Below, one piece after another: positions 1-64,000 of a stretch of 64,000 bases of DNA (position 1 is its first letter; each line of letters opens with the position of its first letter). Origin of the DNA: a virus. A program made the translations under genes and the position numbers. The stretch is taken from IMG/VR virus record IMGVR_UViG_3300044630_006293, positions 124,001 through 188,000 of that record. The stretch is one strand, 5' to 3'. The notes below the pieces were generated by a model. That model was given only the letters and a program-made list of their open reading frames with translations. It had not been told where the DNA came from and did not search any database.

Positions 1-558
1 TTCATTAAGAATATTATTATTTAAATCTTTAATAAAAAACTTAATAGAACCCATAGAAGTTCTGTGAAAATCTACTGTGTATACTGCAGTTTGGTCTTTG
101 ACGGTAAACTTAGCATATTCGCCGGCATCTGCAACATAGGATGGACATGTTACATGTACAGAACCAGCAGAACAGTAAATACCATAAGGTGAGTCAGGGT
201 GAGAACAAGTTGAAATGTTAACTGGATTTGCATATTTATAATGTACAGAAAGGTTTTCTGCACAACTAAAATATTTACAAGAAACACAAGAAGACTGAAT
301 TGGTTCAACTAATTGGGCTGAAACAATATTGCCCTTTTCAATTCCTTGAATAGATAAAGATGTAATATCTACGTTAGTTATTTCGCGAATTCTAGTAATT
401 GCTTTAGAATTAAAAACATCTACAGGATGTAAATCTGATTCAATTATGCTAACTAAGAGATCAATTAGATCAAAATCTTCAGAATTATTTTCAGTTTGAA
501 TCTGAGAAAGTAAATTACGAAAATGAGCAACAACAACACTTTTTTTTAATGTTCCCAC
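1..558 (-). CDS. Cys-rich hypothetical protein, C-terminus outside window
   Basis: An open frame starts with GTG at 558 and stays open for 186 codons to the left edge. GGAG lies six bases before the GTG, and the upstream gene stops only two bases earlier, so this is the next cistron of the leftward operon. The visible protein has a Cys cluster at about residues 95-135 (CVSCKYFSC, then CSHPD, YC and TC pairs), which suggests a small zinc-binding knuckle. I do not recognise the family. Confidence 0.7.
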   Translation of the reverse strand, partial: MGTLKKSVVVAHFRNLLSQIQTENNSEDFDLIDLLVSIIESDLHPVDVFNSKAITRIREITNVDITSLSIQGIEKGNIVSAQLVEPIQSSCVSCKYFSCAENLSVHYKYANPVNISTCSHPDSPYGIYCSAGSVHVTCPSYVADAGEYAKFTVKDQTAVYTVDFHRTSMGSIKFFIKDLNNNILNE

Positions 559-560
559 AA

Positions 561-1223
561 TTATCTCCAAGTAGTTTGATAAACAGAATAAATTTTTTTA
601 TTTAAATCATCTATTTGTTGATTAAGTTCTTTTATTTTAAGATCTTTCAGATCAAGTTGATTTAATAAATAACTATTATCAACAAGAGAATTACTTAAAT
701 GAGAAATAGACAGAGAAATTTGAGAAAGAATTTCTTCTGGAGAATTAGTGGTAGAAATCATTTCTAGATGGGATTCGGTAAATTCTTGAGATTTGATTAC
801 AAAAGCTTTTCCAGAACCAGCACCAATTTGAGTAATTCTACCAGATGATTTAAGAAGATTAAAAATTGATTCAGAAATAGAAGGAAGAAGATCAGAAAAG
901 AAAGTAGAAATAAATTCTTTCTTAGAAAAAGGAAAAAAGAAATAGTCAATACCCTCTGAAGAAGGCGCATACAACTCTAAAGTAGAGATAATAGAAGAAG
1001 ATGTACATAAAGCCGTTAGAGAAGTATCTTCTGATATTAAATCAGAATAATCAGATAAAGAACTCCCATCAGCAAGATATGATCTAAACCGAGAGTAATC
1101 TCCAGTGTTTATTACATGTGCTGCTAAACAGTTAAATTCTGTAGACTTTGTATTATGTTCTGAAGAAAACCGTTGGTAGGTAATAGAATTTAAAGTTTCT
1201 AAGTTATCAATATTAGTTATCAT
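561..1223 (-). CDS. hypothetical protein, 220 aa, coiled-coil C-terminus
   Basis: A Ser/Glu/Ile-rich acidic protein. The last ~40 residues (LKDLKIKELNQQIDDLNKKI) form a clear heptad-like coiled coil. The start ATG is preceded by GAGG at nine bases and overlaps the end of the upstream small frame by about 11 bases, so the genes are translationally coupled. There is no signal peptide or membrane segment. No family recognised; it sits in the same leftward operon as the AAA+ ATPase. Confidence 0.7.
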   Translation of the reverse strand: MITNIDNLETLNSITYQRFSSEHNTKSTEFNCLAAHVINTGDYSRFRSYLADGSSLSDYSDLISEDTSLTALCTSSSIISTLELYAPSSEGIDYFFFPFSKKEFISTFFSDLLPSISESIFNLLKSSGRITQIGAGSGKAFVIKSQEFTESHLEMISTTNSPEEILSQISLSISHLSNSLVDNSYLLNQLDLKDLKIKELNQQIDDLNKKIYSVYQTTWR

Positions 1224-1455
1224 ATTTTTGAGCCTCTACTGAGTGAAAGGATAGTGTTTTAGATTCAATGAACTTCTTTACGGGAAGTGAAAGTACATGT
1301 AAAGAAGTCATTTGTGGATACATTGATTTAACAATAGGGTATATTTTGTTAATGCATGATATATCTTTTATAATATCAATTGAATGAGAGTCTACAAAAA
1401 GTAGACAATGACCATTGCTCTCAGAGGTCAGATGACTTTGATTCAACCACGTCAT
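1213..1455 (-). CDS. possible small hypothetical protein (~80 aa)
   Basis: This frame fills an otherwise empty ~200-bp gap between two operon genes. The full open frame reaches 1509 but would overlap the upstream gene by 89 bases; the ATG at 1455 reduces the overlap to 35. I see no convincing Shine-Dalgarno before either start, so start and even reality are uncertain. The product (ending FHSVEAQKYDN) has no recognisable motif. Confidence 0.4.
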   Translation of the reverse strand: MTWLNQSHLTSESNGHCLLFVDSHSIDIIKDISCINKIYPIVKSMYPQMTSLHVLSLPVKKFIESKTLSFHSVEAQKYDN

Positions 1456-1801
1456 TAATGGCTGAGGCAAGTCTTTCATCCTGTTGGGCCACGAGTGTTT
1501 TAGATCCATCTTGCATAACCTTTAGCATTTCTCGTCTAGCTTGGCTGACGTTATTTTGAAAAACTTTTTGCTGATCTTCAGTAGCAAAAGAAATTTGAGC
1601 TAGAAGCGCTTCCAAAAACACAGCTTGCTCACCAAATCCTACGACCAAGGTGGCAATCTGCTTTTCAAAAGATTCAAGCTTATCATCAATTTCTTTAATT
1701 CTTGAATCTGTGAGCTTAGATAAGCTGATAATAACTTCTTCAACGTAAGACTTTAGTTCTTCAGTTGACATAGAAGAATCATTATTATTTTGATCAGACA
1801 T
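1421..1801 (-). CDS. coiled-coil hypothetical protein, 126 aa
   Basis: I place the start at the MSDQNNN methionine (1801), which has GAGG six bases upstream; the longer frame would begin inside the upstream gene. The protein is a nearly continuous amphipathic helix (residues ~15-110) with heptads such as SRIKEIDDKLESFEKQI, so it probably oligomerises. No family recognised. Operon position just downstream of the ATPase and the 213-aa protein suggests a linked role. Confidence 0.65.
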   Translation of the reverse strand: MSDQNNNDSSMSTEELKSYVEEVIISLSKLTDSRIKEIDDKLESFEKQIATLVVGFGEQAVFLEALLAQISFATEDQQKVFQNNVSQARREMLKVMQDGSKTLVAQQDERLASAINDVVESKSSDL

Positions 1802-1802
1802 T

Positions 1803-2444
1803 TTATACCTCATACCAGTGTTGGTTATTTGCTACATAAGAGTATAGCGCAAGATCAACAATATAGGAAATAGAAGAAATATCTTGGCGTGTTACTTTGA
1901 TAGAATCAACAGAAATTGGAGACTTCATATCAGGAATATAAGCTCCAGTATCTGAAACTCGTGCAGTAAAATGGCCAGCTTTCCATACAAAAGCATTAGA
2001 ATCATAAGTATCACCAGAAGACCAGTGATGTGCCTTGAAGATTCTAGATACAGGCTTTCCATCAATCTTTCCGCCACCATAGGAAGCATAAGCTTCTGGT
2101 GTAGGTATTCCTAATCTATCATTTGCAGGATATATATCAGCTGCAGTTCCAAGAGTAATTGATTTAAGATAAGCAGCAAAGTCAACAGCGTCAACATAAA
2201 GCTGAGTGTGTCCTAATAACTTTCCATCAGGAGAAGTTTTACCAATATCTATTTTAAATTTCATACCAGTAAACCAAGGGCGAATAGAAAGAAATCCGCT
2301 TTGGGTTTTAGATCTAAACCACTTCTTATAAAGATCATTTTCGTAATCTTTATCATCTTTAGAAAAGACTTTTTCAGGGGAATTAGAATCGTCATCAAGG
2401 GTAGTTAAAAACTCTTGAACAGATTCATAAACTTCATCTGACAT
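1803..2444 (-). CDS. hypothetical protein, 213 aa
   Basis: A soluble alpha/beta-looking protein with an acidic N-terminus (about residues 1-35) and a Trp/Gly-rich core (IRPWFTGMKFKI, HHWSSGDTYDS, VWKAGHFTARV). The stop lies just before the next start and the AAA+ gene ends 16 bases upstream, so it is in the ATPase operon. I do not recognise the family. Its constant partnership with the ATPase makes a substrate-adaptor role conceivable, but that is only inference. Confidence 0.7.
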   Translation of the reverse strand: MSDEVYESVQEFLTTLDDDSNSPEKVFSKDDKDYENDLYKKWFRSKTQSGFLSIRPWFTGMKFKIDIGKTSPDGKLLGHTQLYVDAVDFAAYLKSITLGTAADIYPANDRLGIPTPEAYASYGGGKIDGKPVSRIFKAHHWSSGDTYDSNAFVWKAGHFTARVSDTGAYIPDMKSPISVDSIKVTRQDISSISYIVDLALYSYVANNQHWYEV

Positions 2445-2459
2445 TTTTATATCTCCTTT

Positions 2460-4073
2460 TTAATTTGAAATAGGAATCTTTGCGAAGGAATTCCTGGCAA
2501 TTGAACGATTTGGATTAAGTACATTTTGTGCTTCTGTGTATTGATCAGTAGAAGCCCAGTCCCACTGATCAAGAGCTGTTCTATACAATTCTTGAATCAT
2601 TGGTCGAGACTTATTCCAAAGAATATTTCTCATTTTAGAAACATGAGAAAGTATATCTTGAGTATTGATTGCTCTGAGCTCAGAGGAACTAACAAAGAAT
2701 TTAACTTCTGAAATAAGACTCTTAATTTCTGCACCGGTAAAGTACTGAGTTGCATTTGCTAATGCTTCAGTATTATACACATGGGGTGTATTTATTCCAG
2801 AAAGGTAAATTGAAAAGATAGATTGACGCTCTTCAAGAGAAGGAAGGCCAACAAATAAAATTTTATCAAAACGATCTGCGCGTAACATCTCTGGCTTAAG
2901 ATGCTCAAGCTGATTAGCTGCACACATCAAGAAAACATTTTCAGGAAGTTCCTGAAGACCAGTAAGAAATTCTCCATGAACACGATCAGTCGTGCCACCA
3001 TCTACCTGGGAAGAACTTTGTCCACCAGATAGATCTCGACCAAATTCGTCAATCCAAACACATAATGGGGCCATAGCATTGATCTGTTTAAATACTGCGC
3101 GCATATTAGCTTCTGATTGACCGATATAAGAGTTCATGACTTGACTAATGCCGGTGCGAGCAAGATCTAGACCAAGAGCATTTGCAGTTGCCTCACAGAT
3201 GGCAGATTTACCAGTGCCCGGAATACCAACCATAAGCATGCGTCTGATTGGGGAAATTCCAAATTGCTTAGCTTGTTCAGGATTATGCCAAAGGTTAGCG
3301 TTTCTAGAAATAAGATCTTTAATAAAATCAAGACCACCAATATTATCAAAAGTAATTTGAGGTTTAATAATCTCTAGGATGCCGTTCTTCTTGACTGAGC
3401 TCATTTTCTGCTCATAAATATAATCAGCAGAAACTTCACCAGTTTCAAGAACAGAGGTCAAAGCAAGATTAATAAACTCAGTTTCAGAAAGGCCCAAAGC
3501 AGAAGAAGCAATAGCTTTGTAATCAGATGTAACAAGTTGATTATTAGAAGAAGAATTTATGTGAGCAAGTACTGTAACAAAATCTTCTATAGAAGGATAC
3601 TCAGTTTCTATAGAGTTAAACAAATGAGCAAAATTTTCTGGAGCAGAAAAATGAGAAACAATAATATATTGAATAGGCATAGAAGCAAGATCATTAGACC
3701 AAAATGCTTCACGATAAGTTACATTAGCGTTATTAAAAAGACCTGCGTACATTTCTACAAAGCCATCAGGATTTGAAAAAACATCAAACATAAATGTCTT
3801 TTGAGTTTCTATTTCATATTTAGAAATAAAATCATGAGCAACAGAAAAATCAAAAGTTACTTTCTTAATAACCTGAGCTGGATCATCTGGACTAGGCATG
3901 TCGACTAGAACGGGTTTCCATGATCCGTTTTTATATTGACAAAAACCGTTGATAGGATCAATGATAAAGTAACTACGATCAGAAAAATTAACGATTGATT
4001 CTAAAGCCTTAGAGGTATCCATCGTCTTAACCCACAAAGATGGGTAACCAAGTTTAATTTGAGAAAAAAGCAT
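2460..4073 (-). CDS. AAA+ ATPase, Cdc48/FtsH-like (Ycf46-like)
   Basis: A 537-aa protein with an N-terminal ~230-residue domain and one classical AAA module. The module opens with FDNIGGLDFIKD (242-253), typical of Cdc48/proteasomal ATPases. Walker A is GIPGTGKS (283-290), Walker B is CVWIDEF (338-344), sensor-1 is CAAN (384-387), and arginine fingers are LRADRFD (397-403). The overall plan, including the N-domain, is most like the Ycf46 group. It lies directly downstream of the Ubl/E1/JAB/E2 genes behind a terminator, so it may be read through or separately started. An unfoldase acting on Ubl-tagged proteins, as Cdc48 does in eukaryotes, is an attractive but unproven role. Confidence 0.9.
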   Translation of the reverse strand: MLFSQIKLGYPSLWVKTMDTSKALESIVNFSDRSYFIIDPINGFCQYKNGSWKPVLVDMPSPDDPAQVIKKVTFDFSVAHDFISKYEIETQKTFMFDVFSNPDGFVEMYAGLFNNANVTYREAFWSNDLASMPIQYIIVSHFSAPENFAHLFNSIETEYPSIEDFVTVLAHINSSSNNQLVTSDYKAIASSALGLSETEFINLALTSVLETGEVSADYIYEQKMSSVKKNGILEIIKPQITFDNIGGLDFIKDLISRNANLWHNPEQAKQFGISPIRRMLMVGIPGTGKSAICEATANALGLDLARTGISQVMNSYIGQSEANMRAVFKQINAMAPLCVWIDEFGRDLSGGQSSSQVDGGTTDRVHGEFLTGLQELPENVFLMCAANQLEHLKPEMLRADRFDKILFVGLPSLEERQSIFSIYLSGINTPHVYNTEALANATQYFTGAEIKSLISEVKFFVSSSELRAINTQDILSHVSKMRNILWNKSRPMIQELYRTALDQWDWASTDQYTEAQNVLNPNRSIARNSFAKIPISN

Positions 4074-4100
4074 AAAATCCTAAAAATAACGGGTGGCTTT

Positions 4101-4150
4101 ATAAAAAAGTGGGGGAGCGTATCCAGCTAAAAGCCAATACACTCCCCCAC
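4101..4150 (-). terminator. strong rho-independent terminator after the Ubl gene
   Basis: Read leftward, a 9-bp perfect GC-rich stem (GTGGGGGAG/CTCCCCCAC), extended by TAT/ATA pairs, encloses a ~20-base spacer and is followed immediately by TTTTTTAT. It separates the ubiquitin-like operon from the AAA+ ATPase gene, so Ubl transcripts probably outnumber ATPase transcripts. Confidence 0.9.
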
Positions 4151-4181
4151 GAATGGGATGCTAGTGAGGGAAAAAGGTTAA

Positions 4182-4439
4182 TTAACCCTTTTCGCCTGCA
4201 CGGCGGTGGAACTCTACGTTGTCATTTGCTCCAACAACATAGTCTTCATCAAGCTTATCTTTACCTTTGTAAGCTACAGCGTCTGAAGGAATTCCCCAAA
4301 GCTTGGAAAACTGTTCACGGATATCCTTTACAGTCTTTCCTGAAACTGGAGCAGGCTGTGTGTAAACACCAAAGCGAACGTTGGCCATCTGACCAGACGA
4401 AGGCTGTGATGCTGCACCGGAATTGTTAATTGCAGTCAT
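4182..4439 (-). CDS. ubiquitin-like protein (PRTRC-C-like)
   Basis: An 85-aa protein. After a flexible ~17-residue N-terminus it shows an alternating beta-grasp-like pattern: MANVRFGVYT, a helix with VKDIREQFSKLWGI, then AVAYKGK and NDNVEFHRR, ending in GEKG with a C-terminal glycine. PRTRC protein C, a Ubl, ends in a similar FRRAxGxKG tail as I remember it. An AGGAG ribosome site precedes the ATG. It is followed by a strong terminator and preceded by an E1-like gene, so it is the likely modifier of the encoded conjugation pathway. The single rather than double terminal glycine is normal for such bacterial Ubls. Confidence 0.8.
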   Translation of the reverse strand: MTAINNSGAASQPSSGQMANVRFGVYTQPAPVSGKTVKDIREQFSKLWGIPSDAVAYKGKDKLDEDYVVGANDNVEFHRRAGEKG

Positions 4440-4452
4440 TTTATTCTCCTAA

Positions 4453-5208
4453 TTAGTTATTAACAGTAGATACTAGAGATGGACGACGATCATAAGGTTC
4501 TGCTTTGCCAATTGCAAGGTCAAAGTAAATCTCTGCTTCGTCAGGGCTTTGTTTGGCAACAATTGTTTTCTGAACTCTTCCAAGCAAATATGCAGCAACA
4601 GCCATATTTGTAGCAAGAATTTGAGTCCCTCCTTCAATTGATGCGCGTTCCTGGCAAGATAACTCTCCTGGATTTTTATCAGGAGGATTATCATATTCAG
4701 GATGGTTATTCACTGGATGGTCAGTAACGTCATAGCCGTCACGACGTTGATAATGATAGATGCTACCAAAAAGAGCATCATCATTTCCACCAGTAAAAAT
4801 ATCAATATTATTTAATTGAGATGCAGCGTCAAACAAAATTTTACGAGCAGCAAAATTATCTACAACTGCAAATACAACATCATTCTCAGAGATTAAAGAA
4901 GAAGCTTTAATCTTAGGAGACTCTTCATCTGCAACACCAGCAAAGTTGTCATCAACAACCCATTTAGGAACTGGAATAAAAGTTGTATTGTCAAATTGTT
5001 GAGTTAATCTATGAGCTGTAGCAATTGCTTTATTTCCCATTTGAGTAAAAGATTGACGTTCTTTATTGCGCTCTTCATAAGTATCGCCATCAACAATTAT
5101 AAGAGCAGAACCAGGATACTTATACTCTAATAAACGAGCAAGACCGTCAGCAAGCCATGTGCCAATGCCTCCAGCTCCAACAAGAACAAACCTTTTTTGC
5201 TCAGTCAT
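4453..5208 (-). CDS. E1/ThiF-family Ubl-activating enzyme
   Basis: A 251-aa stand-alone ThiF/E1 domain. The nucleotide loop GAGGIG is at 11-16 after a first beta strand; the acidic strand end IIVDGDTYEERNKERQ (38-52) carries the conserved Asp, Asn and Arg residues, with Lys60 next. VVDN (115-118) is the Mg-binding Asp motif. A candidate catalytic Cys185 lies in PGELSCQERAS, followed by the crossover helix region. It should adenylate the C-terminal Gly of the 85-aa Ubl and form a thioester. It overlaps the JAB gene by 8 bases and lies 13 bases before the Ubl gene. Closest in organisation to the PRTRC ThiF protein. Confidence 0.9.
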   Translation of the reverse strand: MTEQKRFVLVGAGGIGTWLADGLARLLEYKYPGSALIIVDGDTYEERNKERQSFTQMGNKAIATAHRLTQQFDNTTFIPVPKWVVDDNFAGVADEESPKIKASSLISENDVVFAVVDNFAARKILFDAASQLNNIDIFTGGNDDALFGSIYHYQRRDGYDVTDHPVNNHPEYDNPPDKNPGELSCQERASIEGGTQILATNMAVAAYLLGRVQKTIVAKQSPDEAEIYFDLAIGKAEPYDRRPSLVSTVNN

Positions 5209-6874
5209 AATAATATTCTCTTTCTGCTATATAGTCAAATTCACTTTTTGAATTTTTGTAATGAACAAATGAAGCACAAACATCAATTGGATCATTTATT
5301 GTGAATCCTTCTTGAACAAAATCTACGATAGCTTCTTTAAAAGAAGGGCAAGAAACATCATAATAATTTACACAATTAAAACAATCAGTTTCTATTTGAT
5401 AAACAAATCTTTTTTTGTGAGCTTCATCAAACTCTTTAATGTTAGATTCTGTAACAGTTTTCTTACATGAACAAAGATGAACATCAGTAAGGTTAACACC
5501 ACAGCAAAGAGTTTTTTCTTCATAAACAAAATCATCATCTGGAACAACATCGGATCCAGCTGCAAAAGGATCTAATCCTTGAGGTTTAATATTTAAAAGA
5601 AAATTAGAAACAGGATTATGTTCATCTACACAGTAGATATAATAACCAACATTGGGATCCAGTGCTCTACTGGAACAATAGTGATGAATCATAGTGATGA
5701 TGTCATACTGTCCCATATCTTGAGTAATTATAGGAGTGTCGCAAGTTGGACAAAATCCAGACTTAATTGCTTGAAGTTCTAAAGGAAAAGAACAAATCAA
5801 GCAATCAGCTGACATAACAGATTCAAGATCAATCTCAATTGCAACAATAGAATCATGAGGAATAGAATCTAATTCTTTTAGAAAAATAGATTTATCAAAT
5901 GATTTATGGGTAGTAGTTTCCGTACCAGCTGTCGTAGGTTGCGAGTTGGGAGGTTGTTGAGCCCACATCTTTTGGTACGACTGGGTTTGTGTAAGAGTAG
6001 CCTGAGTAGCCTGAGTAGCCGAACCCCCCATATTGAGGGGTTGGACTTTTTTTACTTTTTGGGTCCATTCTACAACCTCAGGATCAGGTGATTTAGATAC
6101 AAAAAGTGGCTCAAAAACATCTTCTGGCTTAAGGGTAAAAGCAGTTCCGCCCATTTGAAGCTCTATATGATATTGAGTTGCTCCATTGTTAACAGTCTTT
6201 TGCCAACCATAAGTAATATGAATGCCATCAAAGTCTGCTTGATCTTCATGATCTGTGCCAGATGCATATGCAGGCATATCAGGATGAGAGTGAACAGAAC
6301 CAACAATCATAGCTTCATCTGGTTTAATAGCAACAATGCTATCAGCATCGTACTTGCAATGAACAGAAGTGTTTTGTTGTTCAGGAACTAGCACACCCCA
6401 TCCATCAGGTCCTTCTTTAGTTGGATCATAAGTAAGTATTACGATAGATTCAGTATGATGTTGCGCGTCAACTAAGCGGAAGAATTCATCAAGCTTATCT
6501 ACAATAGTCCGAGGAATGTAAGGCATTGTATATTGTGCAACTTCTTCAACAGATGCAAAGTTTGAACCTAAAGGATCAGAAGAATCTGATACAGAACGAC
6601 CAACAAAGTTATTGACAACTTTAAGAATAGAAGGAGCATAACTTACAGAAGTAGACTGTGTTACAACTCCTTTTGAATCTTTAGTCTGAACATTTTTGTA
6701 AGTTGCTTTATCGCAAATTAAATAATAAATTTGAAATCCAAATGATTCAATTACTTCACAAATATCATCTACGACTTCCCAGTTGTTTGCAACGAAACAA
6801 GGGGCACCGTTAGACATCCAGAAATAATTCATATCATCTAGAGTGTAGTTAACTACATTCTCTACTGTAGACAT
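5201..6874 (-). CDS. JAMM/JAB isopeptidase with C-terminal zinc clusters
   Basis: A 557-aa protein. Residues ~120-250 form a JAB/MPN domain: a candidate Glu142, then HSHP (195-198) followed by SGTD (205-208), the full H-x-H-x7-S-x2-D metal motif. It should remove or process Ubl from targets. The N-terminal ~120 residues are unassigned. A Gln/Thr-rich linker (~270-330) leads to a Cys-rich tail with CLIC...CPTC, LCCG...CSC and FNC pairs, likely zinc ribbons. The Ubl here already ends in Gly, so deconjugation is more likely than precursor trimming. It overlaps the E1 gene and follows the E2-like gene. Confidence 0.88.
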   Translation of the reverse strand: MSTVENVVNYTLDDMNYFWMSNGAPCFVANNWEVVDDICEVIESFGFQIYYLICDKATYKNVQTKDSKGVVTQSTSVSYAPSILKVVNNFVGRSVSDSSDPLGSNFASVEEVAQYTMPYIPRTIVDKLDEFFRLVDAQHHTESIVILTYDPTKEGPDGWGVLVPEQQNTSVHCKYDADSIVAIKPDEAMIVGSVHSHPDMPAYASGTDHEDQADFDGIHITYGWQKTVNNGATQYHIELQMGGTAFTLKPEDVFEPLFVSKSPDPEVVEWTQKVKKVQPLNMGGSATQATQATLTQTQSYQKMWAQQPPNSQPTTAGTETTTHKSFDKSIFLKELDSIPHDSIVAIEIDLESVMSADCLICSFPLELQAIKSGFCPTCDTPIITQDMGQYDIITMIHHYCSSRALDPNVGYYIYCVDEHNPVSNFLLNIKPQGLDPFAAGSDVVPDDDFVYEEKTLCCGVNLTDVHLCSCKKTVTESNIKEFDEAHKKRFVYQIETDCFNCVNYYDVSCPSFKEAIVDFVQEGFTINDPIDVCASFVHYKNSKSEFDYIAEREYYYD

Positions 6875-6915
6875 AAAACTCCTAAAATATTAATTGGTTG
6901 TGTTTTTTATTGATA

Positions 6916-8760
6916 TTAAAATGGATTATCGTAATCAATAACAGGATCATAAGAATAACTATGATTTTTGTCATGAGAATTTTTATTGTAGTTTTCAACA
7001 TGAAACTTATTAAAATTATCAAATGAAACAGGAGTAAAACTAATAGTTGGAGAAGAGTCTGGAGCAAAATTAATTATTGCACAAGATTTACAAACTCCAA
7101 ATACATCTATATCAAAAGTTTCATCATCGTTTAATGGAACAGTCATTGTAGTTTTGGGGCATTCAATAGAATCTTCTAAGAGATTATTCTTAAGAATTCC
7201 ACAAGGACAAACATAAGATTTTGCTTTGCAATTGTTACAGAAATAAATTTTATTTATATTTGTACTAGCAAATGGTTCATCTCCAGAGTAATCTAGAAAT
7301 GGAACAGAAACAATTTGCTCAAATGCTTGAGATTCTAAAATAGATTTTTTACAAGTATTGCAAGAGTAACACTCAAGAGAGTTATCCTTAGCATATTGCT
7401 CTACACAGTTTTGACAAATAGTGGATTCGGAATCTTCAGGATGCCAAACTTCTTTAATTACTTTGTTGGTACCGCTGTCTGCCCAGTCTTCGCCACATGT
7501 GTCGCAGGAAACAATAGTATCAAATGTCTTATGATAATACTCATTAGAAGTTTCAACATAATAAACAGAGTCATCATCTACATTGAAATGGGCATCAACC
7601 GATTTGATGTGAATAAAATACTCTTCGAAACATCCTTGACAAATTGAATTTTCATAATAATCTTTATTTTCATATTCATCTTTCTCATAAGATTCTCCAC
7701 AAGCATCGCAATTAAAATAAGCTGTTTCAGGAAGATTTGTATGATCAGTAGGTGAATCAAGTAAAGAAGAGTTAGAAAAAATAGAAGATCCAGTTTTATT
7801 CTTAATGTCTTCAGAAGACTGAAATGTATTATTTAATAAAGAGTTTTTCTTAGATGCGCTATTGTAAGATAGTGCAAAGTAAGAAAGAACAGACTCAGAA
7901 GCAAGTTCTTTGTCCGGGCGGATCACAGCATTGATAGGTTTGGTTTTAGTACTATCATGATAGTATGCTTGGTAATCGCCAACTAAAGCGTCAGCAAAAG
8001 TTAAATGCTGACCGTTAGGGTCATGCTTATCTTGATTATCCATTGATTCTACAAGAACTGGTATCCAAAGAGATTCATCTAAGGTCCATGCATAACCTTC
8101 ATTATTAGATTTATCTTGCCATTCAGTAGGGTTTGATAAATAAGATGGTTTATTATTTTCAATATAAAAACGAGTTCCATCAGTCTCAGACATGTTAGCA
8201 TCGTTGTAAGTTTCTACACCTGAACAACGCTCAATAAACCTTGAAATTCTCTCATTAAGTGGAAGTTCAGACCAATCTTCATTCCTATATAAACAAATCC
8301 ATCCAACACCATTTCCGCGATAACCCTTGCAATTAATGTTTGGAAGATTTACATGGTAAAGCTTTTGAGTAGGATGAGTTATAGGATAAGGAGAGTAGAA
8401 CATCCTTGCACCTAAAAGGTTGCCATGTTCCATATCGCAGATAATAATACGATATGGTTGAGCAACGTAGTACGCTGTTGCAGGAGCACCCTCTGCAGCA
8501 GCCCAGTTTACGTGATATAAACCTGGCTTATGCTGATAGGCAAACTGGCTATAAGTGCCAGCTGTGCGAATTGAAAGGGTTCCAGTTCCGTCTACTGGAA
8601 GTAGTCCGGTATCCCAAGCAGCATACTGAGAGAAATGAGAATAAAAAGAAACAATATCTTTTTCGGTAACATGGTCAAGGTTAAAAGACTTGACAGTAGA
8701 TTGAACGGATATATTCCCCTCTTCTTTATGAACAATGGAATAGTTTATTTTATCAGACAT
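6916..8760 (-). CDS. E2-like Ubl-conjugating protein with zinc-finger tail
   Basis: A 614-aa protein. Residues ~100-180 read like an E2/UBC core: YSPYPITHP (122-130), then HVNLPNIN (136-143) and, 13 residues later, GWICLYRN with Cys156, followed by a helical segment NERISRFIERC. This matches the usual HPNI...G-ICL E2 pattern, as in Prok-E2/PRTRC-B proteins, with Cys156 the candidate thioester residue. Residues ~350-560 contain at least eight Cys pairs (CDAC, CQGC, CDTC, CQNC, CYSCNTC, CNNC, CPC, CKSC), plausibly several treble-clef or ribbon folds for target or Ubl recognition. A fused E3-like role is speculation. First large gene of the operon. Confidence 0.72.
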   Translation of the reverse strand: MSDKINYSIVHKEEGNISVQSTVKSFNLDHVTEKDIVSFYSHFSQYAAWDTGLLPVDGTGTLSIRTAGTYSQFAYQHKPGLYHVNWAAAEGAPATAYYVAQPYRIIICDMEHGNLLGARMFYSPYPITHPTQKLYHVNLPNINCKGYRGNGVGWICLYRNEDWSELPLNERISRFIERCSGVETYNDANMSETDGTRFYIENNKPSYLSNPTEWQDKSNNEGYAWTLDESLWIPVLVESMDNQDKHDPNGQHLTFADALVGDYQAYYHDSTKTKPINAVIRPDKELASESVLSYFALSYNSASKKNSLLNNTFQSSEDIKNKTGSSIFSNSSLLDSPTDHTNLPETAYFNCDACGESYEKDEYENKDYYENSICQGCFEEYFIHIKSVDAHFNVDDDSVYYVETSNEYYHKTFDTIVSCDTCGEDWADSGTNKVIKEVWHPEDSESTICQNCVEQYAKDNSLECYSCNTCKKSILESQAFEQIVSVPFLDYSGDEPFASTNINKIYFCNNCKAKSYVCPCGILKNNLLEDSIECPKTTMTVPLNDDETFDIDVFGVCKSCAIINFAPDSSPTISFTPVSFDNFNKFHVENYNKNSHDKNHSYSYDPVIDYDNPF

Positions 8761-8775
8761 ATAAAAACCTCGTTG

Positions 8776-9165
8776 TTATAGTTCGATTATATTAGAAAGA
8801 TCTTCGTCAATCTCGTTTGAATAATCAGAAAAAGTAGTGGTAAACCAAATAGGATCGGCTTCAAGAAGTTTAAGAACATTCATTCTAGATTTAAGATCTT
8901 CTTGAATATTAACAAGATCAGCAAGACGATCAATAGCTTTAGCCATCTTCTTTAAATCAGATTTTTGATTGGTAGCTCTCAATACAAAATGTAGAACAGG
9001 AACATCGTCATAAACAAAATGTTCTATTATTTTATTTACTCTAGAGTTAACTTGTTCAAGTTGAGATTCAAGATTCTTTTGAGCTGTTTTACCAGCAGCA
9101 AAAGAAAATGGAAACTTATCAATAGCAGTAATTCCTTGTGGAATTTTTTCTGGATAAGAATTCAT
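8776..9165 (-). CDS. hypothetical helical protein, 129 aa
   Basis: Mostly helical with coiled-coil character around residues 30-100 (NLESQLEQVNSRVNKIIE; MAKAIDRLADLV). It ends 15 bases before the E2-like gene and overlaps the upstream small gene by 4 bases, so it belongs to the Ubl operon. No family recognised; no cysteine cluster, signal or membrane segment. Confidence 0.7.
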   Translation of the reverse strand: MNSYPEKIPQGITAIDKFPFSFAAGKTAQKNLESQLEQVNSRVNKIIEHFVYDDVPVLHFVLRATNQKSDLKKMAKAIDRLADLVNIQEDLKSRMNVLKLLEADPIWFTTTFSDYSNEIDEDLSNIIEL

Positions 9166-9392
9166 CGTTTAGGCTTTCTCGAGTTACTAAATATCTCTTT
9201 AGCATATTGCTTTAGGGATAAAGATGTTGTGATTAAAGTTGCAGCACTTACAGCTATTCGAGTAAGAAGCTTAGCAAGATGGGCTTCATCAATTATAAAT
9301 TTAGATGAAGAAGGAGTTGCTCCAATGTCAAAATAACATTCTTGCAAATAAGTTTTTATTTTTTCGTGTAACTCTTTGTTAGCTATGTTCAT
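9162..9392 (-). CDS. hypothetical protein, 76 aa
   Basis: A small helical, basic-tailed protein (ends NSRKPKR). The stop overlaps the start of the next gene (ATGA-type overlap), so it is likely the first cistron of the Ubl operon. An ACGAGTGATATG start context lacks a strong ribosome site. Not recognised. Confidence 0.6.
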   Translation of the reverse strand: MNIANKELHEKIKTYLQECYFDIGATPSSSKFIIDEAHLAKLLTRIAVSAATLITTSLSLKQYAKEIFSNSRKPKR

Positions 9393-9462
9393 ATCACTCG
9401 TACCTTTTTAGGTTGTTGGTTTAAGAATAGCAATAAATGCTATTTGTTTATTTATGTATAAA

Positions 9463-9918
9463 CTATGCTAATTGAGCTTTAGCTGAACGATACTTGTTAC
9501 CGTCAGAACCAAAATAGTTAGAAACTATTTCAAAAGCAAGGATAAATAAGAGTGGAAAAATAGAGAATAAATTATAGTAAAAATTAAATATTATAAAGAA
9601 TAAAGTAAAAAGAATAGCAAAAGCCGGACCGGCAATTAAGACTGCTGGAGAATCTTTTATGTTTAAATTTTTAATCCTTGTAATTCCAATAACAAATGGA
9701 AATAAAGGAATAAAGTATGGGAGATCAGGATTTGCTTTTCTTTTGCGCGCAACAAAATAATGGCCAAGCTCGTGAACGAACAAGGCCATAATCATTACGA
9801 AAATTACAGGGTTATTAAAAATAGCATAATTAATACCTGCAGTACCCATAAGGGTACCTATCATTAAAAAAAAATGAGATAATGTTTTTCTATTTGTTTT
9901 TTGAAAATATCTCTTCAA
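9463..9918 (-). CDS. M50-type (site-2-protease-like) membrane metalloprotease
   Basis: A 151-aa membrane protein with about four hydrophobic segments. HELGH (49-53) is the zinc-binding HExxH motif inside a membrane helix. NPDLPYFIP and IAGPAFAI match the M50 core; the second metal site is probably in SNYFGSDGNKYR (Asp in the NxxPxxxLDG-type region), though it is degenerate. It should cut substrates within membranes. It overlaps the upstream acidic protein gene by 29 bases. Phage-encoded M50 proteases are uncommon; a role in envelope regulation or processing of a membrane anti-sigma-type factor is possible. Confidence 0.8.
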   Translation of the reverse strand: MKRYFQKTNRKTLSHFFLMIGTLMGTAGINYAIFNNPVIFVMIMALFVHELGHYFVARKRKANPDLPYFIPLFPFVIGITRIKNLNIKDSPAVLIAGPAFAILFTLFFIIFNFYYNLFSIFPLLFILAFEIVSNYFGSDGNKYRSAKAQLA

Positions 9919-10582
9919 TGTTCCTCTCCAAAGTCTCTTTTAAGTTATCGTGATCCTTCGTAAAGTGCTTGATGTACAAATCATTAATCACTTGAGATGA
10001 ATCAGTAATAGTTTCGGAGTCTTTAGTTAGGTCGCAAAGATCTTCATTAATTTCAGTGCCACTTACTTGACAAAGAGACTTGTACAATGCAACCTCATGC
10101 CAGAATGTGTGAACTTGAATGTTATAATAACTTCTAAAAAACATAGCAAAATAGTTTTTTGTAAAATTAATATCTTCAGAATTAGCTTTAATAACTGTAT
10201 CTGCAGTATCGCTATTTAAAACAATGTTGAGAAAACTAATAATAGTCTTCTTACGAGCAAGAGATTCTTTGCAAAGTTCTATGCGATGGCGATAAACAAA
10301 TTGACCATTTGTAATTAATACAAGTTCATTTAGAATAGCGGAAGTATTTGCTTCCCGGTATCCCTGATTAACCCACTCGTGAGCAGCACGGTAAAAAGCT
10401 TCGCTGAAATTTACCTTGAGTGAAGAATCCCGGAGCAAAGATTTAAATGGTGAATCTATATCAGAGAATACTTTATCTACAGTGTTAGCATTTAGATCAC
10501 TATCGTAGGAGGAATTAGTTGAAGAATCAGAATCAACATATTCCTCAAAGAGGTCATCGTCGTTTGAATAAATGTTAGACAT
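9890..10582 (-). CDS. acidic hypothetical protein, 230 aa
   Basis: The N-terminal ~45 residues are extremely acidic and Ser-rich; the rest is helical. It overlaps the WhiB gene by 8 bases upstream and the M50 gene downstream, so the three are coupled. It contains two in-frame CGG arginine codons, which matters for the recoding question in the late genes. No family recognised. Confidence 0.7.
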   Translation of the reverse strand: MSNIYSNDDDLFEEYVDSDSSTNSSYDSDLNANTVDKVFSDIDSPFKSLLRDSSLKVNFSEAFYRAAHEWVNQGYREANTSAILNELVLITNGQFVYRHRIELCKESLARKKTIISFLNIVLNSDTADTVIKANSEDINFTKNYFAMFFRSYYNIQVHTFWHEVALYKSLCQVSGTEINEDLCDLTKDSETITDSSQVINDLYIKHFTKDHDNLKETLERNIEEIFSKNK

Positions 10583-10985
10583 TAAGTTCCATATCTGTAA
10601 GTTTATAATTTAAAATATCTGCTATTGCTGTATTTTTGGTTTTACCAATACGGTCAATATAAGACAAAAGATAATCTGATTGATCTTTATTGAAAGATGA
10701 TAAATCTGAATTTAATACATTTCTAACAAGAACAAATCTTTGTTCTTCAGTAGAGCCACCCCATACTCCATAGTATGAGTATGTCATTGCTTCATAAAAG
10801 CATTCGGATCTTACTGGACAAGATTTACAAAGATTTATAGCAGAATTTATTAATTCTGATTTTGGAGTAACAAAGAATAAATCTGTAGCTTCAGTGGCAC
10901 AAGCAGATCTATCTCTCCATTTCATTTCTGAAGGAGCGATTGAAAAAGGATCTTTGGTGCCTTTTATTTTAGGACTGCGATTCAT
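10575..10985 (-). CDS. WhiB-family iron-sulfur transcription factor
   Basis: A 136-aa protein with the four-cysteine WhiB signature: Cys29 (WRDRSAC), Cys53, Cys56 and Cys62 in CKSCPVRSEC, then GVWGG (73-77). WhiB proteins bind a [4Fe-4S] cluster and usually act through the primary sigma factor in actinobacteria; phage copies such as WhiBTM4 interfere with host Wbl regulation. The family is essentially confined to actinobacteria and their phages, so it is the best host marker in this window. The C-terminal ~50 residues beyond the turn are helical and unassigned. Confidence 0.95.
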   Translation of the reverse strand: MNRSPKIKGTKDPFSIAPSEMKWRDRSACATEATDLFFVTPKSELINSAINLCKSCPVRSECFYEAMTYSYYGVWGGSTEEQRFVLVRNVLNSDLSSFNKDQSDYLLSYIDRIGKTKNTAIADILNYKLTDMELNV

Positions 10986-11253
10986 CTGATTGACTTAAAA
11001 TAGATTGAAGTTTTAAGATGCTTTCTACAAGATTCTTATTTATATCCACAAAAGTAGATAAAGATTCTAGTAACATTTTATAAGCTAATGTAGGATTACC
11101 TTGTTGCATTATGGACTTAGATAATTGCACATTTGCTCTAACTGAATTTACAGAATTCATAAGAATGGCAAACTCTGAAACAACAGAGTCTGCGGTAGCT
11201 ATTCGAGCGGACAAGTAAGATATCTCTTCTTCGACTAAGTTGTCTACATTCAT
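10969..11253 (-). CDS. hypothetical helical protein, 94 aa
   Basis: Start set at the MNVDNL ATG (11253), which has AAGGAG six bases upstream; the longer frame would run into the tRNA-Ile gene. The product is all-helical with no Cys. It overlaps the WhiB gene by 17 bases. Unlike the other three tRNA-adjacent genes here, it has a normal ribosome site between the tRNA end and its start. Confidence 0.7.
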   Translation of the reverse strand: MNVDNLVEEEISYLSARIATADSVVSEFAILMNSVNSVRANVQLSKSIMQQGNPTLAYKMLLESLSTFVDINKNLVESILKLQSILSQSDESQS

Positions 11254-11266
11254 GATTTTCTCCTTG

Positions 11267-11340
11267 TACCGCACACGGGAATTGAACCCGTCGATGGATG
11301 TTTATAAGACATCTGTGTTCAACCAGCTCACCCGTGCGGT
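11267..11340 (-). tRNA. tRNA-Ile (anticodon TAT)
   Basis: Read leftward, ACCGCAC pairs with GTGCGGT (7 bp). The anticodon arm GATGT-CTTATAA-ACATC gives anticodon TAT (reads AUA), and the T arm ACGGG-TTCAATT-CCCGT is perfect. Discriminator A follows; no CCA is encoded. AUA is frequent in this AT-rich genome, which fits a phage tRNA supplementing the host. Confidence 0.93.
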
Positions 11341-11444
11341 GCGCGAACACATAGCATCTATGTTATTTTGTTTAGATATTATATAAGATATAAAAAAGAA
11401 AAACAACCTGAGATCATTTTTTGTATGAATAAAGAAAAAATAAA

Positions 11445-11567
11445 TTGATGGTAGGTAGTGTGGCGATATGGGGCCACTGACATCACTACTTTGTCCGTCA
11501 TGAAGTCATTGAATCTTTGCTTTTTTAAAAGTTTTGAATAAATGATTACATAGTCAGCTACCATCAA
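11445..11567. ncRNA. structured RNA candidate, copy 1 (GATATGGG loop)
   Basis: A perfect 10-bp outer helix (TTGATGGTAG at 11445-11454 with CTACCATCAA at 11558-11567) encloses a nested hairpin: GTAGTG/CACTAC, then TGGC/GCCA closing an 8-base loop GATATGGG (plus-strand reading). A neighbouring element (11574-11675) has the same loop on different stems. It lies between tRNA-Ile and a leftward gene; the transcribed strand is not certain but flanking genes are leftward. Confidence 0.5.
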
Positions 11568-11573
11568 ACTTAA

Positions 11574-11675
11574 TTAGTTAGCGGTGATGCCAGGAGATAT
11601 GGGTCCCACGTGCTTAAGTACATCATTCACGTATTTCATAAGTCATAAACTTAAGTTGAACACGCCACTAACTAA
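11574..11675. ncRNA. structured RNA candidate, copy 2 (GATATGGG loop)
   Basis: The outer helix is TTAGTTAG (11574-11581) with CTAACTAA (11668-11675), extended by four more pairs after a mismatch. Inside, GATG/CATC surrounds GGA-GATATGGG-TCC (11593-11606). The loop matches copy 1 exactly while the stems differ but still pair. It ends seven bases before the stop of the next leftward gene. Confidence 0.5.
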
Positions 11676-11681
11676 AATCAG

Positions 11682-12059
11682 TTAATTCTTTTTTCTTGGA
11701 CGAGGAACATCCTCGCCGGCAGCCCATCGCTCAAAAAGCTCTGGGGATAGATCGTTTACCCAAAGAGGAAAACCAAATCTATCATTTCTAACAATAAAAT
11801 CTTCTCTAGTGAGAAGTCTCCTGAGTTTTGGATTTCCATCTTTATCTAAGATGGGACGACCATTTTTATCATAACCTTGATATTTTAGATGAGGATTATC
11901 TTTGCAATAAAGAAAATGCATAGAAGTATTGTATGATACATACGCATCTATTCTATCCATAATTTCAAGGTTCTTGTAGTATTGATCTAGTATTTTATTT
12001 CTAGCAGAAAGAGATGGGATGGTTATATTGCTTTTATAAGAAGAACTTCTATTTAGCAT
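11682..12059 (-). CDS. hypothetical protein, 125 aa
   Basis: Soluble, Asp/Arg/Lys-rich, with KNGRPILDKDGNPKLRRLLT resembling a beta-hairpin and a C-terminal WAAGEDVPRPRKKN. No family recognised. It overlaps the upstream gene by 7 bases. Confidence 0.65.
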   Translation of the reverse strand: MLNRSSSYKSNITIPSLSARNKILDQYYKNLEIMDRIDAYVSYNTSMHFLYCKDNPHLKYQGYDKNGRPILDKDGNPKLRRLLTREDFIVRNDRFGFPLWVNDLSPELFERWAAGEDVPRPRKKN

Positions 12060-12523
12060 ATTTGAAATCCACCACAGTTTTCTAAAAACTGTTGAAATTC
12101 AACAACAAGATCATAGTCCATATGATAATGAGTTGAAAAATTAGATACTTTTAAAGTGCCATTACAAGAATTGCATTGAAGAGTCTTAGATGTTCCATCA
12201 GCTTGAAGCCAAACACGAACGCCTAATCCTTCGCAGTATTGACAATCTTCTAATGGTAAAGAATCAAGATCAGCTTTATATTTTTTTATGTATGATTGTA
12301 TGGTTCCATCTTCTAAATCTTTTTTTAAAAGTTTAGAAAGAGTTATAGAATCTTTAGCATTTAAACCAGAACCAGAATTGTCATGAGGAGATTCACATTT
12401 GCGACAAATATTGGGATGAAGTTCTTCTAGGCAATCCCATAAAGGGTGCCAGTACCAAACATTAGCGCGAAAGTATTCGCCCTGTTCGTTCTTTGGCTTT
12501 GTGCCATAAACATCCATTCCCAT
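12053..12523 (-). CDS. DnaJ-type zinc-finger hypothetical protein, 156 aa
   Basis: Begins MGMDVYGTKP, an opening I associate with a conserved phage family of unknown role. It carries paired motifs CQYCEGLGVRV and CNSCNGTL, a DnaJ-like CxxCxG zinc site, plus CRKC. Probably a zinc-stabilised small protein; function unknown. Confidence 0.7.
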   Translation of the reverse strand: MGMDVYGTKPKNEQGEYFRANVWYWHPLWDCLEELHPNICRKCESPHDNSGSGLNAKDSITLSKLLKKDLEDGTIQSYIKKYKADLDSLPLEDCQYCEGLGVRVWLQADGTSKTLQCNSCNGTLKVSNFSTHYHMDYDLVVEFQQFLENCGGFQIC

Positions 12524-12532
12524 AGTTAACTC

Positions 12533-12796
12533 CTATACAGTATAAACGTCGCCATTTTCTTTGATTTTTATATCTTCATATGGAGCTGCAATTCGACGAT
12601 AAAGTTCAAGCTTTGCACATTCTAAAACTCCAATAACATCATTTATAGAAGAGTAAGATTTACCTTTACTATAGATGTATTGATCAATTGCGCGAGTGAC
12701 TAAATAGTTAAGCTCTCCTGGAGTTTCAATACTACGTCCTGCATAAACAAGTTTTTGGTTGATGTCAGATCTTTTTTTCTTAGATACGTATGGCAT
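12533..12796 (-). CDS. conserved phage protein (DUF6899-like), 87 aa
   Basis: MPY start, then GELNYLVTRAIDQY, INDVIGVLECAKLELYRR and IAAPYEDIKIKENGDVY: as I recall, these are the hallmark strings of a widespread small family found in phages and annotated as a domain of unknown function. Length is typical. It shares one base with the upstream stop (12796), so the two genes are coupled. Confidence 0.8.
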   Translation of the reverse strand: MPYVSKKKRSDINQKLVYAGRSIETPGELNYLVTRAIDQYIYSKGKSYSSINDVIGVLECAKLELYRRIAAPYEDIKIKENGDVYTV

Positions 12797-13050
12797 TATT
12801 CATCCTTGTTATTATAGAAGCTCCAAATTTGATCATCATAAACAACAGGAATAATCTCTGTTTCTAAATGAGTAATTTCAACTGGAGTTGTATCGACATT
12901 TTGATTGGTTGAGTTTATTTTATTTTGAAGACGTAAAATTAAACGACGAATTCTATCTTGTTCTTTTGGAATCCAAGATACATCAGATCTTTTATTTAAA
13001 GCTTCAACAATAATTTCAATATCATCTTGGTTAAGATTATATCTAGGCAT
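12796..13050 (-). CDS. hypothetical protein, 84 aa
   Basis: Start taken at the MPRYNLN ATG (13050), which overlaps the upstream stop by 8 bases; the longer frame would sit inside the upstream gene. Helical first half (IEIIVEALNKR, RIRRLILRLQNK). Not recognised. Confidence 0.6.
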   Translation of the reverse strand: MPRYNLNQDDIEIIVEALNKRSDVSWIPKEQDRIRRLILRLQNKINSTNQNVDTTPVEITHLETEIIPVVYDDQIWSFYNNKDE

Positions 13051-13354
13051 TGAGTTCCTCACGATAATAAAGGTCAGGATACTTGTCTCGAAGAATGTCA
13101 ATGGGATTGTACCAGTACTGGTCCTTAGGACAGGTTGGTGAAATCAAAAGCTCTACAGCGCAATGAATGCGTTGATTTTTTGGATCTTCAAAGAAATCAT
13201 CAAGTTCTTTGTAGTTTTTAAAAGGGCCAAAGAAAACACGGTCGGTTGACCGACAATGATGAACTATCCATTGATAATGAGGAAGTTCTTCTTCTTGTTT
13301 ATTTAATTCTTGTTTTTTATTTAAGTTGAATAAATTATAAATAAATTTTTTCAT
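13043..13354 (-). CDS. hypothetical protein, 103 aa, leaderless after tRNA-Met
   Basis: The MKKFIYN ATG lies two bases after the 3' end of tRNA-Met, with no room for an independent ribosome site (context A-CT-ATG). The product has a basic N-terminus and HYQWIVHHCRSTDRVFFGPF. No family recognised. Translation probably uses a leaderless message produced by tRNA 3' processing, or starts within the tRNA transcript. Confidence 0.65.
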   Translation of the reverse strand: MKKFIYNLFNLNKKQELNKQEEELPHYQWIVHHCRSTDRVFFGPFKNYKELDDFFEDPKNQRIHCAVELLISPTCPKDQYWYNPIDILRDKYPDLYYREELNA

Positions 13355-13356
13355 AG

Positions 13357-13430
13357 TGGGCTCTGTGGGACTTGAACCCACGACCAACGGATTATGAGTC
13401 CGGCGCTCTAACCAACTGAGCTAAGAGCCC
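13357..13430 (-). tRNA. tRNA-Met (anticodon CAT)
   Basis: GGGCTCT pairs with AGAGCCC; D arm AGCTCAGTTGGTTAGAGC; anticodon arm CCGGA-CTCATAA-TCCGT; T arm GTGGG-TTCAAGT-CCCAC. CAT anticodon with elongator-type features; a lysidine-modified Ile tRNA cannot be excluded from sequence alone. No CCA encoded. Confidence 0.93.
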
Positions 13431-13434
13431 GTAT

Positions 13435-13599
13435 TTATTTGTAACCGTTTTTGGAGTTTCTTGCTCCGTATGTACATTTATGATTTTCGTGCCACATTTG
13501 CACATGTTCCCATTTGTGCCAGCGAAATGATTTCCGGCGACACTTTGTACACATTCCACGAAAGCTTTTATTAATACTTATATTTAATAGTGTTTCCAT
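13435..13599 (-). CDS. small basic Cys/His protein, 54 aa
   Basis: ATG at 13599, stop five bases before tRNA-Met. The product contains MCTKCRRKSFRWHKWEH and later HENHKC, a possible CxxC...HxxHxC zinc knuckle, and is strongly basic. No good ribosome site. Its tight fit between genes and coherent zinc motif support it. Confidence 0.55.
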   Translation of the reverse strand: METLLNISINKSFRGMCTKCRRKSFRWHKWEHVQMWHENHKCTYGARNSKNGYK

Positions 13600-13689
13600 T
13601 TACTTAATTTTATTCTGTTTATAAAACAAATTAACTCGGAAAAATTAACATGATTGTATGTCACTGCATAACATTAATCAAATGTAATA

Positions 13690-13890
13690 TTAAAGCTTAC
13701 CAGCTCCTGGAAAGTAGCTTTTTAATTGTACAGACAAGAACATAAGTTCAGGGTATTCATACTTGTCATAGGAAGTATTTACTTCAAGTAAATCTTCAAG
13801 CTCTTTAGTGATCATCCGAACTGCAAGAGCGTCATCTTGAAATTCACCAGGAATGTTCATGGTTATTTCAGCAGTAAATTTAACTTTCAT
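13690..13890 (-). CDS. hypothetical protein, 66 aa
   Basis: MKVKFTAEITMNIPGEFQDD with an amphipathic helix RMITKELEDLLEV, a pattern of alternating strands and a helix seen in several small phage proteins. Its ATG lies inside the last codons of the upstream gene. Between 13600 and 13689 I see no gene. Confidence 0.6.
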   Translation of the reverse strand: MKVKFTAEITMNIPGEFQDDALAVRMITKELEDLLEVNTSYDKYEYPELMFLSVQLKSYFPGAGKL

Positions 13891-14044
13891 GAGTAGGTGT
13901 AGCCTCTTCTGATAATAATAAATAAAGACGAATATCCAATAATAAGTCAGTCATCTCAGATGACGAAACAAGCTGTTGACCTGAAATGTCTTTAATAGCT
14001 TGATCAACAAGTTGAACAGCATTCTTGTTTGGGTCTAATACCAT
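13880..14044 (-). CDS. small hypothetical protein, 54 aa
   Basis: ATG at 14044 overlaps the upstream stop as TAATG, and its own stop overlaps the next start by 11 bases. Helical product starting MVLDPNKNAVQLVDQAIKD. The dense coupling argues it is real. Confidence 0.6.
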   Translation of the reverse strand: MVLDPNKNAVQLVDQAIKDISGQQLVSSSEMTDLLLDIRLYLLLSEEATPTHES

Positions 14045-14322
14045 TATGCTTCTCCCCCGCGTTTTTTATACATAGTAACCGCTTCTTCTATATTAAGGCA
14101 ATAGTCACCAGATTCGCAAGACCATCCTTCTGGCCTAGCTATGATAGTCCATACTACGTATGGGTGATATTCAGCTTCTAAAGTGCATATAGCAATCCAA
14201 CTAGCGTAAGAATCGTTTTTAACTCTTTCTCTCATTTTAGTGAGAGCAATAACTATACGGTCGGTGTGACCAACAACATCGCCAATGCGAAGTTCTTTAT
14301 CCTCGTTAAGAGTATCAATCAT
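14044..14322 (-). CDS. hypothetical protein, 92 aa
   Basis: Soluble protein with a hydrophobic centre (ASWIAICTLEAEYHPYVVWTII) and a short helical tail EEAVTMYKKRGGEA. Coupled by TAATG to the next gene. No family recognised. Confidence 0.6.
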   Translation of the reverse strand: MIDTLNEDKELRIGDVVGHTDRIVIALTKMRERVKNDSYASWIAICTLEAEYHPYVVWTIIARPEGWSCESGDYCLNIEEAVTMYKKRGGEA

Positions 14323-14324
14323 TT

Positions 14325-14495
14325 TTAATTACCTCGAAAAGATGTTTCATTCTTTTTAGATTTTTTTATCTTATAACCATTACGTTTAAGATCAGCAATA
14401 ATTTTTTCTGGAATATCTTGCCAAATAGGAATTCCGCAAGAAGTTAAAGTATGAGCAATGATGTCACACTTTTTTTTATGATGTAAATTAATCAT
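14325..14495 (-). CDS. small basic hypothetical protein, 56 aa
   Basis: Start at MINLHHKKK (14495), preceded by GGAGG eight bases upstream within the end of the previous gene. Lys-rich with a compact helix-like IPEKIIADLKRNGYKI. Possibly nucleic-acid binding; not recognised. Confidence 0.6.
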   Translation of the reverse strand: MINLHHKKKCDIIAHTLTSCGIPIWQDIPEKIIADLKRNGYKIKKSKKNETSFRGN

Positions 14496-14811
14496 GAGAA
14501 TTGCCTCCAAAGTTAACTTTAATTACATTATCAGAAGAAGATTCTTCTGGCTTATCGTAAGAGTGATAGTACACCAATCTGGCGTCAGAACAATAATATG
14601 AACTAGAAGCTGGGTGATTTCTCTTTGATTCTAAAAGATTTTCTTCTAAAAAATCATCACGGTAAATATGTAATACTTTTTCGTTAGATATAATGATATC
14701 TAAACGATATCCATCTGGAGAGACAAAACAAGAAAGTGCTTCTTGAATATCTTCTTGATGATGATGTACTTGGCCATCATTAGTTCTAGTAGAAAAATTA
14801 GCTTTTGTCAT
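14488..14811 (-). CDS. hypothetical protein, 107 aa, leaderless after tRNA-Asn
   Basis: The MTKANF ATG lies two bases after the tRNA-Asn 3' end, again as N-CT-ATG, without a ribosome site. The product has HHHQEDIQEALSCFVSPDGYRLDI and a Ser/Tyr-rich C-terminus. Not recognised. Confidence 0.65.
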   Translation of the reverse strand: MTKANFSTRTNDGQVHHHQEDIQEALSCFVSPDGYRLDIIISNEKVLHIYRDDFLEENLLESKRNHPASSSYYCSDARLVYYHSYDKPEESSSDNVIKVNFGGNSHD

Positions 14812-14813
14812 AG

Positions 14814-14886
14814 CTCCCAGAGTAGGGGTCGAACCTACGACAAGCGGATTAACAGTCCGCTGCTCTGCCAACTGAGCTATCTGGGA
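14814..14886 (-). tRNA. tRNA-Asn (anticodon GTT)
   Basis: TCCCAGA pairs with TCTGGGA; D arm AGCTCAGTTGGCAGAGC; anticodon arm GCGGA-CTGTTAA-TCCGC; T arm GTAGG-TTCGACC-CCTAC; discriminator G as expected for Asn. No CCA encoded. Confidence 0.95.
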
Positions 14887-14902
14887 ATGCATTAAGAGTT
14901 TC

Positions 14903-14998
14903 TTAGCAAACTGCTGCACGAATAAGTGCACCAATATAAAGACCGACAGAGATTCCAGTAATGAATACTAATACATATAAGACATTGTGTTTTTGCAT
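14903..14998 (-). CDS. single-pass membrane micropeptide, 31 aa, leaderless after tRNA-Leu
   Basis: ATG two bases after the tRNA-Leu 3' end (A-CT-ATG). The product MQKHNVLYVLVFITGISVGL continues into a hydrophobic helix and ends AAVC. It has one predicted membrane segment. Same junction as the two other tRNA-adjacent genes, which supports it despite its size. Confidence 0.5.
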   Translation of the reverse strand: MQKHNVLYVLVFITGISVGLYIGALIRAAVC

Positions 14999-15000
14999 AG

Positions 15001-15084
15001 TACCCGAGACCGGACTTGAACCGGTACGCCCTTTCGAGCGAGAGAGTTTAAGTCTCTTGCGTCTGCCTATTCCGCCACTCGGGT
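15001..15084 (-). tRNA. tRNA-Leu (anticodon TAA)
   Basis: ACCCGAG pairs with CTCGGGT; U8 present; D arm GGCGGAATAGGCAGACGC; anticodon arm AGAGA-CTTAAAC-TCTCT giving TAA (reads UUA); a long class-II variable arm CGCTCGAAAGGGCG; T arm ACCGG-TTCAAGT-CCGGT. Discriminator A. Confidence 0.95.
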
Positions 15085-15096
15085 TAGTAATTTAAA

Positions 15097-15438
15097 CTAC
15101 TCAGATTGGTACTTTAAATATAATTCGCCTTTAAACCATAATTGAGATTCTGGATTAATTTCTAAACCAAAATTAGTTTTAATATTTGGTTCAATATAAT
15201 TGATAGATTGTATATCTTCTCCACTGTGTAGATTTCCTCCATTATAAAGAATAGAAAGAATATCGTCAAACCATTTTGAAGCTTTGTCAATTTCGCTTTG
15301 TGTATAATGTTTATCAGATAAAATAGAATTATTATCTTTATCATTTATTAAGTCAGAAATAAAACTAGTAACATCTTTAGCTATTTGAAGATTTTTGATG
15401 TCATCAGTATTAGAACCGACGGATACTAAAATAGACAT
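15097..15438 (-). CDS. hypothetical protein, 113 aa
   Basis: Acidic, helical in the middle (QSEIDKASKWFDDILSILYNGG). It ends 12 bases before tRNA-Leu and is presumably co-transcribed with it. A purine-rich CAAGGATG precedes the ATG. No family recognised. Confidence 0.65.
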   Translation of the reverse strand: MSILVSVGSNTDDIKNLQIAKDVTSFISDLINDKDNNSILSDKHYTQSEIDKASKWFDDILSILYNGGNLHSGEDIQSINYIEPNIKTNFGLEINPESQLWFKGELYLKYQSE

Positions 15439-15470
15439 ATTAACATCCTTGTAATATTTTGTTGGTATGA

Positions 15471-15650
15471 TTACTCTGTATCTTTGGATGGATTTTGGGA
15501 ACTAATTATTAGTTCTTTTAAACAATCCATACATAAATTTTTATTATATTTAACAGATTTGTTAACAGACTTAGAAATAACACCACAGTCAGAACATTCT
15601 CTATTCTTGTCATGATATAAATAAGAAGGCTTTATTTTATCGAAGGACAT
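15471..15650 (-). CDS. small zinc-ribbon-like protein, 59 aa
   Basis: ATG at 15650 inside the end of the upstream gene (14-base overlap). Product carries CSDC and, 18 residues on, CMDC, a classic two-CxxC zinc ribbon, on a basic background. Role unknown; may be a small DNA- or protein-binding adaptor. Confidence 0.6.
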   Translation of the reverse strand: MSFDKIKPSYLYHDKNRECSDCGVISKSVNKSVKYNKNLCMDCLKELIISSQNPSKDTE

Positions 15651-15993
15651 AAGGATTATTTACATAGTGTGATATTACTTGTTCTACAAAGTATTGTGGA
15701 ACAGATGAATTAACAAGATGAGGAAGATTTTGACTAGAAGAATAAACTAAAACGTCTCCTCTAATAGAGTTTTTAACAACGTAATTTTTAGTGTACAGTC
15801 TTTTAAGAAATGTAGCAACAACATTAGTTGGCTTAGATAAGCTAGAGTAATATTCTAAATGTACATAATTTACCGTACCGTCAAAAGTTGAAACTATTGT
15901 ACGTTGATTTTTAAAAATCATAAGTTCAACCTCATTTATATCTTCATATAATATTTCAGGAAAACCAGAAGTTGGAATTAGCAATCCTCGCAT
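15637..15993 (-). CDS. hypothetical protein, 118 aa
   Basis: MRGLLIPTSGFPEILYEDIN then a beta-rich middle. The stop of the subtilase upstream lies one base away, so the two are in one transcript. I do not recognise a fold. Confidence 0.65.
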   Translation of the reverse strand: MRGLLIPTSGFPEILYEDINEVELMIFKNQRTIVSTFDGTVNYVHLEYYSSLSKPTNVVATFLKRLYTKNYVVKNSIRGDVLVYSSSQNLPHLVNSSVPQYFVEQVISHYVNNPYVLR

Positions 15994-15994
15994 T

Positions 15995-17425
15995 TTAACC
16001 TCTAGATAAAAAAATAGATGAACTAACAGCGGATTTATTTCCGTCTTTCATAATAGCATACATGCTACAAAAAGAAAATTCTGGCTTAAAAGGAACCTTA
16101 TAAACATGGGTTGTAACAAATGGTTCATAAGGTATGTCATATTGTTTCGTAGAACAATCAAGAATATATTTTACTATAGAATTCTTTGGAGCAAATGTAT
16201 CTTGATATCTAATGTAGAAGAAAGAAGACTGTAAAGTTGGAGTATATATCTTCATAAGATAAGGCTTAAAAGAAGGAAGAGGTGGAAGAGATGGGATGGA
16301 AGGAGTTTCAGGAGGAAGGTACACAGGAAGAGTACTAGGGGGTGATGAGGGAATTGTAGTTGTGGTTACAGTTGGATTTTCAACTGAGTTAAATAATGAT
16401 GAGACATTAATAGAAGGAATACTTAACCTTGAATAAGGGTCAATAGCTTTAGGGCTTATTGATACAAGGTTAGCAACAGCTGTTGCTATAGAATGATTTG
16501 GAAACTTTTGTTTATACAAAGCAAAAATTCCAGAAACATGAGGTGCAGACATAGAAGTTCCAGAAGCTTGTCTGTAATCTTGATAATCAGCAGAGGATAT
16601 AATCTTATATCCAGGAGCAGCAAATGTTGTATTTTCTGAAAGGTTAGAAAAAGATGTAATTCTTCCATCTAGAGTAAGTGCAGCAACTGAAACAACTTTA
16701 GATATGCATGCAGGATGAGACATTCCTAATGAATAGGAATTACCAGCAGCAACAACAACAGGAATGTTTTTGTTATAAAGTTGATGAATAAGAGAAGTTA
16801 ATGTAGGGGATACATTATCGCAGTAACCTCTAAATATTCTAGAAGTTCCTAAACTCATATTTATAGCAGCAATATTGTAATTTGATGAAATGGACAATAC
16901 CCATTTTAATGAGTTAATAAGAGATGTCTCAGAAGATGAATCATCTTTATCAAATACATTAATAGGTATAATTGATGCATCCGGAGCAACTCCAACTAAA
17001 GTTGAAGATTTGCCGGCTGCAATACCTGCAACATGAGTACCATGCCAATCAACTTGATTAGCAGCGTTACCACCAATTTGTTTATTAGTGGAGTTAGGAC
17101 AAGAAGAGTTAACAGTAAAACAAGCTTGTAAAGCTATTTTACTAGATACCATTGGATGAGTAGAGTTGATGCCACTATCTATGACAACAACATGGGTTCC
17201 TTTTCCAGTAACTGAAAGAGCGTGAACTTTGTCTGCTCCAATATATGGTACAGATGTATTTAAAAATTTACGATAAACAATCTTATTGTTTTTCTTTTCT
17301 AGCTTTTTATTCTTGAATAACCGAATATCATTCTTAGTTGAAGCAGATGCATCAACAGAAGACATATGGGTTATGAAAGAAATAAACAAAGAAAATATAA
17401 TTATAAATTTAATTTTACTTTTCAT
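15995..17425 (-). CDS. secreted subtilisin-like serine protease (S8)
   Basis: 476 aa with a signal peptide (MKSKIKFIIIFSLFISF, cleavage near ASA at ~26-28). The catalytic triad is complete: Asp83 in VVVIDSGIN, His128 in DWHGTHVAG, Ser291 in SGTSMSAPHVSG; oxyanion Asn229 in AAGNS. A Thr/Pro-rich linker (~358-395) leads to a ~80-aa C-terminal domain with Cys residues. There is only a short pro-region (~30-75), so activation may be simple. Export by the host or attachment to the virion are both possible. Secreted subtilases are unusual phage cargo. Confidence 0.92.
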   Translation of the reverse strand: MKSKIKFIIIFSLFISFITHMSSVDASASTKNDIRLFKNKKLEKKNNKIVYRKFLNTSVPYIGADKVHALSVTGKGTHVVVIDSGINSTHPMVSSKIALQACFTVNSSCPNSTNKQIGGNAANQVDWHGTHVAGIAAGKSSTLVGVAPDASIIPINVFDKDDSSSETSLINSLKWVLSISSNYNIAAINMSLGTSRIFRGYCDNVSPTLTSLIHQLYNKNIPVVVAAGNSYSLGMSHPACISKVVSVAALTLDGRITSFSNLSENTTFAAPGYKIISSADYQDYRQASGTSMSAPHVSGIFALYKQKFPNHSIATAVANLVSISPKAIDPYSRLSIPSINVSSLFNSVENPTVTTTTIPSSPPSTLPVYLPPETPSIPSLPPLPSFKPYLMKIYTPTLQSSFFYIRYQDTFAPKNSIVKYILDCSTKQYDIPYEPFVTTHVYKVPFKPEFSFCSMYAIMKDGNKSAVSSSIFLSRG

Positions 17426-17500
17426 GAAGTCATTTCAGAATAGAGGGTTAGATATATAAATATTAAGAATACAATAATGATCTAGTGCCTTTTTAAAAAT

Positions 17501-19183
17501 TTAAAAGGTTCTTCTGTTAGAAGCAATTTTATTTTCTAACCATTTAGGTTTAGGATTATTCTCGTAGTAACGAGAAATTATTTGACTAGCAGTACCTTTA
17601 CTCATGTCAGATGTAACTGGAACGCCAATTCTTTTTAAGAACTTTTGTTGTTTATCTGTTGGAGAATCAGATCTCCAAGCTGAGTTAGAATCTAAAAGAT
17701 TAAGATTACTTGCTCTGTTATTTTGAATCCACTTATCAGTGCGCGCAAATGATTCTCTCATAGAATCAGCAGTGCCAATAACTTTAGTGGTAAAGTCTTT
17801 GCCAGATTTTATATTTAATTCAGTAGTCCATCTTCCAAGGGCATCGGAGTATATCTTCATAGACTCATAGGAATTGAGTCCAAGATAGAACTCGTTCTCT
17901 GCGATCTCTGCCCAAACAAGTTTGGAATATTCTTGCACTACTGGATTAGGAGGAGGAGGCATAAACAAGTTGATGCGCGTATATGCAAGTTCAATATCTT
18001 GAGGATTAAGAACACGAATGGCTTCACCTGGACAGAAGTTTTCAAGCTCTTCAAACTTCTTAGCAACTTCAGTTAAAGACTGACCTTCTAGGTCAAAGTC
18101 TGCAGGTAAACCAAGCAGTGTCGGTAAACCAATAGGTTTCTTACCTCTAGTTGTATCAGCAATATCAATGATCTTGCAAGATTCTTTACTCTCATGTAAG
18201 CGAGTGCCTCGACCAACTATTTGAGTATACAACAAAGTAGACCTAGTAGGCTTAGCGAGGATGATAGCCTGTATAGAAGGCTCATCAAAGCCCTCAGTTA
18301 AAACGCCAACATTTACAACCACTCGAAGGCTTCCCTCCGCAAATCGAGCAAGGATAGAATCTCGCTCTTCTCGCGGAGTTGTTCCTATTATTACTTCCGC
18401 TTCTACCGACGCTTGTCTAAAGGATAAGGCCAGGTTTTGGGCGTGTCGTACTCCGGCAGCGAAAACAATGGCTTTTTGATCCATCGCCAAACTGCGATAA
18501 GTAGCGACGATATGAGCATTGCGCTCAGGATTATCAATTTTGTCTTCAAGTTTACCTTGGGCATAGTCGCCATTTACTATCTCCACTTCTGATATGTCTG
18601 TGCTAGTTTTGACTCTGTAGCCAACTAATGGACAAAGCCAACCATCTTCAATTAGATCTTGAATAGATTTATAGTAGACGATTTCTTCAAATACATCCAC
18701 TAACCTAACCGAATCTGATCGTTGAGGAGTTGCTGTAACCCCAAGTAAAAACTCGGGATTAAAGTAATCAATAATTCTACGATACGTTGGAGCAGCTGCA
18801 TGGTGAGCTTCATCAATAACTATTGTTTTAAAATAGTTTTGAGGGTAGGCTATAATACGGGGGGTATTATTACGGCCTAATGTTGCTACGGAAGCAACAA
18901 CAACGTCTACATGACCAGCTCTACGTTCTGCTTGCTCTATCTCTACGGATAGAGTAGGATTAGAATCTATAATTTTGGTTCTAGCTTGATCTAATAGTTC
19001 AGACCTGTGAGCCAATACTAGCATTGGGAGTGAGTTACTTTTAATTTTTGGTAAGTGAGAAAATATAACAGTTTTTCCTGCGCCAGTTGGTAATACAACA
19101 AGCTGTTTATTAATTCCCTTTTCAGAGAAAGTAACAATTGAATCTAAAGCTTCTTGTTGATATGGTCGTAGAGAAAAAGTCAT
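17501..19183 (-). CDS. SF2 DEAH-box helicase
   Basis: 560 aa. An N-terminal RPYQQEALDSI Q-motif-like segment, Walker A PTGAGKT (32-38), motif II DEAH (124-127), motif III VTATPQRSD, and the RecA2 motifs EGFDEPSIQAII and QIVGRGTRL are all present, as in RadD/UvsW/type III restriction-like helicases. A ~200-aa C-terminal extension lacks nuclease motifs I can see. Likely a phage DNA repair or replication-restart helicase. The GC content of this gene is higher than that of its neighbours. Confidence 0.93.
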   Translation of the reverse strand: MTFSLRPYQQEALDSIVTFSEKGINKQLVVLPTGAGKTVIFSHLPKIKSNSLPMLVLAHRSELLDQARTKIIDSNPTLSVEIEQAERRAGHVDVVVASVATLGRNNTPRIIAYPQNYFKTIVIDEAHHAAAPTYRRIIDYFNPEFLLGVTATPQRSDSVRLVDVFEEIVYYKSIQDLIEDGWLCPLVGYRVKTSTDISEVEIVNGDYAQGKLEDKIDNPERNAHIVATYRSLAMDQKAIVFAAGVRHAQNLALSFRQASVEAEVIIGTTPREERDSILARFAEGSLRVVVNVGVLTEGFDEPSIQAIILAKPTRSTLLYTQIVGRGTRLHESKESCKIIDIADTTRGKKPIGLPTLLGLPADFDLEGQSLTEVAKKFEELENFCPGEAIRVLNPQDIELAYTRINLFMPPPPNPVVQEYSKLVWAEIAENEFYLGLNSYESMKIYSDALGRWTTELNIKSGKDFTTKVIGTADSMRESFARTDKWIQNNRASNLNLLDSNSAWRSDSPTDKQQKFLKRIGVPVTSDMSKGTASQIISRYYENNPKPKWLENKIASNRRTF

Positions 19184-19212
19184 ATTATTATTATATCCTA
19201 TATTTATGTATA

Positions 19213-19371
19213 TTAATAATAAGAATAGTCAGGATCACCATAAAATGGTTCTTCCTGCATGTAAAATTCTATTGTTTTAAATAAATAATCCTTATCGTAT
19301 TTAAGGATAACATTATTTATAATTGATTCAGCCTCCCACAGAATCACATTTTGGTTTTCTAAAATTAGCAT
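19213..19371 (-). CDS. small acidic hypothetical protein, 52 aa
   Basis: ATG at 19371, stop at 19213. Product runs MLILENQNVILWEAESIINN with an aromatic, acidic tail ending DPDYSYY. No ribosome site stands out, but it fits the gap exactly. Not recognised. Confidence 0.5.
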   Translation of the reverse strand: MLILENQNVILWEAESIINNVILKYDKDYLFKTIEFYMQEEPFYGDPDYSYY

Positions 19372-19390
19372 AGTTTCTGATTTCTATTAT

Positions 19391-20002
19391 TTAAACTGAA
19401 AGGTTTTCAGTATTTTCTTTTTCAATGAATGAAACGAATTCAAAATTGTTTAATTCAAAGAAAGATTTAATTTTGGAATAGTCAAAAGGTTTAAGATCCA
19501 TATGAGTATGGAGATATAAAGCCTCGAAAACTTCAAGAGTAGCATGAAGATTTTTACTAGAATCATATACTTGTTCAAGAGATTCTAAAGTGTGAGTAGA
19601 GAATTTATCTTCTAGCCAAGTAAATTTCTGTTCTTGATCAATTACATAGGGCATGGAGTAAATAGTGCAATGTTCTTCACAAGCAGCATAGATCTCAAGA
19701 AGATCATAGCTTAAATCATTCATAGATTTAGTTGCATCAATTGCAAATATTACAGAAGTTGAATTAAGAGTAGAGTATGAGAAAAGCATTTCTGAAATAG
19801 CAGTATAATAATCAGATTCATCTTCAACTGGTCGAGAAGTAATGACTAAAGATTTTGTTTCAGGATCTGAAAAGAAAACAGCAAAAGGCCTAAATGAGTT
19901 AGGCGTTTCTTCTGTAGTTGTAGCAAAGGAATGCTTGATTGCTGATATGTGTAATTCAATATCAGAAATCTTAGCTTTAACATCATCAGAATAAATTAAC
20001 AT
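19391..20002 (-). CDS. hypothetical protein, 203 aa
   Basis: Alternating alpha/beta pattern with FRPFAVFFSDPETKSLVIT and SVIFAIDATKS, acidic overall, no cysteine cluster. It starts 10 bases after the upstream membrane protein. No family recognised. Confidence 0.7.
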   Translation of the reverse strand: MLIYSDDVKAKISDIELHISAIKHSFATTTEETPNSFRPFAVFFSDPETKSLVITSRPVEDESDYYTAISEMLFSYSTLNSTSVIFAIDATKSMNDLSYDLLEIYAACEEHCTIYSMPYVIDQEQKFTWLEDKFSTHTLESLEQVYDSSKNLHATLEVFEALYLHTHMDLKPFDYSKIKSFFELNNFEFVSFIEKENTENLSV

Positions 20003-20012
20003 AATTATCTTT

Positions 20013-20366
20013 CTACCGCATAATTTGATTTACTACACTGAATGTAGCATACGTATGTAGTGCAAGCATAGACAAAGCTAGCGTAAGAGCTAAAGTATTT
20101 GTACTTGTTAGAATAAGGAATAAGGCAATCAGAGTGTCTGCTGCCCAGTATGAAAGCAAAGTAGCTGCTTTAGTTTCTGTTTTAGAAAAAAAGCTTTTAA
20201 CAGAACCAAGAGTTCTACCAAAAGTTTTAGCGGTGCGAAGAGAAAATGATTTATTTTCATAGACATTATTATAAATTTGTGGAAAATATTTATTAATAAA
20301 ATCTACCATAACAGGATCTTCTGCAATTGTATTAATATCTAAAGAGTGTGTAGGAGTAAAAAACAT
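20013..20366 (-). CDS. membrane protein, 117 aa, two TM segments
   Basis: A soluble N-terminal ~65 residues precede two hydrophobic segments (LLSYWAADTLIALFLILT and LALTLALSMLALHTYATF). It ends in a CGG arginine codon directly before TAG. Small size and hairpin topology would suit a holin-like protein, but nothing else supports that. Confidence 0.65.
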   Translation of the reverse strand: MFFTPTHSLDINTIAEDPVMVDFINKYFPQIYNNVYENKSFSLRTAKTFGRTLGSVKSFFSKTETKAATLLSYWAADTLIALFLILTSTNTLALTLALSMLALHTYATFSVVNQIMR

Positions 20367-20390
20367 TTTGAATCCTAGCTTGTAAAGTGT

Positions 20391-20436
20391 TTAAAAATAA
20401 AAGTCGGGAGGAGAGACTGAGCCCTCCTCCCAACTT
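20391..20436 (-). terminator. rho-independent terminator after the 843-aa gene
   Basis: Read leftward, AAGTTGGGAGGAG pairs with CTCCTCCCGACTT across a 10-base loop, then TTATTTTTAA. It sits 13 bases after the stop of the 843-aa gene and ends that transcript. Confidence 0.9.
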
Positions 20437-20448
20437 TGTATTTGAGTA

Positions 20449-22980
20449 TTAAAGATTACGGTTAGATGTAGTATGAACGATACCGGAATATTTAGAATGA
20501 TACTTCTGATATTCAATAATGTCAGTAAAAGTTTTTGATTCTTGATTCTCAGGAGAATAAGTCCAAGACTCAGGTTTTACTTGATTAATGGTAATAGTTC
20601 CATCAGGATTGCGATCAACAATTAATCTAGCTGCAATACCATAATGTTGAAGAGCACGCTCTAAATATGGATATACAACACGATTCATTACAATTTGATC
20701 ACTAATTTTACCACCAGAGGTAGTCATGTTTAGTGATACAGAGTAAAGGGCAAGAACAAAGTCATGCCTATCTTGTGGTTTAAGATTGCTCTCAATGGTA
20801 TCTATGATAGAAGTGTAAAGAGATTCCCAAGCATCTCTTTGAACTGCTGCATTATTTTGAATCAACTCAGGAGAATTTGCATTATAAATGCCCATTCGGA
20901 ACCTGCGTAGATGTGGTAATGCATGGAAGTACAAGCGTGAACCAAGTTGGTTAACAACTTCAGGTGGACGAGAATTTTCTTGAGACCAAGAAACTACTCT
21001 TTGACGGTAAGCTTGAAAATACTTAGAACACAAATCATAAATTTGAGTAATTTTACCATCATAAAGTTGAACTGACTCGTTTTCTTTCAATGAGTTTTGA
21101 AAGTTACGAGACTGCCAAAAGGCACGGTCGATTGGACGTCCAGATTCAATAACTTCACGAACAAGCTTTTTAGCTTCTTCGTCAATAGCAGCACGGTCAG
21201 CAGGGTCAACTGTTTGAGTGCAGCCATCAATGGCGTCTTCCAAAGAACAAAGTTGAACTTTGCGGTGATTTGGAAATACCATAGCATGAAGCATTGCTGC
21301 GTTGACATATCTGCCAACATTGCCACCATTCATAGCAGCTAATAAATCTGCCATTACTTGGTTTTGGTCATAGAATTCTGATACGTGAGCACTACTTTTG
21401 TAGTGAGTAGAAGGAAGACCTGAATAAGATACTTGTTTATTATTAATAGCCACGGAAAGGCGCATAGGCCATCCTCGTCCATTTATAACAGGAAACTTAA
21501 CAGGAGTTCCATCTGACATCATCCATGTTGGAGACCATTGATCTTCAACATATTTGAATACAGAATACTCGCCTTTGCCATTCGGAGAACGAATAGCAAT
21601 GACTACTTTTTGTCCGTCGAGTTCTCCGCCTTCAATCGTACGATAGAAGACTTTAAAGAAATCGTCGGCATCGTGGCCACCATGAGATTCATACATCTCA
21701 AGCCAATCAATATCGTCCACAACATGGACTCCAATTTCATTGATTCGCTTAATAGTTCCTGGACTTACATTTATATCATATCCTGCCATGCGAGCAATGG
21801 ATTCGGAAATGATTTGTTCGTAAACAGAACAAGGAATAGGTATGCGTTTTTGAAGTGGCATAGCGTGAGAGACAGCAAGGTTTTCGAAGAGCCACGGAGA
21901 ATCCGTAATCTTCATACCTGCAGCTACCCAACGATATGCAACATAATTCATTCGAGATTGAATTTCTTTATCTTCAATATCTTCAGAGTCTCGCCACATA
22001 CGCGTATATACAGACTTCCAGTTCTGCAATAGCTTACCATTAATTGCGTCTTGAAACATCTTTTCGTATTCTTCTTTGAGCCACATTTCCATGTCAGACT
22101 TGCGGAACAACTTGGGAAAGTTGATAACAGTCTGATCGTCGGTGATAACACGCAACTTTGGGCCTTGAGGCTCAGCCAATAAACGGTAGCCACCAGTATA
22201 GGTGACTTCCTTTTTGATATTGGCAGCAGAAGTAATAACGTCTACATCCAAAGGCAGATTGTCAGAAACAATCATATTGCCTTTTATGATACCAAGATCA
22301 CAAAGAATGCGAGCATTGTATACCTTAGATGTTGCAAGAAAGTCTTGCAAATGACGACGAATATTAGGATCGTAATAATATTCATCTGTGTCAGTAGACT
22401 TAGATGGTTCATATACAGGAAGGTTTTCAATTCCTGCAGCCATTAAACGGCTAGATACAATAAAGCATCCGTCGAGTAAACGTTCCAGTATATCTGGAGT
22501 GTTATACTCTGGAGCATCTTCATCATATATATATTTACTAAATTCAATAGGTTCAGCTATTTTAATATTAAGATTATCATAGTGTGCGTTGAAAAGAGTT
22601 GGGCGATGAAAAGATTTCATGCGCTTAGCACTTTTGCCACCGCCTTTAACAGTGAAGCCCATATGATTAAGCGTTGACATCCAGCCATTAGACTGTCCGT
22701 CAAGTAGTGTGACAACAAGTTTATTTTTGTCAACAATAGCATATTCTACGGAAGGATGACTAATGATGGTTTTAGCTTTCTGCATCTCTTCATCATTTTG
22801 AGGAATAGGCAAAGAAGCTACACGGTATTCAGAAAAAGATCCATTATCCATAGCGTCACGAAGAACTCCAATATCATAGAATCCAAACTGATAGTTATTA
22901 ACGGACCGAAGTGGTCCATTAGGTTTAGATTTAAGCCTGACGGCAGGGGAATAAGTACGGTTTGTACGGCGATTAACCAT
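20449..22980 (-). CDS. 843-aa protein, distantly RNA-polymerase-like (tentative)
   Basis: A large soluble protein. It shares an ordered motif set with the 926-aa protein at 33174-35954: IKGN (232-235), GGHDADD (434-440), IAIRSPN (461-467) exactly 27 residues on, then GGNVGRYVNAAM (552-563) and CSLEDAIDGCTQ (578-589). The order Lys-containing motif then D-x-D-D recalls the two double-psi barrels of two-barrel RNA polymerases (DbDGD loop), and the later GGNVG...NA segment recalls the NDNLG...NA helix of QDE-1-type enzymes. The third catalytic Asp is replaced, so activity is doubtful. The paralogy is firm by eye; the polymerase link is a hypothesis. Confidence 0.5.
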   Translation of the reverse strand: MVNRRTNRTYSPAVRLKSKPNGPLRSVNNYQFGFYDIGVLRDAMDNGSFSEYRVASLPIPQNDEEMQKAKTIISHPSVEYAIVDKNKLVVTLLDGQSNGWMSTLNHMGFTVKGGGKSAKRMKSFHRPTLFNAHYDNLNIKIAEPIEFSKYIYDEDAPEYNTPDILERLLDGCFIVSSRLMAAGIENLPVYEPSKSTDTDEYYYDPNIRRHLQDFLATSKVYNARILCDLGIIKGNMIVSDNLPLDVDVITSAANIKKEVTYTGGYRLLAEPQGPKLRVITDDQTVINFPKLFRKSDMEMWLKEEYEKMFQDAINGKLLQNWKSVYTRMWRDSEDIEDKEIQSRMNYVAYRWVAAGMKITDSPWLFENLAVSHAMPLQKRIPIPCSVYEQIISESIARMAGYDINVSPGTIKRINEIGVHVVDDIDWLEMYESHGGHDADDFFKVFYRTIEGGELDGQKVVIAIRSPNGKGEYSVFKYVEDQWSPTWMMSDGTPVKFPVINGRGWPMRLSVAINNKQVSYSGLPSTHYKSSAHVSEFYDQNQVMADLLAAMNGGNVGRYVNAAMLHAMVFPNHRKVQLCSLEDAIDGCTQTVDPADRAAIDEEAKKLVREVIESGRPIDRAFWQSRNFQNSLKENESVQLYDGKITQIYDLCSKYFQAYRQRVVSWSQENSRPPEVVNQLGSRLYFHALPHLRRFRMGIYNANSPELIQNNAAVQRDAWESLYTSIIDTIESNLKPQDRHDFVLALYSVSLNMTTSGGKISDQIVMNRVVYPYLERALQHYGIAARLIVDRNPDGTITINQVKPESWTYSPENQESKTFTDIIEYQKYHSKYSGIVHTTSNRNL

Positions 22981-23051
22981 TTTGATTTACCTCCTAAAGT
23001 AAATAATGAATGAAAAAGATTTATATTTATGTTTTTTTTGTATAGAAATAA

Positions 23052-23489
23052 CTAAAGAGCTGAAAGCTTACGTTGTTTATTCTCATATATCTTTTTATTG
23101 AGGACACGAAGTCCCCAAATTGGAAAAGTAATAACACGAATAACTTTGTAGATAATTCTAAATAAATCTGAAAAAGCTGTAGTCCATTTATGGCGGGAGT
23201 TTTTCATTATATTTCCACCTAATTTCTTAGCCTGAGGACTATCATAATTCCAGTAAAGGAATTGATAACCAGGCACAGAGAGTACAGTTGATATTACACC
23301 TGCACCCATGGCAACAAGGCCAGCTGCACCAAATGCTATACCCATTACAAATGAAATAAACAATGAGTTTAATAAATTGAATAAGGGACTTTTGGCAGAT
23401 AGCCTACGCCATGCTGGAACTTTAGATGCAATCATCAACTCCAAAAGAGTTGAAGTGACTGCTAGGATTAACATCATTGAAAGTAGCAT
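23052..23489 (-). CDS. membrane protein, 145 aa
   Basis: Three to four hydrophobic segments (MLLSMMLILAVTSTLLELM; LNSLFISFVMGIAFGAAGLV; AGVISTVLSVPGYQFLYW; IIYKVIRVITFPIWGL) with a basic tail ending KQRKLSAL. Located downstream of a tandem-repeat array that may carry its promoter. No family recognised; holin or superinfection-exclusion roles are only guesses. Confidence 0.65.
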   Translation of the reverse strand: MLLSMMLILAVTSTLLELMIASKVPAWRRLSAKSPLFNLLNSLFISFVMGIAFGAAGLVAMGAGVISTVLSVPGYQFLYWNYDSPQAKKLGGNIMKNSRHKWTTAFSDLFRIIYKVIRVITFPIWGLRVLNKKIYENKQRKLSAL

Positions 23490-23577
23490 AATTCTCCTAC
23501 GTGTAGAGAGTTGATTTTTTAATTAAATATAAAATAAAAGTTTTTAAGATTTTTCTAGATGGTAATCTAGAGTAATA

Positions 23578-23808
23578 TGATTCATTTGAGTTATATGTTA
23601 TTAGTTAGTTGCTATGATTCATTTTCCTTTAATGGTACATAATTATTGAAGTTGATTCATTCTGCTTAAATGTTACATAATCATTGGGTGTGATTCATTC
23701 ACTTCATGTGTTACTTATTGAATATGGTGATTCATTTATCCGATGTGTTACTTGTCCGACTATCTGATTCATTCTACTTAAATGATACATAATCATGAGG
23801 TGTGATTT
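23578..23808. repeat. iteron-like tandem repeat array (six ~37-38-bp units)
   Basis: TGATTCATT recurs at 23578, 23615, 23653, 23691, 23728 and 23765, with a decayed copy at 23803, giving periods of 37, 38, 38, 37, 37 and 38 bases. The best units share a second block with the pattern AATGnTACATAATCAT. The array is intergenic, AT-rich, and lies in the 354-bp gap between two leftward genes. Such spacing (3.5 helical turns) suits cooperative protein binding, as in a replication origin, partition site or operator. Confidence 0.75.
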
Positions 23809-23817
23809 AAAGTTTAG

Positions 23818-23841
23818 AGTTGGGGGAATAAACCCCCAACT
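23818..23841 (-). terminator. terminator-like hairpin after the IS110-like gene
   Basis: A perfect 9-bp stem AGTTGGGGG/CCCCCAACT around a 6-base loop begins three bases beyond the stop of the leftward gene at 23844. The downstream leftward tract is only moderately T-rich (CTAAACTTTAAATC), so efficiency is uncertain. Confidence 0.6.
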
Positions 23842-23843
23842 AA

Positions 23844-24701
23844 CTAAACAAATGGGTTATTAGGAATTGCAATCTCGTGTACATGATCGCCATGGGCAAT
23901 AATGTAGGGACGAGGTGCAGGAGTGCCATGATGAGCCTGATATGCTACAGCATGGTAGTGACTAAGGAAGATTTTTACAGCAAATCGTCTTGCTTGCGCG
24001 TCAATCTGAGCGTCAGAAAGTTTACCAGATTCTAAAGTCTTACGAGTTTGATTCTGTTTAAAGTTTTTCTTTTCTAAGATTGAACTAGCAAATTCAGAGT
24101 AATCTCCTGTTTGATTCTTCTCAGTACGGCGTTGTTTATCTTGCTTATAAAGCTTGCCATAGAAGCATTCTTCTTTGCCAGAGAATTTCATAAAACTCTG
24201 GCCAATTTTCCAGCACAAAGTTTTTAGTTCTGCGTTATAAGGACGCTTCTGTCCTTTCTCCCACACAACGGTGGGATCAAGCCCAGCATATCGCCAAACG
24301 CTACCTGCAGTAGGAGCTTTTGTGATATCGATATGTGATAGAAGTCCAGCAGCAAGTACGGGACCAATGCCAAATTGGCCAATGGCCCATGAACCTACAG
24401 TAGTAGATTCGGCATATGTCTGCAAAGGAGCCTTGAGAGACTTTTCCATTAATCGAAGATTGTAGGAAAGAAATTTCACAAGTTCACTTGGTGATTCTTG
24501 CTTCTCAAGCTCACGAGCCTGAGCAGCAAATGCCATACGATTTTCCTGGAGATTATAGTAGGCAGATACTACTTCACGCGCAGAGCGTGAATCAAGTTCA
24601 ACAGTTAGCGTACGAAGGTCTCGTGCAAACCGGTTGAACATAGGGAAGTCGAAGTCATTAGGATCGGTAGTTTCAGATAAATTTGATACGGGATTGTTCA
24701 T
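23844..24701 (-). CDS. IS110-type transposase C-terminal (helix-hairpin-helix) domain protein
   Basis: 285 aa. The middle reads GIGPVLAAGLLSHIDITKAP, then WRYAGLDP, a good match to the IS110/IS116/IS902 C-terminal Transposase_20 HhH domain, including later FYGKLYKQDKQRR. The N-terminal RuvC-like DEDD catalytic domain of IS110 enzymes is absent: residues 1-100 are a helical region without acidic motifs. It is therefore probably not a mobile transposase but a domesticated HhH DNA-binding protein. It uses CGG for Arg (NRF). GC is higher than in the surrounding genes. Confidence 0.75.
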   Translation of the reverse strand: MNNPVSNLSETTDPNDFDFPMFNRFARDLRTLTVELDSRSAREVVSAYYNLQENRMAFAAQARELEKQESPSELVKFLSYNLRLMEKSLKAPLQTYAESTTVGSWAIGQFGIGPVLAAGLLSHIDITKAPTAGSVWRYAGLDPTVVWEKGQKRPYNAELKTLCWKIGQSFMKFSGKEECFYGKLYKQDKQRRTEKNQTGDYSEFASSILEKKNFKQNQTRKTLESGKLSDAQIDAQARRFAVKIFLSHYHAVAYQAHHGTPAPRPYIIAHGDHVHEIAIPNNPFV

Positions 24702-24752
24702 GATGGTTCCTTGTATTGTATAAATAAAAAGTACTGTTATTCTTTGTATAGA

Positions 24753-24872
24753 CTAGAATGGTTCTTCATCATTTTGTGGCAGAAAGATGATTAGATCATC
24801 ATCTGGAATTTCGCCAAACATTTTTTCAGAAATCCATTCTGGATCTAGCTGTTCATCTTGAGGGTTGGACAT
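24753..24872 (-). CDS. 39-aa acidic peptide with SSB-like tail
   Basis: ATG at 24872 with GAGAGG ten bases upstream; product starts MSNPQDEQLDPEWISEKMFG and ends QNDEEPF. The C-terminal acidic-Pro-Phe end resembles the SSB tip (DDDIPF) that recruits host repair proteins. Very short, so it may be a decoy or adaptor peptide. The coding status rests on start signal and composition. Confidence 0.5.
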   Translation of the reverse strand: MSNPQDEQLDPEWISEKMFGEIPDDDLIIFLPQNDEEPF

Positions 24873-24924
24873 AGTTAGATAGCCTCTCTATGTTAAATAA
24901 TAATTAAGTTATTTCTTTGTATGA

Positions 24925-24963
24925 AAATAAAAAAGGGGAGAGTCAAAAGACTCTCCCCTTTTC
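24925..24963 (-). terminator. rho-independent terminator
   Basis: Read leftward, AAAGGGGAGAGTC pairs with GACTCTCCCCTTT around a TTTT loop, followed by TTTATTTTC. It lies about 22 bases after the stop of the leftward gene at 24986 and ends that transcript. Confidence 0.92.
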
Positions 24964-24985
24964 TTGTATGAACTGATTACTTGTA

Positions 24986-25333
24986 TCAGTTAGTAAGCAT
25001 AATCCATACATCAAACATTTTGGTAGTGTCGTTGAACACTGAGGATGTTTGAGTACGTAGATTATCTTTAGCTGCTCGTGAGTACAGAGATGCACGAAGA
25101 GCAGCAAGATGTTTAGCTGTCATGATAGGAATTTCAATATGAAACCAAACGTTCCTGTTTTGTAGAAGCTCTCCGTAGATAGTTCCAATAACAGGATTGC
25201 GACGTCTGCCACGTCCAGCGTTGATCGGTGGTTCGCCGTTGATACGCTTAAGAAGTTTGGTAGGCTGTTGTGCAGCTGCAAACTTTCTTGGATTGCGATT
25301 CAATTGGGTTTCGGTACTTTCGATGATTGCCAT
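24986..25333 (-). CDS. basic hypothetical protein, 115 aa
   Basis: Arg/Lys/Asn-rich N-terminal half (KLLKRINGEPPINAGRGRRR) followed by a beta/alpha segment (VWFHIEIPIMTAKHLAALRA). Followed by a strong terminator. The basic face suggests nucleic-acid binding, but no family is recognised. Confidence 0.65.
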   Translation of the reverse strand: MAIIESTETQLNRNPRKFAAAQQPTKLLKRINGEPPINAGRGRRRNPVIGTIYGELLQNRNVWFHIEIPIMTAKHLAALRASLYSRAAKDNLRTQTSSVFNDTTKMFDVWIMLTN

Positions 25334-25387
25334 CGGTTGATACTCCTTGCTAATTACTGAGTTTAATGGTCAGATTTATGTATGAAC

Positions 25388-26242
25388 TTAAGAGGCTCTT
25401 ATACTCCAGTTGCCAAGTCTGCCTGAAGTATTGTGTAGAATCCAGCTAGCAAATAAAGCATTTGCTTCTGGATTATACAAGTCTTCTGGTTCATAGCCTG
25501 TATAGTCCCTTAACGTACGGAACCATGACGAGTTAATCTGCAAGAGACCATTGTCATAGGTTCCATTACTGTTTAAGGTCCATGTAATTTTGCCATTTTT
25601 AAATTTAGCATTTACTGCACCAGGGTTGCATCGTGATTCACGATATGCTATGTAAGAAAAGACTTTTACAGGAAGATTATACTTTCTGAAAAGATCTTCA
25701 TACTTTGGGCAGTACAAAGATTCATCGGTAGGAAGACTTACTGAGTAAGTATTCTTGTAATAAGGTTGAAGTTTCTTTGATACTAAGCATGGCCATGGTT
25801 CGTATCCGAGTGGTTTTTTATTATAGCGAATTCTTTGATAAAGAATAGGATCGCCAGCTTCAGATACTCTTTTAACTATGACAGTTTTAAAGCCAAGATT
25901 GGCAATACGATTAGCTATGAGAACTTGTTCATGTTTAGTGGCCTTGTCAGGAGATGGAGCAAATTGCTCCCCACCGTACATTTCCCACATTCCCATATCA
26001 GTATCGCCAAATTGGCCTTGATGTTGTATGGTCAAACCTCCGGCGTATTCACCGGATTTAGACCAATCTATTTGGGCAACTGATTTTCCTGTTCCACAGG
26101 ATGCAATCTGTTCCCAGTACTTAGTTGGTGCCCCCATTTTAAATGACACTTTTTTCCATGTTCCTGCCTGAGCAGGAGAGCTGGGTAGTGTCATAGATAT
26201 GAGGATAACAAGTGCTGTAATAATAGATGTAAGCTTGCGCAT
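25388..26242 (-). CDS. secreted Rpf-like/lytic transglycosylase-like protein
   Basis: 284 aa with a Sec signal (MRKLTSIITALVILISMTLP, cleavage after AQA at ~26). Residues ~40-118 resemble a resuscitation-promoting-factor domain (YWEQIASC, YAGGLTIQ, HEQVLIANRI), but the catalytic Glu of the usual CESGG motif is missing (CGTGK). Residues ~175-280 form a second lysozyme/SLT-like domain with Glu202 in YRESRCNPGAVN and NGLLQINSSWF, a complete-looking active site. It should cut peptidoglycan; being secreted by signal peptide rather than holin, it may act from outside. Preceded by a promoter and long structured leader. Confidence 0.8.
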   Translation of the reverse strand: MRKLTSIITALVILISMTLPSSPAQAGTWKKVSFKMGAPTKYWEQIASCGTGKSVAQIDWSKSGEYAGGLTIQHQGQFGDTDMGMWEMYGGEQFAPSPDKATKHEQVLIANRIANLGFKTVIVKRVSEAGDPILYQRIRYNKKPLGYEPWPCLVSKKLQPYYKNTYSVSLPTDESLYCPKYEDLFRKYNLPVKVFSYIAYRESRCNPGAVNAKFKNGKITWTLNSNGTYDNGLLQINSSWFRTLRDYTGYEPEDLYNPEANALFASWILHNTSGRLGNWSIRAS

Positions 26243-26343
26243 TTTGGTGTCGCTCCTTTCGTATTGGGTTTGCTAGTCTAAGTTGAAGACCAGCATTAGC
26301 ATCGCGCAGGTTGCGAAACCGAAGATGAACGGACAAATACGAA

Positions 26344-26439
26344 ATGCCCGCTCGACACTTAGCAGTGGTGCCTTCTCCGACTTCACAGTATAACTGTTAG
26401 GTGGGGATTCTCCCCCTGCCCGGATTGTGTTGCGGGCAT
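26344..26439 (-). promoter_or_regulatory. structured 5' leader (riboswitch-like candidate)
   Basis: A perfect 8-bp helix (ATGCCCGC near the transcript start with GCGGGCAT 80 bases later) closes a ~96-nt domain containing GGGG-GAGAAT-CCCC and other hairpins. A further ~100 nt, including the RBS GGAG, separate it from the lytic gene. Actinobacterial rpf genes are often governed by c-di-AMP (ydaO) riboswitches, but I could not match that consensus here. Confidence 0.5.
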
Positions 26440-26445
26440 GGTATT

Positions 26446-26470
26446 AGTATAGCACATTCGTGGGTTGGTT
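26446..26470 (-). promoter_or_regulatory. extended -10 promoter for the Rpf-like gene
   Basis: Read leftward, TGC-TATACT is an extended -10; 17 bases upstream a weak -35 (GTGTAA) can be drawn. The predicted start coincides with the first base of the leader helix at about 26439, which supports both calls. Confidence 0.6.
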
Positions 26471-26480
26471 ACACGTATGT

Positions 26481-26618
26481 TCAGTTATTTTCCTCCTGTT
26501 TGGGACTGACCACTTCTGCAAGAAGAGATTCAATTCTACTTATGGTAGAATTTAAATCATTGATCTTCTGAAGAAGTAATAGGAGAGCTTTAAGTATGTT
26601 TTCGGAATGTGGTTCCAT
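26481..26618 (-). CDS. short coiled-coil peptide, 45 aa
   Basis: Start at MEPHSEN (26618) with a strong AAGGAGG eight bases upstream; the longer frame lacks a ribosome site. The product is a single Leu/Ile heptad helix (ILKALLLLLQKINDLNSTIS) with an acidic tail. Its stop lies just upstream of the Rpf promoter. Confidence 0.6.
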   Translation of the reverse strand: MEPHSENILKALLLLLQKINDLNSTISRIESLLAEVVSPKQEENN

Positions 26619-26769
26619 AACATAAGCCTCCTTTAGATCAGTCAAACGGAACGGGCTGGTAGCTTTTAATAAAGCATCAACCCGTGCGCTAATCACACAC
26701 ATTAGTGATGATTAGAAATAGTACCGTAGATTTTTAAATTATCTACAGTTTGATGAGGAAAAATGTAAA

Positions 26770-26988
26770 TTAATTAGCGTTGTATTGAGTGGAGATTACA
26801 GCTGCAAGTACACGATACTTGCCGGCAGAAATCTTCTCAAAACGATGTGAATTGTTTTTGATATGTGCATAAGCAGTTGGAGCAGTACATTGCACAGCTT
26901 CGATAATATCTGAAGGTGAAATGATTGTTCCAATTTTTGTATTAATATATGTTTCAATGATTGCATTGAATTTAGCTGGCTTTGCCAT
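26770..26988 (-). CDS. probable winged-helix DNA-binding protein, 72 aa
   Basis: Two helices then a recognition-like helix and wing: IIETYINTKIGTIISPSDII, CTAPTAYAHIKNNSHRF, then EKISAGKYRVL. This order (helix, TAPTAYAHI, KGKYRV wing) resembles small HTH regulators. Basic charge fits DNA binding. No named family. Confidence 0.55.
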   Translation of the reverse strand: MAKPAKFNAIIETYINTKIGTIISPSDIIEAVQCTAPTAYAHIKNNSHRFEKISAGKYRVLAAVISTQYNAN

Positions 26989-26999
26989 CTTTATGTTAC

Positions 27000-27105
27000 C
27001 TTTCTGTCAAACCGCAAAGCGGTTGTTGTAGTTTTTTATGGTATATAAAGGTGTATAAATATGAGATTAAAAATACACTTTAAATTAAGTTATGTTAGTA
27101 TATCA
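27000..27105 (-). promoter_or_regulatory. promoter and hairpin leader of the winged-helix gene
   Basis: An extended -10 TGATATACT (27097-27105, leftward) has no good -35. The ~100-nt leader contains a perfect hairpin AACCGC-TTT-GCGGTT (about 27011-27025) close to the ribosome site, which could mask it. Upstream to 27192 the sequence is AT-rich with no gene. Confidence 0.4.
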
Positions 27106-27192
27106 TAAAATGACATTACAAACATAGACAATTATAGTGTATTTAAGAGTAAAGGTATATAATATTAGAGGGTGAACAACGTTAGTTGTTGA

Positions 27193-27453
27193 TTATGGTT
27201 GAAGAGTAGTTTTATCTAGACTAATTCCATAAGCTTTGGCATTGTGCCAGTAAGCTTCTTTAAAGTAATGTAGTCCTTGTTCAATCTCTTGAATGAAGTT
27301 ATAATATGATTGTATCATATCTTCATTGGTGAAATCGAGATAAATGATTAACTCATTTAACTTATTCATTGATTGGCGAGCCAAGTCAACGGTGTTCATA
27401 AGATTTGAAAAGAGTTCGATTTTAGTTGATTCTAGTTGATCATAAGTTGTCAT
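27193..27453 (-). CDS. hypothetical helical protein, 86 aa
   Basis: All-helical: QLESTKIELFSNLMNTVDLA, MNKLNELIIYL, IQEIEQGLHYFKEAYW. GGAACC lies before the ATG. A small AACAAC/GTTGTT hairpin follows the stop. Not recognised. Confidence 0.6.
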   Translation of the reverse strand: MTTYDQLESTKIELFSNLMNTVDLARQSMNKLNELIIYLDFTNEDMIQSYYNFIQEIEQGLHYFKEAYWHNAKAYGISLDKTTLQP

Positions 27454-27471
27454 AAGATTTGGTTCCTGTGT

Positions 27472-27882
27472 TTAGTAAGCCGACTTCGCCGGCATAAATT
27501 TTGGATCACTATGATACAAGGTGATTGTACCATGTGAGGTGTATTGTTCTATTAGGTCAAATTCTTCAGTAGTGTGAATTAGACCTATGTAGTTTGTGTC
27601 TCTTTGAGAAGGATCTATGATCCAGGTAATACGGTATGTCTTACCTAGTTTTGCTGCACGTTGAATAGCTAGAGTGCCATAGTTTGATTCGTTAAGATCT
27701 TGTGTCATATAGATAATGTTTTTGCCAGATTTTCCAGGAAGTAAAACCCGGGAAAAGCTCTTATCTTCAGACTTGTAAACCTTATAGGTATTGCCAAAGT
27801 ACTGTACTTCATCACACATATCCCATAGGGAATTGTGTAGGGTTAAAAGCTCAGATATAACATCAGGCTTTTTAGTTGTCAT
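27472..27882 (-). CDS. hypothetical protein, 136 aa
   Basis: Mixed alpha/beta with SKSFSRVLLPGKSGKNIIYM-like strands and TWIIDPSQRDTNYIGLIHTT. It is 18 bases upstream of the next gene. AAAGGGACC precedes the start. No family recognised. Confidence 0.65.
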   Translation of the reverse strand: MTTKKPDVISELLTLHNSLWDMCDEVQYFGNTYKVYKSEDKSFSRVLLPGKSGKNIIYMTQDLNESNYGTLAIQRAAKLGKTYRITWIIDPSQRDTNYIGLIHTTEEFDLIEQYTSHGTITLYHSDPKFMPAKSAY

Positions 27883-27921
27883 TATCTGGTCCCTTTCTAA
27901 AAAAAATAGTTAAATAAACTA

Positions 27922-28074
27922 TTGAGTATTAAGATGCGGTTCCCAGAAATTTCTCTACGTTGTTAGGAGGTACAAAACCCAACGGAGAATCCTGTCAGTG
28001 GAAGATAGGTTGATGGAGCATTGTGGGGGTAATGCATATTATCAAATTACTGAGAACCACATCTCGATACTCAA
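27922..28074. ncRNA. 153-nt structured RNA candidate
   Basis: A long imperfect terminal helix pairs TTGAGTAT with ATACTCAA, AGATG with CATCT and GGTTC with GAACC, separated by small symmetric internal loops. Inside are hairpins CGTTG/CAACG (27958-27984) and GCATT/AATGC (28018-28035). It fills the 214-bp gap between two leftward genes, without a good ORF. Strand and function are unknown. Confidence 0.55.
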
Positions 28075-28096
28075 GATGTTATGTTCGGGATTTTGT

Positions 28097-28276
28097 TTAA
28101 ACCGCCGGCAATGAAATATTATCTATTTGTCCAAGTAAGGAGTCAACTACTTCTAGATGCTCTAAGACATAAGATGCCTTAGGCAAAGAAGATAGTCGTA
28201 TCTTGTATTCGCTGAGAGCTATATAGAGTATATTTAGACTTTGTGGATCGCCGGCAAGAATCAATGCATTGTTCAT
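28097..28276 (-). CDS. small hypothetical protein, 59 aa
   Basis: Start chosen at MNNALILAGD (28276); the longer frame adds a Pro-rich stretch unlikely to be coding. Helical product with LNILYIALSEYKIRLSSL. Weak ribosome site (AAAAGAAT). Confidence 0.5.
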   Translation of the reverse strand: MNNALILAGDPQSLNILYIALSEYKIRLSSLPKASYVLEHLEVVDSLLGQIDNISLPAV

Positions 28277-28611
28277 TATTCTTTTATATATAGATATAAG
28301 TATAGAGTAAGTATATAGGGGAGTGATAGGTGGACAGGAGTGGGGGATAGTGGGGAGGATGCCCACATATGTTCCTGTTTTATATCCATTTTATATCCAT
28401 TTTATACTGAGGATTAATTAAATTATACTGGGTACCCCTTTGAGAGGTGACAATAATAGCTTTAATTTAACAATTATCTTAGCATTATGTTATCTCTATA
28501 TACAGTTCCTTATATACTCTCTATATATAGTCTATATGATATCTCTATATATAGGGGATAGATAGTGTGTTGTTGTTTGGCGGATTTGATAATAAAAAAT
28601 ATTATTATTTA
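28277..28611. other. AT-rich intergenic region, no gene seen
   Basis: Contains the direct repeat TTTATATCCAT (twice, ~28378-28403) and, at ~28490-28555, several overlapping CTCTATATATA-type motifs. On the left strand TATAAA/TATAAT-like -10s occur, so promoters for the leftward gene at 28097 are likely, but I cannot fix one. No ORF over 30 codons looks coding. Confidence 0.5.
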
Positions 28612-28660
28612 AATAAGAAAACGTCCCAACTCAACTAACCACCAAGTTGAGAAGGAACGC
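28612..28660 (-). terminator. rho-independent terminator after the HicA-like gene
   Basis: Read leftward, CGTTCCTTCTCAACT pairs with AGTTGAGTTGGGACG (some mismatches) around a GGTGGT-type loop, then TTTTCTTATTT. It begins 20 bases after the stop at 28680. Confidence 0.8.
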
Positions 28661-28679
28661 TTTCACTAGCAATAAATTT

Positions 28680-28895
28680 TTACAATCGGAGTTCTACTCC
28701 ATACATCCGCTTGAAATCTCGTCTCATAGGATGAAGAGCCGATTCAGTTCCATGCGTTGTATACATTGGTCCATTGATACTCGGAGGGGGGAGTATCTTA
28801 TAGACCCCTGATTTACAGCGACTTACTTCGAAACCTAACCGTTGAAGCTCAGCCATGACATTCTTCATGGATTTTGACTGATGCTGTTTGGGCAT
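28680..28895 (-). CDS. HicA-like small protein, 71 aa (tentative)
   Basis: Start at MPKQHQSK (28895) with AGAGGAG nine bases upstream. The product reads VMAELQRLGFEVSRCKSGVY, then an HGTESALHP turn and RRDFKRMYGVEL: the dsRBD-like order of HicA mRNA interferases (helix, beta with GF-x-x-x-R-x-x-G, His, helix). The usual catalytic His pattern is only approximate and no HicB partner is adjacent, so it may be a non-toxic relative. Confidence 0.45.
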   Translation of the reverse strand: MPKQHQSKSMKNVMAELQRLGFEVSRCKSGVYKILPPPSINGPMYTTHGTESALHPMRRDFKRMYGVELRL

Positions 28896-28985
28896 CTGTA
28901 TTTCTCCTCTTGTAATCTGGTATATTGCCAGGTAAGACAAGTATATCAGTACATGAGGATGTTTGCAACACCCAGACACGACATT

Positions 28986-29061
28986 TCTAAGTTCGGCGGT
29001 CTGGGGCCTATTTTAAAAAATAATCATTTAGAAATGATCTTCTCACTTCGGCGGTCTGGGG
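28986..29061. repeat. direct repeat pair with central hairpin
   Basis: TTCGGCGGTCTGGGG occurs at 28992-29006 and 29047-29061, a 55-base period, with hairpin ATCATTT/AAATGAT between. The GC-rich repeats stand out in an AT-rich spacer upstream of the HicA-like gene, so operator sites are plausible. Confidence 0.6.
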
Positions 29062-29134
29062 TTTATAAATAAAAATAAAAAAGAATATTATCTAGTAAGT
29101 AGATACACTATATAAGCATACCTACTCACTAGAT
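29062..29134 (-). terminator. terminator downstream of the SSB-like gene and tRNA remnant
   Basis: Read leftward, ATCTAGTGAGTAG pairs with CTACTTACTAGAT (one mismatch) around a 19-base loop, followed within five bases by TTCTTTTTTATTTTTATTT. Likely ends the leftward SSB transcript. Confidence 0.6.
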
Positions 29135-29176
29135 TTGTAATGTTCCGCGTTCTTTGCATGAATTAAAAAATAACAG

Positions 29177-29201
29177 TGGAGAAGGCAGGACTCGAACCTG
29201 C
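29177..29201 (-). other. tRNA 3'-end fragment (T arm plus acceptor strand)
   Basis: Read leftward, GCAGG-TTCGAGT-CCTGC is a perfect T arm followed by acceptor strand CTTCTCC and A. No matching GGAGAAG 5' strand, D arm or anticodon arm occurs upstream within ~150 bases. It is either a decayed tRNA or an att-like sequence copied from a host tRNA 3' end. The rest of the 29135-29333 gap holds no gene. Confidence 0.5.
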
Positions 29202-29333
29202 TAACAATCTATATAGATATATGGATATTATCGCCATGTTAACTTATGTTAAATGCGCATTATCTATTTAAGAGTTGTTATTCCCATACATCCCCGTGGG
29301 TGGACAGTTTATCTACATGTCCAGGTAGGAACC

Positions 29334-30371
29334 TCAGAAAGGAAGTTCTTCGTCAGTGTCATCAACACTAACAGCGTTTGCAGCAACACCAACAGGAGTT
29401 GATTCTGCACGTGCTGAGTTCTTCCACAGATCGATAGCAATAGACTTGTTATCTACAACCATGGTAAAACGACCACAAGGTGCATTGACTGCAGCGTACT
29501 GATCTTTAGGAACCAGATTGCCACCTTCATCAACAGTGATGATTTGTTGAGCGCCAGCCCAGTTAGTTGTCCATTGACGACTCATGTTGCCAATAGCCTT
29601 GATGCGGTCTTCAGCTTTCTTGACTTTAACCTGTGACCAGCTTGTTTGTGCTGCGAGTTCAGCTTTAAGCAACGCTGCTTCTTTACGAAGACGAACGATA
29701 CGACTAAACTGATCAACGCTTGCATCAACGAGGTTCAAGAAGCCCTGACCAGTGCGAGACTGATTACGGTCAACAGTACCAAGTTCAAAGCTGGTAATAG
29801 GAATGCCTGCTTCGTGAGCATATGCTGCTACGATGTTTCCGCGATTCTGCATTGTACCAAGAACGTCAACGGCACCTGCAGCTTTAAAAGCATCAAATGC
29901 GTGTTGGATTCCTGATTCAGATGCACCAAATTGCTGGAACAACAAGGGCATACCCTCATTAAATTTCAAGCCAATGCGTGAAGCTGTATCGAGGAACGTT
30001 TGTTCGTCGAGTGGCTTAGCAGCAGAAGCATTTACAGTTGCGCGTAGCAATTCAGGTAAAGTCATTGTTTCACCATCAACAATAAGCTCAACTTCCATCT
30101 TTACAGGCTTGAAAATACCAGTAACGATTTTGTAAGTTTCACCAGTGTATGGGGACTTTTGCTGAATTACGCTCATGCGGGTGAGGCTTGCTTCATGAAG
30201 AGTTGCATATGCCGGCACTTCAATACCGTTAACGCTACCTTTGAATGCAATCCGACGACCTGCGTGGAGTGTAGTGGTACGACCAGTAGTCTCAAAGACT
30301 TCAGGTGTATCAGCTACGGATGAGAAAAGCTCGGCATCAAAACCAAACTTTGAAAGTATGTTATTGCTCAT
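29334..30371 (-). CDS. SSB-like single-stranded DNA-binding protein (acidic tip)
   Basis: 345 aa, ending DDTDEELPF, the acidic-Pro-Phe tip of bacterial SSBs that recruits replication and repair partners. The N-terminal half is beta-rich (RRIAFKGSVNGIEVPAYATL, GIFKPVKMEVELIVDG), the centre is helical/coiled-coil (~215-270, RIVRLRKEAALLKAELAAQ), and a late segment CGRFTMVVDNKSIAIDLW is beta again. Larger than bacterial SSB (~170 aa), so it is a divergent phage type. The gene is GC-richer than most and likely highly expressed. Confidence 0.6.
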   Translation of the reverse strand: MSNNILSKFGFDAELFSSVADTPEVFETTGRTTTLHAGRRIAFKGSVNGIEVPAYATLHEASLTRMSVIQQKSPYTGETYKIVTGIFKPVKMEVELIVDGETMTLPELLRATVNASAAKPLDEQTFLDTASRIGLKFNEGMPLLFQQFGASESGIQHAFDAFKAAGAVDVLGTMQNRGNIVAAYAHEAGIPITSFELGTVDRNQSRTGQGFLNLVDASVDQFSRIVRLRKEAALLKAELAAQTSWSQVKVKKAEDRIKAIGNMSRQWTTNWAGAQQIITVDEGGNLVPKDQYAAVNAPCGRFTMVVDNKSIAIDLWKNSARAESTPVGVAANAVSVDDTDEELPF

Positions 30372-30400
30372 GATATAAATATTCCTTTTTGTTGTGTTTC

Positions 30401-30601
30401 TTACTGTTGTGTTTCTTCAGCATTGTGAATAGGGGGCTGATTCCCCTTTTCTTTGGTGGAACCGCTAGTTTCAGCGAATCCAGCTAAGAACTCATCTTTA
30501 AGACTCTTGCTCGTTGAAGCTGTCTTATTTGGAAGTGACTTTGCACCAGCGAATACTTTGCCAGTAATAGAGCCAATTTTCTTAGATGTAATATTCTTCA
30601 T
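30401..30601 (-). CDS. small basic/disordered protein, 66 aa
   Basis: Lys/Ser/Thr-rich N-terminus (MKNITSKKIGSITGKVFAGA) and a polar tail ending HNAEETQQ. CAGGAG lies six bases before the ATG. It precedes the SSB-like gene by 29 bases. No family recognised. Confidence 0.6.
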   Translation of the reverse strand: MKNITSKKIGSITGKVFAGAKSLPNKTASTSKSLKDEFLAGFAETSGSTKEKGNQPPIHNAEETQQ

Positions 30602-30615
30602 GTGTTTCTCCTGTG

Positions 30616-30675
30616 TTAATTATCGTAAAAAGAACCGAATAGTGTATCGAGTAGGTCTAGTAGCCAGTCAAACAT
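30616..30675 (-). CDS. 19-aa hydrophobic micropeptide (tentative)
   Basis: MFDWLLDLLDTLFGSFYDN between GGAGG (nine bases before the ATG, inside the upstream gene) and the next gene's ribosome site. Its ATG follows the upstream TAA directly. It could be a leader peptide or an amphipathic membrane peptide. Confidence 0.4.
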   Translation of the reverse strand: MFDWLLDLLDTLFGSFYDN

Positions 30676-30786
30676 TTAACGTTTTCCTCCATTTTTAGGT
30701 CCCCTTTTCTTGAATGAACCTTGAATGTAGAGAACGCTTAGAAAAGATACTAGACCTACTACGATATATATACTTAATGTGATCAT
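30676..30786 (-). CDS. membrane micropeptide, 36 aa
   Basis: MITLSIYIVVGLVSFLSVLY membrane segment followed by a basic tail with KKRGPKNGGKR. The ATG overlaps the upstream stop as ATGA, so the two membrane genes are coupled. Confidence 0.5.
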   Translation of the reverse strand: MITLSIYIVVGLVSFLSVLYIQGSFKKRGPKNGGKR

Positions 30787-30950
30787 GCAGAGCGTTTAAT
30801 TTCGCCAGACAAGTCCTGATCATAAATACGAACAGGAGCAAGGTTGACGCGTTTACGCCATTTGATTGTTCCATTAGCTAGTGCGATGTTTAGAATGACT
30901 GATTGTACAAAAAGTAAACTAAACATTCCGCTGAAGTACCAATACCACAT
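30783..30950 (-). CDS. membrane protein, 55 aa
   Basis: ATG overlaps the upstream stop as TAATG. N-terminal membrane helix (MWYWYFSGMFSLLFVQSVIL) then a short soluble tail with IKWRKRVNLAPVRIYDQD. No family recognised. Confidence 0.55.
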   Translation of the reverse strand: MWYWYFSGMFSLLFVQSVILNIALANGTIKWRKRVNLAPVRIYDQDLSGEIKRSA

Positions 30951-31249
30951 TAGACTGATTCCATTTCTGCTATTTTAATGCTATTGTTGTACCATTCGAC
31001 TAGTGTGTTACCTATTTTTCCGTAGCGGGTAATGTTTTCGTTGTAGCCGGCGTAATCAATAAAGTATTGAGTACCATCCATAAGCTCAATTTTAACTTCA
31101 CCATGAGTAGTATGATCAATAATCATAAGAGCGTTTAGATTCATGTCTAGGCGAATGTAAGCTTGACCACCGTTGTAGTGATAAAGTCTATATTCTGCTG
31201 CAGCAAGGTCAATAAGTTCCAATGATTGTAGAAATGTAATCTTATTCAT
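30950..31249 (-). CDS. hypothetical protein, 99 aa
   Basis: Beta-rich with repeated strand motifs (AEYRLYHYNGGQAYIRLDMN, GEVKIELMDGTQYFIDYAGY). Strong AGGAGG six bases before the start. Followed by membrane micropeptide genes. Not recognised. Confidence 0.65.
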   Translation of the reverse strand: MNKITFLQSLELIDLAAAEYRLYHYNGGQAYIRLDMNLNALMIIDHTTHGEVKIELMDGTQYFIDYAGYNENITRYGKIGNTLVEWYNNSIKIAEMESV

Positions 31250-31271
31250 TATATTCCTCCTGATAGTTAGT

Positions 31272-31361
31272 TTATTTTTTTGTTACGAAGCCGGCGATGT
31301 ATGCACCGAAGATGCGTACGCGTTGGCTAATTGCAATAATAGTATTTTTAATGAAAAACAT
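31272..31361 (-). CDS. micropeptide, 29 aa
   Basis: MFFIKNTIIAISQRVRIFGA plus a short hydrophobic tail with a basic end (VTKK). It starts two bases after the upstream stop. Amphipathic/membrane-binding in character; reality is moderately supported by the tight packing. Confidence 0.4.
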   Translation of the reverse strand: MFFIKNTIIAISQRVRIFGAYIAGFVTKK

Positions 31362-31363
31362 GA

Positions 31364-31465
31364 TTATTTATGCTTTCTTGAGACGAGTTTGTTGCCGGCA
31401 AAGTAACCGATAACGAAACATATTGTTGTTATAAGGATTGATATATTCTTCTTTAAGTTATTCAT
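31364..31465 (-). CDS. membrane micropeptide, 33 aa
   Basis: MNNLKKNISILITTICFVIG with one membrane helix and a basic tail (SRKHK). AAAGG lies seven bases before the ATG. First of the micropeptide run after a terminator. Confidence 0.45.
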   Translation of the reverse strand: MNNLKKNISILITTICFVIGYFAGNKLVSRKHK

Positions 31466-31487
31466 TTTGCCTTTCTTGGTTTAGAAT

Positions 31488-31529
31488 AAAAATAAAAGTG
31501 AGTGGCTAGTAAGACACTAACCACCCACT
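31488..31529 (-). terminator. rho-independent terminator after the 76-aa gene
   Basis: Read leftward, GTGGGTGGTTAGT pairs with ACTAGCCACTCAC around GTCTT, then TTTTATTTTTA. It follows the leftward gene at 31557 by 28 bases. Confidence 0.9.
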
Positions 31530-31556
31530 GATATTTGTGGAGGTGCTCGCAAAATG

Positions 31557-31787
31557 CTAGTTGCCAAACATTTTATCCCAACATTTAGGATGTATGCCTG
31601 TCATAAAGATTTCACGTTCATCTGGACCTAGGAATGGGAAAGCGTCTTGAATAAGAAGAGTTCCAGAATTCCAAGATTCATACTTAGATTTATCCACAAT
31701 AATTTTATTATCTTCCTTACATACATAGCATGCAGGTGATGTAACAATAATTGTATCTGTTGAGTTATTTGAGTAGTTATATTCCAT
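31557..31787 (-). CDS. hypothetical protein with CxxC, 76 aa
   Basis: Contains PACYVCKED and a later HPKCWDKMFGN, a plausible CxxC...HxxC zinc site. Its ribosome site is part of a recurrent AAGAAAAGGG leader motif. Flanked by terminators on both sides, so it is a single-gene unit. Not recognised. Confidence 0.6.
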   Translation of the reverse strand: MEYNYSNNSTDTIIVTSPACYVCKEDNKIIVDKSKYESWNSGTLLIQDAFPFLGPDEREIFMTGIHPKCWDKMFGN

Positions 31788-31959
31788 GTTAGTCTCCCTT
31801 TTCTTGGGTAGTTTGGTTTATGTACTTTGGGTCCTATAGTTTTTAAAACATTTTTTTAGAATATTTAGCTCCGCGTGTCTTGAAGTTCACCGAGAACTTA
31901 AGCATACTGCGAAGCATTTGATTATGAAGTGGCTCCGGAGGAGTCGCTGATTAATCAAA

Positions 31960-32035
31960 ACAAAAAATAGGTATTAGTACTCCCGCAGACCAGAGTTGCA
32001 AGTCCGCGAGAGTACTAATTGGGGGATACCTATTT
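31960..32035 (-). terminator. large terminator with double stem
   Basis: Read leftward, AAATAGGTAT pairs with ATACCTATTT and, nested, TTAGTACTCTCGCGGAC pairs with GTCTGCGGGAGTACTAA; then TTTTTTGTTTTG. It overlaps the end of the small gene at 32030. The leftward leader beyond it (31810-31960) carries further hairpins (e.g. AGTTC/GAACT) and no gene. Confidence 0.85.
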
Positions 32036-32188
32036 GGTTACGAATTTCCATTTAATGGAATCTAAGATAACCATGTTATTAATAACACGAGCAAAGAAAG
32101 GATCAGCTTTCCGCGCGTTGATTAGAGCAATCTGTAGAGTCTGTGACGATTCTTCAGACATTAGCTCACGGATAGGATATGTATTCAC
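32030..32188 (-). CDS. small hypothetical protein, 52 aa
   Basis: GTG start at 32188, chosen because TAGGAGG lies six bases upstream; the longer ATG frame lacks one. Helical product (SEESSQTLQIALINARKADP) with basic C-terminus ending KWKFVTK. Preceded by a long hairpin leader and followed by a strong terminator. Confidence 0.6.
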   Translation of the reverse strand: MNTYPIRELMSEESSQTLQIALINARKADPFFARVINNMVILDSIKWKFVTK

Positions 32189-32269
32189 GTTGCACCTCCT
32201 AGTGCTACTATGGGAAAGTCGCAAAGGACAATCCCCTTTTCTTGGGTAGAGGGGGGTTGAGCAGTTTTG

Positions 32270-32367
32270 CGCAGAGCATACTCAGGCTCCGTCTGTGCAT
32301 TTTACCAAGGACTACAGATATCCTTGAACCCCGTCGGGTAAGCAGTTTAAAGACATACTCAGGTCTT
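32270..32367 (-). promoter_or_regulatory. paired leader hairpins with shared CTGAGTAT loop
   Basis: Read leftward, AAGAC-CTGAGTAT-GTCTT (32350-32367) and GAGC-CTGAGTAT-GCTC (32274-32289, with outer CAGA/TCTG pairs) share an identical 8-base loop on different stems. Each is followed by AAACTGCT. They lie in the 185-nt leader between two leftward genes. Confidence 0.55.
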
Positions 32368-32373
32368 CACGAG

Positions 32374-32805
32374 TCACCAAGGTTCGTCGTTATCATCCAC
32401 AACTGGAGACTGGAATTCAAGTTCTGTTACCAAACCCTTAAGGTCGGTAAAGAACTCGTCTTCTTCTTCAGTTGTAGCAACGACTACTTGCTTGTCAGTG
32501 ACACGCATAGCAGCCTTGAGTGCAGCAAAGTCCGCGAATTTGATATTCATGGAACCGTTGCTGGTTGCTTGGATGGCGGTCAAATCAATGACCAACGTGG
32601 CTACCTTTTTGCCGAAGATTTCCCGCAAGAAATTAGCCATGTTAACTTGAGCCGACTTAGTAGGTAGATTAACCCACACAGTAGACTCAGGAAACAGTGG
32701 GCTAGTTTTGCCAGAAATAGGCTTGAGCCACAAGGAAGACTTGTTCACGTCCGGAGAAGTGTTCAAGTAGACCTCAGTTTGCATTGCGTTGAGTGTATCA
32801 CTCAT
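32374..32805 (-). CDS. hypothetical protein with SSB-like acidic tail, 143 aa
   Basis: A GC-richer gene. The product begins MSDTLNAMQTEVYLNTSPDV, has a central KVATLVIDLTAIQ strand region, and ends VVDDNDEPW, an acidic tail with Pro-Trp reminiscent of SSB or T7 gp2.5 tips. TTGGAGGTGCC precedes the ATG. A DNA-replication accessory role is plausible; the family is not recognised. Confidence 0.65.
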   Translation of the reverse strand: MSDTLNAMQTEVYLNTSPDVNKSSLWLKPISGKTSPLFPESTVWVNLPTKSAQVNMANFLREIFGKKVATLVIDLTAIQATSNGSMNIKFADFAALKAAMRVTDKQVVVATTEEEDEFFTDLKGLVTELEFQSPVVDDNDEPW

Positions 32806-33173
32806 TTTGGCACCTCCAAGTGCTTGATGTTGTGGGTATCGGTTGATATCCCTTTTCTTGGATAGACCACGCCGAAGCGCAACTACCCGAGATTTTGCTG
32901 TGAGTCTTGCGTGGACTTTCCGCGCAGTGACTTTAGAATATACGCTTAGCGAGCCCCCACAGGGCGAGCGTAGCGTTGGCAGATAAGTGTTGCGTGGGGT
33001 TTCCGCGCAGTGACTTTAGAATGTAGGCGTAGCGAGTCCTCACGGGACGAGCGTAGCGTTGATAGGGGAGTGTGAACCACGAAGGTAGCCCGGAGTTGTT
33101 CCGGAGACTCGAGGTAGGCCCTTTCTGGGGACTGATTGAGTCCTCCCCTAGGGTTTTAGAATAACTCTAACTA
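32806..33173 (-). repeat. leader region with two 83-bp tandem structured repeats
   Basis: Two copies start at 32908 and 32991 (TGCGTGG...TTTCCGCGCAGTGACTTTAGAAT, then TAGCGAG...GAGCGTAGCG). Each holds a hairpin whose stem differs compatibly: GCCC/GGGC in the first, GTCC/GGAC in the second, around a conserved CAC loop. No gene is visible in this 368-bp gap; it is the leader of the leftward gene at 32374 or a pair of small RNAs. Confidence 0.6.
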
Positions 33174-35954
33174 CTACTTGTCCCTGTTACGGAACCAGAG
33201 CATTGCCTCATAGAAGTACTCAAGGACCATATGGTCAGAGTTCTTGGGAGAGGTGAAGAGCCAACGATCAAAGTTATTCCGGTCGTCGTGCTTGAGCTTG
33301 ACTGACTCAGACTTCCTGATGTAGGACATGCGAGTCATGCTCAGGATGAACTTGTGGAACTTGACATCGTCGTTGAGCCTTTCCTTGTAGGAGGCAAAAC
33401 GATCAGCTATGGCAATTGCTACATTGTCATAGTGCTCAGAGATTGCAGCTTTGTCGTTCTTGATGTTTGCAGGAACGGTGAACTGGTTCTTGAGCTCCGT
33501 AACGAGTTTGCGGAAACGATCCTCATTCTGGCCATGGATGGTGATGTTCAACTCAGGGATCTCCTTGATGTTGACGTTCAGCCAGCTAATCATCTTGTTG
33601 TGAGTCTCACGCACCATCATTTCACGAGGGATCATGAAGTCACGAACAATCGGAGACTGCTCAGGAGAAAGATTGCCAAGCCAGCTATTGATGGCCCTGC
33701 TCTGCTTGAGGCGAATACATGCAGCATTCATGTTGCGACTGTACCACCAGTAGGCATCGATCTTCTTCTCAGTTACGAGAGTTGCAAGAGTATTGTCAGA
33801 CCACTTGACCAAAGTACTGAGGTCGTTCTTGTCACCCTTGCACTGTTGCAGAGCGTCAATCATATCCTCGTTTGCACATGGCAGAGTGTTGAATGGGGAA
33901 TCGTAGGTGCTATACCAAAGCATCTTGGTCTTAACTTGACCACCAACTCCTGCTCCCTTATAGAGAGAGGTGTTATAGTTGTAGCGAGTAAGTTCCCAGT
34001 TCCAAACAGGGTGCTGAGGACGGTCAGATCCACGAACCTTGGATGGAAGCTTGCCATTGCGAGCAGTGCTGTTGAACTTGTCAAAGTCCTTCTCGTAGAT
34101 GGTAGGAAGGTTGATTCCGTCATCCTTACCAAGGAAAACAGGTCCAAACCCGTCTACATCCATGATATGAAACTCACTCCAGTCATTTGGGGTGCGAACA
34201 ATGAATGCCACAAGGCGAGTATTGTTATCCTTAGTCACCATTAGGCGAATATGAACTCCAATCTCATCATCAAGGTCTGCACCACCAAGTTTGCCAAGGA
34301 TCTCAGCAGCTTGATTACCAGGGATCATGAATGTCTGAGTTTCCTCATGGTACATGCCCTCGTCGCTTGTAAGGTCTACATCATAGCCAGCAAGGTAAAC
34401 AACCTCTTTGGTCATGACATAAGCACGATAAGCCCATGGCATGAAGACGAATGACTTCTTTGACTTGGACGGAGCTTTCCAACAGGTGCCTACTTTACGA
34501 AGGCTGCCAGTGTTGTCATACTCATCCAGGAACATCTTCTTGAGTCCATTTGCTCGCATGAACATCATAGTCTGGCTGATACCAATACCAAGGTCAAGAT
34601 CATTAAGCATTGCTGCCATCTTGTTTGTCTTGGACGTGAACTGGCCATCATTGATGTGAGAGATCTTCTCAGCCTCAGTGGTTGCACGTTCTGGCATGAT
34701 GTTATTGAGCATCTCGATATCCTTGCCCTCTACCATGTCGTCGAAAGCTTTATCCAGCACAACCTGGAAGGTATCAAGCATCTCGCCAAACTCAAATACA
34801 CCAGGAATTCCCTGATATTGAGCAAGCATCTGATCATTAGTCTTGACTATGCCAGGACCATGGTGTGGTTCCAGTGTAATCATTTCCCAAGTACCATCAG
34901 TGCCAAACTCCTTCTTGAAGTTATCCACAGATGTAAAGATGTCATATGTCTCACCTTTACCAATGATACCAAGCTTACGAAAGCGAGCATTGATCTTATC
35001 ACGTTGTCCAGTGATGAGGTTACCCTTGATCAAGCCAGCTACACCATTCACGTTTGTAACAATACGAACGGTATGGTTGGTGATCTTATTATCATTTATC
35101 TGACGCACAATGTGACCATGGCCACTATTGCGATAGACATACCGTACTGTTTCTACGGCACCGATAGAGATACCATCCATAGTCTTCTCAGCAGCAAGGT
35201 CATCAACCAGGTGAGGAAGAGCTTTGCGGATCTCCTGATAGGACAAGACCTTGATACGGAGCTTCTTGCTGTCACCTTTGTGAACTGCATATCCACTAAC
35301 GGACTTGACTAGTTCCACAAGACGCTTTACCATCTTATCGGAGTTGCCAATAACAAAGCCATACTTAGCCATGTTGACATAGTCTTTGCTGTTGTAGCCC
35401 TTGATACGGATGGTGGTTTCTGCATCGAAGTCAGCATAACCAAAGATGATATCCTTAGGCTTGCTGATAAGAGATGAATCAACCTTCTGATGGTCACCAG
35501 TGAATGGGTTCTTGAAAGCTGTGATGGTTACACAAAAGCTCTCATGAGAAAACCGATCCTCAAGCATGGCAAACTTGTAGTTACCACGGTTGATTTCGTG
35601 AACGATGACAACACCTATCTTGGTGAGCCAATAATCAGGATCGTTAGTAATAACACGGCTGATTACTGTGTCGTTAATTGTGGTAGTTTCAATCAAGTAT
35701 TCCTTGATCATAGCACCTCCTTGGGTAGTGGTCTTTACCATGTTTGGCTCCTTTTTGTTGTCCTGAATATTTACATCAGGGTTAAGGTGGTTAGTGGTCC
35801 GGTCAAAAGGCTGAGTGACCTCTTGCTTGGGAGCACCTTTGATTGTGCCGGACTTCTGGTCCAAGAGAAGCTGGGAAGCAACTGCATAGCTGCTATCAGC
35901 CTCAACGGGGATCCATATATCGGATCCGGTATACTTGACGAGATATGTCTTCAT
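33174..35954 (-). CDS. 926-aa protein, paralogue of the 843-aa protein, distantly RNA-polymerase-like (tentative)
   Basis: A GC-rich gene with strong AAAGGAG. It shares ordered motifs with the 843-aa protein: LIKGN (308-312), GGADLDDE (557-564), FIVRTPN (584-590) at the same 27-residue distance, KGAGVGGQVKTKM (666-678) and CANEDMIDALQQ (693-704). This supports common descent. D-L-D-D-E could be a degenerate DbDGD loop of two-barrel RNA polymerases, but the glycine and third Asp differ. A ~90-residue N-terminal extension contains a small YLVKYTGSDIWIPVEADS domain that resembles phage short beta modules. An internal MIKEYLIET methionine could be a second start. Confidence 0.5.
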   Translation of the reverse strand: MKTYLVKYTGSDIWIPVEADSSYAVASQLLLDQKSGTIKGAPKQEVTQPFDRTTNHLNPDVNIQDNKKEPNMVKTTTQGGAMIKEYLIETTTINDTVISRVITNDPDYWLTKIGVVIVHEINRGNYKFAMLEDRFSHESFCVTITAFKNPFTGDHQKVDSSLISKPKDIIFGYADFDAETTIRIKGYNSKDYVNMAKYGFVIGNSDKMVKRLVELVKSVSGYAVHKGDSKKLRIKVLSYQEIRKALPHLVDDLAAEKTMDGISIGAVETVRYVYRNSGHGHIVRQINDNKITNHTVRIVTNVNGVAGLIKGNLITGQRDKINARFRKLGIIGKGETYDIFTSVDNFKKEFGTDGTWEMITLEPHHGPGIVKTNDQMLAQYQGIPGVFEFGEMLDTFQVVLDKAFDDMVEGKDIEMLNNIMPERATTEAEKISHINDGQFTSKTNKMAAMLNDLDLGIGISQTMMFMRANGLKKMFLDEYDNTGSLRKVGTCWKAPSKSKKSFVFMPWAYRAYVMTKEVVYLAGYDVDLTSDEGMYHEETQTFMIPGNQAAEILGKLGGADLDDEIGVHIRLMVTKDNNTRLVAFIVRTPNDWSEFHIMDVDGFGPVFLGKDDGINLPTIYEKDFDKFNSTARNGKLPSKVRGSDRPQHPVWNWELTRYNYNTSLYKGAGVGGQVKTKMLWYSTYDSPFNTLPCANEDMIDALQQCKGDKNDLSTLVKWSDNTLATLVTEKKIDAYWWYSRNMNAACIRLKQSRAINSWLGNLSPEQSPIVRDFMIPREMMVRETHNKMISWLNVNIKEIPELNITIHGQNEDRFRKLVTELKNQFTVPANIKNDKAAISEHYDNVAIAIADRFASYKERLNDDVKFHKFILSMTRMSYIRKSESVKLKHDDRNNFDRWLFTSPKNSDHMVLEYFYEAMLWFRNRDK

Positions 35955-36079
35955 GACATTCTCCTTTCCCTCAGCTTTATACTGAGAAGATAACAGGAAC
36001 CGCCTGTTGACGGGGATTCAGGGATCTCTACCCTATCCGTAAAAAAAGAGCTCCCCCAGAGCCGAAGCCCTGAGGGAGA
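35955..36079 (-). promoter_or_regulatory. leader unit 1: terminator plus hairpin leader
   Basis: Read leftward: terminator stem CTCCCTCAGGGC-TTCG-GCTCTGGGGGAG with TTTTTTT (36040-36079), then an AACAGG/CCTGTT hairpin, then CTCAG-TATAAAG-CTGAG just before AAAGGAG of the 926-aa gene. The terminator closes the upstream 45-aa gene. A near copy lies at 36246-36369. Confidence 0.75.
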
Positions 36080-36107
36080 CACGTTTCTTATATACTTCTG
36101 AGGATAG

Positions 36108-36245
36108 TTAGTCCTCGTCAGCAGGGTCACAGATGCAGCCTTCAAAGCCACAATCCTGACACCTGCCAGTGTAGTATTCTTCGCTAGACACACAATCAAT
36201 ATCACATTGATCGATGGTGTGCAAGCAGTCTGGACAGTACCTCAT
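36108..36245 (-). CDS. small zinc-finger protein, 45 aa
   Basis: Start at MRYCPDC (36245) with AAAGGAG upstream; the longer frame would run into the duplicated leader. CPDC, CDIDC, CQDC and CIC make seven to eight cysteines in 45 residues, a zinc-binding knuckle with acidic tail DPADED. Flanked by the duplicated leader/terminator units, so it is its own transcription unit. Confidence 0.6.
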   Translation of the reverse strand: MRYCPDCLHTIDQCDIDCVSSEEYYTGRCQDCGFEGCICDPADED

Positions 36246-36369
36246 GGCACTCTCCTTTCCCCCAGCTTGATACTGAGAAAGTAACAGGAACCGCCTGTTG
36301 ACGGGGATAAGAGATCGGTCTCCTATCCATAAAAAAAAAGTTCCCCCAGAGCCGAAGCCCCAGGGGAAC
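36246..36369 (-). promoter_or_regulatory. leader unit 2: terminator plus hairpin leader
   Basis: A near copy of unit 1: terminator GTTCCCCTGGGGC-TTCG-GCTCTGGGGGAAC followed by nine T (36330-36369), the AACAGG/CCTGTT hairpin, CTCAG-TATCAAG-CTGGG, then AAAGGAG of the 45-aa gene. Confidence 0.75.
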
Positions 36370-36409
36370 AATTTTCTTATTTTTAATTAACCTTATTTAC
36401 TAATAGGTA

Positions 36410-36685
36410 TTAGTAGCAACGTTGACACAAAAGCATGTCAGCATTTGCTACAGTACTAGGGTCGTACAATCCACTACACATGGAGCAACGCTCTGCTGTG
36501 ATGGTGGGCTGTGACTTAGCTACCTTTGTAAGCCTTTTCTTTACCGATGCTTTCGGAAAGATCCGGACATAACATGCGTCACAGTAGGACCACATCCTGC
36601 TGCGATGACCCTCTGGATACTTTGGCAGTAGTGGATTACCACACCTGCATCCAGGGTTAGTGCATGTATAGGAGTAAAGCTTCAT
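36410..36685 (-). CDS. zinc-ribbon protein, 91 aa
   Basis: Three Cys pairs: CTNPGCRC (8-15), CDAC (35-38), CSMC with CQRC at the end, on a Lys/Arg-rich linker (KASVKKRLTKVAK). Probably one or two zinc ribbons that bind nucleic acid. AAAGGA precedes the ATG. No family recognised. Confidence 0.65.
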   Translation of the reverse strand: MKLYSYTCTNPGCRCGNPLLPKYPEGHRSRMWSYCDACYVRIFPKASVKKRLTKVAKSQPTITAERCSMCSGLYDPSTVANADMLLCQRCY

Positions 36686-36697
36686 GCTTATTCCTTT

Positions 36698-36934
36698 CTA
36701 TTGGTTACCAGGAAGCTGGATTAGCTGACCTGGGGTGATGTCACTACCGTACTGCAGGACAAGCTGATCGATAGCTACTTCGATGTTGCTTGTGCAGTGT
36801 AGCTGTGCAATAGCTACGATGGTATCCCCACTACGAACAGTGTGGATTGAACCGTCGCAAACTGCAACCTTGCTTGAACAACCCATTACAGTGACTGTAA
36901 GGACTGAGATGAGTATGACAATAGCTTTACGCAT
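36698..36934 (-). CDS. LysM lipoprotein, 78 aa
   Basis: A lipoprotein signal peptide with lipobox VMGC (Cys19), then a single LysM domain (about 30-76: HTVRSGDTIVAIAQ ... TPGQLIQLP). LysM binds peptidoglycan, so the mature protein should be membrane-anchored and grip the wall; superinfection exclusion is a common role of small phage lipoproteins. AAAGGAG precedes the ATG. Confidence 0.85.
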   Translation of the reverse strand: MRKAIVILISVLTVTVMGCSSKVAVCDGSIHTVRSGDTIVAIAQLHCTSNIEVAIDQLVLQYGSDITPGQLIQLPGNQ

Positions 36935-37058
36935 TGTTCTCCTTTGTTAGTGATGGTAAGACCCCATACCCGGGTGGGCATGTTAAAAGGTCAAAGGACA
37001 CGTATGTATCCACTATTACCACCCTAAAATTTTTCCCTTATTTTTACCCTAGTATGAC

Positions 37059-37086
37059 TTTATATACATTTATATATGTTTCTCAA
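37059..37086 (-). promoter_or_regulatory. leftward promoter for the LysM lipoprotein operon
   Basis: TTGAGA (37081-37086, leftward) and TATAAA (37059-37064) with a 16-base spacer, in the 250-bp divergent region between the leftward and rightward genes. The rightward side has TATACT at 37113-37118 without a good -35. No ORF seems coding here. Confidence 0.5.
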
Positions 37087-37184
37087 AAAAGTTTTCCCTA
37101 CAGGTTGCAATCTATACTCACACCTGATAGGTTCTGGGTATTCGGGAAGGCCCCGGGAAATAAAAAACCATAAAGGATAAATCA

Positions 37185-37382
37185 ATGAACTTCATGAACT
37201 GCGATAAGTGTGTATCAGAATTCATCATTAAAGATGCTATGTCTAGCTCTGTACGTTGTCCTGATTGCTCTATGTGGGTAGATACAGAGCCGGCAGAGAA
37301 TTATTCTTCTAGACACTATGGAAAAGGATATGTAGACGAGTATGTGGATTTTGACATGGATAATTATGGGTATGCAAACTGA
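37185..37382 (+). CDS. small zinc-ribbon protein, 65 aa
   Basis: CDKC (6-9) and CPDC (25-28) form a compact zinc ribbon, followed by an acidic/aromatic tail (YVDEYVDFDMDNYGYAN). AAAGGA lies before the ATG. It begins the first rightward unit and is followed by the 178-aa gene after 14 bases. Confidence 0.65.
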   Translation: MNFMNCDKCVSEFIIKDAMSSSVRCPDCSMWVDTEPAENYSSRHYGKGYVDEYVDFDMDNYGYAN

Positions 37383-37396
37383 AGGGCACACAGACA

Positions 37397-37933
37397 ATGC
37401 TTAATAAAACAAATAGAAAACTTATAGTAGCATCAGAGAAGTTGTTCTCATCAAACAGTCTTTTACAAGAGTTCATGAAAGATCATGATATTCTAACTTT
37501 TAATTACGATACTTCTATAGACCTAGAGGAAAACTCTAGAGAAGTCTGGAAGAAGTTCAAAATGATCCAGGACTACTCCTATGAAAAAGTTGTTTTAATG
37601 GCTCATGGAGTTGACTGTAATATTATTTATCCCTTGTATCGAAACAAGAAGCTCGACTTTGATGCGGCGGTTTTTGTAGATTATAAGAATCCAGACACAT
37701 TACTTATTCCTCCTTCTTATGAGCAAGCTTTGAAAAAGTCTAAAGTAAAGATTTATTCTTTTTCTACAAGAAATAAAAAAGAAACACCATGTGCAGTTAT
37801 ACAAAGCCACCAATCGTTACCATGGTACTACACCATTAGGTCACGCAGACTAGCACAGGAAATATATGGATGTGTTGTGTATGACACGTACCAAGAGAAC
37901 TACTTGAGTGGAGCTAACTCAAAGTTAATCTAA
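37397..37933 (+). CDS. hypothetical alpha/beta protein, 178 aa
   Basis: Alternating strands and helices with KVVLMAHGVDCNIIYPLY and DFDAAVFVDYKNPDTLLIPP. The AHGVD turn resembles alpha/beta hydrolase or Rossmann-like loops, but no catalytic triad is evident. No family recognised. Confidence 0.65.
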   Translation: MLNKTNRKLIVASEKLFSSNSLLQEFMKDHDILTFNYDTSIDLEENSREVWKKFKMIQDYSYEKVVLMAHGVDCNIIYPLYRNKKLDFDAAVFVDYKNPDTLLIPPSYEQALKKSKVKIYSFSTRNKKETPCAVIQSHQSLPWYYTIRSRRLAQEIYGCVVYDTYQENYLSGANSKLI

Positions 37934-37937
37934 GTAA

Positions 37938-38219
37938 CTAGCCTCGGTTCGGACCAATGTAAAGCTGATGAGCTTCTTCCGGACCGAGGTCTTTTACTAT
38001 TTCTTCTACATCTTTTTTAATAATACGAGACATTTCCAAAATGAGTTCCCATTGTTCCATGGGAAATACTGAAAAGACTATTTCACCTCGATCAGAGATG
38101 TGACCTGTGATCATCTTGTCTTCGTCTTCTTCGAGACCTTCTGGCAGTAAGAAGTCCATGAATTCTTGTCGAGATGTTTCGCTTTCAAAAAAGCTCATAA
38201 ATCTATTGAAAAAATCCAT
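37938..38219 (-). CDS. acidic hypothetical protein, 93 aa
   Basis: Converges with the upstream rightward gene only four bases away. Strongly acidic and helical (FFESETSRQEFMDFLLPEGL). Its 3' end contains an inverted repeat (CCTCGGT...ACCGAGG, ~37943-37997) that could act as a shared terminator inside the coding sequence. Confidence 0.6.
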   Translation of the reverse strand: MDFFNRFMSFFESETSRQEFMDFLLPEGLEEDEDKMITGHISDRGEIVFSVFPMEQWELILEMSRIIKKDVEEIVKDLGPEEAHQLYIGPNRG

Positions 38220-38306
38220 ATATACTAGAATCTCCTATACATATAAACTTATAGTAACGCCAGTAATTTGAAAAAAATCCAAAAAAATTTGTCGGCGGAA
38301 AGTTGG

Positions 38307-38441
38307 TTACTTTTCGAGCTTCTTAAACAAGTCGTAGTAATCTACGTAAGAACCTATCTGACTGACCTGAAGCTTTGTTGAGCTGTTATCTTTCTTTGGA
38401 TCCTGTCTTACGACCTTAAAGCATTTAATTTTCTTCTTCAT
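38307..38441 (-). CDS. small basic hypothetical protein, 44 aa
   Basis: ATG at 38441 with GGAG four bases upstream, overlapping the end of the previous gene. Product MKKKIKCFKVVRQDPKKDNS... ends DLFKKLEK. Basic, no motif. Confidence 0.5.
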   Translation of the reverse strand: MKKKIKCFKVVRQDPKKDNSSTKLQVSQIGSYVDYYDLFKKLEK

Positions 38442-38586
38442 CAATCTCCACCCAAAAATCGTCACAGTCTCTACACCTTACACTATATCTTTGTTTATTG
38501 TCTTCATAATCTTCTTTTGGAAGAGCCGTAAGAATAAACTTAGGGGGATAATTACAATCAGGACACAGTGTCGGGTTGAAACCCAT
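38425..38586 (-). CDS. small CxxC zinc protein, 53 aa
   Basis: Start at MGFNPTLCPD (38586), overlapping the recA end by 29 bases. CPDC and CRDC pairs 32 residues apart form a likely zinc ribbon; tail acidic (VEIDEEEN). Coupled to recA. Confidence 0.6.
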   Translation of the reverse strand: MGFNPTLCPDCNYPPKFILTALPKEDYEDNKQRYSVRCRDCDDFWVEIDEEEN

Positions 38587-39553
38587 TTTTAATTTGCTCC
38601 TCAACTTTTTTTGCAAGCTCAGAATCGCCTTTTAGTTTTTCTATGGCGTTGTCTCTACCCTGCGAGAAAGACTCGCCGTTATAATAAACCCAAGCACCAC
38701 GTTGTGTAAATAGCCCGGATTGCATTCCTAAATCCAAAAGGCATCCAAAGTTATCTACGCCTTTTCCATAGTAAATATCAAATTCAGTAATCTTCATTGG
38801 TGGAGCCATTTTATTCTTAATAATTTTGGCTTTGACTTTAATCCCAATTGAGTTTCCGGATTTGTCTTTCAAGTCTTCTTTCTTGCGAAGATCAATTCGA
38901 ACTGATGCTGCATACTTAAGTGCCATCCCACCAGGTGTAGTCTCTGGGTTACCAAACATAACTCCAATTTTACTTCTCAATTGATTAATGAAAATAATCA
39001 GAGTCTTATGCTCATTAGCTAGACCAACTAGCTTGCGCAAACCTTTTGACATCATTCGTGCCTGTAGACCCATCTGATTGGCCTCCATATCGCCTTCTAG
39101 CTCTGCTTTAGGAACTAATGAGGCAACTGAGTCAACTACGACAACGCCTATCTCTCCGGTGCGAATTAACCTATCTACAATTTCTAATGCTTGCTCGCCA
39201 TAATCTGGTTGAGCTAGTAGAAGATCATCTAAGTTTATTCCTAGTGCATCCATGTATGCTGGATCTAAAGCATGCTCTGCATCTATGTAAGCACACTTGA
39301 GTCCCATCTTTTGGGCTTGGGCAACTAGAGATAAAGAGATAGTAGATTTACCAGAAGATTCTGGCCCATAGATCTCTACGATTCTTCCTAGTGGAAGTCC
39401 ATCTATACCAAGAATAGAATCAAGTGACATTGCTCCAGTTGGAACAGATGGCCATTGTTTGACTTCGGAAGATCCGAGTCTCATTACTGCACCAATGCCA
39501 AACTGTCTTTCAAGTTGGGCAATTGCTAATTCAAGTGACTTTTCATCAGACAT
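38558..39553 (-). CDS. recA: RecA recombinase
   Basis: 331 aa, a full bacterial-type RecA core. Walker A GPESSGKST (63-71), Walker B VVVVDSVASLVPKAE, L1 EANQMGLQARMMSKGLRKL, L2 region FGNPETTPGGMALKY, and the C-terminal lid are all conserved. It would catalyse homologous pairing and strand exchange and repair of phage DNA. Bacterial RecA is usually ~345-350 aa; this copy has a short C-terminus. Most phages instead carry UvsX, so this is likely a host-derived gene. Confidence 0.97.
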   Translation of the reverse strand: MSDEKSLELAIAQLERQFGIGAVMRLGSSEVKQWPSVPTGAMSLDSILGIDGLPLGRIVEIYGPESSGKSTISLSLVAQAQKMGLKCAYIDAEHALDPAYMDALGINLDDLLLAQPDYGEQALEIVDRLIRTGEIGVVVVDSVASLVPKAELEGDMEANQMGLQARMMSKGLRKLVGLANEHKTLIIFINQLRSKIGVMFGNPETTPGGMALKYAASVRIDLRKKEDLKDKSGNSIGIKVKAKIIKNKMAPPMKITEFDIYYGKGVDNFGCLLDLGMQSGLFTQRGAWVYYNGESFSQGRDNAIEKLKGDSELAKKVEEQIKNGFQPDTVS

Positions 39554-39557
39554 GTTT

Positions 39558-39731
39558 CTATTGTACCATATTCATGTCATGTAGTTTTTGTTCTATGTCT
39601 TTTATTTCAGCAATTGTTGCTTTTCTTATTCTTCTTAATTCTTGTTTACTCTGCCAATCGTTTCCAAGCATTGCAGAGTCAACCATCTCTAGTAGTTTAT
39701 AGAGTTGTACTAATCTCGGTGGCTTACGCAT
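39558..39731 (-). CDS. small helical protein, 57 aa
   Basis: ATG at 39731; a continuous basic helix (KQELRRIRKATIAEIKDIEQ) after MRKPPRLVQLYKLLEMVD. Its stop lies four bases before the recA ATG, so it leads the recA operon. Not recognised. Confidence 0.55.
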   Translation of the reverse strand: MRKPPRLVQLYKLLEMVDSAMLGNDWQSKQELRRIRKATIAEIKDIEQKLHDMNMVQ

Positions 39732-39796
39732 TTATATCCTTTATTTGGTATACTTGAATAGTATTCAGATCGCATTATATCGTATTGGAGATTTAA

Positions 39797-39952
39797 ATGA
39801 AACAACCCAAAGGAAGTATTGACATTAAGCTTGAATTCCAAAGAGCTTTACTTATTCTAAATAAAAGAATAACAACTGTTGATGATCTTTTAATGTATTG
39901 GCATTTCTCTGGTCCGTGTCTAGAAGACAGACCTGAAATAGAAAATATCTAG
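39797..39952 (+). CDS. small hypothetical protein, 51 aa
   Basis: ATG with GGAG six bases upstream. Product MKQPKGSIDIKLEFQRALLI... with LNKRITTVDDLLMYWHF, helical. It ends just before the main rightward promoter. Confidence 0.55.
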   Translation: MKQPKGSIDIKLEFQRALLILNKRITTVDDLLMYWHFSGPCLEDRPEIENI

Positions 39953-39958
39953 AAAAAT

Positions 39959-39988
39959 TTGACAGAGCAATTATTTACTCGATATACT
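39959..39988 (+). promoter_or_regulatory. near-consensus sigma-70-type promoter of the late operon
   Basis: TTGACA (39959-39964) and TATACT (39983-39988) with an 18-base spacer, the best promoter in the window. Start expected near 39995, leaving a ~170-nt AT-rich leader with a small ACCAC/GTGGT hairpin and no gene before the ATPase at 40167. Confidence 0.8.
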
Positions 39989-40166
39989 CTTATATAAGCA
40001 GCTAAGGAAACCACTGTGGTCGTAGTCACGCAAGTGAATCATATAATCTTATATTATATAAGCAAACTTATATAAGTATACGTATATAGAGTTAAAAATA
40101 ATTCTTTGTTAAGATAAGATAATAATTTTTGTTACTATCTATTAAAAACAAGCAAGGACTCTATAA

Positions 40167-41615
40167 ATGAATATTTATCAAATCTATGTGCCTGAGCTAG
40201 GAACTTATGTTAAGTATAAAGTTTTAGAGCCAGAAGAAGCTAAAATATTACTTGACGAGATAGATAACAAGCCACCAAAAGAATATCGTAAAGCTATTCT
40301 TGAATCTGTAATTTTTAATATTAAAACAGATGTAGCTGAGTCACTCAGGATGATGAGTAGAGGCGCAGCAGAAAAGTGTCTAGAAGCATTATATTATGGA
40401 TGTATAATGCTAAATCCTGGTCTTGATATAGATCAGTGGATTGATTTAGCGTATTTAGAGAAACCTAATGCTTTAAAGAAAAGTCCAAAAGTAAATACTA
40501 AAAATGATATGCCAGATCTAACAGATCTTCCTCCAGAGCTTGAGGATTTTTTTAATAAGACTTTTAAAAAAGAATCTACTCAATGGCAAAAGGTAAAGCC
40601 AAAAAAACTTTCTAGAGAAAAGTTCCTTGGACTTGAAGCCCATTTGAAGGATAATATCATTGGTCAAGATCAATCTATAGAGACTATTGTCTCAGCCTTG
40701 AAAAGATCTCAAGTTGGATTAAATGATACCAATAGACCACTTGGTGTATTTCTATTTGCAGGAGCATCTGGAGTAGGTAAGACACACTTAGCAAACACAT
40801 TGCATAAGTATATCTTTGGTTCAGAGAACTCTTTAGTAAGAATAGACTGTGGCGAGTTTCAACATAAGCATGAGAACCAAAAACTTATTGGATCTCCCCC
40901 AGGTTATATAGGCCACGAAGAAGGTGGTCAACTTGTTAATCTAGTTAGGAAATATCCAAGTACAGTTGTTCTTTTAGATGAAGTAGAAAAAGCTCATCAA
41001 GATTTATGGAATACATTCCTAAGAGTTTTTGATGATGGCATGCTTACTGACAATAAGGGTAAGTCGGTTAGTTTTAGGAATACAATCATAATCATGACCA
41101 CTAACCTAGGTAACGACAAGATATCTGATGATCTATTGAAAACCTCAGCTGGATTTACCGGAAGAGTTGATTTTTCTTCTAAAACAAAAGAAATACCAAA
41201 AAAAGATATAGTTGAAAAAAATACTTTAGAAGCGGTTAGAAAACATTTTAAACCAGAGTTTTTAAATAGACTGGACAAAATATTAGTATTTAATCATCTA
41301 TCTAGAGAAAACCTTGTAGGAATCGCAGAACTAGAAATGTCAGTTGTTAAAAACAAACTTTTAACCAAAGGCTACTCAGTAATATATACTGACTCCGTAA
41401 TTGACGCAATGCTTGATAAGGGAATTGACTCTGTCAAGGGGGCAAGAGGTTTGTCTCAGATAAGAAGAGAGATGATTGAAGATAAGGTTGCTGATATAAT
41501 TATTAATACCCCCCCTCCAAGGGGAACTATATTTCACTTAAATTATGAAGATGATCTTGTATTAAATTTAAATAAACCAAAGAAAGAAAGAAAGAATGAT
41601 GTCAAAGAACAGTAA
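40167..41615 (+). CDS. Clp/Hsp100-type AAA+ ATPase, single D2-like module
   Basis: 482 aa. A unique N-terminal ~150 residues (starting MNIYQIYVPELGTYVKYK) precede one ClpA/B D2-like module: GASGVGKT (199-206), pore loop GSPPGYIGHEEGG (242-254), VVLLDEVEKA (267-276), sensor MTTNLG and the FLNRLDKI arginine-finger region, with the D2 small domain. Missing the D1 module and ClpP-binding loop. As the first late gene it may act in virion assembly as an unfoldase/chaperone. Preceded by AAGGA. Confidence 0.9.
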   Translation: MNIYQIYVPELGTYVKYKVLEPEEAKILLDEIDNKPPKEYRKAILESVIFNIKTDVAESLRMMSRGAAEKCLEALYYGCIMLNPGLDIDQWIDLAYLEKPNALKKSPKVNTKNDMPDLTDLPPELEDFFNKTFKKESTQWQKVKPKKLSREKFLGLEAHLKDNIIGQDQSIETIVSALKRSQVGLNDTNRPLGVFLFAGASGVGKTHLANTLHKYIFGSENSLVRIDCGEFQHKHENQKLIGSPPGYIGHEEGGQLVNLVRKYPSTVVLLDEVEKAHQDLWNTFLRVFDDGMLTDNKGKSVSFRNTIIIMTTNLGNDKISDDLLKTSAGFTGRVDFSSKTKEIPKKDIVEKNTLEAVRKHFKPEFLNRLDKILVFNHLSRENLVGIAELEMSVVKNKLLTKGYSVIYTDSVIDAMLDKGIDSVKGARGLSQIRREMIEDKVADIIINTPPPRGTIFHLNYEDDLVLNLNKPKKERKNDVKEQ

Positions 41616-41727
41616 TGAAAGACAAGTCAATAGTAGATATACCTTACCTTTGAATAGATCTGCAAAATCCTATAGAAAGTTTGTAAGACAAAATCTTTTT
41701 CCAAAAGGTCTTAAAAAAATATTTTAA
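41596..41727 (+). CDS. small basic protein, 43 aa
   Basis: Begins MMSKNSNERQVNSRYTLPLN inside the end of the ATPase gene and ends FPKGLKKIF; very basic. A purine-rich tract (GAAAGAAAGAAAGA) precedes it. Moderate support from overlap and charge. Confidence 0.5.
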   Translation: MMSKNSNERQVNSRYTLPLNRSAKSYRKFVRQNLFPKGLKKIF

Positions 41728-41787
41728 TTACAAAAATCAAAATAATTAATTACTATTCTATTATATCGTTTATAATGGAGGTAATTT

Positions 41788-42531
41788 ATGCCACCTGGAG
41801 TAGGGTATCCTGGAAAAAACAGCAGATATACTCCACCAACACCTCTTGCACAAAAAAGTGCAGGCAGACAAGGTGCAATAGCAAATAAAGTACTTGGTTT
41901 AGGAGCAGCTAACTTAGGCGACTCTCCAACAGCTAGAAGAGCTCAAAACAAAGCCTTCGAAAAGAATGAAAGAATAAATGCATTTGATGCTAATCGAACC
42001 GGTAGAGCTACTCCAAAAGTAAGAATGGTTCCAGGTCAAGGATCAACAACAACTCCTGTAAGAATAAAATCAAGACCCATTAATCCAGATAGACTTCCAG
42101 TTCCAATGAGTAGTGGTCCGAGAGGTGCTGGAAGTAACTTACCAGCTAGAAGAAACCTACCGGCTACAACAGGTGGTAGAACACCAATGAACCCTTCAAG
42201 AAACCTGCCTGCAAGAGCAAGTGGAATGGGTTCAACTTCAGGACCTCGTCCTATAAACGTAGGAAATATAAACCATACACCACAAAGGCAATTAATGCTA
42301 GGAACAGGAAGGACTACAACTAAAGGACCAACCGATCCAGTATCAGCAGCCAAAACCACAACACGTAGTACTGGTGGACTTGGAGATGGGGTAGCTGGTG
42401 GTGCTTCTAAGATGAGAAATGGTAGAGGGCTTTTAATTGGAATGGGAGCTGCCGTAGTTGCAGGGTTAGCTTATGCAGGAAGAAGAGATAATGGAACTTC
42501 ATCTGGTAGATCTTCCGCTTATAGGTACTAG
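41788..42531 (+). CDS. Gly/Pro/Arg-rich late protein with C-terminal membrane segment, 247 aa
   Basis: Low-complexity basic region (NLPARRNLPATTGGRTPMNP and similar) then GLLIGMGAAVVAGLAYAGRR near the C-terminus (~210-229), a small-residue membrane helix followed by RR. Probably disordered and membrane- or virion-associated. Strong GGAGG seven bases before the ATG. Similar tails occur in several neighbouring late proteins. Confidence 0.7.
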   Translation: MPPGVGYPGKNSRYTPPTPLAQKSAGRQGAIANKVLGLGAANLGDSPTARRAQNKAFEKNERINAFDANRTGRATPKVRMVPGQGSTTTPVRIKSRPINPDRLPVPMSSGPRGAGSNLPARRNLPATTGGRTPMNPSRNLPARASGMGSTSGPRPINVGNINHTPQRQLMLGTGRTTTKGPTDPVSAAKTTTRSTGGLGDGVAGGASKMRNGRGLLIGMGAAVVAGLAYAGRRDNGTSSGRSSAYRY

Positions 42532-42538
42532 GATTTAG

Positions 42539-43064
42539 ATGAGAACTTTAGCACCGGAAAAAATAGCAGCTTTAGAAAGAATGGCGGCTGGCTCTGGTGG
42601 TGAAGCAGTTAATGCTAGAGCTGTTTTAGAAAGAGTCGGTAGAAGAGTACCTTCTGCTACTACGGGAGGAGGAATGCCTCCAGTAGTTCCACCAAGACGG
42701 AAGAACTGGTTTGGCAGCTGGTGGAAATAATCTACCCGTTCCACGTGGTGGCCAAGGGCGACCAATGGGTGCCATAGGTGGTGGCCAAAGGCGACCAATG
42801 GGTGCCATAGGTATGGGATCAGGATCAGGACGTCGTGGAGCTATAACTGAAAAAGGTGGTGGAGGGGGAAGGTCTGGCTCTAGTGTTACTTCAGTAATAG
42901 ATAAACAAACAACTGATAAAATAGTTGACAATGTTCCGAAACCAAAAGGGTTTTTAAATAGTTTAAGTAAGAATCAAAAGTATGGATTAGGAGCAGCAGC
43001 AGCAGTTGTTGCTGGATTAGCATATCAAAAACAAAGACAAGACGTTAATCAAAGATTTAGGTAA
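42539..43064 (+). CDS. Gly-rich late protein, 174 aa, via +1 frameshift at CGG
   Basis: Two overlapping frames (42539-42730 and 42711-43064) join if the ribosome shifts +1 at AGA-CGG-A (42695-42701) to read GGA. The joined region gives PPR-GRTGLAAGGNNLPVP, matching the style of the preceding protein, while the unshifted frame ends KNWFGSWWK. The C-terminus carries YGLGAAAAVVAGLAYQKQRQ, the same membrane-tail theme. One of four genes broken this way. Confidence 0.7.
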
Positions 43065-43066
43065 GC

Positions 43067-43480
43067 ATGAGTAATGAATGGAAAAATTACGTAAATACAA
43101 ATGGAGATTTTGAACTTCCAAATTTTTTATATAAAACAATAAATGATTTAATGAAACAGTCTCTAGACATGGGCACTTTATTATCCAGTGATCAATATAA
43201 ACTGAGAGCCTATAAAGAGCAGACTAAAAAACTTTTTAAGTCTAGATGGTTTGATATAGCGGAAGCTTTAGAATTTTTTGGCATCATAGAAAAATGTGGA
43301 TGCTACTCAAATGGTAAAGACTTCTATTGCGAAGTATGCAAAGGTGCTAGATATCTTCCTACCGCAGTTTTAACCCCAGATGAAATGAGAGAAATTGGAG
43401 TTTTTATTGGCGCAGACCAAGGTATTGCGCTTGTAGATAAACTCCAAAGAAGTATATCTGACGTATTTAAATCAGCGTAA
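43067..43480 (+). CDS. zinc-binding late protein, 137 aa
   Basis: Helical N-terminus, then CGCYSNGKDFYCEVCKGARY, a compact four-Cys site. Starts two bases after the preceding stop. No family recognised. Confidence 0.65.
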   Translation: MSNEWKNYVNTNGDFELPNFLYKTINDLMKQSLDMGTLLSSDQYKLRAYKEQTKKLFKSRWFDIAEALEFFGIIEKCGCYSNGKDFYCEVCKGARYLPTAVLTPDEMREIGVFIGADQGIALVDKLQRSISDVFKSA

Positions 43481-43481
43481 A

Positions 43482-43655
43482 ATGCTTTGTCCCAGATGTT
43501 CTATAAAGATGCAGAACGTTGTAGAATATATCTTACAAGAAAATGAATTTAAATACATAAAAAACTTCTATTGCACAAAGTGTAAAAGTGCTGTTACAGA
43601 AGTGTTTGATGATATAGGGTTAGCCTCGAGTGAATGGATAGATTTTAATGTCTAA
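43482..43655 (+). CDS. small zinc-ribbon protein, 57 aa
   Basis: CPRC (3-6) and CTKC (31-34) form a zinc ribbon. ATG directly after the preceding stop (TAAAATG), and the stop overlaps the next start (ATGTCTAA). Confidence 0.6.
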   Translation: MLCPRCSIKMQNVVEYILQENEFKYIKNFYCTKCKSAVTEVFDDIGLASSEWIDFNV

Positions 43656-44376
43656 TGTAGAAAAGTATAATAAAAATGATTTTATGAAAGAATTTGAGTC
43701 TCTTAGACCAGATTTATTTCTTCCAGAAAATTGGTCTGATCAAGACAAGCAAAAAGTAGTTGAGCTCATTCGTCCACAAAGAACAAAGACGTCAATGTTT
43801 TCATCTATACCAATGACATGCGAAACACAAAAATGTGTTTTTGCAGATACATGTCCACTTCTTAAGGAAAACTTAGCACCTAAGGGTAATCCTTGTCCTA
43901 TAGAAATGTCTATAGTTTCTCAGTTTACTTATGATTATATGGAGCAACTTGAAGTTAATCCTCAAAACTTAGTAGAAGTATCTATGGTGAGAGACTTGGT
44001 GGACCAAGAAGTTCAATACATTAGAAAAACAAAACTTCTTGCTAAAGAACATTTTATTCAAGAAAACATTATTGGAATAGATTCCAATACAGGTGAACCA
44101 ATTATGAAAAAAGAATTGCACCTAGCGGTAGAACTAGAAGATAAACTTCATAAGCGTCGCAAAGATCTTAGAAACCAATTGCTAGCAACCAGAGAAGCTA
44201 AAGCTAAGATTGGTCAAACGCAATTAGATACAGCTCAAACAATATCTGACATTTTAGATAAAGTTCAAGGAATAGAAAAAGAAAGACAAAAACTCATTAA
44301 ACAAAAAATGGGAACTCTTGAAGTTGATGAATACATAGAGGTTGAAGTCTTAGAGGATAGAGATGAATCTATTTGA
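43648..44376 (+). CDS. late protein with Cys motif, 242 aa (small terminase candidate)
   Basis: A CETQKCVFADTCPLLKE...GNPCPIE cluster (about 58-85) is a pattern I associate with some phage packaging or head-associated proteins, followed by long helices (LEDKLHKRRKDLRNQLLATR) like the coiled region of small terminases. Position six genes before the large terminase is a weak argument. Zinc or iron-sulfur binding is possible. Confidence 0.6.
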   Translation: MSNVEKYNKNDFMKEFESLRPDLFLPENWSDQDKQKVVELIRPQRTKTSMFSSIPMTCETQKCVFADTCPLLKENLAPKGNPCPIEMSIVSQFTYDYMEQLEVNPQNLVEVSMVRDLVDQEVQYIRKTKLLAKEHFIQENIIGIDSNTGEPIMKKELHLAVELEDKLHKRRKDLRNQLLATREAKAKIGQTQLDTAQTISDILDKVQGIEKERQKLIKQKMGTLEVDEYIEVEVLEDRDESI

Positions 44377-47300
44377 TACAAGTAATTCAGACAGTCAGTC
44401 TTCTTTAGCTAAATTACTTCGTTCTTTAACTGGCGCAATGCCTGGTGGGGCAAAAGTAGCTAGACAAACAACACCTATTGGAGCAGATGCTATCAATAGG
44501 ATAATGGGGAGTCCAGAAGAATTTATAGGAAGATATAAAGAATTTGAAGATGAGTACTTCAGAGTTCTTTCCGATCCTAAGAATACAAATAAATTTTCTA
44601 ATATAGCAGATATGGATATCGAAAGATCTTCCGGAAAAATAGATTTAAGTAAATTAACATATCAGTCTCAACAGGACATGAAGAATTTTTTTCGACAAAG
44701 AGTTTTACAGATGGATAACCTTTTGCCGCAAGTTGGAATTCCTGGAATGGAATTTCCATCAGGAAACCTATACTCATCCATGCTCCAATATGAAGTAGAT
44801 GAATATTCTCACCCTGCATCTATTTTATTAAATAAAATGTTTTTTAATGTGCAAAAAGATAAGCAAGGTGTTCAAGCATTAAACTTTGGTATGTCAAACA
44901 TGATGAATACTGCAACACTTGAAAGATTAGCTTATCAAGCAGAGAATCCAGTAGACATAATTGGAAAAAGGGTATTAACTCTTGACGTAGAAACAACAGA
45001 CGTTCTGCCAGATTCTCAAGTAAGACAGTTTGCTTATAAAGTTGGTGAAGAAGATGTAGTTGATGAATCATTTATTAATAGAAGAATGGATGCTGCTAGA
45101 GTTACTAAGTCTGGTCAAAGTTATAGGATGTCTGACGCTGTAAATCTCCCTTTAAAACAAATGGGTAGAGAAGCTCAAGAAATGGGTGAGGGTGGAATAA
45201 ATTTTGTAGAAAGGTCCAAAACGTTATTTACAGAAATGTTAAATGCCGATCACGTATCTGGCCATAACGCTTTATTCGACTTAAATAAAATGGGAGATAC
45301 ACTTCGTAGCCTAGATGCCTTTAATGCAGACAACGTAGCTCAAGATTTAATGAATCAAGTATTTCAAAGAGTTAATACTCAAAAAGATTATTTAATAGAC
45401 ACTTCTGAAACTATGGGTTCATACTTCCAAGAAAAAGCTCGCTCTATGTTTCCAAATGATCCTGACAGAGCAAAAAAAATAGTTAATCAAATGATAAGTC
45501 CAGAGATGAGAGCTCAAATAGATATAGGCGGAAAAACGGCTCCAAGATCAATGGAAAACATTTCCTTAAACTCCAACTTACTTCAACTAATAGAACAAGA
45601 CGCCGCATCTGGAAGTAATGAAGCAAATAGAATAATCGACAATATAAAACAAGGTTCTCACGTAGCAGACGTAGACGTTGCTCTGCAGGCTTCTGCTGAT
45701 AGGTATAGGTCTTTAGGAACTCTAGATTTTAGGTTTGATGAAACAGGAAAAGTTATTGGTGATCAAATGTCAGAATTTGAAAGATATGGTAGAAATCTTA
45801 TTTTAAGATCTCAAGCCATGACTCCAACAACTGACATTGGAAGCGTTAGCCATATGAGCGATGCTGTATTTAGGCACTTATCAACTAATGAAAAAGGAAT
45901 GCAGGGAATAACACTAACGACAAAAGCATCTGATCTAGGATTATCATCTGATGCTGAAGGTTTTCTTGCATATTCTAAAGACAAAAAGAATTATACATTT
46001 AGAGCATTTGGATCAGACGCTGATGAGATAATAGAAGGTGCAGTAGCTAAGTCTCATATAACTAGGACACTAAACCAAGCTAGAGCAGAAGGTGAAGGAA
46101 CATTAAGTACTCTTAATGTAGCTGGAAGAACAATGCAATTGACTAGAAATCTTGCAGATGAAGCTATTGTTAAAACAGGATTTAATTTTTCTCAAGCAAC
46201 TGCAATAGATCAATCAATAAGAGCAAGAGATATCACTGCTGGAATAACAGCAGGAGACGACGATAGTTTAATTAGATCATTAGGATTAACTAATGAACAA
46301 TTTGGTAAACAGCAAACATTTAGAAATATAAGCCAAAGAATTAAAGGAGCTTTTACTGGAGGCCCAGTTCATCAGATAGAAAATCCATTAACATATTCAG
46401 ATGAAGCAATAGACTCTTATTATAGAAATGCAGCTGGGGCTGGATTGCCATACTCTAGCTTAAATGTTCAAAGTAGAGCTTTTTCTGTTGGTTTAGCTGA
46501 AGCTACTCATTCAATTGGTTTAGCAGCAAGAGGTACCGCAGCTTATGCAGCTAATGCTGATCTTACTACAGAGATGGGTTTGTCATTCTTTAAAATGCAA
46601 GACTCAGCTAGAATGGGAACAGTTACTTCGCAAGGAGATTATTTTGGCAGTAAAACAATGATGCCTTTTACTTCTTTATTCTCTGTATCTCAAAACACAG
46701 CTGCTAATAAAATATCTGATCAAATATTGTCAGTAAAAGCATTTGAAACTTTTAGCAACCCAATGGAAGATATTATGAGTTCTGATTTAAACAGGTTTAC
46801 ATTAAGTTTTGTTTCTGGAACTGGTGAAGGTGAAAGTAAACTTGCATCAAGAGTTAACTTAGTATGGGGAGCTAATCAATCATTAGATGAGGGTAAATCA
46901 AAACAGCTAGCTAATTTCCTATTAGACAATTCAGAAACATTTAGAGATACTTTACAAAATATTAAAGTTGGAGATCAAGATATTGGAACACAATTAGCAA
47001 GTATTACTCAAGCTAATAAAACAATGACAGGTTCACAAAGAACAGGTTTAGTTGATCAGATCTCTCAAAGTATTAGAGATAAAGGAATTGTTGTCGGATA
47101 TGTTGAGGGCGATCCAGCTGAAGGAATATTTAATGCAGCAAAAAGAGCAGGTATCAACTTAGTTGATAATGATGTTAATTTAGTTAATCAGGCTATGAGA
47201 ATAGCGCACGTAGACGAAGCTTCAAATATGCTAGTTATGTCAGCTATAAGTGATACAAAAGTTGATGAAGTAATAGGTAGATCTTCTGAAGTTGCTCAAG

Positions 47301-47776
47301 GTGAAGCAGCTAACGCATTTTCTAAATTAAAAAGATTATCAGAAGTATTTAATGACTCTTCAAAAAAGAGACAAGCTGCTAAAGTAGTACTTGAATCTAA
47401 AAATGCAAGTTCTTTAGATAGAATAGTGGATTTATCAAAAAGAGCAAGTAGAGATTTTGATACTCCAATGACAGATTTTTTTGTAAAAAATAAAAAAACA
47501 ATAGGATTAGCTGGATTAGGTCTAGCTGCAGCTGGTATTGGTTACTATATGTATAACAATAGAAGAGAAGAAAAAAATATCCAAGAAACAATGGCTTACA
47601 TGCCAACGGAGCCGGCAAGTAATAGAACATTCAGGCAAATGCAACCACCAGCTATGCCTCAAAGTACAAGAAGAGATCCATTGGTAACAGCTGGAGTTGT
47701 TGGGAATCTAGATAGAAATAAAGTTGGCCATACAAAAATGGGCCCAAATAAAAATAATCACCTTTACGGAGGATAA
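44363..47776 (+). CDS. 1137-aa late protein with embedded DEDDh exonuclease domain
   Basis: Residues ~200-450 form a DnaQ-like fold: Asp208 and Glu210 in LTLDVETT, Asp306 in SGHNALFDLNKM, and His433/Asp438 in HVADVD, the complete DEDDh set. The rest is long helical and Gly/Ser-rich structural-like sequence without recognised domains. The C-terminus has a small-residue membrane helix (IGLAGLGLAAAGIGYYMYNN) followed by RREEK. Overlaps the previous gene by 14 bases. A virion or ejection protein carrying an exonuclease is the natural reading. Confidence 0.75.
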   Translation: MNLFDTSNSDSQSSLAKLLRSLTGAMPGGAKVARQTTPIGADAINRIMGSPEEFIGRYKEFEDEYFRVLSDPKNTNKFSNIADMDIERSSGKIDLSKLTYQSQQDMKNFFRQRVLQMDNLLPQVGIPGMEFPSGNLYSSMLQYEVDEYSHPASILLNKMFFNVQKDKQGVQALNFGMSNMMNTATLERLAYQAENPVDIIGKRVLTLDVETTDVLPDSQVRQFAYKVGEEDVVDESFINRRMDAARVTKSGQSYRMSDAVNLPLKQMGREAQEMGEGGINFVERSKTLFTEMLNADHVSGHNALFDLNKMGDTLRSLDAFNADNVAQDLMNQVFQRVNTQKDYLIDTSETMGSYFQEKARSMFPNDPDRAKKIVNQMISPEMRAQIDIGGKTAPRSMENISLNSNLLQLIEQDAASGSNEANRIIDNIKQGSHVADVDVALQASADRYRSLGTLDFRFDETGKVIGDQMSEFERYGRNLILRSQAMTPTTDIGSVSHMSDAVFRHLSTNEKGMQGITLTTKASDLGLSSDAEGFLAYSKDKKNYTFRAFGSDADEIIEGAVAKSHITRTLNQARAEGEGTLSTLNVAGRTMQLTRNLADEAIVKTGFNFSQATAIDQSIRARDITAGITAGDDDSLIRSLGLTNEQFGKQQTFRNISQRIKGAFTGGPVHQIENPLTYSDEAIDSYYRNAAGAGLPYSSLNVQSRAFSVGLAEATHSIGLAARGTAAYAANADLTTEMGLSFFKMQDSARMGTVTSQGDYFGSKTMMPFTSLFSVSQNTAANKISDQILSVKAFETFSNPMEDIMSSDLNRFTLSFVSGTGEGESKLASRVNLVWGANQSLDEGKSKQLANFLLDNSETFRDTLQNIKVGDQDIGTQLASITQANKTMTGSQRTGLVDQISQSIRDKGIVVGYVEGDPAEGIFNAAKRAGINLVDNDVNLVNQAMRIAHVDEASNMLVMSAISDTKVDEVIGRSSEVAQGEAANAFSKLKRLSEVFNDSSKKRQAAKVVLESKNASSLDRIVDLSKRASRDFDTPMTDFFVKNKKTIGLAGLGLAAAGIGYYMYNNRREEKNIQETMAYMPTEPASNRTFRQMQPPAMPQSTRRDPLVTAGVVGNLDRNKVGHTKMGPNKNNHLYGG

Positions 47777-47778
47777 AA

Positions 47779-48441
47779 ATGTCTTTATTAAATAGCATAG
47801 GAAGATCAGTCACAAGAGCTGGTTCGTCTAAAAAGGCTCTAATTGGAACTGGAATAGCTGCTGGTGCAATTGGGCTTGGTCAGAATACAACTGGAGCAGT
47901 GTTTGATGCCGGCAATGAAATTGCATTTGGCGATGAAAACGCTGATCAGTACTTTCTTGGGTCAAGAGGTCTTAGTCCAGGAACCTTATTAGAAGGTACC
48001 CTTGGGTCTTCTGGGGCTGCAGGAGTGGGAACAGTTGCTGGTGGAGTACTTGGTATGGCTGCAGGTGCAGGCATTGGTATTGGTGGAGCTGGAATGTTAA
48101 GTAATACCGAGTTTGCCAAAGATATAAATATTCCTAAAAATTTTGCAGATGATCTTCCATTAATAGGTGGCAAACAAGTTCCTTTACTTGGAGGGCAAAA
48201 CCTTTTTAAAGCTGGAAAAATGGGTTCAGCTAGAGGAAGAGCAGTTGCATTTGGTCTTGGTGCACTTGGTGCAGTTGCCGGAGGCGCATACGGAGCATCA
48301 ACATATACAAGAAGTCAGATAAATAGAAATGCAGATTTTTACAAACAAAGTCCATACAGTAGAGGATCAGCAATGCAGGCAGCTTCTACAAATGCATACG
48401 GGGATATGGTTCTCGGAATGCATAACTCTAGGAGGGGTTAA
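47779..48441 (+). CDS. Gly/Ala-rich membrane late protein, 220 aa
   Basis: Three hydrophobic small-residue segments (ALIGTGIAAGAIGLG; VGTVAGGVLGMAAGAGIGIG; AVAFGLGALGAVAGGAYGAS) with RR-type flanks. The composition matches pore-forming or ejection proteins. Ribosome site GGAGGATAAAA. Its stop and the next ATG overlap (TAATG). Confidence 0.7.
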   Translation: MSLLNSIGRSVTRAGSSKKALIGTGIAAGAIGLGQNTTGAVFDAGNEIAFGDENADQYFLGSRGLSPGTLLEGTLGSSGAAGVGTVAGGVLGMAAGAGIGIGGAGMLSNTEFAKDINIPKNFADDLPLIGGKQVPLLGGQNLFKAGKMGSARGRAVAFGLGALGAVAGGAYGASTYTRSQINRNADFYKQSPYSRGSAMQAASTNAYGDMVLGMHNSRRG

Positions 48442-49847
48442 TGGATCCAGATGAAGTCAATGAGTTAGGTGGGCAAAATGTTCCACTAGCATTTAGAATG
48501 ATGGAGCATTTGCCATCTATTTCTGCATCTCTTGGATTTGCTCTTAGTCGTGGTTCAAACACTCTTTTGGGTGGAGGATTCATGGACGACAGAAAAAGGC
48601 TAGGTCCAGGTAAACTTGGAGGTTTTGCTAGTGGTTCTATGACCCCAAGTAATCCAACAGCTAAAGCCTATTATGGATCTTCTGCAAGAAGAGCAAGGCT
48701 AGCTTCTTCAGCAGGGTCGGCACAAGGAAAAATGGCCTTAGGCAAGGGTTCAAGAGTTAACCACATCACAATGAGGCCAAGAGCATTATCTAGATATAAC
48801 TCTTTGACAATATTCAATGCTTCACAAAATACTCAATTCTATTCTCCTTTTCAGTTTGCATCTAGAGTTGTTGGAAATCAATTTGGAAAAAACGCAGCGT
48901 TTAGAAATGCTGTATACGGATCCTCAACGGCAGCTATTCCAAAAGAAGGTGTATTCCAAAGAGGAATGCTATCCATGATCACAGCTGGAAGAAAGTCTGA
49001 TCTAATAGAGAGAAAAGCATTATCAGGCTCTGGTAGGGCAACAAAAAAAATGATAGAAGCTCAGAAGCAAGTTGGAAGACTTGCAACTATGAATAATGCA
49101 TCTTTTGCTGCAGGTAAAACTTTTACTGGCGGTCAATTTGGCAGAATTGTCCCTAAGAGTGCAGGTCTTGGAATGATTGCTCCCGCAGGTCAAACTCTAA
49201 CTGCTGCATCTCCAATGGCTACAGCATTATCAGGTGGAAACAAGGTTGGATTAACCGGAAACTTAATGGCAAGCGCTGGAGCTACTCAAGCATCAAGATA
49301 TATGCAGGGATACTTTAGAGGGGCACTTGGCCACATAGACGCTGGAGGCTTAACAGATGAAGCTTTCAAGGGAGCTAAAATGGCTAAAAAACACTTAGTT
49401 AGTAGTTTTATGCAATCAGGATTAGCTGATAATGCAAAAGGTGGATTTAGATTAGCTAATGAAGTTTTTAAAACAGGAGCGTTTAAAACTTTAGGCACAC
49501 GTGGCGTTTTAAAAACAATGGGAACAAAAACTGGAGCAATGGCACTTGGTGCAAGAGGTGCAGCAATGGCAATTCCTGGGCTTAACCTATTGGCAACTGC
49601 ATCATTAGTTTATGATCTTGGAAAAATGGGTGGAGAAGTAGTTAAAAGTGGTATCAATTTAGCCAAAGATGCTGTAAAATCTATGAAAGGCTCTATGGAC
49701 AAGCCACTATTTGGAATGGGATATAAAGATAATGAAGTTGCTGCTACATCTAGGTCTAGAGGAGTAATGGCAATACAAAACAGTCGCTTAAATGCCAGAA
49801 GTGCATTAGGTTCAGAGGCTGGGATGATGGCTTCACATTTTGGGTAA
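48441..49847 (+). CDS. basic Gly/Ala-rich late protein, 468 aa
   Basis: Arg/Lys/Gly/Ala/Met-rich, with helical stretches late (DLGKMGGEVVKSGINLAKDA). A weak hydrophobic stretch lies at ALGARGAAMAIPGLNLLATA. Probably an internal head or membrane-interacting virion protein. No family recognised. Confidence 0.65.
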   Translation: MDPDEVNELGGQNVPLAFRMMEHLPSISASLGFALSRGSNTLLGGGFMDDRKRLGPGKLGGFASGSMTPSNPTAKAYYGSSARRARLASSAGSAQGKMALGKGSRVNHITMRPRALSRYNSLTIFNASQNTQFYSPFQFASRVVGNQFGKNAAFRNAVYGSSTAAIPKEGVFQRGMLSMITAGRKSDLIERKALSGSGRATKKMIEAQKQVGRLATMNNASFAAGKTFTGGQFGRIVPKSAGLGMIAPAGQTLTAASPMATALSGGNKVGLTGNLMASAGATQASRYMQGYFRGALGHIDAGGLTDEAFKGAKMAKKHLVSSFMQSGLADNAKGGFRLANEVFKTGAFKTLGTRGVLKTMGTKTGAMALGARGAAMAIPGLNLLATASLVYDLGKMGGEVVKSGINLAKDAVKSMKGSMDKPLFGMGYKDNEVAATSRSRGVMAIQNSRLNARSALGSEAGMMASHFG

Positions 49848-49850
49848 TTT

Positions 49851-51717
49851 ATGACTTTAGCAGAAAAAACAAAACATTTTAGAGAATCTATTGAAAGACT
49901 TTCAAGGGAAGATATCTTAGAAATTCTTAGAGCTCAAGATCCAGAAATTATTAAACAGATTAATAGAATCGAATGGGTGTTTGAAAATAAGCTCAATCAT
50001 CTTGCATGGAAAGATGGATCTCCGGTAACATCAAGAACCTTAACTAATTACGAGTTATCTCTACTTGTGGATGAACCATTTGAAGTAGATAGAGAGCTTT
50101 TAGATTTAGGGATTAGCACCGAGCAACAAAGACAAATTCACGTTGCAAAAGATACATGTGTTTGGGGTAAGAACTTTCTTGGTGCAGAGACAAGAGTGTA
50201 TCAAACTTTAATATTAAGAGATCCAGCTTTAAGAAAGGTTCTTAGAGCAGGTCGTCGTCTTGGAAAAACATTTAGTATGGCTTTGTATCTTATACATTAT
50301 AGTTATACTCATAATGATGGTAGATCTTTAGTTATTGCCCCAATGAAAACACAAGTAGAATTAATCTATCAAGAAATTTTACGATTAGCATCAAAAAATG
50401 AAATTGTATCTAATTCAATTGTTAGAAAAGTTACTTCTCCTCAATTTATGATTCAATTTTCAAACGGATCAACAATTAGATTCTTTACTTCAGGCATGAG
50501 GTCAGGGCGGAAAATCAGACGTAGCTAGAGGTCAAGAAGCGCACGTTATTGTTCTTGACGAAATGGACTACATGCATGCCGATGACCTTGATGCTCTTTA
50601 CGCAATGCTCCAGAAAACCGCAGAAGATCAACCAGATAAAGTTTTAATTGGAGCATCTACTCCAACTGGTAGAAGAGAAAGATTTTGGGAGTGGTGCACC
50701 TCAAATGTTAGGTTTAAAGAATTTTGGTTTCCTTCATATTGCAACCCATTTTTTAGTAAAGATCAAGAAGAAGAATTTAGACAAGAATATTCTGAATCTG
50801 GATATAGGCATGAAATTGAAGCAGACTGGGGGGAAGATGCAGAAGGCGTTTACCCAAGAAGGTATGTAGATAAATCATTTATGGATCCAGGTTGGAGCTA
50901 TGAGCCAGAAATACAGTCAGCAAGAAGTTTTTATACAATTGGCGTAGACTGGGATAAATACGGCGCAGGAACAAACATTGTTGTATTAGAAGCATGCGCT
51001 GAGAATTATGAAGACGAAAGATTCAGAAGTAAAACAAGAGTTTGCTATAGAGAAGAAATTGTAAAATCAGAATTTACTTTAACAAAAGGTGTTAATAGAA
51101 TTGTTGAATTAAATGAGATATTTCAGCCAAAACATATTTATGTCGACAGAGGTTTTGGTGAAGTTCAAGTAGAACTGCTTCATAAATACGGAGTAGAAAA
51201 CCCATCTTCTAAATTAAGAGAAAGAGTTAAGGGAGTTAGCTTTGCTGAACTCATTGACTTAAGAGATCCTTATACAAAACTTCTAATTAAAAAAGAAATC
51301 AAACCATATATGGTTGATAATTTAAGGCAATACTTAGAAAACGAAGCAATAGTTTTTCCGGCGCAAGATGAAGAACTATACCTTCAATTGATATCTTACA
51401 TAGTAGTTAGAACTACTTCAATTGGAAGACCAGTGTTTGAAGCCGGAGGATCAGCAGTCGACCACGCTCATGATGCATTGATGTTAGCTTTGTTGGCCAT
51501 TACTCAAAACTATGGATCGCTTCATAAAATGAACTTTGCAGTCAAAGCAGAATCATTTTCAAATACCTTCTTTATGCCCAAGCCAACTTCTAATGATGAT
51601 GATGAGGAAAAACCTTCGGTTATTAATAGATCAAACTTAAATAATGGTAGTATATCTAATAAAAGAAAATCTATTAGAAGAAATAATAATGGTTCTGTTT
51701 CAAGAAAGATGTTTTAA
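49851..51717 (+). CDS. terL: large terminase, 621 aa via +1 frameshift at CGG
   Basis: Walker A GRRLGKT (134-140) lies in the first frame; Walker B HVIVLDEMDY and the nuclease motifs (GVDWDKYGAGT, YVDRGFGE, VDHAHDALMLA) lie in the second. The frames join at GGG-CGG-A (50505-50511): reading GGA +1 gives SGGKSDVARGQEA, natural TerL sequence, while frame 0 ends in RKIRRS. Between them the first stop is at 50526-50528. Packages phage DNA into the prohead. Without the shift the ATPase would be cut in half, so recoding or sequence error must be invoked. Confidence 0.9.
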
Positions 51718-51719
51718 TT

Positions 51720-53387
51720 ATGTCCATGAATTCATTTGATCAAACCCAAACAGCTTCAGGAAGAATATTTAACGATTACTCCGTTAAAGAAGGCGCTTCA
51801 AGATCACTGCAAGAAGAGAGTCAGATAAGAAGAGCTGAGGAAAAGTTTAATGATATAGCTAACTTTGATACATATTCTTTCTCTAAGCCATATAAAATAC
51901 CATTACACGTTGTTAGATCAAAAGTCAATAGAACACATAACCAAATACAAGAAGTTTATGATCTGCTTGAAAGACTTCTTAATAATGTTTATATTAGTCC
52001 AACTGTAGATCCAGATATGGAAGAATGTCATTTTCATTTGTGGGACGAATTAAATAAAAATAATAAAGAAATACTTTCTACATTTTACGAACAAGAAGAT
52101 ATGGTATTTACAGGTGGTTCTGGTTCTTTTAATGAAGAAACTGGAGAAAATGACAGAAAGGTACCTACGCCTAATTTTATTTCATTTAAACAATATTTAT
52201 ACGCAGAAGAACACGGTTGCAGGGGATGCAGGAAATTTGTTAAAGAGTATGACAAATTAATATCTCACTCTATATTTGTCCATCTTTTTGACTTTAGGTA
52301 TTATCTAAAACTTTTACTACACGAATCCAACTGCATTAGGGAATCACTATTATATGACTTTGGAGCGGAATATGAAGATGAATCACAAGAACAAGCAGCA
52401 ATTTTCTACTTCTCATGGGCAAAGATGGCAGAAAACCATACGAGGCTCGTTACCGAGGAACTCAATGAGAACTCAGACCAAATACCTTCTTCCGAAGTGG
52501 ATCTCATCTCAAAAAAACAAGCAGCACAGTTTCAAGCATTTTTCTCGATTCGAGTAGCAGCATATACAGAAAGTATAGATAACTTACTATTTTCTATGAA
52601 AAAATACCTTCTTGATACATGTCATATATTTTATACTAAATATGTATCTCCATCATTAAAATTTAAATCACAAGTCGCAGCACCTCTTGAACTTGATCTT
52701 TTAACAACTTCCATGAGAACTTCAATGCCAACACTAGCAGAAGAAGTCGTAACTGCGGTTAACTCATTTAAGGGAAACTTTGGATCAATACTTACTGACA
52801 TGGTTCAAAGAAGAAGTAATATACAGCAAAAATTTGATAATTTACTTTCATTAAATATTCAAAGAAAAAAATATATATCATACATAGATCAGTTGTCGGT
52901 TAAGGCTAGTCCTAGACCAAAGATAATATTAAACATCAATGAAGATAAACACTCTTTTCTTTTTGATCAAATAACTATTGATGATAGTTCTAGGATGTCA
53001 TTATCTTCTGTTCATGGAAATTTAGATAGTCTAAATGATAATGACCATCCTCAGTACTTAATGAGATCTGGCGGAACAATATTTGGCGATATTATTATGG
53101 CAGAAGGGGTAACGATAGACGGTGTCGATATAGACACACATGCCCATACAGGCGAAGATGGATCTGTTAGAATAAAATCAACCGACATAGATTATGAAAC
53201 ACCTAGAGAAGAAACTACGCTTTTGCAAAGCGCAGATGGAAGCTTACTTGAAGTTAGCATAAATGCTTTTGAGTCCAGTATTAAAAATGGTGGAGTCCCA
53301 ACAGTTAATGCGGTTGTTAATATTTCTATTCCAGACAGTTATTCAGATAAGTATGAATACGAAATTGTTTACTTGGAGGCTAAGTAA
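51720..53387 (+). CDS. virion structural protein, 555 aa
   Basis: Helical N-terminal and middle parts, then a C-terminal SLNDNDHPQYLMRSGGTIFG motif, a phrase seen in many tail/baseplate-associated phage proteins, followed by a beta-rich GVTIDGVDIDTHAHTGED segment. Likely a tail or adsorption component. Starts two bases after the terminase stop. Confidence 0.7.
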   Translation: MSMNSFDQTQTASGRIFNDYSVKEGASRSLQEESQIRRAEEKFNDIANFDTYSFSKPYKIPLHVVRSKVNRTHNQIQEVYDLLERLLNNVYISPTVDPDMEECHFHLWDELNKNNKEILSTFYEQEDMVFTGGSGSFNEETGENDRKVPTPNFISFKQYLYAEEHGCRGCRKFVKEYDKLISHSIFVHLFDFRYYLKLLLHESNCIRESLLYDFGAEYEDESQEQAAIFYFSWAKMAENHTRLVTEELNENSDQIPSSEVDLISKKQAAQFQAFFSIRVAAYTESIDNLLFSMKKYLLDTCHIFYTKYVSPSLKFKSQVAAPLELDLLTTSMRTSMPTLAEEVVTAVNSFKGNFGSILTDMVQRRSNIQQKFDNLLSLNIQRKKYISYIDQLSVKASPRPKIILNINEDKHSFLFDQITIDDSSRMSLSSVHGNLDSLNDNDHPQYLMRSGGTIFGDIIMAEGVTIDGVDIDTHAHTGEDGSVRIKSTDIDYETPREETTLLQSADGSLLEVSINAFESSIKNGGVPTVNAVVNISIPDSYSDKYEYEIVYLEAK

Positions 53388-54358
53388 TGGCTTGGTTTGA
53401 TGTATATAAATCAGAAATATCTGTAAGCACAGGTCTAACAGTTTTTTCCTCAAAGCAAATACCGTTAAAAAGAGTAATTAATATTTCTGAAATAAATAAT
53501 AACGTAGCTGCTGGAGAGCAGATATATGTTGATTTATTAGATAAAAAGATTAATAAATTTATTAACTCATCACTAGAAAATGTTACGGATAACTATTCAT
53601 ACTTAGTTGTTTTAGAAGACCACGCAGATGAAACATTTTTTCTTCCAGTTAAAAGTAGGGTTATAGATAACATATTATATTTTTACGCAGAAGAAGATAT
53701 AGATATAGATATTGACACAACGAGATACTATGCAATATATTATGGTTTAACTAATATAAAAAATATTGAATTAACACTTGCATCTATTGATGCAACTCCA
53801 AAAAACGTATGGGTAATTTCCGACATAGCTCCTTCAGTTGAAGGTTCATACTCTGACATAGCAACTGCTAACATTAATTACTATACAAGTTCAATAACAA
53901 GTTCATCATCTGGAAAATATAGCCTTGCGTTGTATAATGATGGCGCCGACTGGAAAGATAATACATCAGAAAAAGTAGGCTCTAAAGCATTTGGCATTTT
54001 TGATGGACCAAGGCTAAAAGTTGTTGGCCCTAAAGGTAAACAATATGGAAAATTTAAAATAAGAATTTTTGAATATACAGATCAAGGAGTCATCTCCGTT
54101 TATCCAACAGTGGATTGGACAGAAGTAGATTGTTATTCAGCAATAGATTTATCTGACCAAATCTTATATTCTAAAATAGATTTACAATATAAAAAATATA
54201 TATTTGAATTAGAAACTTTAGCAGAAAAAAACATAATGGCAATAACAAACTCTGTTAAAATAGATAAATATGAATTTTCTCCAAATTATAAATTAACCTA
54301 TAGTCAAGAAGAAATAAATCCAAACTTAGCATTTATTACAATAGCAGGATTAAGATAA
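53387..54358 (+). CDS. late structural protein, 323 aa
   Basis: Beta-rich throughout, acidic in places (AEEDIDIDIDTTRYYAIYYG). TAATG overlaps with both neighbours, so it is a middle cistron. No family recognised; tail module by position. Confidence 0.6.
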   Translation: MAWFDVYKSEISVSTGLTVFSSKQIPLKRVINISEINNNVAAGEQIYVDLLDKKINKFINSSLENVTDNYSYLVVLEDHADETFFLPVKSRVIDNILYFYAEEDIDIDIDTTRYYAIYYGLTNIKNIELTLASIDATPKNVWVISDIAPSVEGSYSDIATANINYYTSSITSSSSGKYSLALYNDGADWKDNTSEKVGSKAFGIFDGPRLKVVGPKGKQYGKFKIRIFEYTDQGVISVYPTVDWTEVDCYSAIDLSDQILYSKIDLQYKKYIFELETLAEKNIMAITNSVKIDKYEFSPNYKLTYSQEEINPNLAFITIAGLR

Positions 54359-56410
54359 TGGCAGAAATTAAAAAAACTATATCCGATTTAACTCCACGGA
54401 AAAGAATATATCCTTGCAGTTAGAGCTAAAGATCCAGAGCTTAATATAGTCTCTAACTATACAGATATAGTTAGATTTACTGCACCAACAGACACGACAA
54501 TCCCGGCAGAACTTCAAAATCTTGAAATGTTTGCTTCATTTCAAAATGTTCTTTTTGTTTTTGATAATGGAACAGATGATGACTTGGCCGTATATGAATA
54601 TGAGCTATATGAAGAAAGCGACATAGTCAATCCAAATACTCCACCATATGTACTTAAACCAAATCCATTAATTGCCGGTCAGTACGTTCCTCCATTTAAA
54701 TCTGGAGCAGGAAACTCTAGTGTATTTGCCGTCCCGGTTGAAGGTAGCTATATAGATACAGAGAACGATAATATTGTTGTTCAGAAAAACTTTTTTGGCA
54801 GAGTAAGAGCAAAGGATACTTCTGGCAATGTTGGATCCTGGACTGCTATTAAAAAAACAGATCCATCAACGCCGCTTATTGATAGTCAATATATTGTTAG
54901 TCTAACGGCAGATAAAATTAAAGCAGGAACAATAAGTGCAGCGAAAATAACATTAGAAGGAGCTTCTGATTTAGAAACTATTATTCAATCAAAAACTTAT
55001 GATACATCTTCTGGAATGCAAGGTTGGTTTATTTCGGGCGATGGTCACTTTAGTTTTGGTGGTCCCGATGGAATAACTTATGATAATGAAACTATTGTTA
55101 TTGGATCTGATGTCCAAGTTACTGCAAATTTAGCTGCAGATAGCATTTCTGTTCCGACTAGTGGAACGCCTAAATTAAATATAAACTCTGGAATTGGTTC
55201 AGGAGTTGGAGGAATGACATTAGGTGATCCAACTTATAATTACTGGTACGCCAATGGTAACTTTAGCGTTGGTAGCTCTACGGCTTACGTTAGATGGAAC
55301 GGCACAAGTCTAGAAGTAAAGGGATCAGTTACTGCTACAAGCGGTACCTTTACTGGAACAATCAGTGGTTCAACAATTATTGGAAATAATATATCTACTG
55401 GCGATATATATATAAGGGAAGCCGCTGGTTCAAATTATTTCTTAACCTATTTGCTTGGTGATTATTTACAAATAAAAAGAACTCAATCAAATTATTCAAC
55501 CATTACTGGAAGTGGAGCCTTTTTAGGTTATTATGATACTGGAGGTGGCGCAGACACTCCTTATGTAATAGTTAATTCACTTTCTCCTTGGCCAGCTGCT
55601 GGTGGAAACTATGCATACATGAAACATGACGGGACTATCTATGCTACAAATTATATTCAAGCACCAACCTTTATTGGGGCTTTGAGTGGAAATGCATCAA
55701 CCGCATCCAATGCAACTGTTGCCCAATATGTAGCAAATGATTCATTTAATGCTCGTTTTCATTGGAGTGGTCAGTCAGGGCAACCAACATGGCTCTGGGG
55801 TTCAAATAATGGTTCAGACTATTACGTTTGGAATCCAAGTCAATTTAGCGTTGCAAGCGCTACCACTGCCACTAACCAAAGTGGAGGTACCGTCGATGCA
55901 GCAACTGTTATTCTTGCTGCTGGTTCTGGTTATAGATCGGCAGGGAACTTTGCCACCACAACATCAACCACCATAACAGCAAGAATTGTTGATGGCGGTG
56001 GTTTTCAGGTAATGAGAGCACAAGGATCAATGAGGTCTCTTAAGGACGATATCCAACCTATTGTAAATGCAGTAGAAAAATTATCACATTTAAGACCTGT
56101 TTCTTTTGTTGAAAAACCAGAAGGATGGGAAGATGAGTTAGGTCTTCAATTAAAATCTCTTGATAGACACTTTGGCTTAATAGCAGAAGAAGTAGCAGAA
56201 GATTTTCCTGAACTTGCAGCATTTGGATACCCTGGCGGTTACCCTATGAAAAATGATGAAAATGGAAAAGAAATTGTTGACCAAGAAGAATTAATAAAAT
56301 TTGAAAAATATGTTCCTATATCCTGGAGGGAAATGGGAGCAATACCACTTTTAATAAAAGCTGTTCAAGAATTGTCAGCAAAAATAGATGAATTAGAAAA
56401 TAGACTTTAA
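54358..56410 (+). CDS. tail fibre with S74 chaperone, 683 aa via +1 frameshift at CGG
   Basis: ATG at 54358 encodes 13 residues, then CCA-CGG-A (54394-54400); shifting +1 gives TP-GKEYILAVRAKDPELN, a fibronectin-III-like strand pair. Frame 0 stops after PRKRIYPCS. The middle is a repetitive beta fibre (SVTATSGTFTGTISGSTIIG); the C-terminus is a peptidase-S74 intramolecular chaperone (SMRSLKDDIQPI ... HFGLIAEEVAEDFPEL ... LLIKAVQEL) with the Ser/Lys catalytic dyad. A receptor-binding fibre is the likely role. Confidence 0.85.
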
Positions 56411-56420
56411 AGGATTAAAA

Positions 56421-56681
56421 ATGTCAGTATTATTATACACTTGTTACTCAAATGTTGATTCAGCAAATTTTGCAATTAACACACAATATACTGGGGGTTT
56501 TCCCATTAGGGGTGGCTTTAAAAATCTTGAAGACGCAAAAAGCATATGTGATACACCTGTAATTGTTGTAATAGAAATTAAAGATGGAGCAATAGAGGAT
56601 GGAGAGTTAGACTTTCCAGATAATATGGAAATCTATAAATCTGAAGATGTTTTATCTGTAAAAATTTTAGAAGAGATATAG
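56421..56681 (+). CDS. small acidic late protein, 86 aa
   Basis: Starts 10 bases after the fibre stop. Mixed alpha/beta, acidic (IEDGELDFPDNMEIYKSEDV). No family recognised. The region 56682-56747 holds no other gene. Confidence 0.55.
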   Translation: MSVLLYTCYSNVDSANFAINTQYTGGFPIRGGFKNLEDAKSICDTPVIVVIEIKDGAIEDGELDFPDNMEIYKSEDVLSVKILEEI

Positions 56682-56747
56682 ATGTATTGCAAAATGTAGA
56701 ATAATTAATGATATAATATTTTGTGAAAACTATTTTTTAGGAGACCC

Positions 56748-56927
56748 ATGCAAGATCAAAATCTAGATATCAATTTAGTAATACAAGTTTTTCAAGATAA
56801 AGTATCTCAATTGATGATGGAAAATATAATTAAAGATGCAACTATAAAGCAGCTTACTAATCAAATTGAGATCTTATCAACACCTTCTTTAAAAGAAGAA
56901 CTAAAAGAAATAAAAAAGGATAAATAA
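56748..56927 (+). CDS. small coiled-coil protein, 59 aa
   Basis: ATG with AGGAG four bases upstream. One helix (DKVSQLMMENIIKDATIKQL) with a basic tail ending EIKKDK. Its stop abuts the next ATG. Confidence 0.6.
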   Translation: MQDQNLDINLVIQVFQDKVSQLMMENIIKDATIKQLTNQIEILSTPSLKEELKEIKKDK

Positions 56928-57131
56928 ATGTCACAAGAAAATGAAACAATTGAAGTAGAAGAATTAAAACAAGAAGAAGCATCAAAAGAATTCACAGTAA
57001 CCATTATGATTAGTGATAAAAACTTAAGTTACAAAAGTGATTTCAACGAAGCAGAAACAGTTTTTTGGCTTGAATCAGTAAAAGCTCTTATTTTAAAGAG
57101 AGCATTTGATGCTGCCGGAGAAAACAACTAG
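56928..57131 (+). CDS. small hypothetical protein, 67 aa
   Basis: Acidic N-terminus (Glu-rich, ~1-20), then a beta-alpha core (FTVTIMISDKNLSYKSDFNE, VFWLESVKALIL). Position just before the portal gene; no family recognised. Confidence 0.6.
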   Translation: MSQENETIEVEELKQEEASKEFTVTIMISDKNLSYKSDFNEAETVFWLESVKALILKRAFDAAGENN

Positions 57132-57185
57132 TCATAGTGGTATTTTCCGCTACTATTAGTTAAAATTAAAATCGTAGGAGTCTAA

Positions 57186-58826
57186 ATGGCAATTAGAGAC
57201 TATTTACCGTTTGTTCAAAATAGTTCAGCTGACTTTTTTGCAAAAACGTTAGAACCAGAACAAATTAAAAACTTATCAAAGGCATTAAAGCCAGCAGCTT
57301 TAGCTCTTGGCTATCAAGGCTCAACGTATTATTACAATACAAGATCCACCTTTGAGCCTTCTCCTTATGATTTTGACAGAATACTTCAAGCAGTGGATAC
57401 TGACTCCTATGTAAAGCAAGCCACTCTAAAGTATAAAGAACTTTTCTGGAAAGAAGGCTGGAGTATAACTGGTGAAAACTCAGAAGCTGTAGCTTATTTG
57501 CATCAAAGAATTGACTTTATGGAAATGGCAATGAGAAGGCCATTTATAGATTTCTTAACAGAAGTAGCTGATCATTTAATTAAGTTCTCAAATGTTTTTA
57601 TAGTTAAAGCAAGAGGAGATATGTCTGAATATTTTCCTCAAAAACTTAATCCAGTAAATGCAGGTCAACCAATCGTCGGTTATTATCTTATTCCAACTGA
57701 ACAAGTTAGGATCTTAAGAGATAAATTTAACAGACCAAAAGCATATCAGCAGCAAACAGATCCAACTACCTATGGGCCTACCGATAAGGATCCAGTATGG
57801 ACTGCTGAAAGAGTTATACATCTTCATTTTGATAGGAAGACCGGAAGAGCTTTTGGTACGCCATTTATGAGTTCGGTCTTAGATGATGTTATAGCTCTTC
57901 GTCAATTAGAAGAAGATATTCAAAACCTCGTACATAGAGAGCTGTTTCCCTTATACAAGTATAAGATCGGAACCGCCGAACAACCAGCTGAGCCAGAAGA
58001 AATAGAAGATGCTGCATTTCAAGTAGAAAACATGAGATCTGAAGGTGGTTTAATACTTCCTTATAGGCATGATGTTGAAGTAATCGGAGCAAATAATGCA
58101 TCGCTCGATGCAGCAAATTACCTCAATCACTTCAAGGAAAGAGTTGCAATTGGACTAGGAGTAGCACCTCATCATCTTGGCATGATGATGGGTGGCGGCA
58201 ATAGATCTATGACAGACAGACTTGATACTGCTTTGTATGATAAGGTAAAGCAATATCAGAAGCATCTTTCTGAGATGATAAGAGTCCACATATTTAATGA
58301 ACTATTATTTGAAGGCGGATTTGACCCAATAGTAAATCCAATGGATTCTGATATTTCAGACAGATGTTTTTTTAAGTTCAATGAAATTGACGTTGATACT
58401 CAAGTTAAAAAAGAAACTCACATTATTCAGAAGTTTACCAATTCTGTTATTACATTACCAGAAGCAAGAGTCCAGCTTGGCATAGATCCAGCTTATGAAA
58501 AAGAAGAATTATTTGCTGGAATTCAAGCAGAGATTCAAATGGATATGGCTAAAAATCAAGCTGAAATAACTGCGCAAAATGCACCGTTACCAAAAACTTC
58601 AGATGGCCAACAGTCAGCTAATAAAGGTCAAAGAAACTTGCCTTCAAATAAAAAAGGTCCAGGAAATATAATTAGACCACAAAATCAACAGGGCAGAAGA
58701 ACTTCTCCAAATATTAGAAGATCAGATCTGACATGGTTGTCTGTTATTGAAAATGCTCTAGAATCAGAGTATAATGTTATAGATATAGTTGAAGTGATAG
58801 AAGAGGACAAGAAAGGTCCAAAATGA
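57186..58826 (+). CDS. portal protein, 546 aa
   Basis: SPYDFDRILQAVDTDSYVKQ, then YKELFWKEGWSITG, FKERVAIGLGVAPHHLGMMM and the long stem helices: the pattern of many portal proteins (order N-terminal wing, crown, C-terminal tail). Ring-forming DNA entry/exit vertex. CGTAGGAG precedes the ATG. Confidence 0.85.
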   Translation: MAIRDYLPFVQNSSADFFAKTLEPEQIKNLSKALKPAALALGYQGSTYYYNTRSTFEPSPYDFDRILQAVDTDSYVKQATLKYKELFWKEGWSITGENSEAVAYLHQRIDFMEMAMRRPFIDFLTEVADHLIKFSNVFIVKARGDMSEYFPQKLNPVNAGQPIVGYYLIPTEQVRILRDKFNRPKAYQQQTDPTTYGPTDKDPVWTAERVIHLHFDRKTGRAFGTPFMSSVLDDVIALRQLEEDIQNLVHRELFPLYKYKIGTAEQPAEPEEIEDAAFQVENMRSEGGLILPYRHDVEVIGANNASLDAANYLNHFKERVAIGLGVAPHHLGMMMGGGNRSMTDRLDTALYDKVKQYQKHLSEMIRVHIFNELLFEGGFDPIVNPMDSDISDRCFFKFNEIDVDTQVKKETHIIQKFTNSVITLPEARVQLGIDPAYEKEELFAGIQAEIQMDMAKNQAEITAQNAPLPKTSDGQQSANKGQRNLPSNKKGPGNIIRPQNQQGRRTSPNIRRSDLTWLSVIENALESEYNVIDIVEVIEEDKKGPK

Positions 58827-59083
58827 AAATTAATTCAGAAGTTAGCAAACTTGCAAGATTTGGTGAAGATGCCATTGAAGGTTTTAATACCGCAGTAGAA
58901 AATGGTCAGGCAAGATTGGCAATGTCAATTCTTGTTGATGTTATAAATGCATTTGACGAAAAGTTTGACGATATTGATGAAAAGTTGGCAGTAACAATTA
59001 AGCCAGAACAAACTTTAGTAGAAGAGCCAAAGGCAAAAGCAGAAGAGCCAAAGCCTAAGGTTAAGGAACAAACAACCGCTTAA
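58823..59083 (+). CDS. small late protein, 86 aa
   Basis: Overlaps the portal gene by four bases (ATGA). Helical, then a Pro/Glu/Lys-rich tail with PKAKAEEPKPKVKE repeats, disordered. Perhaps a head assembly cofactor. Confidence 0.6.
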   Translation: MKINSEVSKLARFGEDAIEGFNTAVENGQARLAMSILVDVINAFDEKFDDIDEKLAVTIKPEQTLVEEPKAKAEEPKPKVKEQTTA

Positions 59084-59085
59084 GT

Positions 59086-59865
59086 ATGAAGTTAATAATT
59101 GGCTGCCCTATATACAATAGAGCATGGATATTTCCATACTGGATTTCCTGCATTCAAAAACAATTTCTTAATTTAGAAGATGTTGGTTTTGTTTTTGTTG
59201 CATCAAAAGATGATACAGAAACAATATCTTTACTAGAAGACTGGAGAGATAAACATCCAGAAGTTTCTGTATTTGATATAATTTACCCTGAAAATGTTAA
59301 TCATTTTACTCATGCAGAAGGGACTAGAAATTGGACCATTTCTAAATATGAGAATATGGTAAATTTGAGAAACTGCCTGCTTAAGAAGGTTAGAGAATAT
59401 CAACCTGATTATTTTTTTAGTTTAGATTCTGACATTTTATTAGTTAATCCAAATACAATACAATTATTAATATCTCACATAAATAGTGGGGCCGATGCAG
59501 TTAATACTTTAATGTTCATGACTCCTGTTGGAACAATGTTTCCAAGCGTAATGAAATGGGTTAATGAGCCTGGCAAAAAAGCTCATAGGGATCAAAAATT
59601 TCCTCTTGGTGAATATTTTGAAGCAGATGTTATTATGGCTGCAAAAATGATGTCAAAAAACGTTTACAACAACGTTGATTACCAAATACATCAACAGGGG
59701 GAAGATCTCGGATGGTCTGCAAGTTGTGCAGAAAAAGGATATAAACTTTATTCAGCATCATATATTTACTCAATTCACGTAATGAGTAAACAGATGTTAT
59801 TTGATATTTTGAAGAATAACGATCCAAGAAGTGACATTACCTTGAAAAGTTTATCAAAAGTATGA
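59086..59865 (+). CDS. GT-A glycosyltransferase, 259 aa
   Basis: Opens with LIIGCPIYNRAWIFPYWISC, a GT2-type N-terminus; the metal/nucleotide DxD is FFSLDSDILL (Asp114, Asp116); C-terminal EDLGWSASCAEKGYKLYSAS resembles the acceptor-side ED motif. Transfers a sugar from a nucleotide sugar; lying between portal and protease it may decorate a virion protein or host surface. Starts three bases after the previous stop. Confidence 0.85.
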   Translation: MKLIIGCPIYNRAWIFPYWISCIQKQFLNLEDVGFVFVASKDDTETISLLEDWRDKHPEVSVFDIIYPENVNHFTHAEGTRNWTISKYENMVNLRNCLLKKVREYQPDYFFSLDSDILLVNPNTIQLLISHINSGADAVNTLMFMTPVGTMFPSVMKWVNEPGKKAHRDQKFPLGEYFEADVIMAAKMMSKNVYNNVDYQIHQQGEDLGWSASCAEKGYKLYSASYIYSIHVMSKQMLFDILKNNDPRSDITLKSLSKV

Positions 59866-59946
59866 TATTCTTATATAATAATGTTTATTCTAGGATAAAT
59901 TAATTTACTATAGTGATTAACATTCAGTCACTCTTTTGGAGATACG

Positions 59947-61555
59947 ATGGCTTTTGAGTTCATAGAAAATTTTACTATTCAACTTCCGGATATTAGTGAA
60001 GCAGAATATAATTTTTCTGAATCTTTTAATACAAATTATGGTTTAATTATAGAAGTTGCAGCAATACACGAACGGACTTACTGCTAACTATAATAATTAT
60101 TCATCTACAGAACTAGAGAAGGCTCTTCAGTCATGGGTCGAGCCTTACCCTAAGCCTATCATTCTAAACCATGATCTTAACACAGAGCCTATTGGTAGAG
60201 TTATGGCAGCCAAGATGGACAAAGAAGTTGACGGAAGCCCGTTCGTTAGATTGCAAATTGCAATAACTGATCCAGTAGCTGCACAGAAGGTTCTAGATAA
60301 AAGATACCTTACTGGTTCAGTTGGTGGAAGAGCAGGAAAAGCTGTCTGTTCAATTTCTGGAGAAGACCTTGCCACAGAAAGTGAAGGCGGAAGGCCTAAG
60401 CTTCCTAAGTACAAGAGGGGCCAAGTCTATAAAGGAAAACTTGCATTCATTGATATGCAAGATATTTCCTTTAAAGAGTATTCATTTGTAAATCAACCAG
60501 CAGATGGTAAGTCTAGCGTTAGATCAACTTCTGCTATATCTGATAAAGATTCAAAACCTTCATCAGAAGGTTGGGTCGCCAAGAGCTCTGCTTTTGTGCT
60601 TCATATGAATGAAGAAGATATCTATTCAATAGAAGAGCATGATTCAATTTTCAAAAAAATGAATAAAAAAGAATCAAAGCCCTTATATCTTCACTTAAAA
60701 GGAGCTTTCCTTAGTGCTATGGCAATACAGGAAAGCGAAAATGAGCATAATTCAACAGTTTCATTACTATCTAATGAGGAAACTGCCAAAGAAACTGATC
60801 TACAGGAGAAATCTAACATGGATGTTCGCAATCAAGAGAAAGATATCTTAGCTGTAACTGAAGAGTTGAGCGAAGATCTTTCTGCAATTGCTTCTTCAAA
60901 GTCTGAAAAAGACGAAGAAGTTAAGGAAGAAGAAGTTCCAGCTGAAGAAACTTCAGAAGAAGAAGTTACAGTATCAGCTGAAGAAGAAAATAAAGAATCT
61001 CAAGAAGAAGTAGATGATTCAGAAGAACAAGCCTTAGTTGCTGTTGATTCCGAAGAATCTGTTGATTCAAAAGAAAATACAGCTGACGAACAGAAGGCTG
61101 AAAAAGATCAAGAGCCAGAAGAGAAAGTCGAAGACCTCAGCGATAAGGCTGAGCAGCCCGCTGAGCAAGAAGGCGACAATCTCAATAAGATTAAGGCTCT
61201 TGAAGAAGAGAATGCAAAGCTTAAAGTAGCACTTCATAGAATTCTTGTAGAAAGAGTTGTTGATGCAAAGATTAGCGCAGGCGTTGAAGAAGATACATCG
61301 AGAGATGAGCTCATTGAGTCACATGTGACTCGTACAGCTTCTTCTTTGGCCGATTCGCTTAGAGATCTAGTAAAGATGCCAGTCCGCAAGGCTCGTTCTA
61401 CTGGAGTGCCAGAGTTTAATAATGAATCAACAGTTGCTATTGACGAACAGAATGTAACAACCGTTGATGAAGAAGGAAACTTTGCTTCTTCGAAAGAAGA
61501 AGTATCAGTTGAGCAAGTATTTGTAGACGCCCTAATGGGCCGTCGTAAACTTTAG
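59947..61555 (+). CDS. prohead protease-scaffold fusion, 535 aa via +1 frameshift at CGG
   Basis: ATG at 59947 gives 42 residues ending IEVAAIHE, then GAA-CGG-A (60070-60076). Shifting +1 gives AIHE-GLTANYNNY, the usual AIHAGxTxNxxxY prohead protease opening; frame 0 stops after RTYC. Protease residues to ~190 include PIILNHD (HD), PIGRV and the GSVGGRAG segment. Then a long acidic scaffold-like tail (EEVKEEEVPAEETSEEE) with coiled coil and a C-terminal domain. The fusion resembles protease-scaffold genes of several phages. Confidence 0.85.
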
Positions 61556-61575
61556 AAACAAGGAGATAATTAAAA

Positions 61576-62349
61576 ATGAGTTTAGCTAAATTTCGCAAAG
61601 TAGGCACTAAAACCGGTGCTGGTCGCTTTGTGGTTTCAGAAGGTATTGCTCCAGCAGCATACCTCCTTCCACATCCTGGTCTACCAACTTGGTATCTTGA
61701 CTCAGAAGACGACCGTTTTGAGATAGTAATCCCTAAAGGAACTATCCTTTCTGTCGTAGCAGATGCAAATGGTGACGCAAGAATCGTACCAGCTAATGGT
61801 ACTGGTTCAAGCCAAGCCTATGGTGATAATATGCCTGCAAGTTGGGATCCGCTAGATGGAGCAACTCCAGCTTACAGCTCTGGTGCAACTGATACAGTTA
61901 CAGTTGCGGCAAGATCGGTTCCAATCGGTGTTGCACAGTATGACCTGTACCGTCCTTTTGATAAGGGCACCTCACAGGGCGCTGGCTTCATTACCCATGG
62001 TTATGTTGAATACCCAATGGTAAGTGGAATTAACAACACCGTAACAGTCGGTAGCGTTGTTCGCTCTGACCATATGGGTCGTCCAGTGTTGGCAGCTGCA
62101 GCCAACTTCCTTGACGGAAGCGATGTCTATTCTTACCTCCAGGTTGGTAAGGTAGTCGAAGTAGAAAAGTTTGCAACCAACTTTGATGATGGTTTGCTTT
62201 CTTACATGCAGCTTCCTTCAGATCCAGGTGCACTTAAGACAGTATTTGAACTTACCCGTTCAGGCACTTTCTCAGGTAAACTTGGTATCCGTAGTAATCT
62301 GGATGTCAACAACGTCATTGGCGCTTTCCGCGTCAACCTAACCTTATAA
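61576..62349 (+). CDS. head decoration-like protein, 257 aa
   Basis: Beta-rich and Gly/Val-rich (FEIVIPKGTILSVVADANGD, SVPIGVAQYDLYRP), directly before the major capsid gene: a typical place for a decoration protein or head fibre base. Strong AGGAG. Higher GC than the early genes, consistent with high expression. Confidence 0.7.
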   Translation: MSLAKFRKVGTKTGAGRFVVSEGIAPAAYLLPHPGLPTWYLDSEDDRFEIVIPKGTILSVVADANGDARIVPANGTGSSQAYGDNMPASWDPLDGATPAYSSGATDTVTVAARSVPIGVAQYDLYRPFDKGTSQGAGFITHGYVEYPMVSGINNTVTVGSVVRSDHMGRPVLAAAANFLDGSDVYSYLQVGKVVEVEKFATNFDDGLLSYMQLPSDPGALKTVFELTRSGTFSGKLGIRSNLDVNNVIGAFRVNLTL

Positions 62350-62373
62350 TACTAGCAGGAGGAAAATCCTAAG

Positions 62374-63429
62374 ATGAGTAAAACAATCCAAGAACTTCTT
62401 TCTGGTCTCCCAGCATGGGAAGCAGCATTATCAGAGGATGGGTATATCGATGAGAACAATAGAGTAACCGTAAGGGAAGCATTTGCATCACCTGATGCAG
62501 CAATACTTTTCCCCAAGATTATCTCTCGTACTCTAAAGGAAGCAGCTGAGCCACAGCTTTTGGTAACTCCTTTGCTTTCAACAGTACGCCTTGGCAAAGG
62601 TCGTTCCCTCGAATTCCCAGCCGTTAATGCTATTCAAGCAGCTGAGATCCCAGAAGGACAAGAGTATCCAGAGCAGGCACTCGCCTTTGCAAAGCAAATT
62701 GAGGGTAAAGTCTCAAAGAAGGGCGTGAAGTTAGCATTCACCGAAGAAGTCATCACTGACTCACTTTGGGACATTGTTGGTCTTCATGTTCGTGCAGCAG
62801 GTCGTGCTATGGCACGTCTCAAGGAACAAATCGCACTAAGTCGCTTCAAGGACGCTGCAACAATCGTCTTTGACAACGACAGTGGGTCTTATGATGACAC
62901 AACTGGTAAGGGTTTCAGTGGCGTAGCCAATGGAACAGTTACTTGGGATGACATCGTTGACATGGCGGCTGTTCTTATGGCTGAAAAGCACATTCCAACA
63001 GACTTTATACTTCACCCACTTATGTGGTCGGTATTCCTTAAGGATAGTATCTTCCATGCAGGTGGCGCAGCTTCTGCTGTTGGCACAAGCTGGGGATACC
63101 GTCCTCAGTCACCGGATGCAGCACTCAATGCAACCGCTCCAATGGGTCTTAATGTTTTGGTTTCACCATTCGTTAGCTTTACAGCTAAGAGTGGCGCAAC
63201 CGCAGCTAAGTCAGACCTTTTCTTGATTGACCGTAATGAGGTTGGTACACTCCTCGTTAAAGATGACATGACAACAGATCAGTTTGATGATCCAAGCCGT
63301 GACATCCGTCAGCTTAAGATGAAAGAGCGTTATGACATTGTTATGCTTGGTGACGGTGAAGGTATTACTGTTGCTAAGAATGTAAGCCTAGCTCGTAACT
63401 ACGAGGTTCAGCTCACTAACGAAGTTTAA
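62374..63429 (+). CDS. major capsid protein, 351 aa
   Basis: HK97-type capsid by order and sequence: N-terminal helix TIQELLSGLPAWEAALSEDG, E-loop-like GKGRSLEFPAV, P-domain helix VGLHVRAAGRAMARLKEQIA and A-domain (FILHPLMWSVFLKDSIFH ... MGLNVLVSPFVSF). Located after decoration, protease and portal genes. Codon use favours C-ended codons, as expected for a highly expressed gene. Followed by a strong terminator. Confidence 0.85.
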   Translation: MSKTIQELLSGLPAWEAALSEDGYIDENNRVTVREAFASPDAAILFPKIISRTLKEAAEPQLLVTPLLSTVRLGKGRSLEFPAVNAIQAAEIPEGQEYPEQALAFAKQIEGKVSKKGVKLAFTEEVITDSLWDIVGLHVRAAGRAMARLKEQIALSRFKDAATIVFDNDSGSYDDTTGKGFSGVANGTVTWDDIVDMAAVLMAEKHIPTDFILHPLMWSVFLKDSIFHAGGAASAVGTSWGYRPQSPDAALNATAPMGLNVLVSPFVSFTAKSGATAAKSDLFLIDRNEVGTLLVKDDMTTDQFDDPSRDIRQLKMKERYDIVMLGDGEGITVAKNVSLARNYEVQLTNEV

Positions 63430-63478
63430 TAACCTTAGGACAATTATAGTTATGGCCACTAATCATGGCAGTCCGTGG

Positions 63479-63521
63479 GATAAGGGGTGGTTGCGAAAGC
63501 TTCCACCCCTTATCTTTTTTT
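63479..63521 (+). terminator. strong rho-independent terminator after the capsid gene
   Basis: A perfect 12-bp stem GATAAGGGGTGG/CCACCCCTTATC with a 12-base loop, then seven T. It ends the capsid transcript 50 bases after the stop. Confidence 0.95.
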
Positions 63522-63566
63522 ATAAACAAGTATTACTAATTATGTATACGTCAATAAGGAGAGAAT

Positions 63567-64000
63567 GTGGCCCTATATCTTATAGAGAGCGCTAGTGTTG
63601 ATTCTGAAGTAGTAGTTATCAAATTTGGAAGAACTGTTAAAATCAGTTCATTAATAAATTCAAATTTTATTGTTCAAACAACAGCTGCTACTCCAGTCCC
63701 TGTTGCTAGTCCATTTACTCCCATAAATACCATTAGTGACTATAATCAAATATCCAGAACGCTAAGACTATTCTGGGATGTTCAACTTCAGTCTGGTCAA
63801 GAATATGTTGTTAGAGTAGCAAATTTACTAGATGCAGTAAATGAGACTATTGCAGAAGAGCAAATAAAGTTTACAAAGTCAGATGACGCTACCCCTTCAA
63901 CTATTACATCTTTTCAAGAGCCTTTGTATGAAGAGATATTAATAGAAGACAAGTCAGTCAGAGCAGATGCATTTTCTACTGTTCAAATTTTAGCCAAGAA
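63567..64000 (+). CDS. tail/structural protein, N-terminal part
   Basis: GTG at 63567 with AAGGAG three to five bases upstream; the frame is open to the right edge (144 codons). Fibronectin-III-like strands (RTLRLFWDVQLQSGQEYVVR) suggest a structural or adsorption protein. An overlapping ATG two bases earlier is in another frame and stops quickly. Confidence 0.7.
   Translation, partial: MALYLIESASVDSEVVVIKFGRTVKISSLINSNFIVQTTAATPVPVASPFTPINTISDYNQISRTLRLFWDVQLQSGQEYVVRVANLLDAVNETIAEEQIKFTKSDDATPSTITSFQEPLYEEILIEDKSVRADAFSTVQILAK

Follow-up and report, generated by a model that had tools for sequence, protein, structure and literature searches.

A phage genome encodes what appears to be a full set of proteins for ubiquitin-like conjugation, comprising a ubiquitin-like modifier (Ubl), an E1-like enzyme, a JAB/JAMM metallopeptidase and E2-like proteins. 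An earlier, sequence-only reading of this DNA had claimed such a set, and four lines of evidence support the claim here: matches to family profiles, catalytic residues that do not vary among relatives, a structural model of the Ubl, and deep synteny. Until now, descriptions of full sets of this kind have come from bacteria and bacterial plasmids and from archaea. At the level of sequence and structural model, the analysis establishes the beta-grasp fold of the Ubl, the catalytic residues of E1 and JAB, an E2 relationship with conserved Asn and Cys, the synteny of the cassette and its phage origin. We consider it likely that the phage thereby encodes its own reversible Ubl conjugation pathway, run during infection.

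Organization and distribution of the cassette

The stretch of DNA that was analysed (64,000 nucleotides, referred to as the window) comes from a phage genome of 210,831 bp, in which genes for terminase, portal and major capsid protein are present; window position 1 corresponds to genome position 124001. The Ubl, E1, JAB and E2-like open reading frames are real, adjacent and coupled on one strand, as had been described, with an overlap of 8 bp between those of JAB and E1 (Table 1). The set proved larger than first noted, as two further E2-like genes, E2b and E2c, follow downstream past the window edge. E2c is followed by HTH, SSB and UDG genes and then by an Ntn/proteasome-like protein, all on the strand of the cassette.

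Table 1. Genes of the cassette and associated genes (window positions unless marked as genome positions).
Feature	Position	Strand	Remarks
g253	1..570	-	partial in window; cassette goes on beyond window edge
g220, conserved cassette protein	561..1223	-	synteny
g98, conserved cassette protein	1213..1509	-	synteny
g130, conserved cassette protein	1421..1813	-	synteny
g213, conserved cassette protein of no assigned function	1803..2444	-	relatives' identity
AAA+ ATPase, PAN/CDC48/FtsH group	2460..4073	-	Pfam AAA 3e-24; synteny
Ubl	4182..4439	-	85 aa; C-terminal ..EFHRRAGEKG
E1-like adenylating enzyme	4453..5208	-	251 aa; sole Cys is Cys185
JAB/JAMM metallopeptidase	5201..6874	-	557 aa; C-terminal Cys pairs, probably zinc-binding
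E2-like protein a (E2a)	6916..8760	-	614 aa; active-site candidate Cys156; C-terminal CxxC modules
g129, conserved cassette protein	8776..9165	-	upstream of E2a; synteny
E2b	genome 122431-123801	same as cassette	456 aa; outside window
E2c	genome 121296-122438	same as cassette	380 aa; outside window
Ntn/proteasome-like protein	genome 117357-117965	same as cassette	202 aa; outside window

The genome-neighbourhood search for phage homologues that had been suggested recovered the cassette with conserved synteny in about 40 viral contigs related to this genome (clade 1) and, in a different form, in a second phage clade (clade 2). Because gene order is conserved across about 40 viral contigs, the cassette is not a chance assembly. 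The major capsid gene was found in 14 of the 20 contigs tested. Where E1 is missing, the probed contigs turned out to be without the flanking helicase and g213 as well, so that no loss of the cassette is seen. An abundant lineage of freshwater (lake-water) viruses of bacteria keeps the cassette as a conserved module. Overall, no proteins of the region are better conserved than E1 and the Ubl. The protein g213, which has no match in the family libraries searched, shares 51-82% identity with most of the clade-1 relatives compared and 36% with the most distant one. Among the phages of INPHARED, a single distant relative of E1 and no relative of E2a, E2b or g213 were found. No report of a phage-encoded Ubl cascade was found in the open literature, subscription papers and preprints being outside the search, and the text of a jumbo-phage survey (PMC7824862) is without JAB, ThiF or Ubl.

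Conserved catalytic features of the Ubl, E1, JAB and E2-like proteins

The AlphaFold model of the putative Ubl is a beta-grasp fold with core pLDDT over 90, and the top Foldseek matches are all ubiquitins or ubiquitin-like proteins (probability 1.00). The C-terminal Gly pointed out earlier forms part of a KG tail conserved in 43/43 distinct Ubls; 35 of these end exactly at KG, and the remaining 8 carry one or two variable residues beyond it, as precursors do. The tail has a single Gly, unlike the GG of most Ubls, a feature that was counted against the conjugation reading. Some Ubl relatives match Pfam ThiS/TGS, and the clade-2 Ubls bear a Rho_N/SAP-like domain. The resemblance of the tail to that of PRTRC protein C, proposed earlier, stands at the level of the motif, as the PRTRC C proteins fetched end in ..RA(A/V)G(A/T)KG or ..TKG. 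It does not extend to the whole protein: the Ubl has no match to the PRTRC C family in NCBIfam, and profile comparison with PRTRC_C gave no significant match. A whole-profile match is therefore not claimed, since the scores lie inside the shuffle range.

The E1-like enzyme matches Pfam ThiF (1.4e-13), and its best match in a PDB profile search is UBA5 (1.2e-9). Its best NCBIfam match is PRTRC_ThiF (8.8e-9), with a score of 35 bits against a cut-off of 144.75. Every adenylation residue is retained, with GxGGxG, D40, N48, R51, Q52, K60 and D117 invariant among the relatives, and so is the candidate Cys185 of the sequence-only reading, which turned out to be both invariant and the only Cys of the protein; the zinc CxxC pair is absent. 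Phage E1s form a clade apart from PRTRC ThiF in the E1 tree (99/99).

For the JAB protein, in which the motif HSHP...SGTD had been recognized, the Pfam Prok-JAB match (1.7e-5) is barely above the cut-off. The residues of the metal site, E142, H195, H197, S205 and D208, are invariant, the full JAMM motif is intact in 45/45 relatives, and the JAMM peptidase signature E + HxHx(7)SxxD is invariant in both clades. PRTRC_A matches the window protein at 0.0021 and a clade-2 homologue at 4.1e-11, both under the curated cut-off. PDB profile searches with the JAB alignments gave nothing useful.

The evidence on the E2-like core proposed for E2a points both ways. C156, H136, N138 and N141 are invariant in 33 relatives, and profile comparison aligns E2a with its E2 relatives at the active-site region; the single sequence has no match in the family libraries, and a Foldseek search with the full-length model returned noise and no E2. 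The E2 alignments, searched as profiles against the PDB, found no E2 either. HHalign comparisons (-norealign, trimmed cores, shuffled controls) link E2a to the clade-2 Prok-E2_D proteins at 90% (score 48 against a shuffle maximum of 22) and to E2c at 94%, and the E2c HMM matches E2a at 1e-17. Compared alone with PRTRC_B, E2a gave no significant match, and a direct relationship is not claimed, since the score was not above those of the shuffles. The identity of E2a as an E2 thus rests on profile links through its paralogues and is transitive. E2b and E2c do align with PRTRC_B, at 89% (score 46, shuffle maximum 22) and 83% (score 43, shuffle maximum 20), respectively, and it is these two proteins, more than E2a, whose profiles connect the set with protein B of the PRTRC plasmid system and with Pfam Prok-E2_D. 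Ten of the 13 clade-2 E2 homologues match Prok-E2_D (best 3.6e-6), as do some clade-1 relatives, under the Pfam cut-off where shown; the best clade-2 match to PRTRC_B is 0.0065. The alignment of E2b, E2c and clade-2 proteins (22% identity) contains 7 invariant columns, among them an Asn and a Cys 8 residues apart, the spacing found in eukaryotic E2s. The active-site candidates of the three paralogues are C156 (E2a), C194 (E2b) and C184 (E2c).

A sulfur-carrier pathway of the ThiS/MoaD type, serving for example tRNA or nucleotide thiolation, would also employ a single-domain Ubl and an E1 of this size, and the ThiS matches of several Ubl relatives, weak as they are, point the same way. We regard this as highly improbable: sulfur-carrier use is disfavoured by the presence of three E2-like proteins and JAB, by an E1 without zinc CxxC, and because neither rhodanese nor MnmA was found in the genome, where controls did match; the tail is moreover KG and not GG.

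Comparison with known Ubl systems

The closest parallel is the PRTRC plasmid system (A, B, C, ThiF), which appears to be, as we infer, operon type 6d of Iyer et al., 2006 (PMC1779556). Both share the four functions, the gene order (E2-JAB-E1 in the phage, B-A-ThiF in PRTRC), the Ubl tail ..RA.G.KG, the E1 motif SC..E.A..Q...N and homologous E2s. The present set differs in being phage-borne, in its three E2-like paralogues, in the AAA and other proteins of the cassette and in its separate E1 clade, and its members lie under every curated PRTRC cut-off. ParB_N, representing PRTRC ParB, was not found in the genome record, where controls did match. On the best reading of these sequences, the phage set would work like PRTRC/type-6d systems, yet with a separate E1 lineage.

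The Bil anti-phage system (BilA-D) likewise combines Ubl, E1, E2 and a JAMM enzyme, and maturation of the phage Ubl by its JAMM enzyme is plausible; however, BilA carries a pair of Ubl domains and BilD a pair of adenylation domains (PMC11354881), whereas the phage Ubl and E1 have one each, and here the phage itself encodes the set. The Caldiarchaeum E1/E2/RING/ubiquitin cascade (PMC5654768) is also a full cascade in a prokaryotic setting, but no RING was identified in the phage set, and the phage E2s group with Prok-E2_D relatives. Lambda/T1 TAPI/TAPK (PMC1779556) are a phage Ubl and JAB, but this pair is tail-associated and without E1 or E2, while the present cassette lies in a non-structural region.

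Possible roles of the proposed pathway during infection

We infer the following course, in which catalysis, order of transfer, JAB maturation, AAA coupling and targets are all predicted. E1 would adenylate the Ubl at its C-terminal Gly and hold it as a thioester on Cys185, from where it would move to the active-site Cys of at least one of E2a, E2b and E2c and then be joined to lysines of target proteins, perhaps assisted by the Cys-pair modules of E2a. JAB would trim precursors with a residue or two after the Gly and also take the tag off, and the AAA ATPase would work on tagged proteins. The targets would most likely be phage or host proteins handled in genome replication and takeover.

A specific form of conjugation, in which the Ubl tunes phage DNA replication or repair by modifying, for example, SSB or the sliding clamp, as known for eukaryotic PCNA, is a tentative possibility. 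It is suggested by the clade-1 order E2c-HTH-SSB-UDG, by a contig of a gut phage in which JAB-E1 precede an ORF read as sliding-clamp-like, by a PRTRC locus of Xanthomonas that has pol III beta and SSB at its flanks, and by the Rho_N/SAP-like domain of clade-2 Ubls. This is evidence of neighbourhood, however, and early phage regions commonly hold replication genes.

The same neighbourhood (SSB, UDG and helicase, with no virion genes beside the cassette) argues against a role in counter-defence, in which JAB and/or the phage Ubl would reverse or outcompete host Ubl conjugation (e.g. Bil) or shield virions. The intact JAMM active site would suit such a role, many deSAMPylases occur on Borg elements (PMC12660748), and bacterial Ubl systems attack phage assembly according to Hor et al., 2024, as cited there. 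Stripping, however, requires no E1, E2s or Ubl, all of which are retained, with E1 and Ubl conserved best, and we consider counter-defence quite improbable.

The conjugation pathway could also be extended, without being replaced, to a ubiquitin-proteasome-like degradation in which the AAA protein unfolds Ubl-tagged proteins and the Ntn protein cuts them. The AAA gene lies directly downstream of the Ubl gene in every clade-1 locus reaching that far, and its product matches the models of proteasome-activating nucleotidase (1.3e-32) and CDC48 (8.4e-32), both under the curated cut-off. The Ntn protein passes the Pfam proteasome cut-off (24.5 against 22.4 bits), matches archaeal proteasome beta at 1.2e-5, starts with M-TT in the five sequences read and keeps D17-like and K33-like residues in its relatives. 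Its gene is present in 11/16 large clade-1 genomes, about 11-16 kb downstream of E1 on the same strand in the relatives checked. On the other hand, it was not found in 5/16 large genomes that keep the cassette, although these contigs may be incomplete, it is not adjacent to the AAA gene, and some phages that have Ntn relatives yielded no E1. The AAA C-terminus lacks HbYX, ending in W/F..K-[IVAG] in many cases, and the stretches read around AAA relatives in phages Catdawg, JP1 and RcMenchie contain no annotated Ubl genes. We hold degradation to be doubtful, and it is rather unlikely that Ubl, E1, three E2s, JAB, unfoldase and proteasome-like peptidase make up a self-contained system that destroys or remodels chosen host or phage proteins.

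If the conjugation pathway works as proposed, phages would use post-translational tagging for their own ends, and the long-unexplained PRTRC plasmid cassette would gain a second setting in which its function can be tested. It would also link Ubl tags to a PAN/Cdc48-like unfoldase in a virus of bacteria.

Modifier, E1 and peptidase of the phage gene set

The sequence-only reading had proposed a phage-encoded, full ubiquitin-like pathway in four adjacent genes, encoding a ubiquitin-like protein (Ubl, 85 aa), an E1 (251 aa), a JAB peptidase (557 aa) and an E2-like protein (E2a, 614 aa), and our analysis bears these genes out as real and arranged head to tail, with Shine-Dalgarno-like sequences upstream of JAB, Ubl and g213, a conserved cassette gene. 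The parent virus record (210,831 bp, of which the window covers bases 124001-188000) encodes a terminase, a portal (6.7e-53) and a major head protein (2.2e-28), and tRNA genes together with a WhiB-like ORF, the latter recognized by inspection, suggest an actinobacterial host.

Coding sequences of the four-gene set and of other proteins in the window
Feature	Positions	Strand	Remarks
E2a	6916-8760	-	41-bp gap to JAB
JAB	5201-6874	-	8-bp overlap with E1
E1	4453-5208	-	13-bp gap to Ubl
Ubl	4182-4439	-	end of four-gene series
151-aa protein, HELGH motif	9463-9918		close to cassette; S2P/M50-like metalloprotease by inspection, weak RseP match; retained in part of the clade
S8 subtilisin-like serine protease	15995-17425		apparent signal peptide (sequence inspection)
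Large protein, 843 aa	20449-22980		no PHROG match
Large protein, 926 aa	33174-35954		no PHROG match

The E1 matches Pfam ThiF (1.4e-13), with PRTRC_ThiF as top NCBIfam model and UBA5 as top PDB profile match. Its nucleotide-binding loop and residues D40, N48, R51, Q52, K60 and D117 are invariant across both phage clades, namely the lake-water lineage of the window (clade 1) and a second clade with a related set (clade 2), and none of the nine clade-1 E1s listed has a cysteine other than Cys185, which lies in an SC motif region also seen in PRTRC ThiF. JAB matches Prok-JAB at the Pfam cut-off, its residues E142, H195, H197, S205 and D208 are invariant, and all 45 of 45 relatives carry the JAMM motif; for the clade-2 homologue, the match to PRTRC_A (4.1e-11) stays under that model's cut-off. 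Loci L049-L052 encode JAB in two separate ORFs, a JAMM part and a C-terminal part.

The AlphaFold model of the Ubl, based on a 40-sequence alignment, has the topology strand-strand-helix-strand-strand-strand with core pLDDT > 90 and a loose tail, and its top Foldseek matches in the PDB include ubiquitin and ubiquitin-like proteins (probability 1.00); a Bacteroides fragilis ubiquitin-like protein is also among the matches. In clade 1 the tail E-F-H-R-R-A-G-E-K-G is nearly invariant. KG is kept in 43 of 43 distinct Ubls, as the C-terminal end in 35 and followed by 1-2 residues in 8 (SL, NI, LA, C, R, GR), as would fit a modifier with Gly as its functional end, some members having short propeptides. 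In clade-2 Ubls (e.g. L016:10726-11196) a Rho_N/SAP-like domain is fused to the N-terminus (10 members match Rho_N, best 3.1e-6), which suggests nucleic-acid association.

E2-like proteins within and beyond the window

E2a by itself has no library match, and a Foldseek search with its full-length model returned no E2. The cassette runs past the window edge without a change of strand: g253 is followed by E2b (456 aa) and E2c (380 aa), and these by HTH, SSB and UDG, an extension found in nearly all clade-1 loci of sufficient length. A three-round E2c HMM reaches E2a at 1e-17 and, at up to 1e-41, an 800-890-aa protein upstream of the clade-2 JAB. Proteins of this clade-2 type match Pfam Prok-E2_D (10 of 13, best 3.6e-6) and PRTRC_B (five, best 0.0065), and where coordinates were shown the matches cover the active site. 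HHalign scores were judged against column-shuffled controls: E2b scored 46 against PRTRC_B (maximum of 40 shuffles, 22) and E2c 43 (shuffle maximum 20), while E2a scored 54 against E2c (31) and 48 against clade 2 (22; 60 shuffles). Alignment of E2b, E2c and one clade-2 sequence (22% mean identity) leaves seven invariant columns, two of which are an Asn and a Cys eight residues apart, the spacing likewise found in the eukaryotic HPN..C motif. E2a has the corresponding H136, N141 and C156, but an insertion separates Asn from Cys.

Conservation and relation to known systems

The order g129-E2a-JAB-E1-Ubl-AAA-g213-g130-g98-g220, in which g-numbers denote conserved proteins without assigned function and AAA an ATPase, is kept in ~40 viral contigs; the few missing pieces are cut off where a contig stops or belong to the most distantly related members. 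Overall, no protein of the region is better conserved than E1 and Ubl. One and the same major capsid protein occurs in 14 of 20 cassette contigs tested, four of the other six being < 85 kb. Ten probed capsid-bearing contigs without E1 show no cassette loss, since the flanking helicase and g213 are absent too. The 267,766-bp record IMGVR_UViG_3300042868_009074 (L008, L010) holds two cassettes, two genes for the proteasome-like Ntn protein described below and one major capsid gene, by duplication or chimeric assembly.

In clade 2 the order is E2-JAB-E1-Ubl, and most members also encode a second ThiF protein; all 15 viral records of this distant set have a terminase match. The second ThiF-like protein, 3' of Ubl in L015-L019 and L055-L063 (e.g. 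L016:11281-12183), mostly ends in a conserved ETGAA, ETGGA or ETGGS, and could be either a pseudo-E1 or a protein that is itself conjugated. In the E1 tree, the viral E1s and three Heimdallarchaeota/candidate-phylum MAG contigs form one clade (99/99), separate from plasmid PRTRC ThiF. These contigs (L077, Heimdallarchaeota; L078, Uhrbacteria; L079, Falkowbacteria) have JAB-E1 sets, with a Ubl gene in L078 and L079 and an E2-like gene in L077 and L079; the contigs may be of viral origin, or the sets may be cellular.

PRTRC plasmids have the order B-A-ThiF, equal to the phage E2-JAB-E1, share the ancestry of the E2s and would work in a like mode; the phage set falls under the curated membership cut-offs and, unlike in PRTRC, ParB was not found in the phage genome. 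PRTRC itself seems to correspond to type 6d in the scheme of Iyer et al. 2006 (PMC1779556). Identity with Bil was rejected, as phage Ubl and E1 are both single-domain, unlike those of Bil (PMC11354881), and a ThiS/MoaD sulfur pathway on account of the Ubl tail, the E2s, the JAB and the absence of sulfurtransferases (rhodanese, MnmA) from the genome. A literature search of open-access full text yielded no paper that describes a full Ubl cascade encoded by a phage.

Putative degradation and candidate targets

A PAN/CDC48-group AAA ATPase directly follows Ubl in every clade-1 locus reaching that far. In the window's genome, a 202-aa protein ~8 kb past AAA exceeds the Pfam proteasome cut-off and, from reading of the sequences, has an M-T-T start and Asp17-like and Lys33-like residues; its closest named relative, in the lake Actinomycetia phage DSL-LC01, is annotated HslV. 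Of 16 large clade-1 genomes, 11 encode such a protein, whereas in five it was not found; in the genomes worked out, its gene has the orientation of E1 and lies ~11-16 kb downstream of it. Given the ATPase after Ubl and the proteasome-like protein downstream, a tag-and-degrade system is possible in these phages. Many AAA C-termini (e.g. L036, L037, L047) read W/F..K-[IVAG], possibly a docking tail replacing HbYX.

The pathway parts and their catalytic residues are present. In the mechanism we propose, E1 would activate the Gly of the Ubl, at least one of the E2s would carry the activated Ubl, which would be passed on to target proteins, JAB would mature the Ubl and take the tag off again, and AAA would act on tagged products. 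Because the cassette neighbours SSB, UDG and helicase in the phage, a gut phage contig has a sliding-clamp-like ORF after E1, and a Xanthomonas PRTRC locus is flanked by pol III beta and SSB, the gene neighbourhoods point to replication-phase proteins as the first candidate targets.
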